NCBI RefSeq assembly: GCF_024055665.1
Contig: NZ_JAMXMC010000005.1
Coordinates: forward strand, 310,001-374,000
Origin: Ideonella oryzae
Lineage (GTDB): Bacteria > Pseudomonadota > Gammaproteobacteria > Burkholderiales > Burkholderiaceae_C
DNA length: 64,000 nucleotides
Direction: 5' to 3'
Both the position numbers and the translations under genes were made by a program. Positions 1 to 64,000 of this stretch are shown here, in pieces (position 1 is the first letter of the stretch; each line of letters begins with the position of its first letter). The notes under the pieces are model-generated. The model was not told where the DNA came from. It did no database searches and saw only the letters and a list, made by a program, of their open reading frames with translations.

Positions 1-681
1 CCGCAGACGCTGGCCTCGGCGCTGGTGGATGGCACGACGCTGGGGGACCCCAAGGTGCGCCAGGCCCTGTGGGACGGGGGCGCGGCAGCCATTGCCGCCT
101 CCCAGGACCCCTTCATCCGCCTGGCCCTGGCCACCGATGCCGAAGCCCGCGCCCTGCGGGCCCGCCACGAGAACGAGGTCAAGGCAGTGGAGACCCGCGC
201 GGCCGAGCAAATCGCCCGCGTGCGCTTTGCCCGCACCGGCACCTCGGTCTACCCGGACGCCACTTTCTCGCTGCGCCTGAGCTTCGGCGAGATCCAGGGC
301 TTCAAGAAGAACGGCCAGCCCGTGGCTCCGTTCACCGAGATCGGCGGCACCTTCGCCCGTGCCACCGGCGAAGACCCGTTCGCCCTGCCCCAGAGCTGGC
401 TGAGCGCCCAGAAGGCCCTCAACCCGGCGCAGCGCTTCAACATGGTCAGCACCAACGACATCATCGGCGGCAACTCGGGCAGCCCGCTGATCAACCGCCG
501 CGGTGAGCTGGTGGGCCTGATCTTCGACGGCAACCTGGGTTCGCTGGGCGGCGCCTACTGGTACGACGAAGCCGACAACCGTGCGGTCAGCGTGCATGCC
601 GGCGCCATCCTGGAGACCCTGGACAAGGTCTACCACGCCAACCGGCTGGTGAGCGAACTGAAGGCTGGCGCCGTCCACTGA
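1..681 (+). CDS. S46 family peptidase (dipeptidyl-peptidase 7/11-like), 3' part only
   Basis: The reading frame is open from the first base of the window, so the N-terminus lies outside; 226 C-terminal residues remain. They carry the signature of serine family S46, the periplasmic dipeptidyl peptidases of Gram-negative bacteria that release dipeptides from peptide N-termini. The chymotrypsin-like nucleophile motif G-G-N-S-G-S-P is visible, with the catalytic Ser codon at 475-477, followed by the usual G-L-I-F-D-G-N stretch. The preceding segment, rich in Glu and Arg, fits the helical domain of the family. The His and Asp of the triad would be upstream and cannot be checked. The short gap to the next gene shows no clear terminator. 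Confidence 0.85.
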   Translation, partial: PQTLASALVDGTTLGDPKVRQALWDGGAAAIAASQDPFIRLALATDAEARALRARHENEVKAVETRAAEQIARVRFARTGTSVYPDATFSLRLSFGEIQGFKKNGQPVAPFTEIGGTFARATGEDPFALPQSWLSAQKALNPAQRFNMVSTNDIIGGNSGSPLINRRGELVGLIFDGNLGSLGGAYWYDEADNRAVSVHAGAILETLDKVYHANRLVSELKAGAVH

Positions 682-734
682 CGGTGCCCGGGGCGGGCGT
701 GCGGAACGCCTGCCCCGCCTTCAGGCCGAGGGCC

Positions 735-926
735 TCAGATCAGCAGCCCGATCACGCTGGCGATCAGCCCCAGCACCACGCTGCTGGCCAGCGGCAGGAA
801 GAGTTCACGGCCGAACAGGCGCAGGCGGATGTCGCCCGGCAGGCGGCCCAGGCCGATCTTCTGCAGCCATTCGCCGGCGCGGTTGAAGATCAGCAGGGCG
901 ATCAGGAAGACCAGCATCCAGCGCAT
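735..926 (-). CDS. DUF2905 small membrane protein
   Basis: A 63-residue protein with an N-terminal hydrophobic segment (about residues 3-15), a polar middle containing the pattern L-P-G-D-I-R-L-R, and a C-terminal hydrophobic segment (about 45-63). This matches the DUF2905 family of small inner-membrane proteins of unknown function. It lies 12 bases after the methyltransferase gene on the same strand and is probably cotranscribed with it. No function is proposed. Confidence 0.8.
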   Translation of the reverse strand: MRWMLVFLIALLIFNRAGEWLQKIGLGRLPGDIRLRLFGRELFLPLASSVVLGLIASVIGLLI

Positions 927-938
927 CGGGTTCTTCCT

Positions 939-2054
939 TCAGAGGCGGTGGGTGCGGTCACCCTCGGTGAAGCCGATGGGGTCCAGGTCCAGCCCCGGCG
1001 CACCCAGGGCGATCACCTTGAACAGCTCGCCCATCTCGTGCTCGTCCACCAGCTTGAGCGCCATGGTCTTGGTCTTCAGGTCGGCGCCAGCCATCAGATC
1101 CAGCAGGCCGCAGTTGAAGAGGAAGCGGGCCTGGCTGGTGTAGCCCAGCACCTGCAGCCCGGCGTCCTGCGCGGCCAGCGCGATGCCGGTGAAGTTCACA
1201 TGGGCGGTGATGTCCTTCTCGCCCGGGCGGTCCAGCGGGTCCGGGTCGGCCCGGTGGGCGGCGTGGCACATCAGCGTGCCCTGGTGGCGCTGCGGGTGGT
1301 AGTACTCGGCCTCCGGGAAACCGTAGTCGATGAAGAAGGCTGCACCGGCCTTCAGGTGGCCCGCCAGGCTGCGCACGAAGGCCTCGGCCTGGGGGTGGAT
1401 TTCCGTGACCGTGCCGGGCAGCACCGGGCCGTCGAAGGGGATGGCGAGTTCGGTGGGCCGGTCGGCAAAGACCAGCCGGCCCTCGTGCCAGACCACGCCA
1501 CGCTCCAGCCACTGCGTGCCATCGTCGCTGCGCACCAGCAGTTGCACCGGCATCGCGTCCAGCACCTCGTTGCCCAGCACCACGCCGTGCAGCTCGGCGG
1601 GCCAGGCGTCCAGCCAGCGCACCGTGTCGCCAAAGCGGGCCAGGCGCTGGGCCTGGCGCTCGCGCAGCGTGCCCGAGAGGTCCATGATGCTGTAATGGTC
1701 CAGCGCCACGCCGGCGGCGGCCAGGGCGTCCAGCACCTGCTCGGCCAGCGCGCCGGAGCCGGCGCCGAACTCGAAAATGTCACGCGTGCCGCTGGCCTGC
1801 AGGGCCTGCGCCACCTGCAGTGCCAGCGCGCGGCCGAACAGCGGCGACAATTCGGGGGCGGTGACGAAATCACTGCCGCTCTCGGGCAGCCAGCCGAACT
1901 TGCGGCTGGCATTGGCGTAATAGCCCAGGCCCGGGGCGTACAGGGCCTCGGCCATGTAGCGGTCGAAGGGCAGCCAGCCCCCTTCGGCTTCGATGACCGC
2001 ACGCAGACGCGCGGTCAGGGCCGCCGATACACTGTCGGGTTCGCTTGTTGGCAT
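939..2054 (-). CDS. Class I SAM-dependent methyltransferase, MidA/NDUFAF7 family
   Basis: A 371-residue protein of the DUF185 family, whose mitochondrial member NDUFAF7/MidA methylates an arginine of a complex I subunit. The bacterial substrate is not established. The N-terminus has the family pattern around F-D-R-Y-M-A-E-A-L-Y-A-P-G-L-G-Y-Y. The SAM-binding glycine loop reads F-E-F-G-A-G-S-G-A-L-A. I place the start at the ATG at 2054 because the upstream in-frame ATG at 2084 lies inside the divergent SDR gene, whose own ATG is at 2075. That leaves only 20 bases between the two starts, so their promoters must overlap or lie inside the opposing genes. Confidence 0.85.
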   Translation of the reverse strand: MPTSEPDSVSAALTARLRAVIEAEGGWLPFDRYMAEALYAPGLGYYANASRKFGWLPESGSDFVTAPELSPLFGRALALQVAQALQASGTRDIFEFGAGSGALAEQVLDALAAAGVALDHYSIMDLSGTLRERQAQRLARFGDTVRWLDAWPAELHGVVLGNEVLDAMPVQLLVRSDDGTQWLERGVVWHEGRLVFADRPTELAIPFDGPVLPGTVTEIHPQAEAFVRSLAGHLKAGAAFFIDYGFPEAEYYHPQRHQGTLMCHAAHRADPDPLDRPGEKDITAHVNFTGIALAAQDAGLQVLGYTSQARFLFNCGLLDLMAGADLKTKTMALKLVDEHEMGELFKVIALGAPGLDLDPIGFTEGDRTHRL

Positions 2055-2074
2055 CGCGAGATTGTAGGTTTGGC

Positions 2075-2914
2075 ATGTCGTCATCCCCGTCCACCCCGCC
2101 GCAGTTCCCCTCTTCTCACCGTCCGGTCGCCCTGGTGACCGGCGCGGCGCGGCGCATCGGCCGCCAGATCGCGCTGGAACTGGCCGCCCACGGCCATGAC
2201 GTGGCGGTGCATTGCCGGCATTCGCGCGAGGAGGCCGAGGCCACCGCCACCGAGCTGCGGGCGCTGGGCGCCCACGCCGCCGTGGTGGTCGCCGATCTGG
2301 CCGACGAGGCCGCCTGCCGCGCCCTGCTGCCCCAGGTGCTGGACCACTTCGGCCGGCTGGACGCGGTGGTCAACAACGCCTCGCTGTTCGAATACGACAG
2401 CGCCCAGACCTGCGATGGCGCCCACCTGGCGCGCCACTGGCAGGCCAACACCGCCGCCCCGATCTGGCTGGCCCAGGCCCTGGCCGCCCATGTGGCCAAG
2501 CGCGATGGCCAGGGCTGCGTGGTGAACCTGCTGGACCAGAAGCTCTGGAACCCGAACCCCGACTACTTCTCGTACACCCTGAGCAAGGCCGCGCTGCGCG
2601 AGGCCACCGTGCTGCTGGCCCAGGCCCTGGCGCCGCGGGTGCGGGTGGCCGGTGTGGCACCCGGCGTGACACTGCTGTCGGGCCCCATGTCCGCCGAGGA
2701 ATACGCCCAGGCCCACCGCATGACGCCGCTGGAGCGCTCCTCCACGCCGGAAGACGTCGCCCGTGCAGTCCGCTTCCTGATCGAATCCCCCGCCATCACC
2801 GGCACCACGCTGATCGTGGATGGTGGCCAGCATCTGGCGGCCCAGGGTCGCGACGTGCTGTTCCTGGCTCGCCAGGCGCCCACAGGCCCGGCCGCCCACC
2901 CACCGAAAGAATGA
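2075..2914 (+). CDS. SDR family oxidoreductase, pteridine reductase/FolM-like
   Basis: A 279-residue short-chain dehydrogenase. The cofactor loop is T-G-A-A-R-R-I-G, the arginine-containing version typical of NADPH-using pteridine reductases and dihydromonapterin reductase (FolM), instead of the common TGxxxGIG. NNAS follows the central strand, and the Tyr-x3-Lys pair lies in Y-T-L-S-K. The last codons overlap the next gene, folB, by the four bases ATGA, so the two are translationally coupled. This supports a role in pterin/folate metabolism, probably reduction of dihydropterins. The exact substrate is inferred from motif and context. Other SDR activities remain possible. Confidence 0.8.
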
Positions 2915-3315
2915 CCATGCACTCCGCCCTGTCCCACCCCAGCCTGCGCGACTGCCGCCGGCTTTTCCTGCGCAACTACGAGGTGCGCATCAACATCGGC
3001 GTGCACGATTTCGAGAAGCGCGGCGAGCAGCGGGTGCTGATCAACGTGGACCTCTACATCCCGCTGGCCCAGTCCACCCCCACGCGCGATGCGCTGGAAG
3101 AAGTGGTCGATTACGACTTCATGCGCCGCACCATCGCCGAGCGGGTGGCCCTGGGCCACATCCACCTGCAGGAAACGCTGTGCGACGACGTGCTGGCCCG
3201 CATGCTGGCCCACCCCAAGGTGCGCGCCGCCCGGGTCTCGACCGAGAAGCCCGATGTCTACCCCGATTGCGATGCCGTGGGCTGCGAAGTCTTCGGCCTG
3301 AAGGACCCCGCCTGA
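2911..3315 (+). CDS. folB: Dihydroneopterin aldolase
   Basis: A protein of about 134 residues of the tunnelling-fold pterin family. Recognisable parts are the N-terminal [14 protein letters not shown], the central V-V-D-Y-D-F segment and a C-terminal V-S-T-E-K-P-D motif. FolB cleaves dihydroneopterin to 6-hydroxymethyl-dihydropterin and glycolaldehyde in folate synthesis. The start is either 2911, overlapping the SDR stop as ATGA, or the second ATG at 2917, which has GAAAG better spaced upstream. The stop overlaps the ttcA start by one base (TGATG). The tight packing indicates one SDR-folB-ttcA transcript. Confidence 0.9.
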
Positions 3316-4274
3316 TGAACGCCGTGAACGAGACCACCGCCCCTGCACTGAGCGAGGCCGAGGCGGCCGCCGCCGAGGAGGCCCGCAAGGCCAAGAAGCA
3401 CGCCTTCGAGATGAACAAGCTCAGCAAGCGCCTGCACCGCCAGGTGGGCCAGGCCATCGCCGACTTCGCCATGATCGAAGAAGGCGACAAGGTCATGGTC
3501 TGCCTGTCGGGTGGCAAGGACAGCTACTCGATGCTGGACATCCTGATGAACCTGCAGAAGCGCGCCCCGATCCGCTTCGAGCTGGTGGCGGTCAACCTGG
3601 ACCAGAAGCAGCCGGGCTTCCCGGCCGATGTGCTGCCCAACTACCTGAAGGGCGTGGGCGTGCCCTTCCACATCGAGACGCAGGACACCTACTCCATCGT
3701 CAAGAAGCACATCCCGGAAGGGCAGACCATGTGCAGCCTGTGCTCGCGGCTGCGCCGGGGCATCCTCTACCGGGTGGCGCGGGAGCTGGGCTGCAACAAG
3801 ATCGCGCTGGGCCACCACCGCGACGACATGGTCGTCACCCTGCTGATGAACATGTTCTTCGGCAGCCGCATGAAGGGCATGCCGCCCAAGCTGGTGAGCG
3901 ACAACGGCGAGTTCGTCGTCATCCGCCCGCTGGCCTATGTGGCCGAGACCGACCTGGAAACCTGGGCCGCGCACCGCGAATTCCCCATCATCCCCTGCAG
4001 CCTGTGCGGCAACCAGGAGAACCTGCAGCGAGTGCTGACCAAGAAGATGATCCGCGAGTGGGACAAGCAGTACCCCGGCCGCATCGACAACATGTTCACC
4101 GCGATGGGCAACATCACGCTCTCGCACATGATGGACCGGAACCTCTACCCCTTCGCCAGCCTCCAACCGACGGGCCGGCCCGATCCGCAGGGCGACAAGG
4201 CCTTCGACGAGGACGACGACTGCGGCACGCCGGCCCAACCCGCAGTCCAGACCATCCGGCTGGACAAGCTCTGA
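3315..4274 (+). CDS. ttcA: tRNA 2-thiocytidine(32) synthetase
   Basis: A 319-residue PP-loop ATPase that installs 2-thiocytidine at position 32 of some tRNAs, using a [4Fe-4S] cluster. The PP-loop S-G-G-K-D-S lies near residue 65. Cluster cysteines are seen in M-C-S-L-C-S-R and again in [16 protein letters not shown] is also typical of the family. The first 35 residues are Ala/Glu-rich and variable. The ATG overlaps the folB stop by one base. A poorly conserved acidic tail follows the catalytic part. Confidence 0.95.
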
Positions 4275-4319
4275 GCCAGCGCCACAATCGTCCTGTTCCA
4301 TGAACAGGAGCAACACACG

Positions 4320-4934
4320 ATGCGCGCGATGGATGTCTGCCGCCGGCTCGGCCGCCCGGCGGTGATGCTGGGCCTGCTGGCCACGCTGGGCCTGGGCGGC
4401 TGTGCCGCCTTCAACACCATGAACGTCGAGGTCAGCAGCTTCGGCAGCTGGCCGGCCGAGCGCCACGTCGGCACCTACGCCTTCGACCGCCTGCCCTCGC
4501 AGCAGGCCAAGGCCGAGGACCAGCAGAACCTCGAGGACATGGCCCGCCCGGCCCTGGAAGACGCCGGCTTCACCGCCGCCGCCGAGGGCCAGAAGCCCGA
4601 TGTGCTGGTGCAGATCGGCGCCCGCTGGGACCGCGCCGACCGCTCGCCCTGGGACGACCCGCTGTGGATGCACCCCTGGGGCCCGCGCTGGCGCATGACG
4701 CCCTGGGCCGGCCCGGGTTGGGGCTGGGGCTACTACCAGCCCGAATACACCCGCGAGGTGGCGGTGCTCATCCGCGACCGCGAGAGCGGGGCCGCGCTTT
4801 ACGAGTCGCGCGCCAGCACCAATGGCAGCACCACCGGCGGACGCAGCCTGTTCGAGGCCATGTTCCTGGCCGCGATGAAGGAATTCCCGGCGGTGGACGG
4901 CAAGCCGCACGCGGTGAACGTGACCCTGCCCTGA
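4320..4934 (+). CDS. DUF4136 family lipoprotein
   Basis: A 204-residue secreted protein. A hydrophobic signal segment ends in a lipobox-like L-G-L-G-G-C at about residues 23-28, so it is probably a lipoprotein. The rest fits DUF4136: Y-A-F-D-R-L-P near residue 57, a D-V-L-V-Q-I-G strand, a Trp/Pro/Gly-rich loop, and a closing region about induced amide-like strands (V-A-V-L-I-R-D). The function of this family is unknown. An AGGAG ribosome site precedes the ATG. It is probably a single-gene unit. Confidence 0.8.
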   Translation: MRAMDVCRRLGRPAVMLGLLATLGLGGCAAFNTMNVEVSSFGSWPAERHVGTYAFDRLPSQQAKAEDQQNLEDMARPALEDAGFTAAAEGQKPDVLVQIGARWDRADRSPWDDPLWMHPWGPRWRMTPWAGPGWGWGYYQPEYTREVAVLIRDRESGAALYESRASTNGSTTGGRSLFEAMFLAAMKEFPAVDGKPHAVNVTLP

Positions 4935-4942
4935 ACCCGCCG

Positions 4943-4964
4943 GACCCCGCCCGGCGGCGGGGTC
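4943..4964 (+). terminator. GC-rich hairpin after the DUF4136 gene
   Basis: A perfect 9-bp stem (GACCCCGCC / GGCGGGGTC) with a CGGC loop starts 8 bases after the lipoprotein stop. No T-tract follows, so it may slow or end transcription only weakly, or protect the 3' end of the message. It separates the lipoprotein gene from glmU. Confidence 0.4.
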
Positions 4965-5027
4965 GCCAGCGCCGATAATTCCTGCTTCGCCATCCCCGTC
5001 GGATGGCCCGGACAAGGAATTTCCTTC

Positions 5028-6422
5028 ATGGCGCTGAACGTCGTCATCATGGCCGCGGGCAAGGGCACCCGCATGCGCTCGGCCCGGCCCAAGGTGCTGC
5101 ACACCCTGGCCGGCCAAAGCCTGCTGCAGCATGTGCTGCAGCGCGCCGCGGCCCTGCAGCCGCAACGCACCCTGGTCATCACCGGCCACGAGGCCGGGCA
5201 AGTCGAGCGCCATGTGAGCGCCACGGCCCCCGAGGTGCGCTGCGTGCGCCAGCAGCCCCAGCTGGGCACCGGCCACGCGGTGCTGCAGGCCAGCCCGTCG
5301 CTGGATGTGAGCGCCGGCACCACCCTGATCCTCAACGGCGATGTGCCGCTGATCGAGCCGGCCACCGCCCAGGCGCTGGCTGCGGCCTGTGGCGGCGAGC
5401 GCCTGGCCCTGCTGACGGTGACGCTGGACGACCCGACGGGCTATGGCCGCATCGTGCGCAGTGCCGACGGCACGCAGGTTCAGGCCATCGTCGAGCACAA
5501 GGACGCCAACGAAGCCCAGCGTGCGATCCGCGAGGTCTACACCGGCATGATGGCCGCGCCCACCGCCGCGCTGCAGCGCTGGGTGGCTGCCCTGAAGAAC
5601 GACAACGCCCAGCAGGAGTACTACCTGACCGACATCGTCGCGATGGCGGTGGCCGAGGGCGTGCCGGTGGTGGCGGCCAGCGCGGCCGACGAGACCGAGG
5701 TGCTGGGCGTGAACAGCCCGGCCCAGCTGGCCGACCTGGAGCGCCGCCTGCAGCGCCGCCAGGCCCAGGCCCTGCTGGAGGCCGGCGTGCGCCTGGCCGA
5801 CCCGGCCCGCTTCGACCAGCGCGGTGCGCTGACCTGCGGGCAGGATGTGGAGATCGACGTCAACTGCCTCTTCGAAGGCACGGTGAGCCTGGGCGATGGC
5901 GTGCGGGTGGGAGCGAACTGCGTGATCCGCAATGCCACGATCGCCGCCGGCGCGGTGATCCACTCCTTCACCCACATCGACGGCGAACAGGCTGGCGTCA
6001 GCGTGGGCGAAGGCGCGCTGATCGGCCCCTTCGCCCGGCTGCGTCCCGGCGCGGTGCTGGGCCGCGAGGTGCACATCGGCAACTTCGTCGAGGTCAAGAA
6101 CAGCACGCTGGCCGACGGCGCCAAGGCCAACCACCTGGCCTACCTGGGCGACGCGACGGTGGGCGAGCGGGTCAACTACGGCGCCGGCAGCATCACCGCC
6201 AACTACGACGGCGCCAACAAGCACCGCACGGTGATCGAGGCCGACGTGCATGTGGGCAGCAACTGCGTGCTGATCGCCCCGGTCACCCTGGGCGAAGGCG
6301 GCACCATCGGTGGCGGCTCCACCATCAGCAAGGACACGCCGCCAGGCCAGCTCACCGTGGCCCGGGCCCGTCAGGTCAGCCTGGGTGGCTGGACCCGGCC
6401 GAAGAAGGCCCCGAAGCCCTGA
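5028..6422 (+). CDS. glmU: Bifunctional UDP-GlcNAc pyrophosphorylase / glucosamine-1-phosphate acetyltransferase
   Basis: A 464-residue cytoplasmic enzyme that makes UDP-N-acetylglucosamine for peptidoglycan and LPS. The N-terminal uridyltransferase begins with V-V-I-M-A-A-G-K-G-T-R-M and has P-K-V-L-H-T-L-A-G for substrate binding. The C-terminal left-handed beta-helix domain has hexapeptide repeats from about residue 265, and the acetyltransferase active-site histidine region reads N-H-L-A-Y-L-G-D. Length and domain order match the E. coli enzyme (456 residues). Its last 47 bases overlap the 3' end of the convergent DUF2087 gene. Confidence 0.97.
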   Translation: MALNVVIMAAGKGTRMRSARPKVLHTLAGQSLLQHVLQRAAALQPQRTLVITGHEAGQVERHVSATAPEVRCVRQQPQLGTGHAVLQASPSLDVSAGTTLILNGDVPLIEPATAQALAAACGGERLALLTVTLDDPTGYGRIVRSADGTQVQAIVEHKDANEAQRAIREVYTGMMAAPTAALQRWVAALKNDNAQQEYYLTDIVAMAVAEGVPVVAASAADETEVLGVNSPAQLADLERRLQRRQAQALLEAGVRLADPARFDQRGALTCGQDVEIDVNCLFEGTVSLGDGVRVGANCVIRNATIAAGAVIHSFTHIDGEQAGVSVGEGALIGPFARLRPGAVLGREVHIGNFVEVKNSTLADGAKANHLAYLGDATVGERVNYGAGSITANYDGANKHRTVIEADVHVGSNCVLIAPVTLGEGGTIGGGSTISKDTPPGQLTVARARQVSLGGWTRPKKAPKP

Positions 6423-7056
6423 GCCGCTGCGTGAAGGCCGCCCGGGCGGCCTGACGTTCCGGCGCCAGGGCCCGGGCACCGTCGCGCTGCCGCTGGCGTT
6501 CCCGCCAGGCCGCCATCAGGGCGCGGGCCTCGTCGTCGGGCCGGGCCGGCAGCTTCCAGTAGGCCGAGCAGTCGGATTCACGCGCCAGCAGCCGGTGGTT
6601 CACCAGCTCGCGCCGCAGCGTCACGTGGTCGCCGAAGGTGTTGGCGGCCTTCAGCACCGTGTTGACCTCGGCCTCGGTGTAGCTGCGCCGGGGCTCGAAG
6701 CGGGCCCACAGCGGCCACAGGATGAGGCGCTGCACGCTGTACTTGGCCGGCCAGCGCTGCAGGCGGCCGGCGGTGTCGAACTGCAGCAGCGCGCGCCGGG
6801 CGGCATCGCTCAGGGGCGCGGGGGCCACTTCCACCGGCGCGGGGTCCGCAGGCGGAGTATCCGCGGCGATCGCTGGCACCCCCTGTGGCGCGCCAGCCTG
6901 CAAGGCCTGCAGGTTGCGGTAGCCCGCGGCGCGGGCGATCTGGTTCAGGAACTGGAGATGGCTGGGCGGCGTGGCGCTGTCGGCCAGGACGCGCGCGAGT
7001 TGGCGCGCGAAGGACGACAGGTCGGCGATGACCAGCGGGGTCGGGGTACGGGCCAT
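6376..7056 (-). CDS. DUF2087 domain-containing protein
   Basis: A 226-residue protein. The C-terminal half contains the DUF2087 pattern: L-W-P-L-W-A-R-F-E-P, Y-T-E-A-E-V-N-T-V-L, then F-G-D-H-V-T-L-R-R-E-L-V-N-H and the end of the domain at A-Y-W-K-L. DUF2087 is often found in transcription-factor-like proteins, but its role is not established. The first 60 residues are helical and include R-A-A-G-Y-R-N-L-Q-A-L, as in small-RNA or toxin-type regulators; I make no call from this. The start at 7056 is preferred over upstream in-frame starts because GAGGAG lies about 9 bases before it. It overlaps glmU tail to tail. Confidence 0.7.
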   Translation of the reverse strand: MARTPTPLVIADLSSFARQLARVLADSATPPSHLQFLNQIARAAGYRNLQALQAGAPQGVPAIAADTPPADPAPVEVAPAPLSDAARRALLQFDTAGRLQRWPAKYSVQRLILWPLWARFEPRRSYTEAEVNTVLKAANTFGDHVTLRRELVNHRLLARESDCSAYWKLPARPDDEARALMAAWRERQRQRDGARALAPERQAARAAFTQRLRASGPSSAGSSHPG

Positions 7057-7309
7057 GAAAGCGGCTCCTCGTGCGGGCCACGGCGGGCAGACCACGCGCA
7101 CGCACGCGCGGCCGGGGGTCGTCGGCTTGCCGGTTCCCACCGCAGCCTGCCGGGCCACAGGGCCGAGGCGGACACACGTGAGCGACTCAGGATCAGGGCA
7201 GGTTTAGCTCGCGGAAGGACCGCGCGACGACGCCTGGGTGAACTGCCGACCGGCCATCAGTCTAGCCGAATCGGCCTATCCCCGGTCGCAGGTGCCGCCG
7301 GGCCGAGGC

Positions 7310-8173
7310 TCAGCCCTGCCGCTGCCGGTAGACCGAGACCGCCAGGCACAGGTCCTCCCAGGCCTTGGCCTTCTCGGTGGGCTGGCGCAACAGGTAGGCC
7401 GGGTGATAGGTCACGATCACCGGGGTGCCGTGGTAGTCGTGCACCTGACCACGCAGGCGGCCAATCGGTTCGTCCCGGCCCAGCAGCTGCTGGATGGCGA
7501 AGCGGCCCATGGCCAGCAGCACCTTGGGCCGCACCAGGGCGATCTGGCGCTGCAGGAAGGGCGCGCACTGCGCCAGTTCCTCGGGCTGCGGGTTGCGGTT
7601 GCGCGGCGGCCGGCACTTGAGGGTGTTGGCGATGAAGACCTGGTGGGCCGCGTCGGCCTCGGACCGGGTCAGGCCGATGGCCTGCAACATGGCGTCGAGC
7701 AGCTGACCGGCCGCGCCGACGAAGGGCTCGCCCTGCTTGTCCTCCTGCTCGCCCGGCGCCTCGCCGACGATCATCCACTCGGCGGAGGTGTGGCCCACGC
7801 CGAAGACGGTGTTCTTGCGGCTCTCGCACAGGGCGCAGGCCTGGCAGCCCGCCACGGCCTCGCGCAGCGCGGGCCAGTCCATCGCGGCCACGCCCCCTTC
7901 CTGGGAGGGCGAGGCGACCAGCGGTTGTGCCGGCGCAGTGGCCAAGGGCGTGGACGGCGCGGGTGGCGCCGTCCGCACGGGAGCAGCCGGCATGGCCGGT
8001 GTGGGAGCGCGCGCTGGCGCGGGGGCAGGGGCGGACTCGGGGGCAACGGCCGGCGCCTGGACAAGCGCCGCCGGCTCCGATGGCACGGGCGCGACCGCCA
8101 TCTCCGGCGGGGGGCTCCAGAGACGCAGGCCCAGGCCCTGGAGCAGGGCCTGCTGGCGTTCAGTCCACGGCAT
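7310..8173 (-). CDS. Type 4 (iron-sulfur) uracil-DNA glycosylase
   Basis: A 287-residue protein of the SPO1-polymerase-related uracil-DNA glycosylase family, which removes uracil from DNA. After a 100-residue Ala/Pro-rich linker, the catalytic domain starts with C-Q-A-C-A-L-C, the first cysteines for a [4Fe-4S] cluster. Family 4 motif 1, G-E-A-P-G-E-Q-E-D, comes next, then K-C-R-P-P-x-N-R-N-P and a second cluster Cys, and near the end the Y-H-P-A-Y-L-L-R motif. The ATG at 8173 lies within the last codons of rimI (14-base overlap), so the gene is coupled to tsaB-rimI. The long linker between start and catalytic domain is unusual but seen in related bacteria. Confidence 0.9.
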   Translation of the reverse strand: MPWTERQQALLQGLGLRLWSPPPEMAVAPVPSEPAALVQAPAVAPESAPAPAPARAPTPAMPAAPVRTAPPAPSTPLATAPAQPLVASPSQEGGVAAMDWPALREAVAGCQACALCESRKNTVFGVGHTSAEWMIVGEAPGEQEDKQGEPFVGAAGQLLDAMLQAIGLTRSEADAAHQVFIANTLKCRPPRNRNPQPEELAQCAPFLQRQIALVRPKVLLAMGRFAIQQLLGRDEPIGRLRGQVHDYHGTPVIVTYHPAYLLRQPTEKAKAWEDLCLAVSVYRQRQG

Positions 8174-8666
8174 GTCCGGCCTCCCCGCCATCCTTGGTCT
8201 TCACCGGACGACACATCACCACCGCGTCTTCACGGCCCTGGACGGCCGGGTAGTAGGCCTTGCGGCGCCCAACGGCGACAAAGCTGTTGCGCTCGTACAG
8301 CTGACGCGCCCGCGCATTGCTCTCGCGCACCTCCAGCCAGAGCTGCAACGCCCCGGTGGCGTGGGCCAGGCGGCCCAGGTGGTCCAGCATGCGGCGGGCA
8401 TGGCCCTGGCCCTGCTGGGCCGGTGCCACCGTGATGTTGAGCAGATGCATCTCCTCGACCCCGCCCATGGCGACGTAATAGCCCCAGAGCGCCCCGTCGG
8501 CCGGCCCGCGCAGCAGCCAGGCCGGGTGGCCCACCGCCAGCGAGTCGATGAAGTTGCCGCGCGTCCAGGGAAAGGCATAGGCCTGATGCTCGATCGCGAC
8601 GACCTCGTCCAGATCGGACACGGTCATCGGCGCCAGGCGCGGCGCGGTCCCGGCGCCGCTCGTCAC
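8160..8666 (-). CDS. rimI: Ribosomal protein S18-alanine N-acetyltransferase
   Basis: A 168-residue GNAT acetyltransferase expected to acetylate the N-terminal alanine of ribosomal protein S18. The acetyl-CoA loop reads V-A-P-A-Q-Q-G-Q-G-H-A-R-R-M-L, followed by L-E-V-R-E-S-N-A-R-A, and the family pattern Y-x-x-N-S-F closes the domain. The start is a GTG whose bases overlap the tsaB stop as GTGA, a translational coupling. tsaB-rimI adjacency is the rule in proteobacteria, which supports the name. Confidence 0.9.
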   Translation of the reverse strand: MTSGAGTAPRLAPMTVSDLDEVVAIEHQAYAFPWTRGNFIDSLAVGHPAWLLRGPADGALWGYYVAMGGVEEMHLLNITVAPAQQGQGHARRMLDHLGRLAHATGALQLWLEVRESNARARQLYERNSFVAVGRRKAYYPAVQGREDAVVMCRPVKTKDGGEAGHAVD

Positions 8667-9382
8667 CGCCCGGCCCCCTGCTTGAGCGCCTCGCGCTCGG
8701 CGGTGGTCAGGGCCACCTTGTCGCGCAGGTAGACCGGCAGCGCCTGCTCGGGCGGCAGGCCGCGGCCCTGGGCCCAGGCCTCACGCGCCAAGCGCAGGGC
8801 GGCGCCGGCCCGGTCGAGCTGCGTGCCCCACACGCGGCTGCCGCTGGGCAGTGGCAGCCGCTCGCCAAAGGCGGCCGGGGCATTGCCTGCCAGCTGCAGT
8901 GGCGCGGCACCCCAGCGGGCCTGCAAGGTGTCCAGGTCGCTCAGATGGGGCGCGACCACAGCCTCCCAGCCGGCCGCGCCGCGGCGATAGGCCGCGGCAT
9001 AGACCTCGTCCATGCGGGCATCCATCGCCACCCACAGCAGCGCATCGGCGGCGTCATCCAAAGCGCCCTGGGCGCGGGCGTCTTCGGCCACGATCAGCAG
9101 GCTGTCCAGCGCCAGCACCGGCTTGCCGGCCCCGAAGGCCAGCCCCTGAGCCACCGAAACAGCCGTGCGCAGCCCGGTGAAGGCCCCGGGACCCTGGCCA
9201 AAGGCGATGGCATCCAGATCCGCCAGCGCCAGCCCCCCTTCGGCCAGCAGCGCCAGCACGGTGGGCACCAGCGCAGCCGAAGCCAGCGCGCCTCCCGCAC
9301 TGCCATGCGTCCAGGCATCCTCGCCCTTGCCCACCGCCACGGCCATCTGCTCGGTGGCGGTGTCCAGCACCAGCAGCTTCAT
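8663..9382 (-). CDS. tsaB: tRNA threonylcarbamoyladenosine biosynthesis protein TsaB
   Basis: A 239-residue ASKHA-fold protein that pairs with TsaD in making the t6A base at tRNA position 37. It begins K-L-L-V-L-D-T-A-T-E, and the family motif G-P-G-A-F-T-G-L-R lies near residue 65. The start chosen is the ATG at 9382; the frame stays open further upstream but without family similarity. sua5/tsaC, which supplies the carbamoyl-adenylate intermediate, lies at 12.0-13.0 kb in this window. The gene is divergent from dacB with 93 bases between. Confidence 0.93.
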   Translation of the reverse strand: MKLLVLDTATEQMAVAVGKGEDAWTHGSAGGALASAALVPTVLALLAEGGLALADLDAIAFGQGPGAFTGLRTAVSVAQGLAFGAGKPVLALDSLLIVAEDARAQGALDDAADALLWVAMDARMDEVYAAAYRRGAAGWEAVVAPHLSDLDTLQARWGAAPLQLAGNAPAAFGERLPLPSGSRVWGTQLDRAGAALRLAREAWAQGRGLPPEQALPVYLRDKVALTTAEREALKQGAGR

Positions 9383-9475
9383 GGGTGGAACGGGAACCGG
9401 ACCGGGATGGCCGACCCGTGCAGCAAAGGAACGAGGGGGAGCATGCCGCCAGTGTAGCCGTGCGATGATCCCCCG

Positions 9476-10927
9476 ATGCGAGGAACGCCCTGCCCCCCGC
9501 GCCGCGTCATCCTGCGGCTGTCCCTGCTCTATCTGCCTCTGCTGGCGCCCCTGGCCCAGGCCGCGCCCACCCTGCCCCCGGGGGTGCAAGCCGCCCTGCG
9601 ACGGGCCCAGGTTCCGGCCGAAGCCCTGTCGGCGGTGGTGCAGGAGGTGGGCAGCGACCGTCCGCTCTGGAGCCTGGGGGCGGACATCCCGCGCAACCCG
9701 GCCTCGGTCTTCAAGCTGCTCACCACCTACGCCGCGCTGGACCAGCTGGGGCCGGCCTGGACCTGGCAGACACCGGTCTATCTGACCGGTCCCGTGCATG
9801 ACGGCGTGCTGGACGGCTCGGTGCTGCTGCGCGGCAGCGGCGACCCCGGCCTGGTGCTGGAGCGGGTGTGGCTGCTGCTGCACCACCTGCAACAGCGGGG
9901 GGTGCGCGGCATCCGGGGCGACATCGTGCTGGACCGCAGCGCCTGGCAGCTGCCGCCCGACACGCCGGCCGATTTCGACGGTGAGCCCAGCAAACCCTAC
10001 AACGTGCAGCCGGATGCCCTGCTGCTGAACTACAAGACCCTGACCCTGCACTTCAGCCCGATGCTGGAGCAGGGCGTCGCACGGGTCAGTGCGGAGCCCC
10101 GGCTGGCCGGCGTGAACCTGCCCGAGACGGTGCCCCTGAGCAAACGCCCCTGCGGCGACTGGCGCGCCGGCCTGCAGCCCGACTGGAGCGACCCCGCCCA
10201 CATCCGCCTGTCGGGCAGCTTGGGGGCCGACTGCGGCGAGAAGGACTGGCCGGTGGCCTATGCCGACCCGGCCCGTTACAACGCCCTGCTGATCGCCCAG
10301 CTCTGGCAGGAGATGGGTGGGCGCCTAGACGGCCAGGTGAAGGAAGGCACCGTGCCCCCACAGGCCGTGCCGACCTGGCAGGAGAACTCGCCGCCCTTGG
10401 CCGAGGTGGTGCGTAACATCAACAAGTTCAGCAACAACCTGATGGCCGAGCAGCTCTTCCTGACCTTGGGCATGCTGGACCGCCCCGACCCCAGCCGACC
10501 GGCCACGCCCGATGACGCACGCACCGCGCTGCGCAGCTGGCTGGCCCAGCGCCTGGGCCCCGAAGCCGCCACGCAGGTGGTGGTGGACAAGGGCTCCGGC
10601 CTGTCGCGCGAGACCCGCATTAGCGCCCAGCAACTGGCCACGCTCCTGCTGCAGGCCTGGCGCAGCCCGGTGATGTCGGAGCTGATGAGTTCGCTGCCGG
10701 TGAGCGGGGTGGATGGCACGCTCAAGCGCTCGACCGCCACCGGTGGCCGGGCCCATCTGAAGACGGGCTCACTGCGCGACGCGGCCGCCCAGGCCGGCTA
10801 TGTGCTCTCGCGCAGCGGCCGCCGCTATGTGCTGGTGGCCCTGGTCAACGACGAACAGGCCGGGCGCGCACGGCCCGCGCTGGAGGCCCTGACCCAGTGG
10901 GTCATGGACGACGCACCGGGGCCCTGA
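9476..10927 (+). CDS. dacB: D-alanyl-D-alanine carboxypeptidase/endopeptidase (PBP4 type)
   Basis: A 483-residue periplasmic peptidase of family S13 that trims and cleaves peptidoglycan cross-links. A signal peptide ends near A-Q-A-A (residue 30). The three penicillin-binding motifs are present in order: S-V-F-K (about residue 82), S-N-N (about residue 320, in F-S-N-N-L-M-A-E-Q) and K-T-G (about residue 428, in H-L-K-T-G-S-L). The insertion between the first two motifs, typical of PBP4, is present. The ATG at 9476 is the first in frame. It stands alone, divergent from tsaB. Confidence 0.95.
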   Translation: MRGTPCPPRRVILRLSLLYLPLLAPLAQAAPTLPPGVQAALRRAQVPAEALSAVVQEVGSDRPLWSLGADIPRNPASVFKLLTTYAALDQLGPAWTWQTPVYLTGPVHDGVLDGSVLLRGSGDPGLVLERVWLLLHHLQQRGVRGIRGDIVLDRSAWQLPPDTPADFDGEPSKPYNVQPDALLLNYKTLTLHFSPMLEQGVARVSAEPRLAGVNLPETVPLSKRPCGDWRAGLQPDWSDPAHIRLSGSLGADCGEKDWPVAYADPARYNALLIAQLWQEMGGRLDGQVKEGTVPPQAVPTWQENSPPLAEVVRNINKFSNNLMAEQLFLTLGMLDRPDPSRPATPDDARTALRSWLAQRLGPEAATQVVVDKGSGLSRETRISAQQLATLLLQAWRSPVMSELMSSLPVSGVDGTLKRSTATGGRAHLKTGSLRDAAAQAGYVLSRSGRRYVLVALVNDEQAGRARPALEALTQWVMDDAPGP

Positions 10928-10954
10928 ACAGGGCACCCCGGCGTTCCCGAACGG

Positions 10955-11989
10955 TCAGAACGGGTTGCTGGTGGCGCGGGTGATCGCCAGGCTGCCCAGG
11001 GTGGAGTGGGCAATGTAGGCGTTCAGGTGAATGCCGTCGACCCACAGATCCTTCTTGGCCGCGTTGTCATTGGGCACGGTGGCCGTGGTGCAGGTGGACA
11101 GGCTGGCCGCCCCGCCCAGGTAACCATCGCTGTCGGCCGTGGCGTTGTCGATGTCCGCCACGTGGGCATCGTCACAGGCGGCCTCGGTGGTCTCGTAGTT
11201 GCCGTACTGCACCAGGTTGGCCACCGAGTCGTTGAAGGTCAGCAGGCCGATCTTGCTGCCATCGTTCAGCAGGGTGGTGCGCAGGCCCTGGTTGAAGGCG
11301 TCGGACAGGCTGGTCATCAGTTTGGCCTCGGACGAGCCTTGCTGCTTGGCCCAGGGCGTGGCGCCCATTTCGAAGACCTGCGCCACCAGCACGCGGGCCC
11401 CGGTGTCGGTGATGGTGTTGATCAGCCGCCCCAGCTTCTCGCCGCGGGCAGTGGCTTCGCTGGTCTTGTCGGCGGTGGAGCTGTAGGTGACGCTGTCCTT
11501 GTAGATCTCGATGACATCGTTCATGCCGACCCACACCGTGACCAGGTCGTTGCTGCCCAGGGCATCGTGGCCGATGTCGCCCTGGAAGTCGCTGAACTGG
11601 GCCTCCACGGCCCGTTCGGTAGCCCCGTACCGGGCCTGCATCAGCGCATTGAGCCGGCTGCTGGCCAGGTTGTTCGGGTTGCACTCCTTGAAGGTCAGGC
11701 CGTAGTAACTCGCCAGCCTCTGCACCCAGTTGTAGCGGCTGCTGTCGCTGCACAGCACCGTGGCGTTGGTGGTGTCCAAGCTGTTCAGCGCGTTCATCGC
11801 GTAGTGGTCACCGTTGCCGGAGTTGTTGGGGTCCACCAGCGCGCTGTACTCGTCGCCGAACACGATCAGGCGGCTGGGCACGAACTTGTCGTAGTGCGAG
11901 GTGCCGCCGCCGCAGGAGGCCAGCAGCCCAACCGAACACCCGACGGCAGCAAGGGCACGCAACAGGCGGGCGGGCAATGCGAATTTCAT
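10955..11989 (-). CDS. GDSL/SGNH-like lipoprotein with Glu in place of the nucleophile Ser
   Basis: A 344-residue exported protein. The signal peptide ends in the lipobox L-L-A-S-C with Cys26, so it is probably an outer-membrane or periplasmic lipoprotein. Three SGNH-hydrolase blocks are seen: block I F-G-D-E-Y-S-A (residues 44-50), block III V-G-M-N-D and block V D-G-I-H-L-N near the C-terminus. In block I the usual catalytic Ser is Glu47, so ordinary esterase chemistry is doubtful; a non-catalytic or altered role is possible. Several Cys in the second half may form disulfides. It is convergent with dacB and follows, unlinked, the sua5 gene. Confidence 0.7.
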   Translation of the reverse strand: MKFALPARLLRALAAVGCSVGLLASCGGGTSHYDKFVPSRLIVFGDEYSALVDPNNSGNGDHYAMNALNSLDTTNATVLCSDSSRYNWVQRLASYYGLTFKECNPNNLASSRLNALMQARYGATERAVEAQFSDFQGDIGHDALGSNDLVTVWVGMNDVIEIYKDSVTYSSTADKTSEATARGEKLGRLINTITDTGARVLVAQVFEMGATPWAKQQGSSEAKLMTSLSDAFNQGLRTTLLNDGSKIGLLTFNDSVANLVQYGNYETTEAACDDAHVADIDNATADSDGYLGGAASLSTCTTATVPNDNAAKKDLWVDGIHLNAYIAHSTLGSLAITRATSNPF

Positions 11990-12023
11990 CTTGGCTCCAA
12001 TGGTGAGTCGAAGGGCGGGCGGC

Positions 12024-13016
12024 TCAATCCGCCGCCGCCCGTTGCAGTCGATCGCGCACCCCGTCCCAGGCCGGGTCGGCCGGTGGGGTCTCGATCCAGA
12101 TCAGTACCGCGCCGGTGGCATCCAGTTCCCGCAGGGCCGCGAACAATTCGTGGGCGGCAGCTGCGGCATCGGCCGGCATCGGGCGCAGCGGCCAGACCGA
12201 AGCCCTGGGTTGGACGCTGCGGGAATATACCGCCACGGTCGGGGGCTGGCCGGCCACGGGCGCCGGCAGCACGGACAGCGCCTGGCGCAGGCTCTCGCCG
12301 TCCATCAGGCGCACGCGGGCGCGCGGGGCGTAGTGCGAGGTCAGCGTGCCCGAGGCCCGCGGCGCCGCCGCGTCGCGTTCGCGCAGCGGCTCACCCAGCA
12401 CGGCTTCCAGCTCGGCCCGGGTGAGGCGGCCAGGCCGCAGCAGCACGGGATGCCCCCGCGAGCAGTCGACGATGGTGGACTCGATGCCCACTTCGCAGTC
12501 GCCACCATCGAGCACCAGCAGGTCCGGTCCGAACTCGCCCTGCACATGGGCGGCCGAGGTGGGACTGACCCGACCGAAGCGGTTGGCACTGGGCGCGGAC
12601 ACCCCGGGCACCCCCAGGGCGGCGGCCTCGCGCAGCAGGGCCTGGGCCACCGGATGCGAGGGGCAGCGCAGGCCGATGCTGTCCTGCCCGCCCGCCGACA
12701 GCGTGGCCACCCCCGGGCGGCGCGGCACGATGACCGTCACCGGCCCGGGCCAGAAAGCGGCGGCCAGGCGACGGGCCGGCTCGGGCCAGGCGGCGGCAAA
12801 AGCCATGGCCGCGGTTTCGTCGGTCACGTGGACGATCAGCGGATGGCCGGCCGGCCGGCCCTTGGCGGTGTAGATCGCCCCCACGGCAGCATCGTCATCG
12901 GCCCGGGCCGCCAGGCCATAGACGGTCTCGGTGGGCAGGCCCACCAGTTCGCCGGCCGCCAGGGCCTGGGCCGCGCGTTGCAGCGCGGCGGGGTCGCGAC
13001 CGTCCAGCACCGGCAT
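12024..13016 (-). CDS. L-threonylcarbamoyladenylate synthase (Sua5 type)
   Basis: A 330-residue Sua5/YrdC protein that makes threonylcarbamoyl-AMP from threonine, bicarbonate and ATP, the first step of tRNA t6A synthesis. The YrdC domain is recognisable by P-T-E-T-V-Y-G-L-A and Y-x-x-K-G-R-P-x-x-H-P-L. The length beyond about residue 200 and a C-terminal alpha/beta domain mark it as the long Sua5 form, not short TsaC. It starts 3 bases after the purK stop and is read on the same strand as purE and purK. Confidence 0.93.
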   Translation of the reverse strand: MPVLDGRDPAALQRAAQALAAGELVGLPTETVYGLAARADDDAAVGAIYTAKGRPAGHPLIVHVTDETAAMAFAAAWPEPARRLAAAFWPGPVTVIVPRRPGVATLSAGGQDSIGLRCPSHPVAQALLREAAALGVPGVSAPSANRFGRVSPTSAAHVQGEFGPDLLVLDGGDCEVGIESTIVDCSRGHPVLLRPGRLTRAELEAVLGEPLRERDAAAPRASGTLTSHYAPRARVRLMDGESLRQALSVLPAPVAGQPPTVAVYSRSVQPRASVWPLRPMPADAAAAAHELFAALRELDATGAVLIWIETPPADPAWDGVRDRLQRAAAD

Positions 13017-13019
13017 GGT

Positions 13020-14198
13020 TCAGAAGGCCGGCAGGCCCAGCAGCGCGCAGACCTGCAGGGCCGTGGCGGTGGCCGCCTCCGGCGTGGCCGCGGTGACAGT
13101 CAGGTGACCCATCTTGCGGCCGGGCCGCGAGCTGGTCTTGCCGTAGAGGTGCAGGTGCACGCCCGGCAGGGCCAGCACCCGGTCCCAGGGCGGCGTGCGC
13201 TCCTGGCCCTCGCTAAACCACAGGTCGCCCAGCAGGTTGAGCATCACGGTGGGCGAATGCAGGCGCGGCATCACCAGCGGCAGGCCGGCCATGCAGCGCA
13301 CCTGCAGCCCGAACTGCGACAGGTCACAGGCGTCGATGGTGTAGTGGCCGGAGTTGTGCGGCCGGGGCGCCATCTCGTTGGCCACCAGGGCCGAGCCGCC
13401 CTGCCCGTCGTCCACGACGAAAAACTCGACGCACAGCACGCCCACATAGCCCATCTCGGCGGCGATCAGGCCGGCACGTTCGATGGCCTGAGCGGCCAGG
13501 GCGGCGTTCACCTGGGGCGCGGGCACCTGGGTCACGGCCAGGATCCCGTCGCGGTGCAGGTTCTGCTGCACCGGGAAATGGACGAGCTGGCCATCGGCCC
13601 CGCGGGCGACGATGACACTGAGCTCGCGCTGCAGGGCCAGGCGCTTTTCCAGCACGCAGGGCACCTGCTTCAGCTCGGCCCAGGCGGCAGCCAGCTCGGC
13701 GGCGTTGGCCACCCGCACCTGGCCCTTGCCGTCGTAGCCCATGCGGGCGGTCTTCAGGATGCCGGGCAGCAGGTCGGGCGACACCGCGGCCAGTTGCTCG
13801 GCGGTCTCGATGACCGCGTAGGGGGCACAGGGCACACCGGAGGCGCCGAAATGGGCTTTCTCGGCCGCGCGGTCCTGGCAGATGGCCACGGCATCGCCGG
13901 CCGGCGCCACCGGGCGACGCTCGGCCAGGGTGCGCAGGGCCTGGGCCGGCACGTTCTCGAATTCGGTGGTGATGGCGTCGGCCGCCTCGGCCAGTTGCTT
14001 CAGGCCGGCCGGATCCAGGTAGTCGGCCGGGATGTGCAGGTGGGACACCAGGCCGGCCGGACTGGCCGGATCCGGGTCCAGCACCGCGGTGCGGTAGCCC
14101 ATGGCCTGGGCCGCGTGCACGAACATGCGGCCCAGCTGGCCGCCGCCCATCACGCCCAGCGTGGCCCCGGGCTGCAGGGGTCGGATCGGGTGGGTCAT
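13020..14198 (-). CDS. purK: 5-(carboxyamino)imidazole ribonucleotide synthase
   Basis: A 392-residue ATP-grasp enzyme that carboxylates aminoimidazole ribonucleotide with ATP and bicarbonate. The N-terminal motif [12 protein letters not shown] is characteristic. The ATP-grasp core includes [12 protein letters not shown], and the C-terminal part has [12 protein letters not shown]. It begins 4 bases after purE, and the two act in succession. Operon order is purE-purK-sua5. Confidence 0.96.
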
Positions 14199-14202
14199 GG
14201 CG

Positions 14203-14712
14203 TCAGCCCAGGTCCTGGGTCATGGCCCGTGCCGCCTCGGTCTGGCGGGCCCGGAAGGCTTCCAGCTGCGCACGCAGCGCCGGGTCGCGGTTGGCCAGCA
14301 TGGCCACGGCGAACAGGGCCGCGTTGGCGGCACCGGCGGTGCCGATGGCGAAGGTGGCCACCGGGATGCCCTTGGGCATCTGGACGATGGAGTGCAGGGA
14401 ATCGACCCCCTGCAGGTGGCGACTGGCCACCGGCACGCCCAGCACCGGCACCACCGTCTTGGCGGCCAGCATGCCAGGCAGATGGGCGGCTCCGCCAGCG
14501 CCAGCGATGATGGCCTGCAGCCCGCGCGGAGCGGCCTGTTCGGCGTAGGTGAACATGTCATCGGGCATGCGGTGGGCCGAGACCACACGGGCCTCGTGCG
14601 GCACACCGAACTCGGCGAGAATCTGCGCCGCGGCCTTCATGGTCTCCCAGTCGCTGGAAGAACCCATGACGATGCCCACGACGGGCGCTGCAACGGACGA
14701 GGCACTGTTCAA
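14203..14712 (-). CDS. purE: 5-(carboxyamino)imidazole ribonucleotide mutase
   Basis: A 169-residue class I PurE that moves the carboxylate of N5-CAIR to give CAIR. The motif G-S-S-S-D-W-E-T-M lies at the N-terminus; S-A-H-R-M-P and A-G-G-A-A-H-L-P-G line the active site. It is first in purE-purK-sua5. The upstream intergenic DNA (14713-14822, shared with the divergent thioredoxin gene) contains TAAAAT on this strand at a position suitable for a -10, but I see no convincing -35. Confidence 0.96.
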
Positions 14713-14822
14713 GGCTGGATGCTCCGATCACCAAACCCGCGATTTTAGGCTGGCCTTGTTTCTCCCGTGTTCGACCCTATCTCTCGCAGGCTGCCACAGA
14801 CCGGCCCCAGGAACCCGAGACC

Positions 14823-15785
14823 ATGATTGACATCACCATCGAGAACTTCCAGACCGAGCTGATCGAGGCCTCCCGCCAGCAGCCGGTGCTGCTGGACATC
14901 TGGGCCCCCTGGTGCGGTCCCTGCAAGGCCCTGGGCCCCCTGCTGGAGAAGCTGGAAGTGGCCTACGGTGGCCGCTTCGTGCTGGCCAAGCTCAACAGCG
15001 ACGAGCAGCCTGAGATCGCCGGCCAGCTGAGCCAGGCCTTCGGTGTGCGCTCCATCCCCTTCTGCGTGATGTTCTCCGGTGGCCAGCCGGTGGACGGTTT
15101 CGTCGGCGCGCTGCCCGAGGCCCAGGTGCGCGAATTCCTGGACAAGCACGTGCCCAGCGAAGAGGCCCTGGACGCCGAAGCCGAGGTGGAGGAGGCCGAG
15201 GCCCTGCTGGCCAGCGGCGAGCACGACATCGAGACGGTGCTGGCCAAGCTGCAGGAAGCGGTGGCCATCGACCCGTCCAACGACGTGGCCCGCCTGGACT
15301 ATCTGAAAGTGCTGCTGGGTCTGGCCCGCACCGAGCCGGCCCGGGTGGCCCAGGCCCGCGCGGCCTTCGAACCAGCGGCCGTCCAGGCGATGACGGACGG
15401 CCGCTTTGCCGCGGTGCAGCGCTGGATCGAGGCCGCCGAGGCAGTGCAGCAAGCGCCCGACCTGGCGGCGCTGGACGCGGCGATTGCCGCCAACAAGCGC
15501 GACTTCGCCGCCCGCTTCCAGCGGGCCCAGCACCTGTTCGTGGCCGGCCAGCTGACGGACGCGATGGACGAACTGCTGGAGATCATCATGCGCGACAAGG
15601 CCTGGCAGGACGAGGCCGCGCGCAAGACCTACGTGGCCATCCTGGAGCTGATGACCAAGCCGGCCCCCAAGGCGGCCGAGGCCACGCCGGGCAGCACGCT
15701 GGAGATCGCCGGCAAGTCGGCCGTGGCGCCCAGCGACCCGGTGCTGGACCAGTACCGCCGCAAGCTCAGCATGGCGCTGTTCTGA
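14823..15785 (+). CDS. Thioredoxin-domain co-chaperone, YbbN/CnoX type
   Basis: A 320-residue protein with an N-terminal thioredoxin domain, active site W-C-G-P-C at about residues 30-34, followed by a tetratricopeptide-like helical region (about 115-280). This arrangement and length match YbbN/CnoX, a chaperedoxin that works with GroEL and DnaK and protects proteins from oxidation. E. coli CnoX lacks the redox-active cysteines; here both Cys are kept, as in many betaproteobacteria. The C-terminus ends Y-R-R-K-L, typical of the family. Divergent from purE. Confidence 0.88.
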   Translation: MIDITIENFQTELIEASRQQPVLLDIWAPWCGPCKALGPLLEKLEVAYGGRFVLAKLNSDEQPEIAGQLSQAFGVRSIPFCVMFSGGQPVDGFVGALPEAQVREFLDKHVPSEEALDAEAEVEEAEALLASGEHDIETVLAKLQEAVAIDPSNDVARLDYLKVLLGLARTEPARVAQARAAFEPAAVQAMTDGRFAAVQRWIEAAEAVQQAPDLAALDAAIAANKRDFAARFQRAQHLFVAGQLTDAMDELLEIIMRDKAWQDEAARKTYVAILELMTKPAPKAAEATPGSTLEIAGKSAVAPSDPVLDQYRRKLSMALF

Positions 15786-15809
15786 GCCTGCGCCCGGCGG
15801 AGGGCTCCG

Positions 15810-16913
15810 TCAGGCCAGGCCCTGCAGGGCCTGGGCCAGGGCCTCGCGCCAGCGCTGCTGCTCGGCCCGGTACGCGGCCAGGGCCTGGTCGGCCAGGGTC
15901 TGGTGGCGCTGGGCTTCGTCCTCGCGCGAAAGTCCCTGCCAGACGCGGGCCAGGCGGGCGTGGGCGGCGGCGCAATCATCCGGATCGAACTGAGCCTCGA
16001 TGCACTTGGCCGCCTGGCGGGCGTCCTTGAGCGCCTCGCGCGGCCGATCACGCCGCAGATGGCACCAGGCGCGCTCCGCCACGAAGCGGGCCTCGCGATG
16101 GGCCAGCCCTTCCACCTTGGCCCGTGCCAGGTGGCTGTCGAACAGGGCCACCGCCTCGTCCCAGCGCCCCAGCACCACCAGCAACTGGGCCCGGGCCTGC
16201 AGCGGCACCATGGTCTGCAGCGCCGCAGCGCCAGCGCCCCAGTCATAGTTGGCCGTGGATTCCGCTTCGAGCAGGGCGCGGTGGGCGGCCTCGATGTCTC
16301 CCTGGCCGAAGGCGTCTTCCAGGCCGATGCGGCCCGCCCGCATCGCTGCGATGTTGTGCAACAGCGCGCTCATCATCGAGGTGTCTCCCTCGGCAATGGC
16401 ATGTTCGCGGGCAAACTGGTACCAGAGCTGCGAGCGGCTGTCGTCGCCGGCGAAGCGGTGGGCATCGGCCAGCACCAGGCCCAGGCGAGCCTTGGCCGCG
16501 TGGTTCTGCGGCGAGGCCAGTTGCAGGGCCTCGCGCAGTTGGCTGGCCATGGCCGGGAGGCGGGACGCGTTGAAATTCAGCGTGGCCATCCAGCCCAGGG
16601 CCAGGGCTTGCAGGTCCACCTCGCCAGCCTCGACCGCCAGCGCGTGGGCCTGGCGGAACTTGTCCATGGCCTTGGGGGTGATCGACACGAAATGGTCGAT
16701 CTGCCCGTCCACCAGGCTCACCCAGGCCGTCAGCCGAGGGCTGCGGCGACGCTGGGCCTGGCTGCGCAGGCCAGCCAGGGCAAAGCGGGCGTCATCGAGC
16801 AGGCCATGCCGGGCCAGGGCCCCGGCCCGCTCGGCCTTCAGGCACTCGCGCTGCAGCGGGTCTTCCGCCGTGGCGATGGCGGCGTCCAGCCGCTCGACCA
16901 GTCGCGACGCCAT
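15810..16913 (-). CDS. TPR-like helical repeat protein of unknown function
   Basis: A 367-residue, Ala/Leu/Arg-rich soluble protein without a signal peptide. It is built almost wholly of paired helices in the style of tetratricopeptide repeats, for example F-R-Q-A-H-A-L-A-V-E-A-G near residue 86, W-D-E-A-V-A-L-F-D near 250 and R-E-A-L-K-D-A-R near 297. No catalytic domain is seen. It could be a scaffold or a fragment-type relative of regulators with TPR sensors. It is convergent with the YbbN gene and 11 bases downstream of purC. Confidence 0.55.
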   Translation of the reverse strand: MASRLVERLDAAIATAEDPLQRECLKAERAGALARHGLLDDARFALAGLRSQAQRRRSPRLTAWVSLVDGQIDHFVSITPKAMDKFRQAHALAVEAGEVDLQALALGWMATLNFNASRLPAMASQLREALQLASPQNHAAKARLGLVLADAHRFAGDDSRSQLWYQFAREHAIAEGDTSMMSALLHNIAAMRAGRIGLEDAFGQGDIEAAHRALLEAESTANYDWGAGAAALQTMVPLQARAQLLVVLGRWDEAVALFDSHLARAKVEGLAHREARFVAERAWCHLRRDRPREALKDARQAAKCIEAQFDPDDCAAAHARLARVWQGLSREDEAQRHQTLADQALAAYRAEQQRWREALAQALQGLA

Positions 16914-16924
16914 GCCTGCCGGCC

Positions 16925-17821
16925 TCAGCGGGTCAGTCGATCCAGCGCTTCGCGGTACTTGGACGCGGTGCGCTCGATCACTTCGACCGGCAGCGCCGGG
17001 GCCGGGGCCTTCTTGCCCCAGGGCTGGCCATCCACGGTGGCTTGCTCCAGCCAGTCGCGCACGAACTGCTTGTCGTAGCTGGGCGGGTTGGTGCCTTCCT
17101 GGTAGCCCTCGACCGGCCAGTAGCGCGAGGAGTCGGGCGTGAGCACCTCGTCCATCAGCGTCAGCGTGCCGTCGGCATCCAGACCAAACTCGAACTTGGT
17201 GTCGGCAATGATGATGCCCTTGGTCAGCGCATAGGCCGCCGCCTCCTTGTACAGGCGGATGGCCACGTCGCGGACCTTCTCCGACAGCTCGCGGCCGACG
17301 ATCTCGGCCATGCGCTCGAAGGAGATGTTCTCGTCATGCTCGCCCATCTCGGCCTTGGTGGCCGGGGTGAAGATGGGCTCGGGCAGCTTGGAGGCGTTCT
17401 TCAATCCGCCAGGCAGTGCCACGCCGCAGACCGACTGGCTCTGCTGGTACTCCTTCCAGCCGGAGCCGGCCAGGTAGCCGCGCACCACGGCCTCGACCGG
17501 CAGCGGCTTCAGGCGCTTGACCAGCATGGCCCGACCCTGCACCTGCGCCACCTCGTCCGGGGCCACCACCGATTCGGGTGCCTCGCCGGTCAGGTGGTTG
17601 GGCACCACATGGCCCAGGCGGTCGAACCAGAACAGCGCCATCCGGGTCAGCAACTCGCCCTTGCCAGGGATGGGCTCGCCCATCACCACGTCGAAGGCCG
17701 ACAGGCGGTCCGAGGCGATCATCAGAATCCGATCGTCGCCGACGGCGTAGTTGTCGCGGACCTTGCCACGGGCCAGCAACGGGAGGGAGTGCAGGGAGCT
17801 CTGGAGCAACGCGGTGGCCAT
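16925..17821 (-). CDS. purC: Phosphoribosylaminoimidazole-succinocarboxamide synthase
   Basis: A 298-residue SAICAR synthetase that joins aspartate to CAIR using ATP, the step after PurE/PurK. Motifs include G-K-V-R-D-N-Y at the N-terminus, S-D-R-L-S-A-F-D-V, the R-G-Y-L-A-G-S-G-W segment, and [12 protein letters not shown]. The length is that of the proteobacterial/yeast long form. TAAAAT occurs on this strand shortly upstream, as it does before purE, but no good -35 accompanies it. Confidence 0.96.
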
Positions 17822-17874
17822 GGCAGGGTCAGGAGTGGAGAAAACGGGTCATTTTAGGCCGGGCCTCAAGCAAA

Positions 17875-17902
17875 GCGGCCGGATCCCGAAGGACCCGGCC
17901 GC
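17875..17902 (-). terminator. Terminator of fba with UUCG tetraloop
   Basis: On the minus strand a 12-bp stem (GCGGCCGGGTCC with GGATCCGGCCGC, one G-T pair) encloses a TTCG loop and is followed by TTTGCTT. It starts 24 bases after the fba stop and lies before purC. The stable tetraloop and T-rich tail make this a good intrinsic terminator. Confidence 0.75.
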
Positions 17903-17926
17903 GCACCATTCAACAAAAGAAGGGGC

Positions 17927-18991
17927 TCAGAGCACCTGCTGGGCCAGCGCACCGCTGGCATAGCGGGTGGCCATGGCGTCCAGCGCCACGCCCTGGATCT
18001 TGCTGCCCTGGCCTTCGCAGCCAAACTCCAGGTAGCGCTGCTTGCAGACCTGCTTGGCCGCCTCGCGGGCGGGCTTGAGCCACTCGCGGGCGTCAAACTT
18101 GTCGGGGTTCTCGGCCAGGAACTTGCGCACCGCACCGGTCATCGCCAGACGGATGTCGGTGTCGATGTTGATCTTGCGCACGCCGTACTTGATGGCTTCC
18201 TGGATCTCCTCGACCGGCACGCCGTAGGTTTCCTTCATCTTGCCGCCGTACTGGTTGATGATGGCCAACAACTCCTGCGGCACCGACGAGGAGCCGTGCA
18301 TCACCAGGTGGGTGTTGGGGATGCGGGCGTGGATTTCCTTCACGCGCGAGATGGCCAGAATGTCCCCCGTGGGCTTGCGCGAGAACTTGTAGGCGCCGTG
18401 GCTGGTGCCGATGGCAATGGCCAGGGCGTCCAGCTGCGTGGCCTTGACGAAGGTGGCGGCCTCTTCCGGGTCGGTCAGCATCTGGCTGTGGTCCAGCTTA
18501 CCCACCGCGCCGATGCCGTCTTCCTCGCCGGCATCACCGGTTTCCAGGTTGCCCAGGCAGCCCAGTTCGCCCTCGACGGTGACGCCGACCTTGTGGGCCA
18601 TGTCCACCACCTTGCGGGTGACGTCGACGTTGTAGTCGAAGGACGACGGGGTCTTGCCGTCTTCCATCAGCGAGCCGTCCATCATCACCGAGCCGAAGCC
18701 CAGGCCGATGGCGCCTTCGCAGACCTTGGGGCTGGTGCCATGGTCCTGGTGCATCACCAGGGGAATGTGGGGGTACATCTCGCTGGCGGCCAGGATCAGG
18801 TGCTTGATGAAGGGCTCACCCGCGTACTTGCGGGCCCCCGCGCTGGCCTGCAGGATCACCGGGGCGCCGACCTCGTCGGCCGCCGACATCACGGCCTGCA
18901 CCTGCTCCAGGTTGTTGACGTTGAAGGCAGGAATGCCATAGCCGTGTTCGGCGGCATGGTCCAGCAACTGGCGCATGGAAACGAGAGGCAT
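17927..18991 (-). CDS. fba: Class II fructose-bisphosphate aldolase
   Basis: A 354-residue zinc-dependent aldolase interconverting fructose 1,6-bisphosphate with two triose phosphates. Zinc-binding histidines are visible in V-M-H-Q-D-H-G and V-M-H-G-S-S-S; the C-terminal I-N-I-D-T-D-I-R motif binds phosphate. The start at 18991 gives the family's normal N-terminus ([10 protein letters not shown]). Upstream lies 143 bases of spacer after pyk; downstream is a strong terminator. Neighbours pyk, maeB and pgk make this a central-carbon cluster. Confidence 0.97.
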
Positions 18992-19134
18992 GGTCGACTC
19001 CGGTGAAGAGGAAAAAAGGAAAGGTACAAGACGGCGGGGCCGGCCGGTGCGACGGGATGAAACCGCGCTGTAACCGGGGCAATTCCCCGGAATTCTAGCG
19101 GCGGGCATCCCGGCCAGCGGAACCCCCGTCCGCC

Positions 19135-20565
19135 TCAGCCCACCCGGCAGACCTTGAGCATGTTGGTGCCGCCTGGTGTGCCCATGGGCTCGCCGCAGGT
19201 GATGGCATAGGTGTCCCCGGGCCTGAGCACGCCGCTGGCCACCAGCAGGTTCTCGGCCTCGGCCAGGGCCTGCTCGCGCTCGGTGTAACGGGGCACCAGC
19301 AGCGCCCGCACATTGCGGTACAGGGCCATGCGGCCGCGGGCCACGGGCTGGCTGGTCAGGCCGTAGATGGGCACGTGGATGTTGTGCCGGCTCATCCACA
19401 GCGGGGTCGAGCCCGATTCGGTCAGCGCGATGATGGCCTTGCAGCCCAGGTGATAGGCGGTGAACAGCGCCCCCATCGCGATGGCCTGGTCGATGCGGCC
19501 GTAGATGCGATCGCTGAACTGGGCGTCCAGCCGGGTGTCCTCGGTGCGCTCGGCCTCCTCGGCGATGGCGGCCATGTGCTGCACCGTCTCCACCGGGTAG
19601 CGGCCGGCGGCGGTCTCGGCGCTGAGCATCACCGCGTCGGTGCCGTCCAGCACCGCATTGGCCACGTCCGAGACCTCGGCCCGGGTGGGCACCGGGTTCT
19701 GGATCATGGACTCCATCATCTGCGTGGCGGTGATGGCGACCTTGTCCATCTCGCGGGCCATGCGGATCATCTTCTTCTGCAGGCCCGGCACCGCGGCATT
19801 GCCCACCTCGACGGCCAGGTCACCGCGGGCCACCATGATGCCGTCGCTGGCCTTGAGAATGGCCTCCAGCTGGGGGATGGCCTCGCTGCGCTCGATCTTG
19901 GCGATCATGGCCGGCTTGTGGCGCCAGGGCTCGCCAGCCACATTGGCCAGCTGACGCGCCATCTCCATGTCGGTGGCGTTCTTGGGAAAGCTCACGGCCA
20001 GGTAATCGCACTGGAAGGACATCGCGGTCTTGATGTCCTCCATGTCTTTGGCGGTCAGTGCCGGCGCCGTGAGTCCACCGCCCTGCTTGTTGATGCCTTT
20101 GTTGTTGGACAGCTCACCGCCGATGGCGACCACGGTGTGCACCTGCTCGTCCTGCACCCGCTCCACGGTCAGCACGATCAGGCCATCGTTGAGCAGCAGC
20201 ACGTCGCCGGGGCGCACATCGCGCGGCAGCTCCTTGTAGTCCAGGCCCACGCCGTTCACGTCGCCGGGCTCGCCGCGCGCGGCATCCAGCACGAAAGGCG
20301 CGCCGGGCTCCAGCATCACCTTGCCCTGGGCGAACTTGCCCACACGGATCTTGGGGCCTTGCAGGTCGGCCATCAGGGCCACCGGCTTGCCCAGGCGGGT
20401 GGCGATCTCGCGCACCAGTGCGGCCCGGTCGATGTGGTCCTGGGCGCTGCCGTGGCTGAAGTTCAGCCGGACCACGTCCACCCCGGCCGCGATGAGCCGC
20501 TCCAGGACCACCGGGTCACTGGAAGCGGGGCCGAGGGTGGCGACGATCTTGGTGGCACGGGGCAT
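19135..20565 (-). CDS. pyk: Pyruvate kinase
   Basis: A 476-residue enzyme converting phosphoenolpyruvate and ADP to pyruvate and ATP. It opens with [11 protein letters not shown] and has the substrate/metal motif M-I-A-K-I-E-R at about residue 220, then [10 protein letters not shown] and a T-Q-M-M-E-S-M active-site helix. The C-terminal regulatory domain is present. In Burkholderiales it commonly neighbours fba, as here. Confidence 0.96.
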
Positions 20566-20656
20566 GGGCGGCAGTCTCCTGTGGTGTGTCGGCAGCGGGC
20601 ACCCATGCCCGCGCCGTGTCCACGGATTATCCGCAGCCCGCGCCCCGCGCGCAGCC

Positions 20657-22975
20657 TCAGGCCGTGGCGCGCGCCGCGGCCACGTCGGCCGAGGCCAGGG
20701 CCGTCATGTTGACCACCCGGCGCATCGAGGCCTGCGGGGTCAGGATGTGGGCCGGCGCAGCCGCGCCCAGCAGGATGGGACCCACGGTGACGTTGTGGCC
20801 GGAAGACACCTTCAGCACGTTGAACAGGATGTTGGCGGCGTCCAGGTTGGGCATCACCAGCACGTTGGCCGCGCCATGGAGCGTCGAGTCCGGCAGACGC
20901 ACATCACGCACGCTCTCGGACAGGGCCGCATCACCCTGCATCTCGCCATCGCACTCAATCTGCGGCGCGCGGGCGACGAACAGGTCGCGCGCGGCACGCA
21001 TGCGCTTGGCGCTGGGTCGGTTGGAGCTGCCGAACATCGAATGGCTCAGGAAGGCCACCTTGGGCGGCAGGCCGAAGCGCTGCACCTCTTCGGCGGCCAT
21101 CAGGGCGATGCTGGCCAGCTCCTCGGCCGAGGGCAGCTCGTTGACGAAGGTGTCGGTGATGAACAGGGTCTGCTGGTCCATGATCAGCGCGTTCATCGTC
21201 GCCATCGTCGAGACGCCGGCGCGCGCGCCGATCACCGCGCTGATGTGGTCGAAGTGGGCGTCGAAGCGGCCCACCAACCCGCACAGCATGGCGTCGGCGT
21301 ACCCCAGCTTGACCAGCAGGCTGGCGATCAGGGTGTTGGAGCGGCGAACCGCCGCCTTGGCCGCATCGGGCGAGACACCGTCGCGGGCCTGCAGGCGGTG
21401 GTAGGCCTCCCAGCACTCGCGGAAGCGCGGATCGTCCTCGGGGTTGACCAGCTCGAAGTCCACACCGGCCTTCATGCGCAGGCCGGCGCGCTCGATGCGC
21501 ATGGCGATGACCGCCGGGCGGCCGATCAGGATGGGCTTGGCCAGGCCTTCGTAGATGACCTCCTGCACCGCGCGCAGCACGCGCTCGTCCTCGCCCTCGG
21601 CGTAGACCACCCGGGCCGGCGCGGCCTTGGCGGCCACGAAGACCGGGCGCATGAACATGCCGGTCTGGTAGACGTACTGGCTCAGGCTGACACGGTAGGC
21701 GTCCAGGTCGGCGATGGGCCGGGTGGCCACGCCGGATTCGGCCGCCGCACGCGCCACTGCCGGCGCGATGCGCAGGATCAGGCGGGCGTCGAAGGGCGTG
21801 GGGATCAGGTAGTCCGGGCCAAAGCGAAGGTCCTTGCCAGCATAGGCGGCCGCGACCTCATCGGAGGTCTCCGCCTTGGCCAACGCGGCGATCTCGTGCA
21901 CGCAGGCCACCTTCATGGCCTCGGTGATCTTGGTGGCGCCGCAGTCCAGCGCGCCGCGGAAGATGTACGGGAAGCACAGGACGTTGTTGACCTGGTTCGG
22001 ATAGTCCGAGCGGCCGGTGGCGATGATGCAATCCGGACGCGCGGCCTTGGCGATCTCCGGGCGGATCTCGGGCTCGGGGTTGGCCAGCGCCAGGATGATC
22101 GGGTCGCGCGCCATGGTGGCGACCATCTCGCCCGTCAGCACGCCAGCGGTGGAGCAGCCCAGGAAGACGTCGGCATCCTTGGCCGCATCGGCCAGGGTGC
22201 GGCCAGCGGTCTTCTGACAGAAGCGCTGCTTGGATGCATCGAGCTTGCCGGCCAGCGCGTCGGCCCGCTCGCTCTGGATCAGGCCCTTGGAGTCGCAGAC
22301 GAAGATGTTCTCGGTCTTCACGCCCAGGCTGACCATCAGGTCCAGGCAGGCGATGGCGGCGGCACCGGCGCCGGAGACTGCCAGCTTGACCTCGCCGATC
22401 TTCTTGCCCACCAGTTCCAGGCCGTTGAGCAGGGCGGCGCTGGAGATGATGGCCGTGCCGTGCTGGTCGTCGTGGAAGACGGGGATCGAGAGGCGCTCGC
22501 GCAGCTTCTTCTCGATGTAGAAGCACTCGGGCGCCTTGATGTCCTCGAGGTTGATGCCACCCAGCGTGGGCTCCATCGCCGCGATGATCTCGACCAGCTT
22601 GTCGGGGTCGTGCTCGGCCAACTCGATGTCGAACACGTCGACACCGGCGAACTTCTTGAACAGGCAGCCCTTGCCTTCCATCACCGGCTTGCCGGCCAGC
22701 GGGCCGATGTTGCCCAGGCCCAGCACCGCGGTGCCGTTGGTCACCACGCCCACCAGGTTGGCGCGCGAGGTGTAGTCGGCCGCCAGCGAGGGGTCCTCTT
22801 CGATCGCCAGGCAGGCATAGGCCACACCGGGGGAATACGCCAGGCTCAGGTCACGCTGGTTGGCCAGGGGCTTGGTCGGCGTGACGGCGATCTTGCCGCG
22901 CGTGGGGCTGCGGTGGTATTCCAGCGCAGCGTCGCGCAGGGCTTGTTCGGCAGGCGAAAGAGAAGGCTTGGTCAT
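20657..22975 (-). CDS. maeB: NADP-dependent malic enzyme with phosphotransacetylase-like C-terminal domain
   Basis: A 772-residue hybrid protein. The first about 430 residues are malic enzyme (malate to pyruvate, CO2 and NADPH), with S-P-G-V-A, the [17 protein letters not shown] segment and H-D-D-Q-H-G-T-A. The remaining about 340 residues resemble phosphotransacetylase, a regulatory domain in this family. I prefer the ATG at 22975 because family similarity begins there; the frame extends upstream to 23062 without similarity. Confidence 0.95.
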
Positions 22976-23165
22976 GAACGATGGCGTCAAAAAGGTGCGC
23001 GGATGCCGCCGACCCCGATGGCCGAAGGCACCCGCGACAGCGGACGCACAATCTATTCCCATGGAAGCGGTTTCCGGCGCAATCCTGGCGCCTCATGCAT
23101 TATCTGCATAATGCCATGCACTCATGGCGGGCCGTCCCGGGCCCCGCCAGGCCCCGTTCCCGGTT

Positions 23166-24299
23166 TCAGGGGGACGGGCGATGGCAGGCCGCGGCCACCG
23201 GTGCGCTGCGGTAGGCCTGCCCCAGACGCGTGAACATCGACTTCAGGTCCTGCCCGGGACCGGCATTGGGCGCCTCGCAGGCCCGCCCCTCGAAGGTGGT
23301 CAGGTCGATCCGTCCTTGGGCATCACGGGACACCAGACGGCTGTCCGGCGATTCGGCACCGTAGGCCAGCATGCCGATGCCCGATCGAGACAGGTAATCC
23401 AGCAGCTGCTGCACCGCTCCTGGGGAGGCATTGCCGCACATGCGGTCGAAGTGGCTCCATTCCGTGGCGACCACGACATGGCGACGCGCGAAATCACCGA
23501 AGTAGCGGTTCCAGCCCGCCGCATTGCTGAGATCGGGACGCATGTACGGGTGCACACCGTAGATCAGCTGCCCCAGGGGATCCTTCAGATCCGGCGCCCC
23601 ATCCAGCAGCCGACCACCGTTGATGCCCTCCACGAGCAGGACATTCGGCACCCCCTGCGAGCGCAGGGCGTCGATGATCGCCTGGTGCCCGGCCCGCCAG
23701 AGCTCCCAGGTCTGCGGGTCGGGCCGGGTCACGCTGGCTGGTTCGTTGAACAGCTCGAAAACCACGCCCTGGTCCCGGCTGAAGCGCGGCGCGATGGCCT
23801 GCCAGGCCCTCAGGGCGGATGCGCCAGGCATGGTCTCAACGGCTCGCACGCGAGTGCGCCCCTGCCATTGCATCGACAGGAACACGACGAAACCATCGCG
23901 ACGCGCCAACTGCACCGCTGCCGCCACTTCGTCCAGGTAGTCGGGGCGGTATTGGTGCGACTTGGGATCAAGGAACGGCATGCCGATCTGATAGCGCACT
24001 GCATCCCCCCCGAACTGCCGCACCAGATCCATGTTGGCCTGCCCAAAGGAATCGCGGGCCTGCAGGGTGTCGGGATCGCTGTCCCAGCGGGAAGGGATCA
24101 AGCGCCCGTAGAACGACAGGCCCGTCGGCACCCAGGGTCGGCAATCGCGCAAGAGCTGCTTGCCGTCGGCAACGCTCACTGCCCCCGGGGGTTGGGCCTC
24201 GGCGGCCAGGGTGACCCCGGCCGCCGCGAACAGCACGAGAGGCAGCAGCCTCTGGATCAGACGCCGGCCCAGATTCCCGAGGTTCAAGGCAGGCAGCAT
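23166..24299 (-). CDS. Secreted glycoside hydrolase family 5 (cellulase-type) enzyme
   Basis: A 377-residue protein with an N-terminal signal peptide (hydrophobic at about residues 16-32) and a GH5-type TIM barrel. The acid/base is Glu186 in F-E-L-F-N-E-P, the catalytic nucleophile is probably Glu280 in V-A-T-E-W-S-H-F, and the substrate histidine is in V-H-P-Y (His250). The target is a beta-glucan or related polysaccharide but cannot be specified. AGGAT precedes the ATG at 24299; the in-frame extension upstream lacks a signal peptide. It is inserted between maeB and pgk on the same strand and has no functional link to them. Confidence 0.82.
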   Translation of the reverse strand: MLPALNLGNLGRRLIQRLLPLVLFAAAGVTLAAEAQPPGAVSVADGKQLLRDCRPWVPTGLSFYGRLIPSRWDSDPDTLQARDSFGQANMDLVRQFGGDAVRYQIGMPFLDPKSHQYRPDYLDEVAAAVQLARRDGFVVFLSMQWQGRTRVRAVETMPGASALRAWQAIAPRFSRDQGVVFELFNEPASVTRPDPQTWELWRAGHQAIIDALRSQGVPNVLLVEGINGGRLLDGAPDLKDPLGQLIYGVHPYMRPDLSNAAGWNRYFGDFARRHVVVATEWSHFDRMCGNASPGAVQQLLDYLSRSGIGMLAYGAESPDSRLVSRDAQGRIDLTTFEGRACEAPNAGPGQDLKSMFTRLGQAYRSAPVAAACHRPSP

Positions 24300-24385
24300 G
24301 TCAACCCATCCTGTTTCCGTGAAGAATGCCGGCAGGTTACTCCACCCATGGGAGCAGACATGCGCCGCCCCCGGGGGACACAGGG

Positions 24386-25579
<1,194 letters not shown>

Positions 25580-25694
25580 GGTGGTATCGAGGAAGACGTG
25601 GGTTGGTAACCTGGGTGAAACCGCTATTTTGGCTGCGCTGGCCAGGAAGGCCAAACACCGCCTCGTATATTGAGGCTGGATCCCCCTGCTCACC

Positions 25695-26654
25695 ATGCCC
25701 CACCCTCCTGCCGCCGCCCCGTCCGCTCCCGTCCTGCATGTGCTGGGCGAGGGCCTGATGGACTGCTTTGCCGAGCCCGACGGCCGCCTGCGCCCCCGCA
25801 TGGGCGGCAGCCCCTTCAACCTGGCCCGCGCGGCCGCCCGCCAGGGCCGGGCCGTGCGATGGCTGACGCCCTTCTCCACCGACGCCTTCGGCCAGACCCT
25901 GCGGCGTCAGGCGCTGGCTGATGGCATCCTCCCTGGCTCCCCAGTCAGCGCTCTGCCCACCGCGCTGGCGGTGGTGAGCTTCGAAGGCGAAGCCACCCGC
26001 TACGGCTTCTACCGCGAGGGCATTGCCGACCGGGACTGGTCGCCCGCGTCGGTACTGGCCGCGCTGGCGGACCACCCGCCCGGCGTGCTGCACACCGGCT
26101 CGCTGATGCTGGTGCCGCCGCAGCACGCGGCCACGTTGGCGGTGATGGACGCACTGGCCCAGCGCGGCTGGACGATCAGCCTGGACATCAACCTGCGCCC
26201 GCAGCTGGCCGGCGACCTGGCGGACTACCGCGCGGCCGTCTGGGCGGCCCTGGCACGTGCGCATTGGGTCAAGGCCAGCGACGAGGACCTGGCTGTGCTG
26301 ATGGACCTCCCCCGGCCCCCCCGGCTGGACGAGGCCGAGGCCCTGTGGCCGCGCCTGCAGCGGCCCAGCCACCGCCGGGGCGCCCTCACCTTCGGCGCCC
26401 AGGGCGCCTGGCTGACCGTGGCGGGAGACCGTGCCGCCCTGCCGGCCTGTGCCGTGCAGGTGGTCGACACGGTGGGCGCGGGGGACACCTTCTGGGGCAC
26501 CTGCCTCGCCGACTGGCTGGCCGACCCGGTTGGGGCGACCCGCCCCCAGGTGGAACAGACCCTGCGGCGGGCCTTGCGTGCCGCCGCCCTCAACTGCAGC
26601 CGCGCCGGCTGCCAGCCGCCCACCCGGGCCGAGCTCGACGCCGCCGGGGGCTGA
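25695..26654 (+). CDS. PfkB-family carbohydrate kinase (fructokinase-like)
   Basis: A 319-residue sugar kinase. PfkB signature 1 is [10 protein letters not shown]; signature 2, with the catalytic Asp, is [10 protein letters not shown]. Fructose is the likely substrate by overall similarity, but other sugars are possible. The intergenic region shared with pgk contains CCTC-gtatatt-GAGG just upstream of the start, an imperfect small palindrome around an AT-rich core that could be a promoter or operator. It is convergent with azlD. Confidence 0.85.
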
Positions 26655-26990
26655 TCAGCCGCCCCAGCCCAAGCCCAGGTGCAGCACCAGCATGACGGCC
26701 GTGCCGCAGACGATGGTGCCCAGGATGTCGCGCCGCCAGGCGAACCAGCCGGCGGCCGCCAGCGCGCCCCACAGCCGCGGTGCCTGCCAGCTGTGGAGCA
26801 ATTGGCCATGGTCCATCAGCACCTCGGGCGCCACCACGGCCATCAGCGCCGCCAGGGGCGCATAGCGCAGCGCATCGCGCAGCCAGCCGGGCATGGGGAT
26901 GTCGCGCCGCGGCAGCGAGAAGAAGCCGCGGGTCACGATGGTGATCACCGTCATGCCGATCAGGGTCAGCCAGGTCTCCAGCGGGCTCAT
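26655..26990 (-). CDS. AzlD-type branched-chain amino acid exporter subunit
   Basis: A 111-residue membrane protein with three to four hydrophobic segments. The AzlD family is recognisable from I-V-T-R-G-F-F near residue 20 and L-R-Y-A-P-L-A-A-L-M-A-V-V-A-P near residue 46. With AzlC it is expected to form a two-component exporter of branched-chain amino acids. Its ATG shares one base with the azlC stop (TGATG), so translation is coupled. Confidence 0.85.
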   Translation of the reverse strand: MSPLETWLTLIGMTVITIVTRGFFSLPRRDIPMPGWLRDALRYAPLAALMAVVAPEVLMDHGQLLHSWQAPRLWGALAAAGWFAWRRDILGTIVCGTAVMLVLHLGLGWGG

Positions 26991-27736
26991 CACAGGTCCT
27001 TGCGCTGGGCCAGCAGGCGACCGGCCGGGGCCAGGTGGTCCATCACCAGGCCGACAGCCACCGCCGCGGCAATGGCCACCACGATGTTGAGCTTGAGCGG
27101 CAAGGCATAAGCCGCCAGGGCCGCGCAGGCCGCCACGGCACCAGCCACCCAGGTGGCACGGTCCACCAGCAGGGTGCCGGTCAGCCCCATCAGCGCCAGC
27201 GTACCGGCAAAACCCAGACCCCATTCGGTGGGAATGTGGTTGGCCAACAGGATGCCCAGCACCGAGAAGCCCTGCCAGGCCAGCCAGTTCACGGCCGCAC
27301 CGCCCCAGAAGAAGGGCCACTGGCCCGCTTGGGGCACCGGATCGGGGTAAGCCTTGATGAACAGGACGTAGTTCAGGTCACCCGCCAGGTAGGCATGGGC
27401 CACCTTCTGCCAGAAGGGCCGGTGGCCGAAGTACGGCCGCCAGCCGGCACTGAAGATCACGAAGCGCAGATTGACGCAGGCCGCGGTGGCCCAGACCAGC
27501 CACATCGGCGCGCCCTGCACGATCAGCGGCAGGGCCGCCAGTTGGGCACTGCCGGCAAAGACCAGCAAGGTCATGGCCAGCGACAGCGGCACACCCAGGC
27601 CGCTCTTGACCATGGCCACGCCTGTCACCAGGCCCCAGGCGCCAATGCCCAGCGAGGCACTGCCCAGTTCCCGGAAGCCCCGGGCAAACGCGGGATCCCG
27701 CCACAGTGGCAGGGTCCCGGAGGTGTCGTCATGCAT
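26990..27736 (-). CDS. AzlC-type branched-chain amino acid exporter, large subunit
   Basis: A 248-residue inner-membrane protein with about six hydrophobic segments and the AzlC features F-A-G-S-A-Q-L-A-A-L (about residue 80) and V-N-L-R-F-V-I-F-S-A-G-W. It should export branched-chain amino acids or analogues with the overlapping azlD product. The ATG at 27736 begins a plausible cytosolic N-terminus. Confidence 0.87.
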   Translation of the reverse strand: MHDDTSGTLPLWRDPAFARGFRELGSASLGIGAWGLVTGVAMVKSGLGVPLSLAMTLLVFAGSAQLAALPLIVQGAPMWLVWATAACVNLRFVIFSAGWRPYFGHRPFWQKVAHAYLAGDLNYVLFIKAYPDPVPQAGQWPFFWGGAAVNWLAWQGFSVLGILLANHIPTEWGLGFAGTLALMGLTGTLLVDRATWVAGAVAACAALAAYALPLKLNIVVAIAAAVAVGLVMDHLAPAGRLLAQRKDL

Positions 27737-27784
27737 GCCGCCATTGTGGCCGAGGGCTCTTGGCCCCGGTCACCGGCGGGAGGA

Positions 27785-28117
27785 TCAGGCGGGCTTCTTG
27801 ACCCAGGCGTTGCACCAGCCGTTGGCGTGGATCTGTTTGCGGCCGAACATGGCACAGCCGGCCCATTCGTCACCGGCAGCGCCCTGGAAGAAGCCGCAGT
27901 CCGCGCAACGCTGCGAGGGCTGGTGCTTGGGGAACTTGGCGCTGTCGACCTTGGTCGTGTCGTGCTTGTAGCCCAGGGCCACCGCGGTTTCGTCGGTTTC
28001 CTCGAGGTGCTTGACCGGCAGGGCGGCCAGGGCCGATTCGGACAGGGCCGCGCCGGCACCGGCCACACCCAGGGCCTGGATCATGAAGACGCGACGGGAG
28101 AAGAAGGAAGAGTTCAT
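27785..28117 (-). CDS. High-potential iron-sulfur protein (HiPIP)
   Basis: A 110-residue periplasmic electron carrier. The N-terminus has a twin-arginine signal, S-R-R-V-F-M followed by a hydrophobic stretch, as expected for a cofactor-loaded Tat substrate. The mature part carries the HiPIP cysteine pattern: C-x2-C (C-A-D-C-G-F-F-Q-G), then W-A-G-C and G-W-C, four ligands for one [4Fe-4S] cluster. The ATG at 28117 is chosen over 28147 because the Tat signal begins there. It lies 95 bases downstream of the PQQ dehydrogenase on the same strand and may be cotranscribed as an electron acceptor. Confidence 0.92.
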   Translation of the reverse strand: MNSSFFSRRVFMIQALGVAGAGAALSESALAALPVKHLEETDETAVALGYKHDTTKVDSAKFPKHQPSQRCADCGFFQGAAGDEWAGCAMFGRKQIHANGWCNAWVKKPA

Positions 28118-28154
28118 GCTGCATGCTCCTGCCGGATGGCTGGCCATCCGGCGG

Positions 28155-28181
28155 GGGGAGGGGACGCACGGTCCCCTCCCC
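28155..28181 (-). other. Strong hairpin between the PQQ dehydrogenase and the HiPIP gene
   Basis: A perfect 11-bp inverted repeat (GGGGAGGGGAC / GTCCCCTCCCC) with a 5-base loop lies 31 bases after the dehydrogenase stop. No T-tract follows on either strand, so it is not a textbook terminator. It may stabilise the dehydrogenase mRNA 3' end and set a lower level for HiPIP. Confidence 0.6.
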
Positions 28182-28212
28182 GGTCATCAAAGGGTCAGGA
28201 TCAGGACAGAGG

Positions 28213-29961
28213 TCAGTTCTTGGGCAGCTTGAACACCCACATGGTGCCGCCCTGCTCCAGGAAGTTGACCCGCTTGGCCACCTCGCCACCCCACAGCGGC
28301 ACGGCACCACCCCAGCCCGAGGCCACGGCCACGTACTGCTCGCCGTTCTGCTGCCAGGTGACCGGAGGCGCCACCACGCCGGAACCGGTCTGGAACTGCC
28401 AGACCACCTTGCCGGTCTTGGCGTCGGCGGCCTTCAGGTAGCCCTCAGGCGTGCCCCAGAACACCAGGTTGCCCCCGGTGGTCAGCACACCACCCCACAG
28501 CGGGGCGTTGTCCTTGACTTCCCAGACGATCTTGCCGGTCTTGGGGTCCACCGCGCGCAGCGCGCCGATGTAGTCCTCGTTGAGCGGCTTGATGGTGAAG
28601 CCCGCGCCCAGGTAGGCCGCGCCCTTCTTGTAGGCCACCGGCTCGTTCCAGATCTCCATGCCCCACTCGTTGGACGGCACGTAGAACAGGTGGGTCTGCG
28701 GGCTGTAGGCCATCGGCATCTGGTTCTTGCCACCCAGGAAGCCCGGCGCCGCAAACACCTCGCTGCCCTTCTTGCCGTCCGCGCTGCCCGTCGGATCGCC
28801 CGGGCGGTTTTCCGGCACGAAGTTCGGGCGACCGGTCTTCAGGTCCACGCCCGAAGCCCAGGTGATCTTCTTGACGAAGGGGAAGGCGTTCTGCAGCTTG
28901 CCGGTGGTGGCATCGAGCACGTAGAAGAAGCCGTTGCGGTCGGCCTTGGCGCCCAGGCGCTTGCCATCCTGGTCGAAGGTGATGAACTCGTTGGCGCCGT
29001 CGAAGTCCCAGCTGTCGTTGGGCGTGCCCTGGTAGTGCCAGACGATCTTGCCGGTCTTCACGTCGATGGCGACGGTGGAGCAGGAGAACAGGTTGTCACC
29101 CTTGCGCAGGTGGCTGTTCCAGGGGGCCGGGTTGCCGGTGCCGAAGTAGGCCAGACCGGTCTTGGGGTCGTAGGTGCCGCCCAGCCAGGTGGCCGCGCCG
29201 CCGGTCTTCCACAGGTCGCCCGGCCAGGTCTGGTTGGTCGTGCCGGAGACGCCGTTTTCCTTCTTGGTGCCGTCCTTGTCCCACATGTAGCCCATGTGGC
29301 CTTCGACGGTCGGGCGGGTCCAGACCAGCTTGCCGGTCTTGGGGTCACGCGCTTCGACGCGGCCGACCACGCCGAACTCACCGCCGGACACGCCGGTCAG
29401 CAGCAGGCCGTTGGCGATGATGGGGGCGGCGGTGGCCGAGTAGCCGGCCGCGTAGTCGTCGATCTTGGTCTTCCAGGCCAGCTCACCGGTGTCCTGCTTC
29501 AGGGCCACCAACTGGGCGTCCAGCGTGGCGAAGATCACCAGGTCGTCATACAGCGCAGCGCCGCGGTTGACCACGTCGCAGCAGGGCATGATGCCTTCGG
29601 GCAGGCGGTGCTCGTACTTCCACAGCTTCTTGCCGGTGGCCGCGTCCAGCGCATAGAGGCGCGAGTACGAACCGGTGATGAACATCCGGCCGTTGTAGAT
29701 CACCGGCTGGGATTCCTGGCCGCGCTGCTTTTCACCACCGAAGGAGAAAGCCCACGCGGGGGTGAGCTTGCTGACGTTGGCGGTGTTGATCTTGTTGAGC
29801 GGCGAGAAGCGCTGGCCTTGCGGCGTACCGCCCCAGCTCAGCACGTTGCCCGAGGCCGAAGACTCGGTGTCGATCATTTGATCGGTCACGCCAGCGGCGT
29901 GGGAAGTGGCGGCGGCAGCCAGGCCGATGGCCATCATCAAGTTCAAGAGGGTCGGTCGCAT
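28213..29961 (-). CDS. PQQ-dependent alcohol dehydrogenase, lanthanide type
   Basis: A 582-residue periplasmic quinoprotein with a signal peptide cleaved near H-A-A (residue 23). It is an eight-bladed propeller: W-motif repeats such as D-A-A-T-G-K-K-L-W and D-P-K-T-G-K-I-V-W are seen throughout. Active-site residues: adjacent disulfide Cys127-Cys128, metal-binding Glu195 (S-G-G-E) and Asn277 (G-T-G-N), catalytic Asp319. Asp321, two residues later (W-D-F-D-G), is the extra carboxylate known from lanthanide-dependent XoxF, ExaF and PedH; calcium enzymes have Ala or Ser there. No heme domain is fused. The substrate is probably a small alcohol; methanol, ethanol or others cannot be separated by eye. 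GAGGAGA precedes the ATG, and a sigma54 promoter lies upstream. Confidence 0.93.
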
Positions 29962-30030
29962 GTTGTCTCCTCGTGGGTGGACGCCGTCCGGTGGACCGGA
30001 CTGGCGGTGCGATTGAGCGCTGTCAAACAG

Positions 30031-30046
30031 CGCAATGTCCGTGCCA
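30031..30046 (-). promoter_or_regulatory. Sigma54 promoter of the PQQ dehydrogenase
   Basis: The minus strand reads TGGCACG-GACA-TTGCG, matching the -24/-12 consensus TGGCACG-N4-TTGCW at every position but the last. GG and GC are exactly 10 bases apart. Expected transcription start is near 30020, giving a leader of about 60 bases before the ATG at 29961. Confidence 0.85.
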
Positions 30047-30066
30047 TGGCCGGGGCCGGATTCCGG

Positions 30067-30090
30067 GGCCCTTGCGGGACTGCAAGGGCC
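30067..30090. repeat. Perfect inverted repeat upstream of the dehydrogenase promoter
   Basis: A 9-bp stem (GGCCCTTGC / GCAAGGGCC) with a 6-base loop lies between the end of apbE and the sigma54 promoter, about 20 bases upstream of the -24 element. It could be a regulator site or the weak 3' hairpin of the pqq operon transcript; it lacks a T-tract. Confidence 0.4.
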
Positions 30091-30151
30091 TGTAACTCCA
30101 CGGGTTTCCCCGTTCGTCAGATCCTGGGTTGCTACAAGCTCGAACACAGGG

Positions 30152-30181
30152 TGTCCCAGGTCGACGCGTCGCAGCGGGACA
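30152..30181. promoter_or_regulatory. Candidate activator site upstream of the dehydrogenase promoter
   Basis: TGTCCC (30152-30157) and GGGACA (30176-30181) form an inverted pair 18 bases apart at about -132 to -161 from the predicted start. Similar half-sites occur upstream of the two other sigma54 promoters in this window. Confidence 0.45.
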
Positions 30182-30187
30182 GCCGGC

Positions 30188-31186
30188 TCAGGCCGCGAGC
30201 CCGGGCCAACCCGCACTGGACCAGCGGCGACCGGCTTTGTCGATGGTCATCACCCCCACCCCCCAGTCCCGCGCCACCGTCGCGGCGCCTTGCGGCCCGG
30301 CCATGAAGACGACCTTGGTCAGCGCATCGGCCAGCGCGCCCTCGCGCGCCAGCACGCTGACCTCGGCCAAGGCCGGCGGCGAATCGCCGGTGCGCGGATC
30401 CAGGATGTGGTGGTGTCGGAAGTCCGGCGTGAAGCAGCTCGGGTTGTCCGCCGAGGTGGCCAGGCAGGCGCCCTGCAGCCCCACCCGGTCCACCCAGGCG
30501 TCGGCCTGGCGCGGGTCGGCCACCGCCAGCGTCCAGGGTTGGCCCTTGGCGTTGCGCCCCTGGGCTGCCCATTCACCGGCATCGACCAGGGCGTGGACCA
30601 CACCGTGGCGCTGGAGCAGCCGCGCCGTCAGGTCGGCCGCATGGCCCTGCGCGATGCCGTTGAGCGTGACCCCCATGCCCGGCCGCGCCAGGCGGATCTC
30701 GTCCTCGCCCAACTGCAGCCCCCGCCAGCCCACCTGGGCCCGGACGGTCTCACGCTCGGCGGTGGTGGGCAGTCGCCCGGCCTGGCGGCAGCGGTCGTAC
30801 AGGGCCCACAGCGGCTGCACCGTGACGTCGAAACTGCCACCGCTGCGCGCCGAAATCTCCTGAGCGCGGCGCAGCAGACCCAGCAGCTCGGCCGGCGGGC
30901 GGGCCAGCCGGCCGTCGCGGTTCAGGCGCGAGAGCGCACTGTCCGGGTCGAACAGGTTCATCTGCTCGTGCAGGCGCTGCAGCAGGGCCACCGCGGCGTC
31001 CAGCGCCTCGCGCAGGCGGGCGGGGTCCGTGTGGGCGGCCTGCAAGCTCAGCGTGGTGCCGAAGCCCACCAGCGAACGGGTGTCCCAGTGCAGGGGCTCG
31101 GTGGACGCCGCGGCGCGGGCGGCCGGCACGGCCCCTGGGGCCAGCAGCGTCGCCAGGGCGCAGCGAAGGAACTGTTGTCGGCGCAT
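30188..31186 (-). CDS. apbE: FAD:protein FMN transferase, ApbE/NosX family
   Basis: A 332-residue exported protein with an N-terminal signal (A-R-A-A-A at about residue 26). ApbE attaches FMN from FAD to a Thr of a target protein outside the membrane. The family pattern is seen: F-G-T-T-L near residue 42, the [15 protein letters not shown] segment, [19 protein letters not shown] and D-P-R-T-G, and the metal-binding Asp/Thr near A-D-A-L-T-K-V. It starts 20 bases after the NosR-like gene, whose FMN-binding Thr is the obvious substrate, as NosX serves NosR. Confidence 0.93.
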
Positions 31187-31206
31187 GGCAAGCCTCGCGG
31201 GGGGTT

Positions 31207-33372
31207 TCAGGCCGGGGCGCGGCCGGGCCGCTGGGCCGGCAACGCGCGGATCGGGATCACCCGCTGGCGCGCCTGGGCGATCAGCGGGGCGCAGCGGGCC
31301 GGGTCGTCGTGGATGGCCACGCAGTCCAGGCACTGGAAGCACTCGGCGTAGTCCACCGTGCCCTCGGGCGCGATGGCCTGGTAGTGGCAGCGGTGACGGC
31401 AGGTCTGGCAAGGTGTGCCGCACTCCATGCGCCGGGCGATCCAGTCCCAGCGGCGCAGCTGGCCCAGCAGGGCCAGGCCCGCGCCCAGCGGGCACAGGTA
31501 GCGGCAGAAGCCCTTGTAGAGAAAGAGCGACAGGGCCAGCAGCGCCACCGCCCAGGCCACCGCCGGCCAGGCGCGCTGGAAGCCCAGGGTGATGGCCGTC
31601 TTGAAGGGCTCGAACTCCACCACCCGGTCCACCCAGGCCCCATGCACCGGCGCCACGGCGGCCACGCCGACGATCCCCGCCAGCACGATGTACTTCAGGC
31701 GCTTGAGGCGCCGGTCCCAGGCCATGCGCAGGCGCCGGGGCTTCAGGCCCAGGCGTTGCCCCAGCATCGCCACCAGCTCCTGGAAGGCGCCGAAGGGGCA
31801 CAGCCAGCCGCAGAAGGTGCCACGGCCCCACAGCACCAGGCTCACCGCCACCACGGCCCACAGCGCCACCGTCATCGGGTCGAGCAGGAAGAAGCCCAGG
31901 CCGCGCCCTTCGCGCAGGGCCTGGATGAAGGCGGTGAGGTTGACGATGGAGAGCTGCCCCTGCGCCCACCAGCCGATGAAGCCCAGCGTGAAGAGCAGGA
32001 AGCCCACCCGCGCGCGCGGCAGCCAGTGTGGCCGGCTCACCCACACCGAGGGCCGCAGCAGCGCGCCGCCGAGCAGGGCCAGCGCCACCGCCAGCACAGC
32101 CAGGTCCACCCAGCGGCTCTTCCAGGCCGCCACCCACGGCGCCTGCGGCGGCTCGGGGCGGATCAGCTGGTCCTCGGGCAGGCTGTAGCGCAGCGTGAAG
32201 TCGCGGGCGATCTTCTCGACAAAGCCCGAACCCTTGACGCGCACCACCCGCAGACCGAAGTCCAGCGGCTGGCCCGGGTCCAGGCCGGCCGCGCCGATGA
32301 CACGCATCACCTTGGCATCGCGCGTGTTCCAGCCGGGCGGCAGCTTCAGCGGCTCGTCCAGGTCCAGGTCGCGCAGCTCGATCGAGAGCTCGCCCTGGTG
32401 CAGATTCAGGCGGTCGGGCACGGCGCCGCGGGTGAAGTCGTCGCCCACGAAGCTGTAGCCCGACAGCGGCACCACCAGCAAGGCATGGTCGCCCGGGTCG
32501 AGCCGGCCCTTCAGGTGGTCCCAGCCGGCCTCGCTGAGCAGGTTGCGGCCCACCAGCGGCGCGCTCAGCCAGGCCACCGCCACTTCCGCCAGCGGCGGCG
32601 CGCCCGGCGGCACCGATTGCTCCACGCCGCTGCCGGCAAAGGCCTTCTCGCCCTCGGCCGCCCCCACCGTCAGCACGCGGAGCAGGCCCGCGCGCTGCAG
32701 GGCGACGGCATCCATCGGCTGCCAACGGTCCTCGCGCACCCGGGCCAGGCTGGCCGGATCGGCCCCGCCGGCCCAGCCCATCTTGGCCCGGGCCACCTGC
32801 AAGGCGGCCGACAGCACGCTCTGGTTGACGATGCGCACCGAGGCGGTGGCCTTGGCCACGCCATCGAAGGTGACGTTGGCGCTGGTGGCCTGCACGCCGC
32901 GCGGCCCCGGCCCACCGATGCGCACCGACTGGCGCAACGACAGGCCCTTGTACTGTTCGACAAAGTGCAGCAGCGGTGCCGGCCCCAGGCCATCGACGAA
33001 GACCGGCTCATGCTGCGACACCACCTGCACATCGACCAGGCGGCCCTGCGGGTCCAGCACGATCAGCAGGTCCACCGGCGTGCCGGAGAAGCCCGGCAGC
33101 GCCGCGAAATCTACCGACTCGAAGACATAGCCGGCCAGGGAGCGGGAGGTGGTCTCCGGCCGGAACACCGGCCAGACCGGCAGCTGCGCATCGCGCTCGC
33201 CCAGCACCAGCGGGGCCGGCAGACGGGCCTGCAGCGCGGCGGCGTCCAGTTGGCCAGCCCAGCCCGGCAGGCTGGCCAGCAGCAGCCACACCGACACCCA
33301 GGCCGCCACCCAGTGGCGGGCGATGGCGCCCAGGCGGCGCAGCAGGCTCACGATCACCCGCTCTCCCCTCAT
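31207..33372 (-). CDS. NosR/NirI-like membrane flavo-iron-sulfur protein
   Basis: A 721-residue protein. It has a signal segment (about 18-38), a periplasmic FMN-binding domain in which D170-G-V-A-K-A-T176-A-S matches the flavinylation motif with Thr176 as the attachment site, a long beta-rich region, several membrane helices (about 422-620), two polyferredoxin motifs C-G-W-L-C-P (521-526) and C-R-Y-L-C-P (623-628), and a cytoplasmic 8-Cys ferredoxin pattern (Cys 651, 655, 658, 662, 678, 681, 684, 694). NosR moves quinol electrons towards nitrous oxide reductase, but no nosZ is here. The ATG overlaps the permease stop (ATGA); a GTG at 33357 behind AGGGGAG is an alternative start. Probable partner: ApbE next door. 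Confidence 0.88.
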   Translation of the reverse strand: MRGERVIVSLLRRLGAIARHWVAAWVSVWLLLASLPGWAGQLDAAALQARLPAPLVLGERDAQLPVWPVFRPETTSRSLAGYVFESVDFAALPGFSGTPVDLLIVLDPQGRLVDVQVVSQHEPVFVDGLGPAPLLHFVEQYKGLSLRQSVRIGGPGPRGVQATSANVTFDGVAKATASVRIVNQSVLSAALQVARAKMGWAGGADPASLARVREDRWQPMDAVALQRAGLLRVLTVGAAEGEKAFAGSGVEQSVPPGAPPLAEVAVAWLSAPLVGRNLLSEAGWDHLKGRLDPGDHALLVVPLSGYSFVGDDFTRGAVPDRLNLHQGELSIELRDLDLDEPLKLPPGWNTRDAKVMRVIGAAGLDPGQPLDFGLRVVRVKGSGFVEKIARDFTLRYSLPEDQLIRPEPPQAPWVAAWKSRWVDLAVLAVALALLGGALLRPSVWVSRPHWLPRARVGFLLFTLGFIGWWAQGQLSIVNLTAFIQALREGRGLGFFLLDPMTVALWAVVAVSLVLWGRGTFCGWLCPFGAFQELVAMLGQRLGLKPRRLRMAWDRRLKRLKYIVLAGIVGVAAVAPVHGAWVDRVVEFEPFKTAITLGFQRAWPAVAWAVALLALSLFLYKGFCRYLCPLGAGLALLGQLRRWDWIARRMECGTPCQTCRHRCHYQAIAPEGTVDYAECFQCLDCVAIHDDPARCAPLIAQARQRVIPIRALPAQRPGRAPA

Positions 33373-34241
33373 CCCGCCAGCCCCCGGCCACCGGCCCGCC
33401 CCAAACCGCGCTGCGGGTCGTAGGCCCAGCAGGCCAGCGCGAAACAGACGACCAGCGTGCCCAGCACGATCCACGGCGACGCCCCGGCCGACTGGCCGTG
33501 GAAGGCAAAGCGCATCCATTCGACCGCGTGGGTGAAGGGGTTGAGCTCGGCCACCCGGCTCACCCACTGCGCGCCGGAGGACTGCAGCTTCCACAGCGGA
33601 TACAGCGCGGTGGACAGGAAGTACAGCGGGAAGATCACGAAGTTCATCGCGCCAGCGAAGTTCTCCAGCTGGCGCACCGTGACCGACAACAGCAGGCCCA
33701 GCGCGGCCAGCATCAGCGCACTGACCAGCAGCGCCACCAGGCCGCCCAGGGCCGCCAGCGGATGCCAGGGCAGCGTGGTGCCCATGGCGGCCGCCACCGC
33801 CAGAAAGGCCGCCACCTGCACCAGGCTCAGCACCGCGGCGGCCAGCAGCCGCGCGCCCAGCAGCAGCGGGCGCGGCAGCGGCGCGGTCAGCAGCAGGCGC
33901 ATCAGGCCCATCTCGCGGTCGTAGACCAGCGCCAGCGAGGACTGCATGCCGTTGAAGAGCATCACCATGCCCATCAGGCCCGGCAGCACATAGGTGTCGT
34001 AGGGCACGGCGTCGCCATAGGGCGCGGTGGGCTGGGCGCCCAGGTCGTGGCGGAAGCCCGCGGCAAACACCGCCAGCCACAGCAGCGGCCGCACCAGGGC
34101 CGAGACCAGGCGGCCACGCTGCTGCACGAAGCGCTGCAACTCCCGGCCGACGATGGCCCCGATGGCGCCGGCGGCATGGGCCAGCGGCGCGCGGCGGCGC
34201 AGCGGTGGCGTGAGCACGGTGGCGGGATGGGGTGAGCGCAT
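33369..34241 (-). CDS. ABC-2 type transporter permease
   Basis: A 290-residue integral membrane protein with about six hydrophobic helices, after an N-terminal cytosolic stretch ending in I-V-G-R-E-L-Q-R-F. The ABC-2 signature region E-L-N-P-F-T-H-A-V-E lies near the C-terminus. Such permeases usually export. The ATPase gene lies 47 bases upstream; the NosR-like gene overlaps by 4 bases downstream. Comparable ABC genes accompany ped/exa quinoprotein loci in pseudomonads, and NosFY is another related pair. The substrate is unknown. Confidence 0.87.
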   Translation of the reverse strand: MRSPHPATVLTPPLRRRAPLAHAAGAIGAIVGRELQRFVQQRGRLVSALVRPLLWLAVFAAGFRHDLGAQPTAPYGDAVPYDTYVLPGLMGMVMLFNGMQSSLALVYDREMGLMRLLLTAPLPRPLLLGARLLAAAVLSLVQVAAFLAVAAAMGTTLPWHPLAALGGLVALLVSALMLAALGLLLSVTVRQLENFAGAMNFVIFPLYFLSTALYPLWKLQSSGAQWVSRVAELNPFTHAVEWMRFAFHGQSAGASPWIVLGTLVVCFALACWAYDPQRGLGRAGGRGLAG

Positions 34242-34288
34242 GGGGGGAACCGCGGACGGGGGCAACAACGGGAAGGTTCGGCGCCGAC

Positions 34289-35005
34289 TCAGTGCTGAGT
34301 GGCCCGGAGGAAGGCCGCTTCCAGGGTCTGGCCGCCCAGCCGCTGGGTGACCACCTCGGGTGGGCCATCGGCCAGCAGGTGGCCGTGGTGCAGCACCAGC
34401 ACGCGGTCGGCCTGGGCCGCCTCGTCCACCAGGTGGGTGGCCCACAGCACGGTCAGGCCCTGCTCGCGCACGCCGGCCTGCAGATCGGCCAGCAGCTCCT
34501 GGCGCGAGCGTGGGTCCAGGCCCACGGTGGCCTCGTCCATCAGCAGCAGGGCGGGCCCGTGCAGCAGGGCGCGCGCCAGCTCCACCTTGCGGCGCTGGCC
34601 GCCAGAAAGGGTTCGCGCCGGCAGATCCAGCTGCTCGGTCAGGCGAAAGCGCTGGGCCAGCGCGGCAATACCCGCCTCGGCGTCGGCCGCCAGCAGCCCC
34701 TGCAGGCGTGCGTGAAAACGCAGGTTGCGTCGCACGGTCAGGTCCAGGTCCAAGGACGGCTGCTGGAACACCACGCCCAGCCGGGCCAGGGCCGCACAGG
34801 GCTGGCGGGCCAGGGAGCAGCCGGCCACCGTCACCTCGCCCTCGTCGGCCGCGTACAGGCCGCTGAGCACCTGGAACAGCGTGCTCTTGCCAGCGCCGTT
34901 GGGGCCCAGCAGCGCGGTGAAGCTGCCCGGCGCGATGTCCAGGTTCAGGTCATCCAGCGCCACCAGCGCGCCATAGCGCTGGGTCAGGCCGCGCACGCTC
35001 AGCAT
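34289..35005 (-). CDS. ABC transporter ATP-binding protein
   Basis: A 238-residue nucleotide-binding subunit. Walker A is G-P-N-G-A-G-K-S-T, the Q-loop is in V-V-F-Q-Q-P-S, the signature is L-S-G-G-Q-R-R, Walker B is L-L-L-M-D-E-A-T, and the switch His is in W-A-T-H-L. The ATG at 35005 lies inside the last codons of pqqE (7-base overlap); a longer in-frame extension is not supported. It pairs with the following permease. Confidence 0.92.
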   Translation of the reverse strand: MLSVRGLTQRYGALVALDDLNLDIAPGSFTALLGPNGAGKSTLFQVLSGLYAADEGEVTVAGCSLARQPCAALARLGVVFQQPSLDLDLTVRRNLRFHARLQGLLAADAEAGIAALAQRFRLTEQLDLPARTLSGGQRRKVELARALLHGPALLLMDEATVGLDPRSRQELLADLQAGVREQGLTVLWATHLVDEAAQADRVLVLHHGHLLADGPPEVVTQRLGGQTLEAAFLRATQH

Positions 35006-36213
35006 GCGGCCGCCGGCGCGGAGGCCAGGTCCGACAGGCCGTCGGCACTGAGCGCCAGCGACGCCGCATCGCCCCGGAAGACCAGCCCGCCCGCCTTGGC
35101 CGCGCCGGGCACGAAGCGCAGCGGTGCACTGGCCGGCTCGGCACGGTGGCGGGCCCCGTCCAGCACCGCGTCGATCAGGCCACGCGCCGGGCTCTTGGGG
35201 CAAACCGGGTCGGTGGCCGCGGCGTTGCCCGTCACCAGGAAGGCCTGGCAGCGGCAGCCGCCCAGGTCGGTGTGGCGATCGTCACAGCCGGCACAGGTGG
35301 GGTCCATCCAGCCCTGGCCGCGGTAGGCGTTGAAGGCCGCACTCTCGACCCAGGCCTCGCGCACCGGGGTGTCACGCAGGTTGGGAAAGTCCAGGCCCGG
35401 CAGCATGCGCGCGCTGTGGCAGGGCAGCGCCACGCCATCGGGCGCCACCACCAGGAAGACCGCCCCCCAGCCGGCCATGCAGGGCTTGGGCTTGGCATCG
35501 GCGTAGTCGGGCGACACCCACAGCACCTTCATGCGCGAGACCCCGCGTTCGCGGTAGGCCATGACCATGGCTTCGGCGTCGCGCAGTTCGTCTCGCGTGG
35601 GCATCAGGGCCTCGCGGTTGAGCCAGGCCCAGCCGTAGTACTGGGTGTTGGCCAGCTCCAGGTAGTCCGCACCCATGCGCTCGGCCATCTCGATGATGCG
35701 GCCCACATGCGGCAGGTTGAAGCGGTGCATCACGCAGTTGAGCACCATGGGGTAGCCCAGCGACTTGATGATGCCGGCCACCTTGTTCTTGAGCTCGAAA
35801 GTGCGGGTGGAGCTGATGAAGTCGTTGAGCTCGCGGGTGGAGTCCTGGAAGGACAGCTGGATGTGGTCCAGCCCCGCCTCCTTCAGGGCGCGGGCACGGG
35901 CCTCGGTCAGGCCGATGCCGGAGGTGATGAGGTTGGTGTAGAAGCCCAGGCCGTGGGCGTGGGCCACCAGCTCTTCCAGGTCCTCGCGCAGCAGGGGCTC
36001 GCCGCCGGAGAAGCCCAGCTGCACCGCGCCCATGGCACGGGCCTCGGCCAGCACGCGCTTCCAGGTGGCGGTGTCGAGCTCCTGGTCGTGGCGGGCGTAG
36101 TCCACCGGATTGGAGCAAAAGGCGCAGTGCAGCGGGCAGCGGTAGGTCAGCTCGGCCAGCAGCCAGAACGGCGGCTTGACCGAGGCCTGGGCAGCGGGTG
36201 GGAAGGGTGCCAT
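34999..36213 (-). CDS. pqqE: PqqA peptide cyclase, radical SAM enzyme
   Basis: A 404-residue SPASM radical SAM protein that forms the Glu-Tyr carbon bond in PqqA, the first committed step of PQQ synthesis. The radical SAM motif C-P-L-H-C-A-F-C lies near residue 30. The C-terminal SPASM cysteines include L-P-C-H-S, T-C-A-G-C-D-D, G-G-C-R-C and V-C-P-K-S, for auxiliary clusters. It starts 25 bases after pqqD, its peptide chaperone partner. Confidence 0.97.
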   Translation of the reverse strand: MAPFPPAAQASVKPPFWLLAELTYRCPLHCAFCSNPVDYARHDQELDTATWKRVLAEARAMGAVQLGFSGGEPLLREDLEELVAHAHGLGFYTNLITSGIGLTEARARALKEAGLDHIQLSFQDSTRELNDFISSTRTFELKNKVAGIIKSLGYPMVLNCVMHRFNLPHVGRIIEMAERMGADYLELANTQYYGWAWLNREALMPTRDELRDAEAMVMAYRERGVSRMKVLWVSPDYADAKPKPCMAGWGAVFLVVAPDGVALPCHSARMLPGLDFPNLRDTPVREAWVESAAFNAYRGQGWMDPTCAGCDDRHTDLGGCRCQAFLVTGNAAATDPVCPKSPARGLIDAVLDGARHRAEPASAPLRFVPGAAKAGGLVFRGDAASLALSADGLSDLASAPAAAC

Positions 36214-36238
36214 CTCGGTGTCCTGCAGCAGGCTGCGT

Positions 36239-36511
36239 TCAGACCAGCCAGCCGCGCTCGCCGGCCTGGCCCAGAAAGGCCTGCACGTCGTCCGACAGCC
36301 CGCTCTGCTGGAAGCACTGCTCCAGGTCGGCGATGATGGCCGCCACGTCGCGCTGGCCGTCGCAGCGGCGCAGGATCTCGGCCGCCGGCGTGTTGAGCCG
36401 CACCATGCCCTCGGGGTAGAGCAGCACCCAGGCTTCCTGGGCCGCCTCGTACTGCAGACGGAACAGCGGTGCGATGCGGGGCGAGACCGACAGCGGCAGG
36501 GCGGGGTTCAT
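36239..36511 (-). CDS. pqqD: PQQ biosynthesis peptide chaperone PqqD
   Basis: A 90-residue RiPP recognition protein that binds PqqA and presents it to PqqE. The pattern [12 protein letters not shown] near residue 29 and [10 protein letters not shown] are typical. The ATG overlaps the pqqC stop by the four bases ATGA; the reading frame is open further upstream but only as pqqC antiphase sequence. Confidence 0.95.
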
Positions 36512-37275
36512 GGGCGGCGCTCCTCGGGCAGGTCGTCGGGGTAGGCGCGCTCGATCGCGTCGAGCATGCACCACAGCACATCGAGCTTGAAGTCCAGAAT
36601 CTCCAGGGCCCGCTCCTGGCGCGCGCGGGTGCTGCACCAGCGGCGCGCCACTTCCAGGCCGTGCTCCACGTCGCGCGTGGCCAGCGGGATTCGGCTGCGG
36701 AAGTAGCCCAGGCCTTCGGGCTGGATCCAGGGATACAGCGAGGGCCAGCCGGCCAGGCGGTCGGCGTGGATGCGGGGCGCGAACATCTCGGTCAGCGAGG
36801 AGATGGCCGCCTCTTCCCAGGGCGACTGGGCGGCGAAGTTGACATAGGCATCGACCGCGAAGCGCACGCCGGGCTGCACATGCCGGTGGCTCCAGAGGTC
36901 CTCGCGGGCCAGGCCGGTGGCCTCGCCCAGGCGGCTCCAGGCCTCGATGCCGCCGGCGTTGCTGCCCTCGTAGTCGCCCCGGCCGTCGTGGTCCAGGATG
37001 CGCTCGAGCCAGCGGCGACGTTCCTCGCGGTCCGGGCAGTGGGCCAGCACGGCCGCGTCCTTCTGCGGGATGCGGACCTGGTAGTAGAAGCGGTTGGCCA
37101 CCCAGCCGCGCACCTGGAAGGGCGCCAGCTCGCCGCGGTTGAGCCGGCCGTTGAAGGGGTGGTGGATGTGGTAGCGCGATTCACGCGCGCGCAGCCGGGC
37201 TTCGAACTCGGTCCAGGCCCAGGGGGCGCGTTCGTCGAATGCGGGGGGGGCGCTGTCAAAAACCAGGGCGTTCAC
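36508..37275 (-). CDS. pqqC: Pyrroloquinoline-quinone synthase PqqC
   Basis: A 255-residue, cofactor-free oxidase that performs the final ring closure and eight-electron oxidation to PQQ. Recognised by [20 protein letters not shown] and the helical bundle that follows. I chose the GTG at 37275, which overlaps the pqqB stop as GTGA; upstream ATGs lie in pqqB sequence. Length agrees with the family (about 250). Confidence 0.95.
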
Positions 37276-38204
37276 AGCGTGATCTCCATGCCGTCGTAGG
37301 CCACCTCGACACCGCTGGCGGTCAGCAGGGCGCGCTGCGCGCTGCCTTCGTCCAGGATGGGGTTGCTGTTGTTGATGTGGATGAGCACCTTGCGGCGCGC
37401 CAGGGTGGTCTGCAGCACTTCCAGCATGCCGGGGCACCCGGGTCGGCCGGTCTGCGGCAGGTGCCCCATTTCGGCGGCGGGCTTGCTGCTCAGGCCGGCG
37501 GCCTGCATCTCGTCCTCGCGCCAGAAGGTGCCGTCCACCATCAGGCAATCGGCCCGGCGCATCCAGCCCAGCTCCAGCTCGCCCACCTCGGCCAGGCCGG
37601 GGGAATAGAACAGGGTCTGGCCATCGCGCCGATCCTCGATCAGCAGGGCGATGTTGTCGCCCACCACCTGCTCGCGGCGGTGCGGCGAATACGGCGGTGC
37701 CTTGCCGGGAATGGCCACGGCGGTGAAGGACAGGTCCTCGAAGCCGGGGATCTCGAATTCGGCGCTCTGCTGCTCGGCGCCCACGGGCACCATGTGCCAG
37801 CGGGTGCCGCAGTAATGCTCCAGCACATTGAGCAGGGGCAGGCCGGTGGTCAGGTCCTCGAACACGCAGGGCGTGGCGTAGAGGTTGATGCGCGGGCCTT
37901 CGCGCAGGCCCAGCAGGCCGGTGACGTGGTCGATCTGCGCATCCATCAGCACCACCGCCTCGATGGGGGTGTGGCGCAGCCCGTGGCGCGGGTGCAGCTG
38001 AGGATGCTGGCGGATCTGGGTGCCGATGTCCGGGGAAGCGTTGAGCAACACCCAGCGCTCGCCGTCAGGCGAGACGGCGATGGAGCTCTGGGTGCGGGCC
38101 TGGGCGCTGATCTGGCCCTGCCGCTGGCCGGCACACAGGGCGCAGTTGCAGTTCCACTGCGGGAAGCCGCCACCCGCGCCGGAGCCGAGCACAAGGATTT
38201 TCAT
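37272..38204 (-). CDS. pqqB: PQQ biosynthesis protein PqqB
   Basis: A 310-residue metallo-beta-lactamase-fold protein, proposed to act as a hydroxylase on the crosslinked Glu-Tyr intermediate. The N-terminal [15 protein letters not shown] is the family signature, with two Cys near a zinc site. D-A-Q-I-D-H and H-I-N-N-S-N-P are also seen. It follows pqqA by 87 bases and overlaps pqqC by 4. Confidence 0.96.
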
Positions 38205-38291
38205 GGGAAGACACCGGAGAGATTCGGAAGGTGGGGGGCTGCAGTGGCCGTCAGCAGACCCTGGCAGCCGCCCCCGGGAACAGGCCTGCGC

Positions 38292-38366
38292 TCAGCGCGC
38301 GGCGATGTACATCGTGATCTCGAAGCCGAAACGCAGGTCTTGATAGGCGGGGGTGGTCCAGGTCAT
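38292..38366 (-). CDS. pqqA: PQQ precursor peptide
   Basis: A 24-residue peptide, the ribosomal substrate for PQQ. It contains F-E-I-T-M-Y, giving Glu16 and Tyr20, the invariant E-x3-Y pair that is crosslinked. M-T-W-T at the start and I-A-A-R at the end are family-like. GGAGA precedes the ATG at a good distance. It is the first gene of the operon and follows a sigma54 promoter. The peptide-releasing protease PqqFG is not in this window. Confidence 0.95.
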   Translation of the reverse strand: MTWTTPAYQDLRFGFEITMYIAAR

Positions 38367-38663
38367 GGTTGTCTCCATCAGGGTCGGTCTTGTTCCGGTG
38401 CGGGCCCATCCCGCGCCGGACACCTTCCCTTTTGCAAAGCCCATGCCCCCTTGCCGAGATTGCGGCGGGCTTAGGGGTTCATCCCGAGCCCACAGCCCGC
38501 TTCGTCCACCAGGACGTCTGGACGCCCCGGGTTTGCCTGCATGCCGGACAAGATGCCGGCCCCCGCCTCCCGGCGGGGTATCTGTCCAGGCTGTACCAGG
38601 GTGGGACAGCCGGGTGACAGGCCGGCGTTGCTGGCACAGGGTTGTCCCGTGCCGGCAGATTGC
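38367..38663. promoter_or_regulatory. Control region between the sigma54 activator gene and pqqA
   Basis: A 297-base gene-free stretch. Besides the -24/-12 element it holds TGTCC (38583-38587), GGGACA (38603-38608) and TGTCCC (38643-38648), and the inverted pair GGCTGT/ACAGCC around 38589-38611. These lie about 160-230 bases upstream of the predicted start, a normal distance for enhancer-type activator sites. Confidence 0.5.
38433..38448 (-). promoter_or_regulatory. Sigma54 promoter of the pqq operon
   Basis: The minus strand reads GGGCATG-GGCT-TTGCA. GG and GC are spaced by exactly 10 bases; the -12 half is perfect and the -24 half differs from TGGCACG at two positions. The expected start is near 38421, about 55 bases before pqqA. 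Confidence 0.7.
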
Positions 38664-40847
38664 TCAGGGCTTCTGGGCCCAGCGCAGCTTGCGGTAGATG
38701 GTGTTGCGGCTGATGCCCAGCTGCTTGGAGGCCAGGGAGATGTTGCCCTGCGCAGCCTCGACCGCGGCGCGGATCAGGTCGATCTCGGCCTCACCCAGGG
38801 TGCGCGGCCCCGCAGGGGTCGGCGCCTCGGCCGCCGTCTGTGCCGCAGCGGGCTGCGGCATGCGCGCCGCAGGCGCCGCAGCAGCCCCCCAGGCCGGGAC
38901 CGGCTCCGAGATGCCGGAGCCGGCATAGGCCGACGCGGGCGGCGGCGCCGGCACCAGCCAGGATGGCTCCTGCGCCGAACTGGCCGGCGGCGTCTGCCGC
39001 CGCACGTCGTCGAGGAAATCGTCCGACAGGTGCTGTTCGGTGATCTGCGGCTCGCCGGCCGCCATCACCGCGGCCGTGCGCAGCACCGTGGCCAGCTGGC
39101 GCACATTGCCGGGCCATTGGTAGCGCAGGAAGAGCGCCATCACCGCCGGGCTGATCTGCAGGTCGCCGCCCACGCCCAGCGTGCTCAGAATGCGCCGGGC
39201 CACCACCGCAAGGTCGCTGCGGTCACGCAGGGCCGGCAGGCGGACCACCAGGCCGTTGAGGCGGTAGTAGAGATCCTCGCGGAACTTGCCCTGCTCGATC
39301 ATGCCGCGCAGGTCGCGGTGGGTGGCGCTGACCACCGAGATGTCCACCGGGATGGACTTCTGGCTGCCCAGCGGCGTGACGCAGCGCTCCTGCAGCACGC
39401 GCAGCAGGTGGGCCTGCAGGCCCAGCGGCATGTCACCGATTTCATCGAGGAACAGGGTGCCGCCGTTGGCCTGCAGGATGCGGCCCGTGGCCCCCTTGCG
39501 GCGCGCGCCGGTGAAGGCCCCCTCTTCGTAGCCGAACAGCTCAGCCTCGATCAGTGTCTCGGGAATGGAGGCGCAGTTGACCGCCACGAAGGGCTGCTTG
39601 GCACGGTGCGAGTCCTGGTGGACGGCGCGCGCCAGCAACTCCTTGCCGGTGCCGGTCTCGCCCAGGATCATCAGCGGGATGTCCCGGTTGAGGATGCGCT
39701 GCACCTTGCGCACCACCGATTCGATCTGCGCGTCGCCGGTGGCCAGGTAGTGCAGGCCGGAGAGCCGGGCCTCGTTGGCGCCGGCCTCCATTCGGGCCCG
39801 TTCGTCGAGCCCGGCGGCAACGGCCTGGCGCTCGACCGACGACTCCATCGCCTGGGGCGGGACCGCCATGGGCAAGGGCTCGGCCAGGCCCGTCAGGCGC
39901 TGCAGCGCGCCGGTGACGCGGGGGCTGGCATGCAGCAGGCGGCCGTTGGGCAGCTGCAGGCGCATGGGCTGCGCCAGCGGGGCCCGCAGGTGGTCCACCA
40001 GCACGCCCAGGTTGATGTTGAAGAGGCTGTCCAGGGTGTGCAGGCGCACCGAGGCGCTGCTCATGTCCAGCAGATCCAGCGCGGCCCGGTTGGCCCCCTG
40101 GATGCGGCCATCGGCCCCCACCACCAGAATGCCCTCGAGCAGGGTGCCGATGAACTCGGGCCGGATGTGGAAATGCAGCCGCACCCGGTCTCCGCTGTCA
40201 TCGGTCAGCCAGTGGTTCTCGATCATGCGGGCCGACATGCGCACCAGACCCATGGTGTGCTGGTGGTAGGTGCGCTGATCCCCGCTGACGTCCAGCACGC
40301 CCAGGATGTTGCCCCGCGGGTCGAAGATGGGTGCGGCCGAGCAGGTCAGGAAGCTGTTGATGTGCATGAAGTGCTCGGCGGCATGGACCAGCGTGGGCCG
40401 CTCCTCCACCAGCGCCGTGCCCACCGCGTTCGTGCCCTTGGACTGCTCGGCCCAGTTCACGCCCGGAGACAGGGCCACCTTGTTGGCCCGGGCCATGAAG
40501 CTGTCGTCGCCCACCGTGTGCAGGATGGTGCCTTGCGCATCGGTCAGCACGATCATGCTGTCGGTGTTGACGATCTGCTCGAGCAGCAGTTCCATCACCG
40601 GGGCGGCACGGCTGAACAGGCGCAGGTTGCGCTCCTGGGCCAGGTTCAGGTCACCGCGCAGCATGGGCTCGTAGTCGGGCCGCTCCACCCGGGACAGCCC
40701 CAGGGCCGCACAGCGCAGATGGGACTGCTCGATGCGCTCCAGGTGGGCCTGGGCCAGGTCCTGCGGCATGGCCACCGGGGCCGTCCAGCCCCCCGCGAAA
40801 GCGCCCGTCCGGTCTCCGGCCGGGGCATTGCCCGTCGACATGGTCAT
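38664..40847 (-). CDS. Sigma54-dependent activator, AcoR/BmoR type
   Basis: A 727-residue enhancer-binding protein. A GAF-type sensor domain occupies about residues 80-215 and a PAS-like region about 225-300. The AAA+ domain has Walker A G-E-T-G-T-G-K-E (396-403), the sigma54-contacting G-A-F-T-G-A loop (443-448) and Walker B G-G-T-L-F-L-D-E-I-G-D (462-472). An Ala/Pro-rich linker and a Fis helix-turn-helix (about 693-722) end the protein. AcoR (acetoin) and BmoR (short alcohols) have this layout. AGGAG precedes the ATG at 40847. It lies between two operons with sigma54 promoters, which it very probably activates in response to an alcohol or its product. Confidence 0.92.
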   Translation of the reverse strand: MTMSTGNAPAGDRTGAFAGGWTAPVAMPQDLAQAHLERIEQSHLRCAALGLSRVERPDYEPMLRGDLNLAQERNLRLFSRAAPVMELLLEQIVNTDSMIVLTDAQGTILHTVGDDSFMARANKVALSPGVNWAEQSKGTNAVGTALVEERPTLVHAAEHFMHINSFLTCSAAPIFDPRGNILGVLDVSGDQRTYHQHTMGLVRMSARMIENHWLTDDSGDRVRLHFHIRPEFIGTLLEGILVVGADGRIQGANRAALDLLDMSSASVRLHTLDSLFNINLGVLVDHLRAPLAQPMRLQLPNGRLLHASPRVTGALQRLTGLAEPLPMAVPPQAMESSVERQAVAAGLDERARMEAGANEARLSGLHYLATGDAQIESVVRKVQRILNRDIPLMILGETGTGKELLARAVHQDSHRAKQPFVAVNCASIPETLIEAELFGYEEGAFTGARRKGATGRILQANGGTLFLDEIGDMPLGLQAHLLRVLQERCVTPLGSQKSIPVDISVVSATHRDLRGMIEQGKFREDLYYRLNGLVVRLPALRDRSDLAVVARRILSTLGVGGDLQISPAVMALFLRYQWPGNVRQLATVLRTAAVMAAGEPQITEQHLSDDFLDDVRRQTPPASSAQEPSWLVPAPPPASAYAGSGISEPVPAWGAAAAPAARMPQPAAAQTAAEAPTPAGPRTLGEAEIDLIRAAVEAAQGNISLASKQLGISRNTIYRKLRWAQKP

Positions 40848-40972
40848 GTGTGTTCTCCTGCCGCCCGCACGCGGGCTTGTCTCCGTCTTGTCCCGGGTCA
40901 ACCCTGAGAGGATCTGTCCTCCAGGAGCGCGGAACTGTTCATTCCTGCAACAGGTTCTGATGGCTTTCAGAG

Positions 40973-40987
40973 ACCTGTCCGACAGGT
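40973..40987. promoter_or_regulatory. Palindromic activator site candidate
   Basis: ACCTGTC-C-GACAGGT is a perfect 7-bp inverted repeat with a single central base, at about -140 to -154 from the predicted start of the cytochrome operon. It combines the TGTCC and GACA half-sites found upstream of the other two sigma54 promoters, and is the best candidate for the activator's site. Confidence 0.55.
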
Positions 40988-41100
40988 GCTTGACCGCACC
41001 GCCCATGCCTGCGCCACGCTCAGTGGCAGAGGTATTGAAGCAGATGCCTGGGTCGGTGGGAATCGGTGCAACAACTGTTCCTGCGTGAAGCATTTGGCCA

Positions 41101-41116
41101 TGGCACATGGTTTGCC
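41101..41116 (+). promoter_or_regulatory. Sigma54 promoter of the cytochrome/binding-protein operon
   Basis: TGGCAC-A-TGGT-TTGCC matches the -24/-12 consensus with exact GG-N10-GC spacing (41102-41103 and 41114-41115). The expected start is near 41127, about 38 bases before the ATG at 41165. Confidence 0.85.
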
Positions 41117-41164
41117 TTCGCTCAGGGCACGGTACCCCGACATCGACAACAGGAGACAAGCCAC

Positions 41165-41671
41165 ATGACCTCGACCGTTTCCCGCAACCGACTCCATCCC
41201 TTGGCACGCTGGGCACGCATGGGCGCGCTGCTGTGCAGCCTGGGCGCTGCCGGCCTGGCCGCCTGGGCCCATGGCGACGTGACGCCCCAACCCATCGACA
41301 CCACTGGCCTGCCCAACCTGGGCGAGGGCTGGCGCACCGAGAATCCGTTCAGCGGCAACGAGCTGGCCATCAAGATCGGCACCTCGGGCTTCAACCAGAA
41401 CTGCGCCCGCTGCCACGGCCTGGAGGCCATCTCCGGCGGCATCGCCCCCGACCTGCGCCGCCTGGACAACGACTGCGTGGGCATGCCCGACGCCGACCAG
41501 CGCAAGGCCTGCAAGACCGAGATGGACGAGTACTTCATCACCACCGTCCGCCATGGGCGCACCCGCAACGGCGCGGTCTACATGCCGCCGTTCGAAGGCG
41601 TGCTGAGTCAAGAGGCCCTGTGGACCATCAAGTCCTACCTCGAAACCCGCCGCGAAAAGCCCATGCCCTGA
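41165..41671 (+). CDS. Cytochrome c-550, PedF type
   Basis: A 168-residue periplasmic cytochrome c. After a signal segment (to A-W-A-H, about residue 36) the mature protein begins G-D-V-T-P-Q-P-I-D-T-T-G-L-P, a start characteristic of PedF-type cytochromes that take electrons from quinoprotein alcohol dehydrogenases. The heme site is C-A-R-C-H (80-84); the axial Met is probably Met140 in V-Y-M-P-P-F. Extra Cys at 104 and 116 may form a disulfide. AGGAGA precedes the ATG at 41165. First gene of a three-gene operon. Confidence 0.9.
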   Translation: MTSTVSRNRLHPLARWARMGALLCSLGAAGLAAWAHGDVTPQPIDTTGLPNLGEGWRTENPFSGNELAIKIGTSGFNQNCARCHGLEAISGGIAPDLRRLDNDCVGMPDADQRKACKTEMDEYFITTVRHGRTRNGAVYMPPFEGVLSQEALWTIKSYLETRREKPMP

Positions 41672-41690
41672 GCGGGCCGGAGGTCCAGTC

Positions 41691-42533
41691 ATGCACACCA
41701 CGAACCCTGGCCGCCGCGCCCTGCTGCGCGGCCTGGCCGCCGTCGCCCTGACGGCGCCAATGTGGCCTGCCGCGGCCACCACGCTGGCCCAGGTGCGCGA
41801 ACGCGGCACCCTGAAGGTCGGCATCTACAACGACATGCCACCGTTCCACCAGAACGGCAAGGGCATCGACGTCGACGTGGGTCAAGCCCTGGCCGACGCG
41901 CTCGGGGTGAAACTGGCGCTGCTGCCGTTCACCGCCGATGAAAACATGAACGACGACCTGCGCAACATGGTTTGGAAGGGGCATTACCTGGGCTACGGCC
42001 CGGCGGATGTGCTGCTGCATGTGCCGGTGGACGCGCCGCTGATGGATGCCAACCCGCAGACGCTGATCTTCGGCCCCTATTGCCGCGAGAAAGTTGCCAT
42101 TGCGCGGCGGCTGTCCGAACTGCCCCGGCTCGACACCCTCACCCCGCTGGTCGGCCAGCCGGTGGCCGTGCCGGGTCAGACCCTGGCGGGCTGGTTGTTG
42201 ATCGGCGCCAACGACGGCATGCTGCGAGACACCCTGCGCACCCAATGGAAGGATGGCACCGAGGCGGCCCGGGCCCTGAGCCAGGGCGAAGTGGTGGCCG
42301 CGGCCGGCCTGGCCTCCGAGCTGCAGAGCGTGCTGCAGGACGACCCACGTTTTGCGATCACCCCCCTGCCCATGCCCCAGGCCCCGCGCGATGGCTGGGC
42401 CGTGGGCCTGGCCGTCAAGCGCGATGCCGAGGACCTGGCCGGTGCCCTGAGCGCCGCGCTGGCCCAGATGACCCAGGATGGCCGCCTGCGCCAGATCTTT
42501 GCGAAGCAACATGTGACGTGGCAGGCCGCCTGA
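41691..42533 (+). CDS. Quinoprotein-associated periplasmic binding protein (MoxJ/XoxJ-like)
   Basis: A 280-residue exported protein of the type III solute-binding fold. The N-terminus R-R-A-L-L-R-G followed by a hydrophobic stretch is a twin-arginine-like signal. L-K-V-G-I-Y-N-D-M-P-P-F and G-I-D-V-D-V-G-Q-A-L-A are typical of quinoprotein-dehydrogenase-associated binding proteins. MoxJ/XoxJ members are thought to help mature or activate the dehydrogenase, not to import a solute; no ABC partner follows. It lies 19 bases after the cytochrome. Confidence 0.85.
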   Translation: MHTTNPGRRALLRGLAAVALTAPMWPAAATTLAQVRERGTLKVGIYNDMPPFHQNGKGIDVDVGQALADALGVKLALLPFTADENMNDDLRNMVWKGHYLGYGPADVLLHVPVDAPLMDANPQTLIFGPYCREKVAIARRLSELPRLDTLTPLVGQPVAVPGQTLAGWLLIGANDGMLRDTLRTQWKDGTEAARALSQGEVVAAAGLASELQSVLQDDPRFAITPLPMPQAPRDGWAVGLAVKRDAEDLAGALSAALAQMTQDGRLRQIFAKQHVTWQAA

Positions 42534-42568
42534 GCCCGCACCGAACCCCAACCCCGAGGAGACACACG

Positions 42569-42958
42569 ATGACCCGATCCCTGCTTCTGCTGGCAGCCGC
42601 CCTGCCGGTGGCCCTGGCCCAGCCGGCCCTGGCCGCCAATGACAACGACGCCGTGATGAAGGCCCTGGCCAGCAAGAGCGGCTGCTTCACCTGCCACCAC
42701 ATCGAGCCGGGCTCCAAAGGCCCCAACGGCATGGCCCCGGTGGGACCGGACTGGCAGGACGTGGCCGACAAGTACCGCGGCAACCCGGACGCGCTGGATG
42801 CGCTGACCCACACGGTGATGACGGGTTCCAACCCCTACGCCAGCCACTGGAAGGGCCGCGTGAGCGGTCTGGCCATGCCGCCCAATGCGGTGGCCGTGAC
42901 CGAAGCCGACGCGCGTCGACTGGTGCAGTGGATTCTGTCGATGCCACCCAAGCAGTGA
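42569..42958 (+). CDS. Small periplasmic cytochrome c
   Basis: A 129-residue protein with a signal peptide ending near L-A-A (residue 23) and one heme motif, C-F-T-C-H (39-43). The axial Met is probably in L-A-M-P-P. It resembles class I c-type cytochromes found with quinoproteins. GAGGAGA precedes the ATG. It is the last gene of the operon, so two cytochromes c are made with the MoxJ-like protein. Confidence 0.88.
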   Translation: MTRSLLLLAAALPVALAQPALAANDNDAVMKALASKSGCFTCHHIEPGSKGPNGMAPVGPDWQDVADKYRGNPDALDALTHTVMTGSNPYASHWKGRVSGLAMPPNAVAVTEADARRLVQWILSMPPKQ

Positions 42959-43015
42959 ACATCGGGCAGGGCCGCCCGCCCGCGGGACCCAGGCCCTGCC
43001 GGTCCGCCCGGGCCC

Positions 43016-43411
43016 TCAGTGCGAGGCGCGGGCGCCCGCCTTGTCCGGGGTGGTGGCGTCGCCGCCATCCGCAGTGCTTTGGCTCCCGTCACCGCCCTCG
43101 CCGCCCGAATCGGGTTTGGGCTTGGGCTTCGCGAGGTCTTCCGGCTTGAGCTGCGGTGTGACGGCGTCGAGCTTGTTCTCCCGCATGTACTCGTCCATCT
43201 CGCGCCAGCCGGCGTAGACGGCGGCCTTGTCGGCCTTGCGGTTGAGCAGGTAGCAATCCTCGATGGCACGCCCGCCATTGCGGCAGGCGCCGCCAATGGC
43301 CTTGCCCTCGGCCTCGCGCTTCTCGGACTGCACCTTGGGCGTGTCGATGCCCAGCTGGTCACAACCGGACAGCAGGACGAGCACGGCAAGGGCAGAGAGG
43401 ACGGAACGCAT
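43016..43411 (-). CDS. Small putative lipoprotein
   Basis: A 131-residue protein with a signal peptide and lipobox L-L-S-G-C at about residues 13-17. A helical, charged middle contains two Cys (C-R-N-G-G and E-D-C-Y), and the last 40 residues are low complexity (Lys-Pro repeats, then Gly/Asp/Ser/Thr). I do not recognise a family. It is convergent with the cytochrome gene. Confidence 0.65.
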   Translation of the reverse strand: MRSVLSALAVLVLLSGCDQLGIDTPKVQSEKREAEGKAIGGACRNGGRAIEDCYLLNRKADKAAVYAGWREMDEYMRENKLDAVTPQLKPEDLAKPKPKPDSGGEGGDGSQSTADGGDATTPDKAGARASH

Positions 43412-43519
43412 TGCGGGACCTTGAAAGCCAACAGGGAACGGTCGCCCGTTCCCTGCTCTTATCGGCCCGCCCGGCCGTGAACTTGAGCCCCGCCGGGGCC
43501 GCAGAACGCCCCGCCGCCC

Positions 43520-44380
43520 TCAGGCCCGCCGGCCCTGCGCCTGGGCCAGCGCCATCAGGCGCTCCACCCGCTCCTCGGTGGAGGGGTGGGTCGAGAACAG
43601 GCCGCTCAGGCCCCGCCCGGACAGCGGGTTCATGATCATCATCTGGGCCGTCTCGGGATGGGCTTCCGCGGTCTGCAGCGGGATGCCCTGCGCGTAGCGA
43701 TGGATCTTCTGCAGCGCGCTGGCCAGCGCCATCGGGTCGCCCGAGATCTCGGCGCCGCCGCGGTCAGCCTCGAACTCGCGGGCCCGGCTGATGGCCATCT
43801 GGATCAGGCTGGCCGCGATCGGCGCCAGGATCATGACCAGGATCGAAACGATGGGGTTGACGGGCCGTCCCTCCTCGTCCCGCCCCCCGAAGATCATCGC
43901 GAAGTTGGCCAGCATGCCGATGGCACCGGCCATCGTCGCGCTGATGGTGGAGATGAGGATGTCGCGGTGCTGTACGTGCGCCAGCTCGTGGGCCATCACG
44001 CCGCGCAGCTCGCGCTCGGTCAGCACCCGCAGGATGCCGGTGGTGGCCGCCACCGCCGCGTGCTGCGGGTTGCGGCCGGTGGCAAAGGCATTGGGCGCGT
44101 CTTCGTTGATCAGGTAGACCCGCGGCATCGGCAGGCCGGCGTTGGCCGCCAACTCCTGCACCAGACGGTAGAACTGGGGCGCGGTCTGGGCATCGACCTC
44201 CTGCGCGTTGTACATGCGCAGGACCATCTTGTCCGAGAACCAGTAGCTGAAGAAGTTCATGCCCAGCGCCAGCAGCAGGGCCAGCACCATGCCCTGCTGG
44301 CCACCCAGCAGGCGGCCGATGACCATGAACAGCGCGGTGATGGCGGCCATCAGGACGGCCGTCTTCATCAGGTTGAACAT
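43520..44380 (-). CDS. htpX: Membrane zinc metalloprotease HtpX
   Basis: A 286-residue M48 peptidase of the inner membrane that takes part in membrane protein quality control. Two N-terminal helices (about 8-45) are followed by the zinc motif H-E-L-A-H (about residue 130) and two more hydrophobic segments (about 145-190); the third zinc ligand Glu is in R-E-F-E-A-D. The family's P-S-T-E-E-R near the C-terminus is present. It stands 106 bases after fmt on the same strand. Confidence 0.96.
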
Positions 44381-44486
44381 TGTGGTGGGTCCTTTTCAGG
44401 CGAACGGCAGTGAATGTTCTGCTGAGATGCGGACGGAAGGTCGAAGTTCAACCCGCCCGCCCCGTCCGGCCCGCAGTGCAGCGGAC

Positions 44487-45494
44487 TCAGTGGCGCTGCG
44501 AGACCGGCGGCGCCGGCTCGACCAGCGAAGCCCCCAGCAGTTGCGGACGGGCCTGCAACAAGGCCGACGCCGGCAGCCGCTTGCCGCCGGGCCGCTGGAT
44601 CTGGCTGATCTCCAGCCCGCCCTGCCCACAGGCCACGGTGAAGCGCTCCGGCGTGACCGACACCACGGTGCCCGGCACACCCTGCACCTCGGGCCGGCAG
44701 CGCGCCTGCCAGAGCTTCACCACCTCGCCTTCGCAGACGAAGCTGGCCCCCGGGAAGGGGTCGAAGGCCCGCACGCGGCGCTCGATCACCGCCGCCGGCA
44801 GCTGCCAGTCGATGGCGCTCTCGGCCTTGTCGATCTTGTGGGCGTAGCAGACGCCCTCGGTTGGCTGCGGCACGGCCACCAACTGCTGGGCCTGGGCCAG
44901 GTGAAGGGCCTGGACGATCAGGCGCCCGCCCAATGCGGCCAAGCGGTCGTGCAGCGTGGCCGTGGTGTCCTCGGGGCGGATGATCTCTTCCATCGCCAGC
45001 AGCATGTCGCCGGTGTCCAGGCCCTCGTCCATCTGCATCACGGTGATGCCGGTGGTGGCGTCCCCTGCCTCGATGGCCCGGTGGATCGGCGCTGCCCCAC
45101 GCCAGCGGGGCAGCAGCGAGGCATGGATGTTCAGGCAGCCCAGGCGCGGCCACTGCAGCACCCAGGCAGGCAGGATCAGGCCGTAGGCCGCCACCACCAT
45201 CACGTCGATGGCGGCAGCCTCCAGCGCCAGGCGAGCCGCCTGGGCATCTTCCGGATAGCGGCCGTCGAGCCTCAGGCTGCGGGGCTGGGCGATCTGGGCA
45301 CCCATGTTCAGGCCCAGTTGCTTGACGGGCGAGGGCGAGAGCTTCATGCCGCGCCCGGCCGGCCGGTCCGGCTGGGTCAGCACCAGAGGCACCACGTACC
45401 CGGCGTCGTGCAGGGCCTGCAGGGCCACCGCGGCAAATTCCGGCGTGCCGGCAAAGGCCACGCGCAGTGCGGTGCCCGGAGAGGGTTCAAGCAT
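44487..45494 (-). CDS. fmt: Methionyl-tRNA formyltransferase
   Basis: A 335-residue enzyme that formylates initiator Met-tRNA. Motifs: [11 protein letters not shown] at the N-terminus, [18 protein letters not shown] for formyl-folate binding, and a C-terminal OB-like domain. It begins 9 bases after def. The only tRNA gene in this window, tRNA-fMet, is its substrate. Confidence 0.97.
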
Positions 45495-45503
45495 GGCGGC
45501 CCC

Positions 45504-46019
45504 TCAGCGATGCTTCTGTTCTTCGCGGCTGCGCTTGAGCATCTTGGCCTTGATGCGCTCCCGCTTGAGCGGGCTGAGGTATTCGACGAAGACCTTGCCC
45601 ATCAGATGGTCCATCTCGTGCTGCACGCAGACGGCTGCCAGACCCTCGACCGCCATCTCATAGGTCTGGCCATTGCGATCCAGAGCCCGCACCGTCACCT
45701 TGGCGTGGCGCTGGACAGCGTCATAGATCGTCGGCACGGACAGGCACCCCTCGTCGCCCACCATCATCTCCTCGCTGACGGTGACCAGCTCGGGGTTGAT
45801 CAGCACCCGGGGCTCGTCGCGCTCTTCGGAGGTGTCCATCACGATGACCCGCTGGTGCACATCCACCTGGGTCGCAGCCAGGCCGACGCCTTCGGCCTCG
45901 TACATCGTCTCCAGCATGTCATCGACCAGCTGACGCAGACGGTCGTCCACCTCCTTCACCGGAGCGGCCACGGTGTGCAGTCGGGGATCGGGATAGCGAA
46001 GGATGGAAAGCTGAGCCAT
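45504..46019 (-). CDS. def: Peptide deformylase
   Basis: A 171-residue metal enzyme that removes the N-formyl group from nascent proteins. The three motifs are [13 protein letters not shown] and Q-H-E-M-D-H-L. I place the start at 46019 (M-A-Q-L-S-I-L), matching the family's start; the frame is open to 46094 without similarity. Head of def-fmt-htpX, divergent from the LysM gene. Confidence 0.97.
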
Positions 46020-46290
46020 GGAAGCAGGGAAAGACGGAAATGGAGGGGCCGAAGCGACCCGGCACTGTGGAATCTGTGCAACGTCCGGTTTCAAACCCAG
46101 CCAAGGGGCGTGAGTTTCGTCGTACCGATTTCATTGCGACATCAAGGGTTTAGGGGCAGAATTTGCCAGACTTTCTCATGATTGCCCCGAGCTGTGTCTG
46201 GTCTTGCCGTGCATTTGAGGCACGCAGGCTCGACAACAGGATTGTTGCACCGTCACCGATTTCCGGCTCATCGCCCGGGAGTGTCCATAC

Positions 46291-47448
46291 ATGAGCCGCA
46301 CGCTTGCTCGCACCGCCGTTTCCGCTTCCCTGCTGGCCCTGGGCCTTGGCAGCCTGACGGCCGTCCCGGCCTGGGGTGCCAACTACCCCATCACGCCGGG
46401 GCAGCGCGCCACCGCCCAGGAAGTGGCTCAGGCCGGTGTTCCGCTGTCCGAGCTGGCACCCAGCGCCCCCGACACCTACACCGTCAAGAAGGGCGACACC
46501 CTGTGGGATATCTCCAAGCTCTACCTGCGCAAGCCTTGGCGCTGGCCCGAGCTGTGGGGCATGAACATGCAGGAGATCCGCAACCCTCACCTGATCTATC
46601 CCGGTCAGGTGCTCTACCTGGACAAATCCAATGGCCGCGCCCGGCTGACCCTGGCCCGGCCGGTGTCTTCGGCCGAGGACGGCAAGCTGTCGCCCCAGGT
46701 GCGGGCCGAGGCGCTGGCCAGCGACGCCATCTCCTCTGTGCCGATGAGCCTGATCGGCCCCTTCCTGACCGATGCGGTGGTCTTCGAGACCAATGAGCTC
46801 GAAACGGCCCCGCGCATCGTCGCCACCCAGGAGGGCCGGGTGATGCTGGGCCGCGGTGACCGGGCCTATGTGCGCGGCGACGTCTCCGGCGCCCGTCTCT
46901 GGCAGATCTTCCGTGAACCCAAGCCGCTGACCGATCCGGACACGGGCGAGATCCTGGGCTTCGAAGCGCGCCATGTGGGCGCAGCCGAACTGGTCCGTGC
47001 CGCCGACGAGAGCCAGACACCGGAAGGGGGCGCCATCGTCCCCTCCACTTTCCTGGTCACCCAGCTGCGGGAAGAGGCCGGTGTGGGCGACCGCATCGCC
47101 CCCCTGCCCCCCAAGGATTACAGCCCGTTCGCCCCGCACGCGCCCACCAGCCCGCTGGCCGGTCGGATCATCTCGCTCTACGGCGACCACCTGAGCGCCG
47201 GTCAAAACCAGATCGTCGCGCTCAACCGCGGCCTGCGCGACGGCGTCGAGCGGGGCCACGTGCTGGCCCTGTGGTCGGCAGGCAGCCTGCACCAGGACAG
47301 CACCGATCCGGACCACGCCATGCTGCAGCTGCCCGATGAGCGCAATGGGTTGCTGTTCGTGTTCCGCGTCTTCGAGCGGGTGTCCTACGCCCTGATCCTC
47401 AACGTGCAGGATCCCGTCAAGCTCGGGGATCGCTTCAGCCAGCCCTGA
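46291..47448 (+). CDS. LysM peptidoglycan-binding protein
   Basis: A 385-residue exported protein. A signal peptide ends near W-G-A (residue 29). One LysM domain (about 64-110) has Y-T-V-K-K-G-D-T-L-W-D-I-S and H-L-I-Y-P-G-Q-V-L-Y-L. The long C-terminal part is beta-rich and of unknown fold. Its position directly before dprA, opposite def-fmt, is common in betaproteobacteria. A peptidoglycan-linked structural role is likely; no enzymatic domain is seen. Confidence 0.85.
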   Translation: MSRTLARTAVSASLLALGLGSLTAVPAWGANYPITPGQRATAQEVAQAGVPLSELAPSAPDTYTVKKGDTLWDISKLYLRKPWRWPELWGMNMQEIRNPHLIYPGQVLYLDKSNGRARLTLARPVSSAEDGKLSPQVRAEALASDAISSVPMSLIGPFLTDAVVFETNELETAPRIVATQEGRVMLGRGDRAYVRGDVSGARLWQIFREPKPLTDPDTGEILGFEARHVGAAELVRAADESQTPEGGAIVPSTFLVTQLREEAGVGDRIAPLPPKDYSPFAPHAPTSPLAGRIISLYGDHLSAGQNQIVALNRGLRDGVERGHVLALWSAGSLHQDSTDPDHAMLQLPDERNGLLFVFRVFERVSYALILNVQDPVKLGDRFSQP

Positions 47449-47496
47449 CGGAACCGGCTGTCCGTGCTTCGGCAGGCGCGCAGCCCTTCAGCCCCG

Positions 47497-48645
47497 ATGG
47501 CCGCGGATGAACGCCTGGATTGGCTGCTCCTGACCCAGACCCCGGGCCTGGGGCGCGAAGCCCAGCGCCGGTTGCTGGCCGCCTTCGGCTCGCCTGCCGC
47601 GGTGCTGCGCGCCGATGCGCGGCGCTGGACGGAGGTGGCCGGTCCTGCCGCTGCCCAGGCCCTGGGCGCGCCTCCGGAAGACCGCCTGGCACTGGCCGAG
47701 CGCACACTGCGCTGGCTGGAGGAAGCCCCCGCCCTGCGGCACCTCCTGCCCTTGGGACATCCCGATTACCCCGACCTGCTGCTCAACGCCGCCGATCCAC
47801 CGGTGCTGTTGTACGGCCAGGGTCAGCTGCATTGGCTGCGCACCCCCTGCGCCGCCATCGTGGGCAGCCGCCACGCCTCGCCCCAGGGACTCGACCTGGC
47901 CCATGATTTCGCTCGGGCCCTGGCGCAGACCGGCGTCACGGTGGTGTCCGGACTGGCGCTGGGCATCGACGGCGCAGCCCACGAGGGTGCCCTCGACGGC
48001 GGTGGCGGCACCGTGGCAGTGGTGGGCACCGGGCTGGACCGGGTCTATCCGGCGCGCCACCGCTCGCTGGCCCATCGCATCCAGGACCAGGGCCTGTTGC
48101 TGAGTGAATTCCCGCTGGGCGCGCCGCCCCGACCGGAGCACTTCCCCAGCCGCAACCGCATCATCGCAGGCATGAGCTTGGGCACCCTGGTCGTCGAGGC
48201 CGCCCCGAAATCCGGCTCGCTGATCACCGCGCGTCTGGCGGGCGAATGCGGACGGGAGGTGTGGGCCATCCCGGGCTCGGTGCTCTCGCCCCAGTCGCGG
48301 GGCTGCCATCAGCTGATCCGAGAGGGCGCCGCCCTGGTCGAGGAGCCGCAGGAAGTGATCGATGCCCTCCGGGCGCTTCATGGCGGCACGGCTCTGCCAC
48401 CTCCCGCCTCGCCCGCCCCCGTGGTGCCAACGGCCGTCCACGATGACACACAGGCGCCACCTTCAGACGCGCAGGAAGACCCCCTGCTGCAAGCCATGGG
48501 ACACGACCCCATCACCCTGGACACCCTGGCTGCCCGCTCGGGATGGCCGGTGGACCAGCTGCTGGCCCGCCTGCTGACCCTGGAACTGGAGGGGCGGGTG
48601 GCGCGCATGCCGGGCGGCCTGCTGCAACGCCGCGGCCGCGGTTGA
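47497..48645 (+). CDS. dprA: DNA-processing protein DprA
   Basis: A 382-residue protein that loads RecA on incoming single strands during natural transformation. A small N-terminal helical domain is followed by the Rossmann-like core: I-V-G-S-R-H-A-S, V-S-G-L-A-L-G-I-D, and F-P-S-R-N-R-I-I-A-G-M-S. The C-terminal winged-helix domain follows an Ala/Pro-rich linker. The ATG at 47497 is preferred to an in-frame GTG at 47464. It follows the LysM gene by 48 bases. Confidence 0.93.
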   Translation: MAADERLDWLLLTQTPGLGREAQRRLLAAFGSPAAVLRADARRWTEVAGPAAAQALGAPPEDRLALAERTLRWLEEAPALRHLLPLGHPDYPDLLLNAADPPVLLYGQGQLHWLRTPCAAIVGSRHASPQGLDLAHDFARALAQTGVTVVSGLALGIDGAAHEGALDGGGGTVAVVGTGLDRVYPARHRSLAHRIQDQGLLLSEFPLGAPPRPEHFPSRNRIIAGMSLGTLVVEAAPKSGSLITARLAGECGREVWAIPGSVLSPQSRGCHQLIREGAALVEEPQEVIDALRALHGGTALPPPASPAPVVPTAVHDDTQAPPSDAQEDPLLQAMGHDPITLDTLAARSGWPVDQLLARLLTLELEGRVARMPGGLLQRRGRG

Positions 48646-48717
48646 CCCCCCAAACACCAGCGCCGGAAGAGCCCATCTCGCGCTGGCGGCCATCCGGTGC
48701 TCGGTTATAGTCAGCCC

Positions 48718-49173
48718 ATGTTTGATGTGCTGGTCTACCTGTACGAGAACTACTGGCGGCCCGACGCCTGCCCGGATCACGAGCAGTTGACGCGCAAGCT
48801 GTCGGCAGTGGGGTTTGAAACCGATGAGATCCAGGAAGCCCTGAGCTGGCTGGATGGGTTGACCGCCACCACGGAAATGGCCCAGATCCGGTTGCCTGCG
48901 CAGGACAGCATGCGGATCTACCAGCCGCGCGAGTTGTCGCTGCTGGGCGAGGATTCCGTCGGGTTCATCAGCTTTCTCGAGTCGGCAGGTGTTCTGACGC
49001 CGCCGCTGCGTGAAATGGTGATCGACCGGGCCACGGCCATCGGCACCGGCCCATTGGATCTGGACGATCTGAAGATCATCGTGCTGATGGTGTTCTGGAG
49101 CCTGGGTGAAGAACCCGACGCGCTGATCCTCGACGAACTCTTCGTCGCGCCGGAAGAGCGGTTGATCCACTGA
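48718..49173 (+). CDS. smg: Smg family protein (DUF494)
   Basis: A 151-residue protein of the Smg/DUF494 family, found downstream of dprA in many proteobacteria. Function is unknown. The N-terminal F-D-V-L-V-Y-L-Y-E-N-Y is the family start, and the last third, I-V-L-M-V-F-W-S-L-G, is also typical. The ATG at 48718 agrees with that start. topA, the frequent next gene, is absent here; a terminator follows instead. Confidence 0.93.
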   Translation: MFDVLVYLYENYWRPDACPDHEQLTRKLSAVGFETDEIQEALSWLDGLTATTEMAQIRLPAQDSMRIYQPRELSLLGEDSVGFISFLESAGVLTPPLREMVIDRATAIGTGPLDLDDLKIIVLMVFWSLGEEPDALILDELFVAPEERLIH

Positions 49174-49199
49174 TCGGCATCTGCATCTGCAGAAATGCG

Positions 49200-49224
49200 A
49201 AACGGCTGCCTCGGCAGCCGTTTT
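49200..49224 (+). terminator. Intrinsic terminator after smg
   Basis: An 11-bp stem (AAACGGCTGCC / GGCAGCCGTTT) with a TC loop, followed by T residues, lies 26 bases after smg. It can work in both directions and so may also end the convergent DUF1631 transcript. Confidence 0.8.
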
Positions 49225-49247
49225 GCTTGGAAGGTCGATCCACAGAC

Positions 49248-51881
49248 TCAGTGGACCAGACGACCGGGGTCCGCACTGATCTTGCGCAGGGCGTCCCGGG
49301 TGGCGGCCATGGTCAGGGGTTCGTCCTCCACCGACACCAGCAACCCGGCCTGCAGGAAGGCCGCCAGACGCGCCTTCTGGAACAGCACGCATCGGCCCTG
49401 CGGGTTCACGAAGAGGGAGAGCTGCTTGTGCATGCCCTGCCAGGCCAGGCGCACCGTCTCATGCCGCCCCCGGAAGTCCAGGGTGAAGGCCGAGCCGACC
49501 TGGAGCTCCATCGCCGCGGCCAGCATGGAAGGCCCTGGCATCGAGCCCCCCTCGGCCACGATCTCCAAGCCCTCGTGCTGATGGTTGGCCTCGTCGAGCA
49601 CCCAGCTGTCGTCCAGTTCGAAGTCATCGTCGGGCATCATCTCCTCGATGGTCGCCAGACGCTGCTTGAGCTGCTCAAGCTGCTCGTTGGACATGCTGAT
49701 GCTGCGCGCACTGAAGGCAGCTGTCAGGGCCGCATTGAGCGCCTTGATGGCATCTTCCTGACGCTTGGCATCCAGCCCAGCGGCACCCATGCCCTGACGC
49801 ACCACGCCCAGCAGACGGGGCAGTTTGCGGATCACGTCGGCGCGCTCTTCGCGGGTGGTCTTGGCCGTGGCCATCCACATGAGGTCGGTCGCAGCCTCGC
49901 GCACGGCCTTGACCTCGCCACTCTTGGCGCCGTGACGCACGGCCGTGGTGGCCAGCACGTCAGCCCAAATGTGGAAGAGGAAGTCACGCACCCCCTCCTG
50001 CACCGGCACATCGGCCAGCATCTTGCGCAGTTCGATGGTGTACTGGATCGCCAGCGTCTCGCGCTGCTCGATCTGCTGGGCCAGGGACACGCCCGCCTTG
50101 GTCGCTTCGTTGTGCTCCCGGAAGTACTTCTCCAGGAACTTCTCGAACTCGTTGAGCACCGCCTGGAACACCCGTCGCCCGGTGTCCGGAAAGGCCTCGA
50201 CCACCTGCACCACGCGTCGGATCTCGGCTTCCAGTGGCGTGCCGATCAGGTCGGCATTGCCCTCGAAACCCATCACGCAGGCGCCCATGCGGTCGATCAG
50301 CCGGCGTGCGGGGTGATCAGCCCCGGAGAAGAAGTCGGGCTCGGCCAGGGCCACCCGCAGCACCGGCATCTGCAGGCGGGCAAAGTAGACCCGCAGTGCG
50401 GCCGGCACGCGCTCATCGGTCAGGATGGCCTGGAACAGCAAGGCCACCAGCTCGACCGTGGCCCGCTCTTCCGGCGTGGCGGCCGCCTGCTTGAGGGTCT
50501 GCTGACGCTCCCGCAGTTCCGCAATCAAGCGCGCAGGCGAGACGACCTCTTCGGTGCCTGCGGCCTGGGCCGCCACCTCGGCGGCCACCCGTTGCTGCAC
50601 CTGCCCCATGGCCTGGGACAGCTGCTGAGAAGGCACGCGTGCCCCCCCCTGCTGGCGGAACCCGGGCACATGCTGATCCAGGATGTCCCCAAAACGCTGC
50701 AGAACGACATCCGCACGCGGCAACGCGCCATCGGACTGTCGGGTCATCAGACGGGTCTCTTCACCCAGGTTGCCCCGGCCGCTGACGCCCGTGTCCGCGC
50801 CTTGAGCGGTCACCGGCCCGCCCGTGCCCGTGGCGGGAGGTGCACCGCGGCCGGCGTCATAAGCGGGTGCTACGCCACCCGTCCCGCCCCCCGGGGCATG
50901 GCCAGCCACCGGCCCGCCGGCGGTGGCGCCCGCGTCGCCCGCCGGCGCATCGGTGCGAAAGTCGACGCCAGGCCGCAGGGTCAGACCCGGCCCCCGGCCG
51001 CGGGCCGGCACCTGACCGGCACCGGCCGCACCGTGGCCCCGAAGGCTCTCGGGCATGACACGAGCGATGTTGGCCCCGAGCGGCGCAGGCATGGCCCCGT
51101 GCCCACCGCCAGCTGAAGACGACGGCGCGGAGGCCGCCCACTGCCCCGCTGGTGACGCTGTGCTCACCCCGGCCCGGTGGTTCTCGGCCCCGTCCAGCGG
51201 CACGGAACTGGTGGTGGTCCCCTCCGTCCGCCGGATGAAGGGGCGCAGATCCACCTGGGGCAACACGCCCTGTTCGACCAACCAGGCGTTGGTCTCATGG
51301 AACACGCCCTCCAGCAGCTCCGCTCCAGCCTTGTGCAGGGCCGGCTCCAGCGCACGCCAGCTCTCCAGATCCATCCCGGCATTGAGCCAGGCCCGCACCA
51401 TGCAGCGGGCAATGATCTGGGGACGGAAAAGATCGTCGTCTTCCAGATCCGGCTGGCCACTGAGCTGCCCCAGGCGGGCCCGCAGGTCGGCGAACTCCCA
51501 GGTGGTCTTGTCCAGCAACGCCAGGGTCAGGCGCGACACCAGGATGTTGCGTGTGACCGTTTCGTCGTCCACGAGGGACAAGCCGCCCCCGGTGCTCAGG
51601 CCTGCGCTGAGCGTCGTCAGGGCGTGCCCGGTCCCCGGTGCCGCCAGCTGCTCACGGACCTGCTTGGCGACCTCCGGCAGCCACTGCCGCCCATGGCGAA
51701 CCAGCGACTGCAGCATGTCGGCCCGCTGCTGCGCGATGGCGCGCTCAGCCAGCTCTTCGTTGAGCTTCTGTGCGAGCCGGACGGCGGCGTCGAGCAGAGG
51801 CTGCAGGTCTTTCAGGACCAGGTCAACGTAGTGGCGGCGGGCTTCGTCCAGCGTGGGCAGACCAGCGGCAGCGGCAGGCAT
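49248..51881 (-). CDS. DUF1631 family protein
   Basis: A large, soluble protein of about 877 residues without signal peptide or membrane segments. It matches DUF1631, a family of unknown function in beta- and gammaproteobacteria. Helical N- and middle parts are separated by a Pro/Ala/Gly-rich low-complexity linker (about residues 230-350). The C-terminus has a small beta domain (about residues 775-860, with L-S-L-F-V-N-P-Q-G-R) that looks like a PilZ-type barrel, though the PilZ c-di-GMP motifs RxxxR and D/N-x-S-x-x-G are not evident. The start at 51881 is a choice among several in frame. Confidence 0.8.
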   Translation of the reverse strand: MPAAAAGLPTLDEARRHYVDLVLKDLQPLLDAAVRLAQKLNEELAERAIAQQRADMLQSLVRHGRQWLPEVAKQVREQLAAPGTGHALTTLSAGLSTGGGLSLVDDETVTRNILVSRLTLALLDKTTWEFADLRARLGQLSGQPDLEDDDLFRPQIIARCMVRAWLNAGMDLESWRALEPALHKAGAELLEGVFHETNAWLVEQGVLPQVDLRPFIRRTEGTTTSSVPLDGAENHRAGVSTASPAGQWAASAPSSSAGGGHGAMPAPLGANIARVMPESLRGHGAAGAGQVPARGRGPGLTLRPGVDFRTDAPAGDAGATAGGPVAGHAPGGGTGGVAPAYDAGRGAPPATGTGGPVTAQGADTGVSGRGNLGEETRLMTRQSDGALPRADVVLQRFGDILDQHVPGFRQQGGARVPSQQLSQAMGQVQQRVAAEVAAQAAGTEEVVSPARLIAELRERQQTLKQAAATPEERATVELVALLFQAILTDERVPAALRVYFARLQMPVLRVALAEPDFFSGADHPARRLIDRMGACVMGFEGNADLIGTPLEAEIRRVVQVVEAFPDTGRRVFQAVLNEFEKFLEKYFREHNEATKAGVSLAQQIEQRETLAIQYTIELRKMLADVPVQEGVRDFLFHIWADVLATTAVRHGAKSGEVKAVREAATDLMWMATAKTTREERADVIRKLPRLLGVVRQGMGAAGLDAKRQEDAIKALNAALTAAFSARSISMSNEQLEQLKQRLATIEEMMPDDDFELDDSWVLDEANHQHEGLEIVAEGGSMPGPSMLAAAMELQVGSAFTLDFRGRHETVRLAWQGMHKQLSLFVNPQGRCVLFQKARLAAFLQAGLLVSVEDEPLTMAATRDALRKISADPGRLVH

Positions 51882-51915
51882 CGATGCGTGCGAGGTGGGC
51901 AGTGATCCGTTGACT

Positions 51916-52956
51916 CTACACCACAGCCCCAGCGTTGGGGTCACCCGGGTCGGAATCCTTCGTCCCGGTTCCGCCGCCCTTGACCAGATCATCGCGGCTC
52001 ACGCCCAGCCACATGGCGATGGCCGCCGCCACGAAAACCGACGAGTAGATGCCGAACAGGATGCCGATGGTCAGCGCCACCGCAAAGTAGTGCAGGGTCG
52101 GGCCGCCGAACAGCAGCATGGACAACACCATCATCTGCGTCGAGCCGTGGGTGATGATGGTCCGGCTGATGGTGCTGGTGATGGCGTGGTCGATCACCTC
52201 ATGGGTGTTCATCTTGCGGAATTTGCGGAAGGCCTCCCGGATCCGGTCGAAGATCACGACCGACTCGTTGACCGAGTAGCCCAGCACCGCCAGCACCGCC
52301 GCCAGCACGGAGAGCGAGAACTCCCACTGGAAGAAGGCGAAGAAGCCCAGGATGATGACCACGTCGTGCAGGTTGGCGATGATGGCCGCGACGGCGAACT
52401 TCTTCTCGAAGCGGATCGCCAGATAGCCCATGATGCCCAGCACCACGAAGATCAGGGCCTTGCCGCCGTCCCACACCAGCTCCTCACCCACCGAGGGGCC
52501 GACGAACTCGGTGCGCGACAGCGTCAGCGGCTCGGCCGCAGCGGCCTGGCAAGCCCGCCGACTGCCCTGCTCTCCCTGCGGCGTCGTGTATTGCTGCTCG
52601 GTCACCGAACCGTTCTCTGCAGAGCACAGCTGGGTGAAGACCCGCGCGGCCAGCTCCTGGGGCTTCGCGTCCTTGCTGACGGGCAGGCGGATCATCACAT
52701 CGCGCGAGGTGCCGAAGTTCTGCACCTGCACGTCGCCGAAGCCCATCTTCTCGACCACGGCGCGCACCCGCGCCAGGTCGGCCGATTGGGCGTAGGACAC
52801 CTCGAGCACCGTGCCACCGGTGAACTCGTTGGACAGGTGCAAGCCGCGGGTGACCAGGAAGAACACCGCGGCCGCGAAGGTCAGCGCCGAGATGAGGTTG
52901 AACACCAGCGCATACCGCATGAACGGGATGTCGCGCCGGATACGGAAGAATTCCAT
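51916..52956 (-). CDS. secF: Protein translocase subunit SecF
   Basis: A 346-residue RND-type membrane protein that, with SecD and YajC, uses proton motive force to finish protein export. Six transmembrane helices and a periplasmic domain are apparent; the family motif G-Y-S-V-N-E-S-V-V-I-F-D-R-I-R is in the first helices of the TM bundle's second half. The tail has a short acidic/Gly-rich end. Follows secD by 48 bases. Confidence 0.97.
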   Translation of the reverse strand: MEFFRIRRDIPFMRYALVFNLISALTFAAAVFFLVTRGLHLSNEFTGGTVLEVSYAQSADLARVRAVVEKMGFGDVQVQNFGTSRDVMIRLPVSKDAKPQELAARVFTQLCSAENGSVTEQQYTTPQGEQGSRRACQAAAAEPLTLSRTEFVGPSVGEELVWDGGKALIFVVLGIMGYLAIRFEKKFAVAAIIANLHDVVIILGFFAFFQWEFSLSVLAAVLAVLGYSVNESVVIFDRIREAFRKFRKMNTHEVIDHAITSTISRTIITHGSTQMMVLSMLLFGGPTLHYFAVALTIGILFGIYSSVFVAAAIAMWLGVSRDDLVKGGGTGTKDSDPGDPNAGAVV

Positions 52957-53004
52957 GGAAAGCCTCTTGAGAGTCTTTGGCGTCTCGGAAGACGGGGCGC
53001 GAAA

Positions 53005-54897
53005 TCAGCGGACGTCGTTGGACGGCGGCTGGGCCGCAGCCCCACCGTCGGGCCGCCAGACCTGACCAATGGACACCGCCTTGAGCTTCTTCTGCCGGCC
53101 GTACCAGAGGTTCACCAGGCCACGCGAGAACATCACGGCCGAGAACATCGAGGTCAGGATGCCCAGGCAGTGCACCACGGCAAAGCCCCGCACCGGCCCG
53201 GAGCCGAAGGCCAGCAACGCCAAGCCCGCGATCAGGGTGGTGATGTTCGAGTCCAGGATGGTGGCCCAGGCCCGCTCGTAGCCGGCGTGGATGGCTGCCT
53301 GCGGCGATGCCCCGCCACGCAACTCCTCGCGCACCCGCTCGTTGATCAGCACGTTGGCGTCAATGGCCATGCCCAGCGCCAGGGCGATGGCGGCAATGCC
53401 CGGCAGCGTCAGCGTGGCCTGCAGCATCGACAGCACCGCCACCAGCATCAGCAGGTTGAAGGCCAGGGCCAGCGTGGAGAACACGCCAAACATGGCGTAG
53501 TAGATGCACATGAACACCGCGATGGCGGCGAAACCCCAGGCCAGGCTGTGAAAACCCTTGGCGATGTTGTCCGCCCCCAGGCTCGGGCCGATGGTGCGCT
53601 CTTCGATGATCTCCATCGGCGCGGCCAGCGAACCGGCACGCAGCAGCAGGGCCGTGTCATTGGCCTCCTGCGTGCTCATGCGGCCGGAGATCTGGAAGCG
53701 CGTACCCAGCTCGCCGCGGATCACCGGCGCCGTCACGACCTCGCCCTTGCCCTTCTCGAAGAGCAGGATGGCCATGCGCTTGCCGATGTTGTCGCGCGAG
53801 ATGTCGCGCATGATGCGCGCGCCCTTGGCGTCCACCGTCAGGTGCACCGCCGGCTGCTGGTGGTCGTCGAAGCCCGGCTGGGCGTCGGCCAGGTTCTCGC
53901 CGGTCAGCACCACCTGGCGCTTGACCACCAGGGGGCCACCGCCCCGCTCCACATAGAGTTCGTCACCGAAGGGCACCGGGCCGCTGCCAGTGGCGGCCGC
54001 GGCGGCCTCGGCGCCGTCGTCCACCATGCGCAGTTCCAGCGTGGCGGTGCGGCCGATGATGTCCTTGGCCTTGGCCGTGTCCTGCACGCCAGGCAACTGC
54101 ACCACCACGCGGTCCAGCCCCTGCTGCTGGATCACCGGCTCGGCCACACCCAGCTCATTGACCCGGTTGTGCAGCGTGGTGATGTTCTGCTTGAGCGCCG
54201 CCTGCTGGATCTTGATGGCTGACTGGGGCTTGAGCTCACCGGTCAGCACCAGGTCGCCATTGGCACCCGCGGAGGGCGTCCACTGCATGTCCGGCTGGGT
54301 GTCGTTCAGCAAGGCCAGCGCCTGCTGGCGCGTGGGCTCGTCGCGAAAGTTGACGACGATGGCATTGCCGCTGCGGCTGATGCCGCTGTGGCGGATGTTC
54401 TTGTCGCGCAGCGCGGTGCGCACGTCGCCGGTCATCGACTCGGCCTTCTTCTCCAGTGCGGCCTTCATGTCGACCTGCATCAGGAAGTGCACGCCACCGC
54501 GCAGGTCCAGGCCCAGGTACATGGGCAGCGCGTGCAGGGACGTGAGCCACTGCGGCGAACGCGACACCAGGTTGAGCGCGACGATGAAGGTGGGATCGGC
54601 CGGATCGGTGTTGAGCGCCTTGCTCAGCGCGTCCTTGGCCTTGAGCTGGGCATCGGTGGTCCCGAACCGGGCCTTGACCGAGTTGCCTTCGAGCTGGATG
54701 TAGTCGGCCGAGAGCTGGGCGTCGCCCAGCACCTGCGCCACACGGGACTCGAGCGCGGAGTCCACCTTGATGGTGGCCTTGGCACTGGACACCTGCACTG
54801 CAGGCGCCTCGCCAAAGAAGTTGGGCAGGGTGTAGATCAAGCCGACGACCAGCGCCAGGGCCAGCACGGCGTACTTCCACCAGGGATAACGATTCAT
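53005..54897 (-). CDS. secD: Protein translocase subunit SecD
   Basis: A 630-residue inner-membrane protein. One N-terminal helix (about 8-28), a large periplasmic region with L-G-L-D-L-R-G-G-V-H-F, and five C-terminal helices with the motif G-M-A-I-D-A-N-V-L-I-N-E-R-V-R. I prefer the ATG at 54897 (M-N-R-Y-P-W-W-K-Y), the family's typical N-terminus. It lies between yajC and secF. Confidence 0.97.
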   Translation of the reverse strand: MNRYPWWKYAVLALALVVGLIYTLPNFFGEAPAVQVSSAKATIKVDSALESRVAQVLGDAQLSADYIQLEGNSVKARFGTTDAQLKAKDALSKALNTDPADPTFIVALNLVSRSPQWLTSLHALPMYLGLDLRGGVHFLMQVDMKAALEKKAESMTGDVRTALRDKNIRHSGISRSGNAIVVNFRDEPTRQQALALLNDTQPDMQWTPSAGANGDLVLTGELKPQSAIKIQQAALKQNITTLHNRVNELGVAEPVIQQQGLDRVVVQLPGVQDTAKAKDIIGRTATLELRMVDDGAEAAAAATGSGPVPFGDELYVERGGGPLVVKRQVVLTGENLADAQPGFDDHQQPAVHLTVDAKGARIMRDISRDNIGKRMAILLFEKGKGEVVTAPVIRGELGTRFQISGRMSTQEANDTALLLRAGSLAAPMEIIEERTIGPSLGADNIAKGFHSLAWGFAAIAVFMCIYYAMFGVFSTLALAFNLLMLVAVLSMLQATLTLPGIAAIALALGMAIDANVLINERVREELRGGASPQAAIHAGYERAWATILDSNITTLIAGLALLAFGSGPVRGFAVVHCLGILTSMFSAVMFSRGLVNLWYGRQKKLKAVSIGQVWRPDGGAAAQPPSNDVR

Positions 54898-54987
54898 GGG
54901 CAGTTCGCGGGACCGGCCCGCGCCATGTGACAACGGGGCGCCACCGCCCCGTCCCGGAAGGCCCCCTTGGGGACCTTGTCCTACTTC

Positions 54988-55311
54988 TTACTTCAGCGTG
55001 CCCTTGGGCAGCACGCGGCTCACCGACTGGCGCTGCACCTGGACTTCCACCCCTTGGGCCAGCTCCACATGGACCACGCTCTCGCCCACCTTGGAAATGC
55101 GGCCCATGAGGCCATTGGCCACCACCACTTCGTCACCCTTGGTCAGGTTGTCGACCATGGCCTTGTGCTCTTTCTGCTGCTTGATCTGCGGGCGGATCAT
55201 GATGAAGTACAGCGCCACCAGCATGATCACCAGCGGCAGGTACTGGGCCAACCCGGCCAGGCCCCCGGCGGGAGCGGCCACATCGGCGGCGTAGGCGTTG
55301 GAGATGAACAC
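54988..55311 (-). CDS. yajC: Preprotein translocase accessory protein YajC
   Basis: A 107-residue protein with one membrane helix (about 25-45) ending in F-I-M-I-R-P-Q, and a C-terminal cytosolic domain with G-D-E-V-V-V-A-N-G-L-M-G. No suitable ATG occurs; the GTG at 55311 with GAAGGAA upstream is the likely start. First gene of yajC-secD-secF. Confidence 0.95.
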   Translation of the reverse strand: MFISNAYAADVAAPAGGLAGLAQYLPLVIMLVALYFIMIRPQIKQQKEHKAMVDNLTKGDEVVVANGLMGRISKVGESVVHVELAQGVEVQVQRQSVSRVLPKGTLK

Positions 55312-55441
55312 GTCTCGATTCCTTCTGCATGAGGCGCGGCCGGGCTTGTTCGACCCACCGCGCAAATAGGGTGTCCAGGCCGGACACGTGAACGGAGCAT
55401 TGTAGGGCGCCCGCCAGAGCACCGTGGACGGCGCCCCAAGC

Positions 55442-55478
55442 AAAAAGCCCTCGGGGCTTGCGCACCGAGGGCTTTTTT
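55442..55478 (-). terminator. Terminator downstream of tRNA-fMet
   Basis: An 8-bp core stem (GCCCTCGG / CCGAGGGC) with a 10-base loop is flanked by A and T runs, so it can function in both directions. On the minus strand it starts 9 bases after the tRNA. Confidence 0.85.
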
Positions 55479-55485
55479 CAGAAGC

Positions 55486-55563
<78 letters not shown>

Positions 55564-55595
55564 ACTGAAGCTGCAATTATGGCACGACTTTCAAA

Positions 55596-57485
55596 TCAGA
55601 GTCCAGCCTTTTCCAAAGTTTTTATAAATTCCTCGGCCGGCTCAAAGCCGACGGCCCGCACACCGCTCTCCTTGCCCTGCGCATCGAAGAAGATCGTCCC
55701 GGGCGGACCGAAGAGCTGAAAGCGCTGCAACAAGGCCTTGTCCTGGGTGGAATTGGCCGTGACATCCGCCTTGAGCAGCAGGGCCTTGCCCAGTCGCGCC
55801 TGCACCCCGCCATCACTGAAGGTAAAGCGCTCCATCTCTTTGCAAGCCACGCACCAGTCCGCGTAGAAGTCCAGCATCACCGGACGGGTTGTCGTCCGCA
55901 GGATCTGGTCCAACTCTTCCACCGAGGCCACACGGCGGAAGTCCAGAGCAGGTGCGGCCACCACGGGCGAGGCCACCGCACCGCTCCAATGGCGCAGCGG
56001 CTGCAGGGCGTCGGAGCCCCCGGAGGCCGCCCCAGCGAGTTGCATCACCCCATAGGCCAGCGCGGCAACGCCGCCCGCCCGCTGCAGCCACACCCGGGGC
56101 GTGCCGCTGTGGGGGTGGGCATCGAAGGGGCGCAGCATGAAACCCACCACCAGCAAGAGGCCCGCCCACAGCGCCAGGGCCAGGGATGATGGCAACGCGG
56201 GCTGCGCGACCCACAGGGCCACCCCCACCAGCACCAGGCCGAAGAAGCGCTTGACGGCGTGCATCCAGGCGCCGGAACGTGGCAACCAATGACCTGCCGA
56301 GGCGCCCAGCAGCAGCAGCGGCATGCTCATCCCCATGGCCATGGCGAACAGCGCAGTACCCGCCAGCACCACATCGCGGCTCTGACTCAGGAAAACCAAG
56401 GTCCCGGCCAGCGGGGCGGTGACGCAGGGGCTGACGATCAGGGCGGAGAGTCCCCCCATCACGAACACGCCCAGGAACTGTCCGCCGGGCAACCGACGGG
56501 ACATGCCATCGAGATGGTTGCTCAGGGCATGCGGCAAGCGCAGTTCATAGACATCGAACATGGCCAGGGCCAGGACCAGCAGCAGACCGGCGAAACTGAG
56601 CAGCACCCAAGGCGTCTGCAAGGCAGCCGCCAACCCCTCGCCGGCCAAGCCAGCCGCCACGCCCATGGCCGTGTAGAGCAAGGCCATGCCCAAGGAATAG
56701 GCGAGCGCCAGGAGAAAGCCACGACGCCGGCTGGTCGCCTCGCCGCTGCCCGCGATGATCGAGGACAGGATGGGCAGCATGGGCAGCACGCACGGCGTGA
56801 AGGCGAGCAGCAGGCCCATCACCCAGAATCCGCCAATGATCGCCCACCAGTGCCCGCCCTTGAGCAGGGCCTCGATGCGATTGGCGCCCCCCTGCGTCGC
56901 CGCCGTCCCCGCCTCCACCGCCGAGGCCATCGGCGAGGGCGTGACGGCTTCGGCGGGAGAGACCGCAGGCGATGCTGCAAGCGCCCCGTCGACCGACTCC
57001 TGCACGGTGTCGTCGCCGCCGAAACCCTTGAGCGAGACACGGAAGACCTTGGTGATCGGCGGGTAGCACAGGCCGGCCTCCGCACAGCCCTGGTAGGTCA
57101 CGCGCAGCGTGAAGGGCCCCGGGGCCTGCTGCACCGGAAGCCGGAATGCCAGCGGCCCATGGTAGGTTTCGACGTTCTTCTGAAACGTCGTGTCGAACTT
57201 GACCTGACCGGCGGGAAGCGCGGCCTCGCCCAGCGTGGCACCGTCTGCTTCGAACTTGAAATGTTCGCGGTAAAGGTAATAGCCCGACGTGATCTGGAAG
57301 CTCAGGCCGACCGCCTTGTCCTGTGCGGTCGGTGCCGCCAGCACAAAGGCCTGCTCCGGGTCGAGGAAGTCATCCCCGGCCGCATGGGCGCCCCCCTGAA
57401 CACCCAGGATCGCCAACAGAGCCAGGCCCCAGCACAGCGGGCCAGAACGGAAACAAGCAAGGAAAGACTGCAGCATGATGGGCAC
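55596..57485 (-). CDS. dsbD: Thiol:disulfide interchange protein DsbD
   Basis: A 629-residue membrane protein that passes electrons from cytosolic thioredoxin to periplasmic thiol proteins, including cytochrome c maturation. Signal peptide, then an N-terminal periplasmic domain with Cys in G-C-A-E-A-G-L-C; eight membrane helices with redox Cys in F-T-P-C-V-L-P and S-P-C-V-T-A-P; and a C-terminal thioredoxin-like domain with D-W-C-V-A-C-K. All six redox Cys are present. The start is the first ATG at 57485 or the ATG at 57476. Confidence 0.95.
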   Translation of the reverse strand: MPIMLQSFLACFRSGPLCWGLALLAILGVQGGAHAAGDDFLDPEQAFVLAAPTAQDKAVGLSFQITSGYYLYREHFKFEADGATLGEAALPAGQVKFDTTFQKNVETYHGPLAFRLPVQQAPGPFTLRVTYQGCAEAGLCYPPITKVFRVSLKGFGGDDTVQESVDGALAASPAVSPAEAVTPSPMASAVEAGTAATQGGANRIEALLKGGHWWAIIGGFWVMGLLLAFTPCVLPMLPILSSIIAGSGEATSRRRGFLLALAYSLGMALLYTAMGVAAGLAGEGLAAALQTPWVLLSFAGLLLVLALAMFDVYELRLPHALSNHLDGMSRRLPGGQFLGVFVMGGLSALIVSPCVTAPLAGTLVFLSQSRDVVLAGTALFAMAMGMSMPLLLLGASAGHWLPRSGAWMHAVKRFFGLVLVGVALWVAQPALPSSLALALWAGLLLVVGFMLRPFDAHPHSGTPRVWLQRAGGVAALAYGVMQLAGAASGGSDALQPLRHWSGAVASPVVAAPALDFRRVASVEELDQILRTTTRPVMLDFYADWCVACKEMERFTFSDGGVQARLGKALLLKADVTANSTQDKALLQRFQLFGPPGTIFFDAQGKESGVRAVGFEPAEEFIKTLEKAGL

Positions 57486-57534
57486 TGAGACGGCGCCGAG
57501 GCACCTGGGTTCCTGACAGGGATCGCACCCCCCA

Positions 57535-57565
57535 AGAAAAAAGGGTCAGCGCTTGGCTGACCCTT
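57535..57565 (-). terminator. Terminator of the ribosomal protein/rpoA operon
   Basis: A stem of 9 to 10 bp (AAGGGTCAGC / GCTGACCCTT) is followed on the minus strand by TTTTTTCTT. It lies about 45 bases after rplQ and before dsbD. Confidence 0.9.
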
Positions 57566-57610
57566 CTTCTGTCGGGAGGTGACGCGCCACGGTGGGCGGC
57601 GAGACCAACC

Positions 57611-58003
57611 TTATTCGGCGGCTTCCCCGGCGGCCGCAGCCTCCTCGGGGCGATCCACCAGTTCGACGAAAGCCATCGGCGCATTGTCACCGACGCGGAA
57701 GCCCATCTTCAGGATGCGGGTGTAGCCGCCCGGACGGGTGCTGAAGCGCTTGCCCAGGTCATTGAACAGCTTGGTGACGATGTCGCGGTCACGCAGGCGG
57801 GCGAAGGCCAGGCGGCGGTTGGCGACGGTGTCGACCTTGGCCAGGGTGATCAGCGGCTCGACGACGCGACGCAGTTCCTTGGCCTTGGGCAGGGTGGTCT
57901 TGATGGCTTCGTGCTGCAGCAGCGACACGGACATGTTGCGCAGCATGGCGGCGCGATGTTCGCTCGTGCGGTTGAGCTTGCGGAGACCGTTACGGTGACG
58001 CAT
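57611..58003 (-). CDS. rplQ: 50S ribosomal protein L17
   Basis: A 130-residue protein starting [12 protein letters not shown], the L17 signature. A short Ala/Glu tail is normal for betaproteobacteria. Last gene of the operon; the terminator follows. Confidence 0.98.
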
Positions 58004-58115
58004 GGTGCTTTCCTTTCTCTTTATGGAACCCCGGCCGGATCAGGTACCGGGGTGTGCACAGTGCCCGGGTGGGCGGCAAACGGGGCCGGCATCCGCCGGT
58101 CCCCAAAGCAATCAA

Positions 58116-59108
58116 TCAGCGCTTGTCCAGACCTTGGGGCGGCCAGTTCTCAAGACGGGCGCCCAGGGTCAGGCCACGGGAGGCCAGCACTTCCTTGATC
58201 TCATTGAGCGACTTGCGACCCAGGTTCGGGGTCTTCAGCAACTCGGTCTCGGTGCGCTGGATCAGGTCGCCAATGTAGTAGATGTTCTCGGCCTTCAGGC
58301 AGTTGGCCGAACGCACCGTCAGCTCCAGCTCGTCCACCGGACGCAGCAGGATCGGGTCGAACACAGCCGAGCTCTTGGCGCTGCCAGCCTCGCCCAGACC
58401 GGTCAGCACATCGCCGTCCAGCTGCGCGAACACCGCCAGTTGCTCCACGAGAATCTTGGCCGAAGCACGGATCGCTTCCTCGGGCGAGATGGCGCCGTTG
58501 GTTTCGATCTCCATGACCAGCTTGTCCAGGTCGGTGCGCTGCTCCACACGGGCGTTCTCGACCGCGTAGCTCACGCGCTTGACCGGCGAGAAGGATGCGT
58601 CCAGCACGATCCGGCCAATCGACTTGGTCGGCTCATCGGCGTAGCGGCGCAGGTTGCCCGGCACGTAGCCACGGCCCTTCTCGACCTTGATCTGCATGTC
58701 CAGCTTGCCGCCATGGGCCAGGTGGGCGATCACATGGTCGGGGTTGACGATCTCGACGTCGTGCGGAGTCTGGATGTCGGCAGCCTTGACGGGGCCTTCG
58801 CCTTCCTTGCGCAGCACCAGCGTGACCTCGTCACGGTTGTGCAGACGGAACACCACGCCCTTGAGGTTCAGCATGATGTGCACCACGTCCTCGGCCACGC
58901 CGTCGACGGTGGAGTACTCGTGCAGCACGCCGGCAATGGTGACCTCGGTCGGTGCGTAACCCACCATCGACGACAGCAGCACGCGACGCAGCGCGTTGCC
59001 CAGCGTATGGCCATAGCCCCGCTCGAAGGGCTCCAGCGTGACCTTGGCGCGGTTGCCACCCAGGGGCTCCGCAACGATGGCTTTGGGTTTCAGCAGATTG
59101 GTTTGCAT
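58116..59108 (-). CDS. rpoA: RNA polymerase alpha subunit
   Basis: A 330-residue subunit. The N-terminal dimerisation domain has [15 protein letters not shown]; the C-terminal domain, which contacts UP elements and activators, has [14 protein letters not shown] and L-G-R-K-S-L-N-E-I. Gene order rpsD-rpoA-rplQ is normal. Confidence 0.98.
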
Positions 59109-59254
59109 GTAAGTCCTGTTCCTCTCAATACCCTCGGCTCGTTACACCGATAAGGCTGACGGACCACGCCGGAAGCACAAAAGCCCGCCGCGGAACCGGC
59201 ATGCCGCAGCGGGGTTCGACCTGGCGCACGAGCGAGCGCAGGCCCGAATCGTCA

Positions 59255-59878
<624 letters not shown>

Positions 59879-60090
59879 TGCAGTGTCCTTTGTCTAATCT
59901 GACGCGACCCGACCGGGAACTGCACTGGCAGTTGCACGGCGGACCACGCAAGTCTGGCGGGTATTGTTGGATGCGCTCAGACGGTGGCGCCCGACGGGCA
60001 CGGGCAGCTGGTGCACATGCAACATCGGGCTGGAGAGTTGAAACAGCCGACGGCGGATCGCTCCGCAGCCGGCGTTTCAGGTAACTCTAA

Positions 60091-60120
60091 ATTATAGCGA
60101 GGGCAACGCCCTCACTGCAA
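60091..60120 (-). promoter_or_regulatory. Sigma70 promoter before rpsD
   Basis: On the minus strand TTGCAG (60120-60115) and TATAAT (60096-60091) are separated by 18 bases. The -10 matches consensus fully; the -35 matches at four of six. A 6-bp inverted repeat, GAGGGC-N3-GCCCTC (60099-60113), fills the spacer. It would allow separate expression of rpsD-rpoA-rplQ. Confidence 0.6.
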
Positions 60121-60121
60121 G

Positions 60122-60526
60122 TTAGATGCGACGGCGCTTTTGAGGGCGGCAGCCGTTGTGCGGGATCGGGGTGATGTCCGAAATCGAATTGATCCGGATG
60201 CCCAGCGAGGCCAGGGCACGCACCGACGACTCACGGCCAGGGCCCGGGCCCTTGATGCGGACGTCCAGGTTCTTGATGCCCTGCTCTTGCGCAGCGCGGC
60301 CGGCCATTTCGGCAGCCACCTGGGCCGCGAAAGGGGTCGACTTGCGGGAACCCTTGAAACCTTGACCACCCGAGGACGCCCAGGACAGCGCGCCGCCCTG
60401 ACGATCGGTGATGGTGATGATGGTGTTGTTGAACGACGCGTGCACGTGGGCAATGCCGTCCGCCACGTTCTTGCGGACCTTCTTGCTCACACGCCGCGCG
60501 GCGCTGTTGGCAGGGGACTTGGCCAT
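60122..60526 (-). CDS. rpsK: 30S ribosomal protein S11
   Basis: A 134-residue protein. The central pattern [15 protein letters not shown] and the C-terminal [11 protein letters not shown] identify S11. It follows rpsM by 36 bases. Confidence 0.98.
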
Positions 60527-60562
60527 GTCTTTATCTCTTCAGATGTTCGGTTCGAGCCGGGC

Positions 60563-60928
60563 TCACTTCTTCAGCGCGGCGGCACCCTTGCGCGGACCCT
60601 TGCGGGTGCGGGCATTGGTGCGGGTACGCTGGCCGCGCATCGGCAGACCACGGCGATGACGAAAGCCGCGATAGCAGCCCAGATCCATCAAACGCTTGAT
60701 GTTCATGGACTGTTCGCGACGCAGGTCGCCTTCGATGGTCAGCCTGCCGACTTCATCCCGGATCTTTTCCAGGTCGCTGTCGGTCAGGTCCTTGACCTTC
60801 TTCGAAAAGGGAATGCCAACCGCTTCGCAGATCTTCTGCGCCGTCGTACGGCCGATGCCGTAGATGTAGGTCAGACCGATTTCCGCGTGCTTTTGCGGCG
60901 GAATGTTGATACCAGCAATACGTGCCAT
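60563..60928 (-). CDS. rpsM: 30S ribosomal protein S13
   Basis: A 121-residue protein beginning [10 protein letters not shown] and having [16 protein letters not shown] near the C-terminus. It binds the 16S head and the P-site tRNA. Confidence 0.98.
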
Positions 60929-60954
60929 GGTGCTTCCTTGGATTCGCTCTCAGC

Positions 60955-61068
60955 TCAACCTTGCCGCTGCTTGTGGCGGGGGTCGGTGCAGATCACGCGC
61001 ACCACGCCGTGGCGGCGGATGATCTTGCAATTGCGGCACATCTTCTTCACAGATGCTGCGACTTTCAT
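60955..61068 (-). CDS. rpmJ: 50S ribosomal protein L36 (zinc-binding form)
   Basis: A 37-residue protein starting [10 protein letters not shown] and with C-R-N-C, then C and H (V-I-C-T-D-P-R-H), the C-C-C-H zinc ribbon of the canonical L36. It lies 27 bases after infA. This is the Cys-containing, zinc-dependent paralogue type. Confidence 0.96.
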
Positions 61069-61095
61069 GATCTTCTCCTTGACCTTCTCTAACAC

Positions 61096-61314
61096 TCACT
61101 TCGCCCGGAAGACGATGCGAGCGCGACTCAAATCGTAGGGCGTCAACTCGACCGTCACCTTGTCACCAGGCAGGATGCGGATGTAGTGCATGCGCATCTT
61201 GCCGGAGATGTGTCCCAGAACCACATGCCCGTTTTCCAGTTTGACCCGGAAGGTGGCGTTGGGCAGGTTCTCCAGAACTTCACCCCGCATCTGGATGACG
61301 TCGTCTTTCGCCAT
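61096..61314 (-). CDS. infA: Translation initiation factor IF-1
   Basis: A 72-residue OB-fold protein starting M-A-K-D-D-V-I-Q-M and containing [13 protein letters not shown]. It binds the ribosomal A site during initiation. The ATG at 61314 is preferred over one two codons upstream, as it gives the family length. Position between secY and rpmJ is typical of Burkholderiales. Confidence 0.96.
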
Positions 61315-61342
61315 GTTCAACCCACGCTGAACCGTAGCCTGT

Positions 61343-62653
61343 TCAGCTTGCCTTGAAATTCGCCTTCTTCAACAGCGACTCGTACTGCTGACTCATCACA
61401 TAAGACTGCACCTGGGCCCAGAAATCCATCGTCACCACCACGATGATCAACAGGGACGTGCCACCAAAGTAGAACGGCACGTTGTACTTCAGGACCAGGA
61501 ACTCAGGCAGCAGGCATACCAGCGTGATGTAGATCGCACCAGCGAAAGTGAGACGCGAGAGGATCCTGTCGATGTGCTTGGCCGTCTGATCACCAGGACG
61601 GATCCCGGGGATGAACGCACCGCTCTTCTTCAGGTTGTCCGCCGTCTCGCGGCTGTTGAACACCAACGCCGTGTAGAAGAAGCTGAAGAACACGATCATG
61701 GCCGCATACAACAGCACATAGATCGGCTGCCCCGGAGACAACGCCCCCGAGATGTCCTTCAACCAGCGCATGTTGTCACCGGTGGCAAACCAGCCCACCA
61801 CCGTTGCCGGCAGCAGGATGATCGACGACGCAAAGATCGGCGGGATCACGCCCGACATGTTCAGCTTGAGCGGCAAGTGCGACGATTGACCGCCGTACAC
61901 CTTGTTGCCCACCTGACGCTTGGCGTAGTTCACCAGGATCTTGCGCTGCCCCCGCTCGACGAACACCACGGCAAAGGTCACCAAGATGACGATCGCGATG
62001 ATGAACAGGCAGGCGATGACACTCATCGCACCGGTACGAACCAGCTCGAACAGACCGCCGATGGCGTTGGGCAAACCTGCCGCAATGCCGCCGAAGATCA
62101 GAATCGAGATGCCGTTGCCCAGACCGCGCTCGGTGATCTGCTCACCCAACCACATCAGGAACATCGTGCCGGCCACCAGGCTGACCACCGTGGTCACACG
62201 GAAGCCGAAGCCCGGATCCAGCACCAGACCTTGCGACCCCTCCAGAGCCAGGGCGATGCCCAGCGACTGGAAGAGACCCAACACCAAGGTGCCGTAGCGG
62301 GTGTACTGCGTGATCTTGCGACGACCGGACTCGCCTTCCTTCTTCAGCGCCTCCAGACTCGGCACCACGTAGCTCATGAGCTGCATGATGATCGAGGCCG
62401 AGATGTAGGGCATGATGCCCAGCGCGAACACCGTGAACCGCGACAGCGCGCCACCCGAGAACATGTTGAACAGGTTCAGGATGCCGCCCTGCTGCCCCTG
62501 GAACAGGGACTGCAGCTGCTGCGGATTGATGCCGGGCACAGGAATGTGCGCCCCGATCCGGTAGACGACCAGAGCCAGCAGCAAGAAGATCAGCCGGCGA
62601 CGCAGGTCGCCGAACTTACCAGTCTTGGCCAGCTGATTGGGTGCGGTTGCCAC
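61343..62653 (-). CDS. secY: Protein translocase subunit SecY
   Basis: A 436-residue channel protein with about ten membrane helices. It begins with [16 protein letters not shown], and the family motif P-G-I-N near residue 40 is seen. The central cytosolic loop with E-R-G-Q-R-K-I is present. Follows rplO by 27 bases. Confidence 0.98.
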
Positions 62654-62680
62654 AGGCGTGGGATCCTCTGACGATCAGAC

Positions 62681-63112
62681 TCAGGCGACCTGGCCGCCAG
62701 CAGCCTCGATGACGGCCTTGGCACCGGCAGTGGCGCCGACACCCTTCAGGACCACCTTCTTGGACAGCTCGCCAGACTTGATGACCTTCACGTTCTTCAC
62801 GATCTGGGCCACCAGGCCAACTTGCTTCAGGGCCAGCACGTCCACTTCCGCCAGATCCAGCGCCTGCAACTCACTCAGAGTGATCTCGGCGTTGTACTTC
62901 AGCAGAGCAGACTTGAAGCCGCGCTTGGGCAGACGACGATGCATGGGCATCTGACCGCCCTCAAAGCCGACCTTGTGGTAGCCGCCAGCGCGGGACTTCT
63001 GACCCTTGTGGCCACGACCGGCGGTCTTGCCCAGGCCAGAACCAATGCCGCGACCCACGCGACGCTTGGCGTGCTTGGAGCCGTCGGCCGGCTTGATGGT
63101 ATTGAGTTCCAT
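62681..63112 (-). CDS. rplO: 50S ribosomal protein L15
   Basis: A 143-residue protein beginning M-E-L-N-T-I-K-P-A and having the basic [13 protein letters not shown] region. It sits between rpmD and secY in the standard spc order. Confidence 0.98.
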
Positions 63113-63140
63113 GTTGCTTTTCCTTGTACCGGTGGGCGCC

Positions 63141-63326
63141 TTACAGCACCTGGACCAGGTAGGCAATCTTGTTGATCATGCCACGCACGGCGGGCGTGTC
63201 CTCCAGGACGCGCTCGCTGTTCATGCGACGCAGGCCCAGGCCACGCACGGTCTCGCGGTGAGACTGCTTGCAGCCGATCGGGCTCTTGACCAGCTTGACC
63301 TTGAGGGTCTTCTTGGCTTCCGTCAT
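63141..63326 (-). CDS. rpmD: 50S ribosomal protein L30
   Basis: A 61-residue protein with [17 protein letters not shown] and V-R-G-M-I-N-K, the L30 pattern. Lies between rpsE and rplO. Confidence 0.97.
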
Positions 63327-63345
63327 TGCGATTCTCCTGGGCCGA

Positions 63346-63864
63346 TCAGTTGAAGATCTCTTCCACCGACTTGCCGCGCTTGGAAGCGACTTCAGCCGGG
63401 GTGGTGAGGTTCTTCAGCGCATCCAGCGTGGCACGCACCATGTTGTAGGCATTCGACGTGCCGTGGCTCTTGGCCACGATGTCGGTGATGCCCAGCACTT
63501 CAAAGACAGCGCGCATCGGGCCGCCGGCGATGATGCCGGTACCGGCAGGCGCGGGCATCATCAGCACGCGGGCGGCGCCATGTTCACCTTCCACACGGTG
63601 GTGGATGGTGCCGTTCTTCAGGCTGACCTTGACCATGTTGCGGCGGGCCGACTCCATGGCCTTCTGCACCGAAACCGGCACTTCCTTGGCCTTGCCCTTG
63701 CCCATGCCGACGCGGCCGTCGCCGTCGCCCACCACGGTCAGCGCAGCGAAGCTGAGGGTACGACCACCCTTGACCACCTTCGTCACGCGGTTGACCGCGA
63801 TCATCTTTTCCTTCAGGCCGTCGTCATTGCCTTCGGCCTGAGCGCGGGGAGTGAACTTTGCCAT
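63346..63864 (-). CDS. rpsE: 30S ribosomal protein S5
   Basis: A 172-residue protein. It has the S5 double-stranded-RNA-binding domain, with [12 protein letters not shown] and [14 protein letters not shown]. It follows rplR by 18 bases. Confidence 0.98.
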
Positions 63865-63882
63865 TTCTGTATTCCTTCGCGA

Positions 63883-64000
63883 TCAGAACTGCAGACCGGC
63901 TTCGCGCGCCGCGTCGGCCAGTGCCTTGATGCGGCCGTGGTAGGCAAAGCCCGCACGGTCGAAGGCCACCTTCTCGACGCCAGCGGCCTTGGCCTTCTCG
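63883..64000 (-). CDS. rplR: 50S ribosomal protein L18, 3' part
   Basis: Only the last 38 codons are in the window. They read [13 protein letters not shown] and end R-E-A-G-L-Q-F, the L18 C-terminus that contacts 5S rRNA. The gene continues beyond base 64000. Confidence 0.93.

Follow-up and report, generated by a model that had tools for sequence, protein, structure and literature searches.

Lanthanide enzymes are widespread, and in many proteobacteria a predicted lanthanide alcohol dehydrogenase is encoded beside a relative of NosR and a flavin-attaching ApbE. The closest described systems are the NapH-like flavinylated clusters that Meheust et al. (2021) reported with an ethanol oxidase (ExaA) in 172 genomes (PMC8238504). 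The electron path is drawn there from the oxidase, the flavoprotein being proposed as a stand-in for cytochrome c; it is added that the flow could run reversed, and several origins are given for the exaA links (PMC8238504). NosR itself is encoded with nosRZDFYLX and serves N2O respiration, and NirI, of the nirS clusters, belongs to the same superfamily and has the same Fe-S motifs. The ped/lut lanthanide clusters combine PedB, PedC, PedF, a lanthanide-type dehydrogenase and pqq genes (PMC12997753, PMC6839425). A 2026 review proposes that a SoxYZ-SoxH relay helps to form disulfides or to stabilise the cofactor; its genes, PP_2677-PP_2678 in Pseudomonas putida KT2440, showed little phenotype when lanthanides were absent (PMC12997753). 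The 2026 Pseudomonas ped review does not use the terms flavin, FMN or 4Fe-4S in its main text, and, with the exception of the ExaA cluster (PMC8238504), no paper was found in the open-access literature that connects lanthanide-type dehydrogenases with ApbE or with a protein of the NosR type.

The locus described here lies in a window of 64,000 nucleotides from Ideonella oryzae, to which all coordinates refer. On the minus strand, the genes are arranged in the order pqqA-B-C-D-E-pedB-pedC-nosR-apbE. The first part of this run comprises pqqA (38292..38366, a precursor of 24 aa read directly from the sequence), pqqB (37272..38204; TIGR02108, 400.6 bits), pqqC (36508..37275, with a probable GTG start; TIGR02111, 295.9 bits), pqqD (36239..36511, assigned by reading frame and position, putative start) and pqqE (34999..36213; TIGR02109, 500.6 bits). 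They are followed by genes for a PedB-type ABC ATPase (34289..35005; TIGR03864 PQQ_ABC_ATP, 311 bits) and a PedC-type ABC permease (33369..34241; TIGR03861, 324 bits), both above cut-off and with predicted starts. The run ends with the gene of a NosR/NirI-type flavoprotein of 721 aa (31207..33372), recognized by profile matches and predicted structure, and with apbE, encoding an FAD:protein FMN transferase of 332 aa (30188..31186; Pfam ApbE, 207.6 bits). A PQQ alcohol dehydrogenase containing a vicinal Cys pair (28213..29961; TIGR03075, 762 bits) is encoded on the same strand, 226 bases past apbE, and the plus strand carries the gene of the PedF cytochrome c-550 (41165..41671, predicted start; TIGR04494, 198 bits, above cut-off). 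The window contains in this way the characteristic components of the ped/lut clusters. The coordinates, strand and junctions of the initial annotation were borne out, including the ATGA in which the permease stop overlaps the nosR-like start and the start of apbE 20 bases 3' of the nosR-like stop. The pair had been placed inside a pqq operon; it does belong to a same-strand run with the pqq genes, probably one transcript from pqqA to apbE judging by the spacing, and it occupies the downstream part of this run, after pedB and pedC.

There is hardly any doubt that the cluster is of one kind with the NapH-like ExaA clusters: both combine a PQQ alcohol dehydrogenase and ApbE with a membrane Fe-S protein (here a PF12801, Fer4_5, protein clustered with ApbE) whose N terminus carries an FMN-binding domain (PMC8238504). 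The initial view that no role in alcohol oxidation had been described for such a pair is contradicted by that report (PMC8238504). The published account is that of a cytochrome substitute with several origins of the exaA links (PMC8238504), whereas the sampled set analysed below shows one clade, a PedF that is nearly always present, a dehydrogenase of the lanthanide type, a lysine in the flavin motif and a gene slot in common with SoxYZ-SoxH.

The NosR-like protein has the NosR/NirI architecture, with an FMN-bind domain, membrane helices, two CxxxCP motifs and an 8-Cys ferredoxin domain. It resembles NosR in its domain order, its 12 Cys (two CxxxCP plus eight ferredoxin-type), its FMN-bind domain, its ApbE partner and the ABC transporter of its operon, and differs in its score against the NCBIfam NosR model, 530.7 bits over residues 45-702, which lies below the cut-off of 1000. 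Among the Pfam profiles, Fer4_5 is above gathering (65.5 bits) and FMN_bind, at 17 bits, is below its gathering score of 22. An AlphaFold2 model (mean pLDDT 82.7, pTM 0.66) predicts successively a signal/anchor helix, a periplasmic FMN-bind domain, a second periplasmic beta domain, membrane helices and the 8-Cys ferredoxin domain. Residues 1-203 of this model align with RnfG (VIA Z 12.7, rmsd 7.9, 172 aligned) and with NqrC (Z 8.8, rmsd 7.4, 178 aligned); RnfG was also ranked first by Foldseek, yet without a match at E <= 0.001. No solved structure of NosR appeared among the sequence-search matches to solved structures or among the fold matches listed. Thr176 (codon at 32845..32847, minus strand), which had been pointed out along with the membrane polyferredoxin motifs and the 8-Cys ferredoxin domain, is a candidate flavinylation site: it stands at a helix start in the model and shares its alignment column with the SGAT threonine of all 33 nos and nir rows. 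The surrounding D170-G-V-A-K-A-T176 is non-canonical when compared with the D-x-x-[ST]-G-A-[ST] motif (PMC12052999).

In a NosR-family tree of 130 proteins, one clade gathers 61 rows linked to PQQ or alcohol-dehydrogenase genes and 29 unlinked rows, and the 23 nos and 10 nir rows fall outside it, a single-clade result that applies to the named loci, the best 80 of 582 confirmed and sought with pqq-type sequences. The evidence for linkage is weaker than pqqB/C/E, exaA, pedF or pedG in 2 of the 61 linked rows, and comes from one gene type alone in 4. The ten nir loci were set apart by hand after inspection of 20 neighbours, the pqqE and YVTN labels having fallen on NirJ-like and other propeller proteins; NirJ is above cut-off in one of them (L154), and similar radical-SAM neighbours occur in most others. 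The genome searches covered 50 of the 75 non-nos loci among the named ones, 24 unlinked and 26 linked, the latter hand-picked and mostly from isolates. A search for such linkage and a NosR tree had been suggested at the outset; in many other genomes a NosR-like gene was found to adjoin genes of the pqq, exaA or ped type, and the linked proteins form one clade apart from nos, which supports the initial proposal of a membrane electron-transfer module belonging with the quinoprotein system.

A search of the Ideonella genome itself (G000, 99% complete in 31 contigs) gave no match to nosZ, as had been stated, and a single NosR homologue, so that the case initially envisaged against the proposal, a nosZ elsewhere in the genome without its own nosR, does not arise there. 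The reported absence of nosD and nosL holds within positions 20001-45000 of the window, where nosF and nosY gave no match either. In 50 other clade genomes, 33 are without a nosZ match at E <= 1e-30 and 15 have one above 500 bits. A fragment of a nos cluster was ruled out on the grounds of the missing nosZ in the own genome and of the separate clade, by which the protein also differs from NirI.

The catalytic features of this clade are strictly maintained: the 12 Fe-S cysteines are invariant and the flavin Thr/Ser is kept in 90 of 90 rows, a lysine replaces the glycine of the ApbE motif in 78 of them, again unlike NosR, and apbE lies directly downstream of the nosR-like gene, on the same strand, in all 61 clade loci having apbE nearby. 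An ApbE tree of 80 rows gives no sign of a changed specificity in the form of a separate clade of linked enzymes; rows linked to nos are interspersed. This conservation makes it extremely improbable that the pair is a spare part or a NosR relic lying near pqq genes by chance. Many pqqE genomes do lack the module, and in the order sample pqqE is above cut-off in 75 of 399 genomes and in 5 of 6 core-clade genomes; the linkage nevertheless recurs in Alpha-, Beta- and Gammaproteobacteria, and pqqE is present in 18 of the 24 genomes with an unlinked gene. The same conservation bears on a function in sensing redox state or regulating the operon, since a passive sensor would need neither all the Fe-S ligands nor the flavin site. 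Such a function is suggested by the name of the NCBIfam NosR model, transcriptional regulator, and by the sigma-54-type regulators (17/61) and response regulators (15/61) of the linked loci, but these loci have in them dedicated regulators already, and no DNA-binding domain was present among the NCBIfam and Pfam profile matches; it is considered very unlikely.

The dehydrogenase of the window is predicted to be of the lanthanide type, its WDFDG motif at 319 placing an Asp at the extra metal position, where PedH has Asp and PedE Ser 295 (PMC5487730). Both this feature and the non-canonical flavin motif were missed by the initial annotation. The lanthanide-type motif is present in 34 of the 37 linked dehydrogenases whose metal motif is readable, and the three calcium-type enzymes are all found in loci that also hold a lanthanide-type one. 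Strains in which the pair adjoins the lanthanide-type dehydrogenase include Variovorax paradoxus and a Methylorubrum strain whose locus is on a plasmid. Within the Burkholderiales sample, 6/6 clade genomes encode an enzyme closely homologous to the window dehydrogenase (at least 73% identity), as compared with 13 of 64 pqqE-bearing genomes without the clade NosR (matches above 860 bits; Fisher 0.0002). More generally, 60 of the 62 genomes searched in the clade and its sister group have a PQQ alcohol dehydrogenase, and so do 11 of the 12 clade genomes without pqqE above cut-off. It is therefore the dehydrogenase, more than the synthesis of PQQ, to which the module is tied, and a role in PQQ synthesis alone was ruled out.

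PedF is above cut-off in 53 of 56 clade genomes and lies within range in 28 of the 39 linked loci having a dehydrogenase. The acceptor of catalytic electrons is consequently not missing, nothing appears to be replaced by the flavoprotein, and the published cytochrome c stand-in model fits poorly; a cytochrome substitute as such was ruled out. A broader outlet, in which the flavoprotein would carry electrons of the dehydrogenase or of PedF inward as far as quinone, either in place of cytochrome c or as a branch from it, can still draw on the linkage of the module to the dehydrogenase, and is compatible with a side branch or with the three PedF-less genomes (G409, G410, G413), an odd sub-clade with an altered motif. 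The potential of PQQ lies near +90 mV. An ApbE-flavinylated protein at -184 mV has been called relatively high (PMC12052999), so that the step from PQQ to flavin would be uphill. Although it is the model in print for the same kind of cluster, and although the same paper allows for the reversed flow (PMC8238504), such an outlet is judged unlikely.

A different function is suggested by the gene orders. Loci L062 and L083 read pedA-pedC-nosR-apbE-exaA, and L222 and L223 read pedA-pedC-SoxYZ-SoxH-exaA; nosR-apbE and SoxYZ-SoxH (TIGR04557, TIGR04558) thus fill one slot ahead of the same dehydrogenase, that of L223 falling within a clade (support 99*) of five nosR-apbE loci. The two pairs are otherwise unrelated, the relay consisting of a sulfur carrier and a metallohydrolase, and the likeness is one of working and not of membership. 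This exchange is a new observation. Among 51 lanthanide-type loci, 26 have nosR and apbE, 12 have SoxYZ, none has both and 13 have neither in range, an exclusion with a Fisher value of 3.3e-5 that is uncorrected for kinship. The kinship-aware tests are underpowered: the dehydrogenase tree yields 6 independent pairs (relay opposite in 2.7 on average, same in 0.0; median p 0.25) and the NosR tree 2. At the level of genomes, SoxYZ-like proteins are above cut-off in 12 of 13 control genomes, which have a close dehydrogenase without the clade NosR, and in 17 of 56 clade genomes (18 with a match in G354 that spans two stops). They are also present in 6 of 31 genomes with nosR-apbE and in 11 of 25 with NosR and no linked apbE, and three linked loci carry nosR and the relay together, without apbE. 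For the fused SoxYZ-like carrier, the Ideonella genome gave two split matches of 74 and 63 bits, both below the cut-off of 140. Only 8 of 69 genomes have the rhodanese PQQ_CXXCW above cut-off, each of them together with SoxYZ-like proteins, and these counts lend no support to a thiol pathway common to both systems. That the two pairs are interchangeable unrelated machines, related by non-homologous displacement and sharing a task of redox upkeep or maturation, with an ApbE that accepts the Lys-for-Gly motif, is possible, the balance leaning against it.

The same loci bear on reductive metal acquisition, in which the module would reduce periplasmic iron or a metal chelate for the PedABC importer and TonB receptors, lanthanide being supplied or spared from iron. 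PedB-type and pedC-type genes occur in 20 and 18 of the 61 linked loci, TonB-receptor-like genes in 11-12, and P. putida needs PedA1A2BC at low lanthanide, and iron matters as well (PMC6839425); flavinylation is tied to iron uptake in other systems (PMC8238504). The same transporter and receptors are found, however, beside SoxYZ-SoxH in the nosR-less loci L222, L223 and L227-L229, and in L031, L066 and L069 nosR-apbE adjoins the dehydrogenase, not the transporter. On general chemical grounds, a cell cannot reduce lanthanide(III) itself. Metal acquisition is accordingly held to be distinctly improbable.

The explanation preferred here, at somewhat less than an even chance, is that nosR-apbE is a dedicated accessory, a flavin and Fe-S conduit that would mature or maintain the periplasmic lanthanide-type PQQ alcohol dehydrogenase. 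ApbE would put FMN on Thr176, and the NosR-like protein, as its anatomy and the comparison with NosR suggest, would use two 4Fe-4S clusters and the FMN to carry electrons between the periplasm and the membrane quinol pool or the cytosol. These electrons would presumably run outward and mature or repair the enzyme, possibly at its vicinal disulfide or an inhibited PQQ, a task that elsewhere may be done by the SoxYZ-SoxH quinoprotein relay; PedF would receive the catalytic electrons. The single clade, the kept Thr/Ser and 12 Cys, the FMN-bind fold, the adjacency of apbE, the lanthanide-type linkage, PedF and the slot exchange argue for this upkeep, which is weakened by the few independent pairs, the genomes holding both systems, the 13 of 51 loci with neither and the rarity of PQQ_CXXCW. 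The initial interpretation is in sum partly supported, and its idea of enzyme maturation fits best, though unproved. If the conduit takes the place of SoxYZ-SoxH, their shared task must be within reach of redox chemistry. The cytochrome c stand-in model of the flavoprotein would then be corrected, and the clade would offer a natural pair of ApbE and substrate with a changed recognition motif, useful for flavin tagging.

Several neighbouring genes complete this picture. One of the 23 nos loci, L126, carries a pqqE-like match, and L055 encodes a 152-aa protein without a match to any NCBIfam model. In the window, the gene 3' of the dehydrogenase (27785..28147, minus strand) encodes a protein without an NCBIfam match, which we take from its sequence to be HiPIP-like. 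Downstream of pedF, a PedG/XoxJ-like periplasmic binding protein (41691..42533, plus strand), with weak generic binding-protein matches only, resembles the proteins adjoining pedF in other loci.

The NosR-ApbE module of the window is real and conserved, and was partly described in 2021. What appears to be new here is its tie to one clade, to a motif and to a lanthanide-type enzyme, together with a SoxYZ-SoxH relay that is apparently displaced. In the window, pqqA (38292-38366) heads a minus-strand run that continues with pqqB, pqqC, pqqD and pqqE (the last ending at 34999), genes for a PedB/PedC-type ATPase and permease (TIGR03864 and TIGR03861, above the cut-offs), the NosR-like gene (31207-33372) and apbE (30188-31186). 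An ATGA overlap joins the permease and NosR-like genes and 20 bases separate the NosR-like stop from the apbE start, both being seen in the sequence as the initial annotation had stated. The gene of a PQQ alcohol dehydrogenase (28213-29961, minus strand) lies 226 bases beyond apbE. Upstream of the pqq run, a sigma-54-type regulator gene is followed by plus-strand genes for the cytochrome c-550 PedF (TIGR04494, above cut-off) and for a periplasmic binding protein. Downstream of the dehydrogenase gene, the product of a small minus-strand gene (27785-28147), which we take from its sequence likeness to be HiPIP-like, matched no NCBIfam model and is a possible further electron carrier; such a gene also lies near the dehydrogenase gene in loci L051 and L057.

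The NosR-like protein has 721 residues, and its 12 cysteines fall into two CxxxCP motifs and an eight-cysteine ferredoxin domain, which bears out the membrane polyferredoxin motifs and ferredoxin domain first noticed in it. Pfam FMN_bind scores 17 bits, under the gathering score of 22, and a profile of relatives matches RnfG (E 0.003 and 0.0003). The AlphaFold2 model aligns with RnfG (VIA Z 12.7, rmsd 7.9, 172 residues) and with NqrC (VIA Z 8.8, rmsd 7.4, 178 residues), the N-terminal helix being included in these alignments; Foldseek alone ranked RnfG first, with no E-value under 0.001. Thr176 is predicted at a helix start, in the alignment column of the NosR flavin threonine.

Homologues were taken from 399 genomes of the order, from plasmids and from named genomes (best 80 of 582), and their neighborhoods were labelled by matching to reference proteins. 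In the tree of 130 NosR-family proteins, 90 fall on one branch (SH-aLRT 99), comprising all 61 with PQQ/alcohol-dehydrogenase genes nearby (linked) and 29 that lack such neighbors. Outside it lie 23 nos and 10 nir proteins, the nir label resting on NirJ above cut-off in L154 and on similar neighbors elsewhere. The tree proposed by the initial annotation thus sets the pqq-linked proteins apart from the nos proteins in a single clade, a result that holds for this set, sought with sequences of the pqq-linked kind. According to passages of Meheust et al. (PMC8238504), exaA links arose several times; the present set holds one such clade, and others may exist. At least one of pqqB/C/E, exaA, pedF or a pedG-like gene accompanies 59 of the 61 linked proteins, and 57 have two or more of the system's gene types nearby. 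The sister of the clade consists of six proteins near neither the nos nor the nir set (L038-L043), with the motif DGISSAT or HGISSAT; apbE is nearby in five, and in L039 the neighborhood is one of housekeeping genes, rpoD and dnaG among them. All six genomes have pqqE above cut-off and several PQQ dehydrogenases, and none has a nosZ match.

The clade is also marked by its flavinylation motif. ApbE is described in passages of PMC12052999 as recognizing D-x-x-[ST]-G-A-[ST], with flavinylation lowered by a Gly-to-Ala change; the change of this Gly in the clade should therefore matter. Position 5 is Gly and position 7 Thr in 33/33 nos and nir proteins, whereas position 5 in the clade is mostly Lys (78/90), with Met in 5/90 and Gly in 1/90, and position 7 is Thr in 89/90 and Ser in 1/90. 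The twelve cysteines are kept in 90/90. The linked ApbEs form no clade of their own in the ApbE tree. Where apbE is nearby, it is the next gene downstream of the NosR-like one (61/61 loci). In the gammaproteobacterial loci L091, L093, L096, L104, L108, L110, L120 and L132, the NosR-like gene stands beside pqq genes with apbE not in range.

In the Ideonella oryzae assembly (4.70 Mb in 31 contigs, completeness 99%), there is a single NosR homologue and nothing matches NosZ, so that the absence of nosZ first noted in the window extends to the genome; among 50 further clade genomes, 33 have no nosZ match at E <= 1e-30 and 15 have one above 500 bits. The proposed association with pqq recurs in other genomes: pqqE is above cut-off in 75 of the order's 399 genomes and in 5/6 of its core-clade genomes (Fisher 0.001; 11/12 with the sister group added), in 39/50 further clade genomes and in 18/24 where the NosR-like gene is unlinked. 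A PQQ alcohol dehydrogenase is present in 60/62 genomes searched (I. oryzae has four above the TIGR03075 cut-off and one below) and is kept in 11/12 clade genomes lacking pqqE, which argues that the tie is to the dehydrogenase. In the order sample, a close homologue of the window's dehydrogenase occurs in 6/6 core-clade genomes versus 13/64 pqqE-bearing genomes without the clade protein (Fisher 0.0002), the latter showing that such dehydrogenases also occur where the NosR-like protein is absent. The Oxalobacteraceae-type loci L031, L066 and L069 combine nosR-apbE with a lanthanide-type dehydrogenase, and none of their genomes has pqqE above cut-off; a PqqU-like TonB receptor gene in L031 and L069 hints at scavenged PQQ.

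The extra metal position is occupied by Asp in 34 of 45 dehydrogenase pieces from linked loci, following the Asp/Ser distinction of PedH and PedE (passages of PMC5487730) and the D-x-D rule (passages of PMC11996626). Three others are of the calcium type (WDFSGNN), all of them sharing their locus with a lanthanide-type enzyme, and eight are fragments or have no readable motif, including a nearly complete enzyme in L070.

Passages of Meheust et al. (2021, PMC8238504) describe 172 genomes in which NapH-like flavinylated clusters include an ethanol oxidase, and propose that the flavoprotein takes oxidase electrons where others use cytochrome c. This reading fits poorly, because PedF is above cut-off in 53/56 clade genomes and in range in 28/39 linked loci with a dehydrogenase. 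A quinoprotein relay of SoxYZ-like and SoxH-like proteins takes the slot of the NosR-ApbE pair in other loci. Control loci L222 and L223, without a NosR-like gene, run YVTN, pedA, pedC, SoxYZ-like, SoxH-like, dehydrogenase, and L062 and L083 run pedA, pedC, nosR, apbE, dehydrogenase. The L223 dehydrogenase falls within a clade of five nosR-apbE loci (support 99), and that of relay locus L221 groups with the window, L051, L052 and L057 (support 95). In 51 lanthanide-type loci, nosR with apbE occurs in 26, SoxYZ-like in 12, both in 0 and neither in 13 (Fisher 3.3e-5, uncorrected for kinship); a kinship-aware test of exclusion, based on six independent pairs, gave a median p of only 0.25. Genome-wide, SoxYZ-like is above cut-off in 12/13 control versus 17/56 clade genomes (18 with a G354 match across stops), the latter comprising 6/31 with linked apbE and 11/25 without; within Burkholderiales, the figures are 12/13 versus 9/20 (Fisher 0.009). 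The relay appears to be displaced by the NosR-ApbE module; against this count the kinship-aware result and three linked loci that have nosR and the relay together, without apbE.

The pair and the relay probably do one common job for the dehydrogenase, which, since PedF remains, would not be the catalytic exit of electrons. An electron path leading from quinol or the cytosol into the periplasm would be suited to reducing something, a candidate target being the vicinal disulfide of the dehydrogenase during assembly, or blocked PQQ. We infer outward electron flow, the flavin on the NosR-like protein and the reduced substrate. For the relay, passages of PMC12997753 propose disulfide formation, cofactor stabilization or the shielding of PQQ from sulfur compounds.

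A sub-clade of six inside the pqq clade (L034, L082, L084, L097, L099, L107) has apbE directly downstream of the NosR-like gene and a motif departing from D-G-V-x-K-A-T, for example HGVQAGT. It may be a paralogue that works with another partner; the loci L034 and L033 share one genome, and L097, L099 and L107 come from the three clade genomes without PedF.
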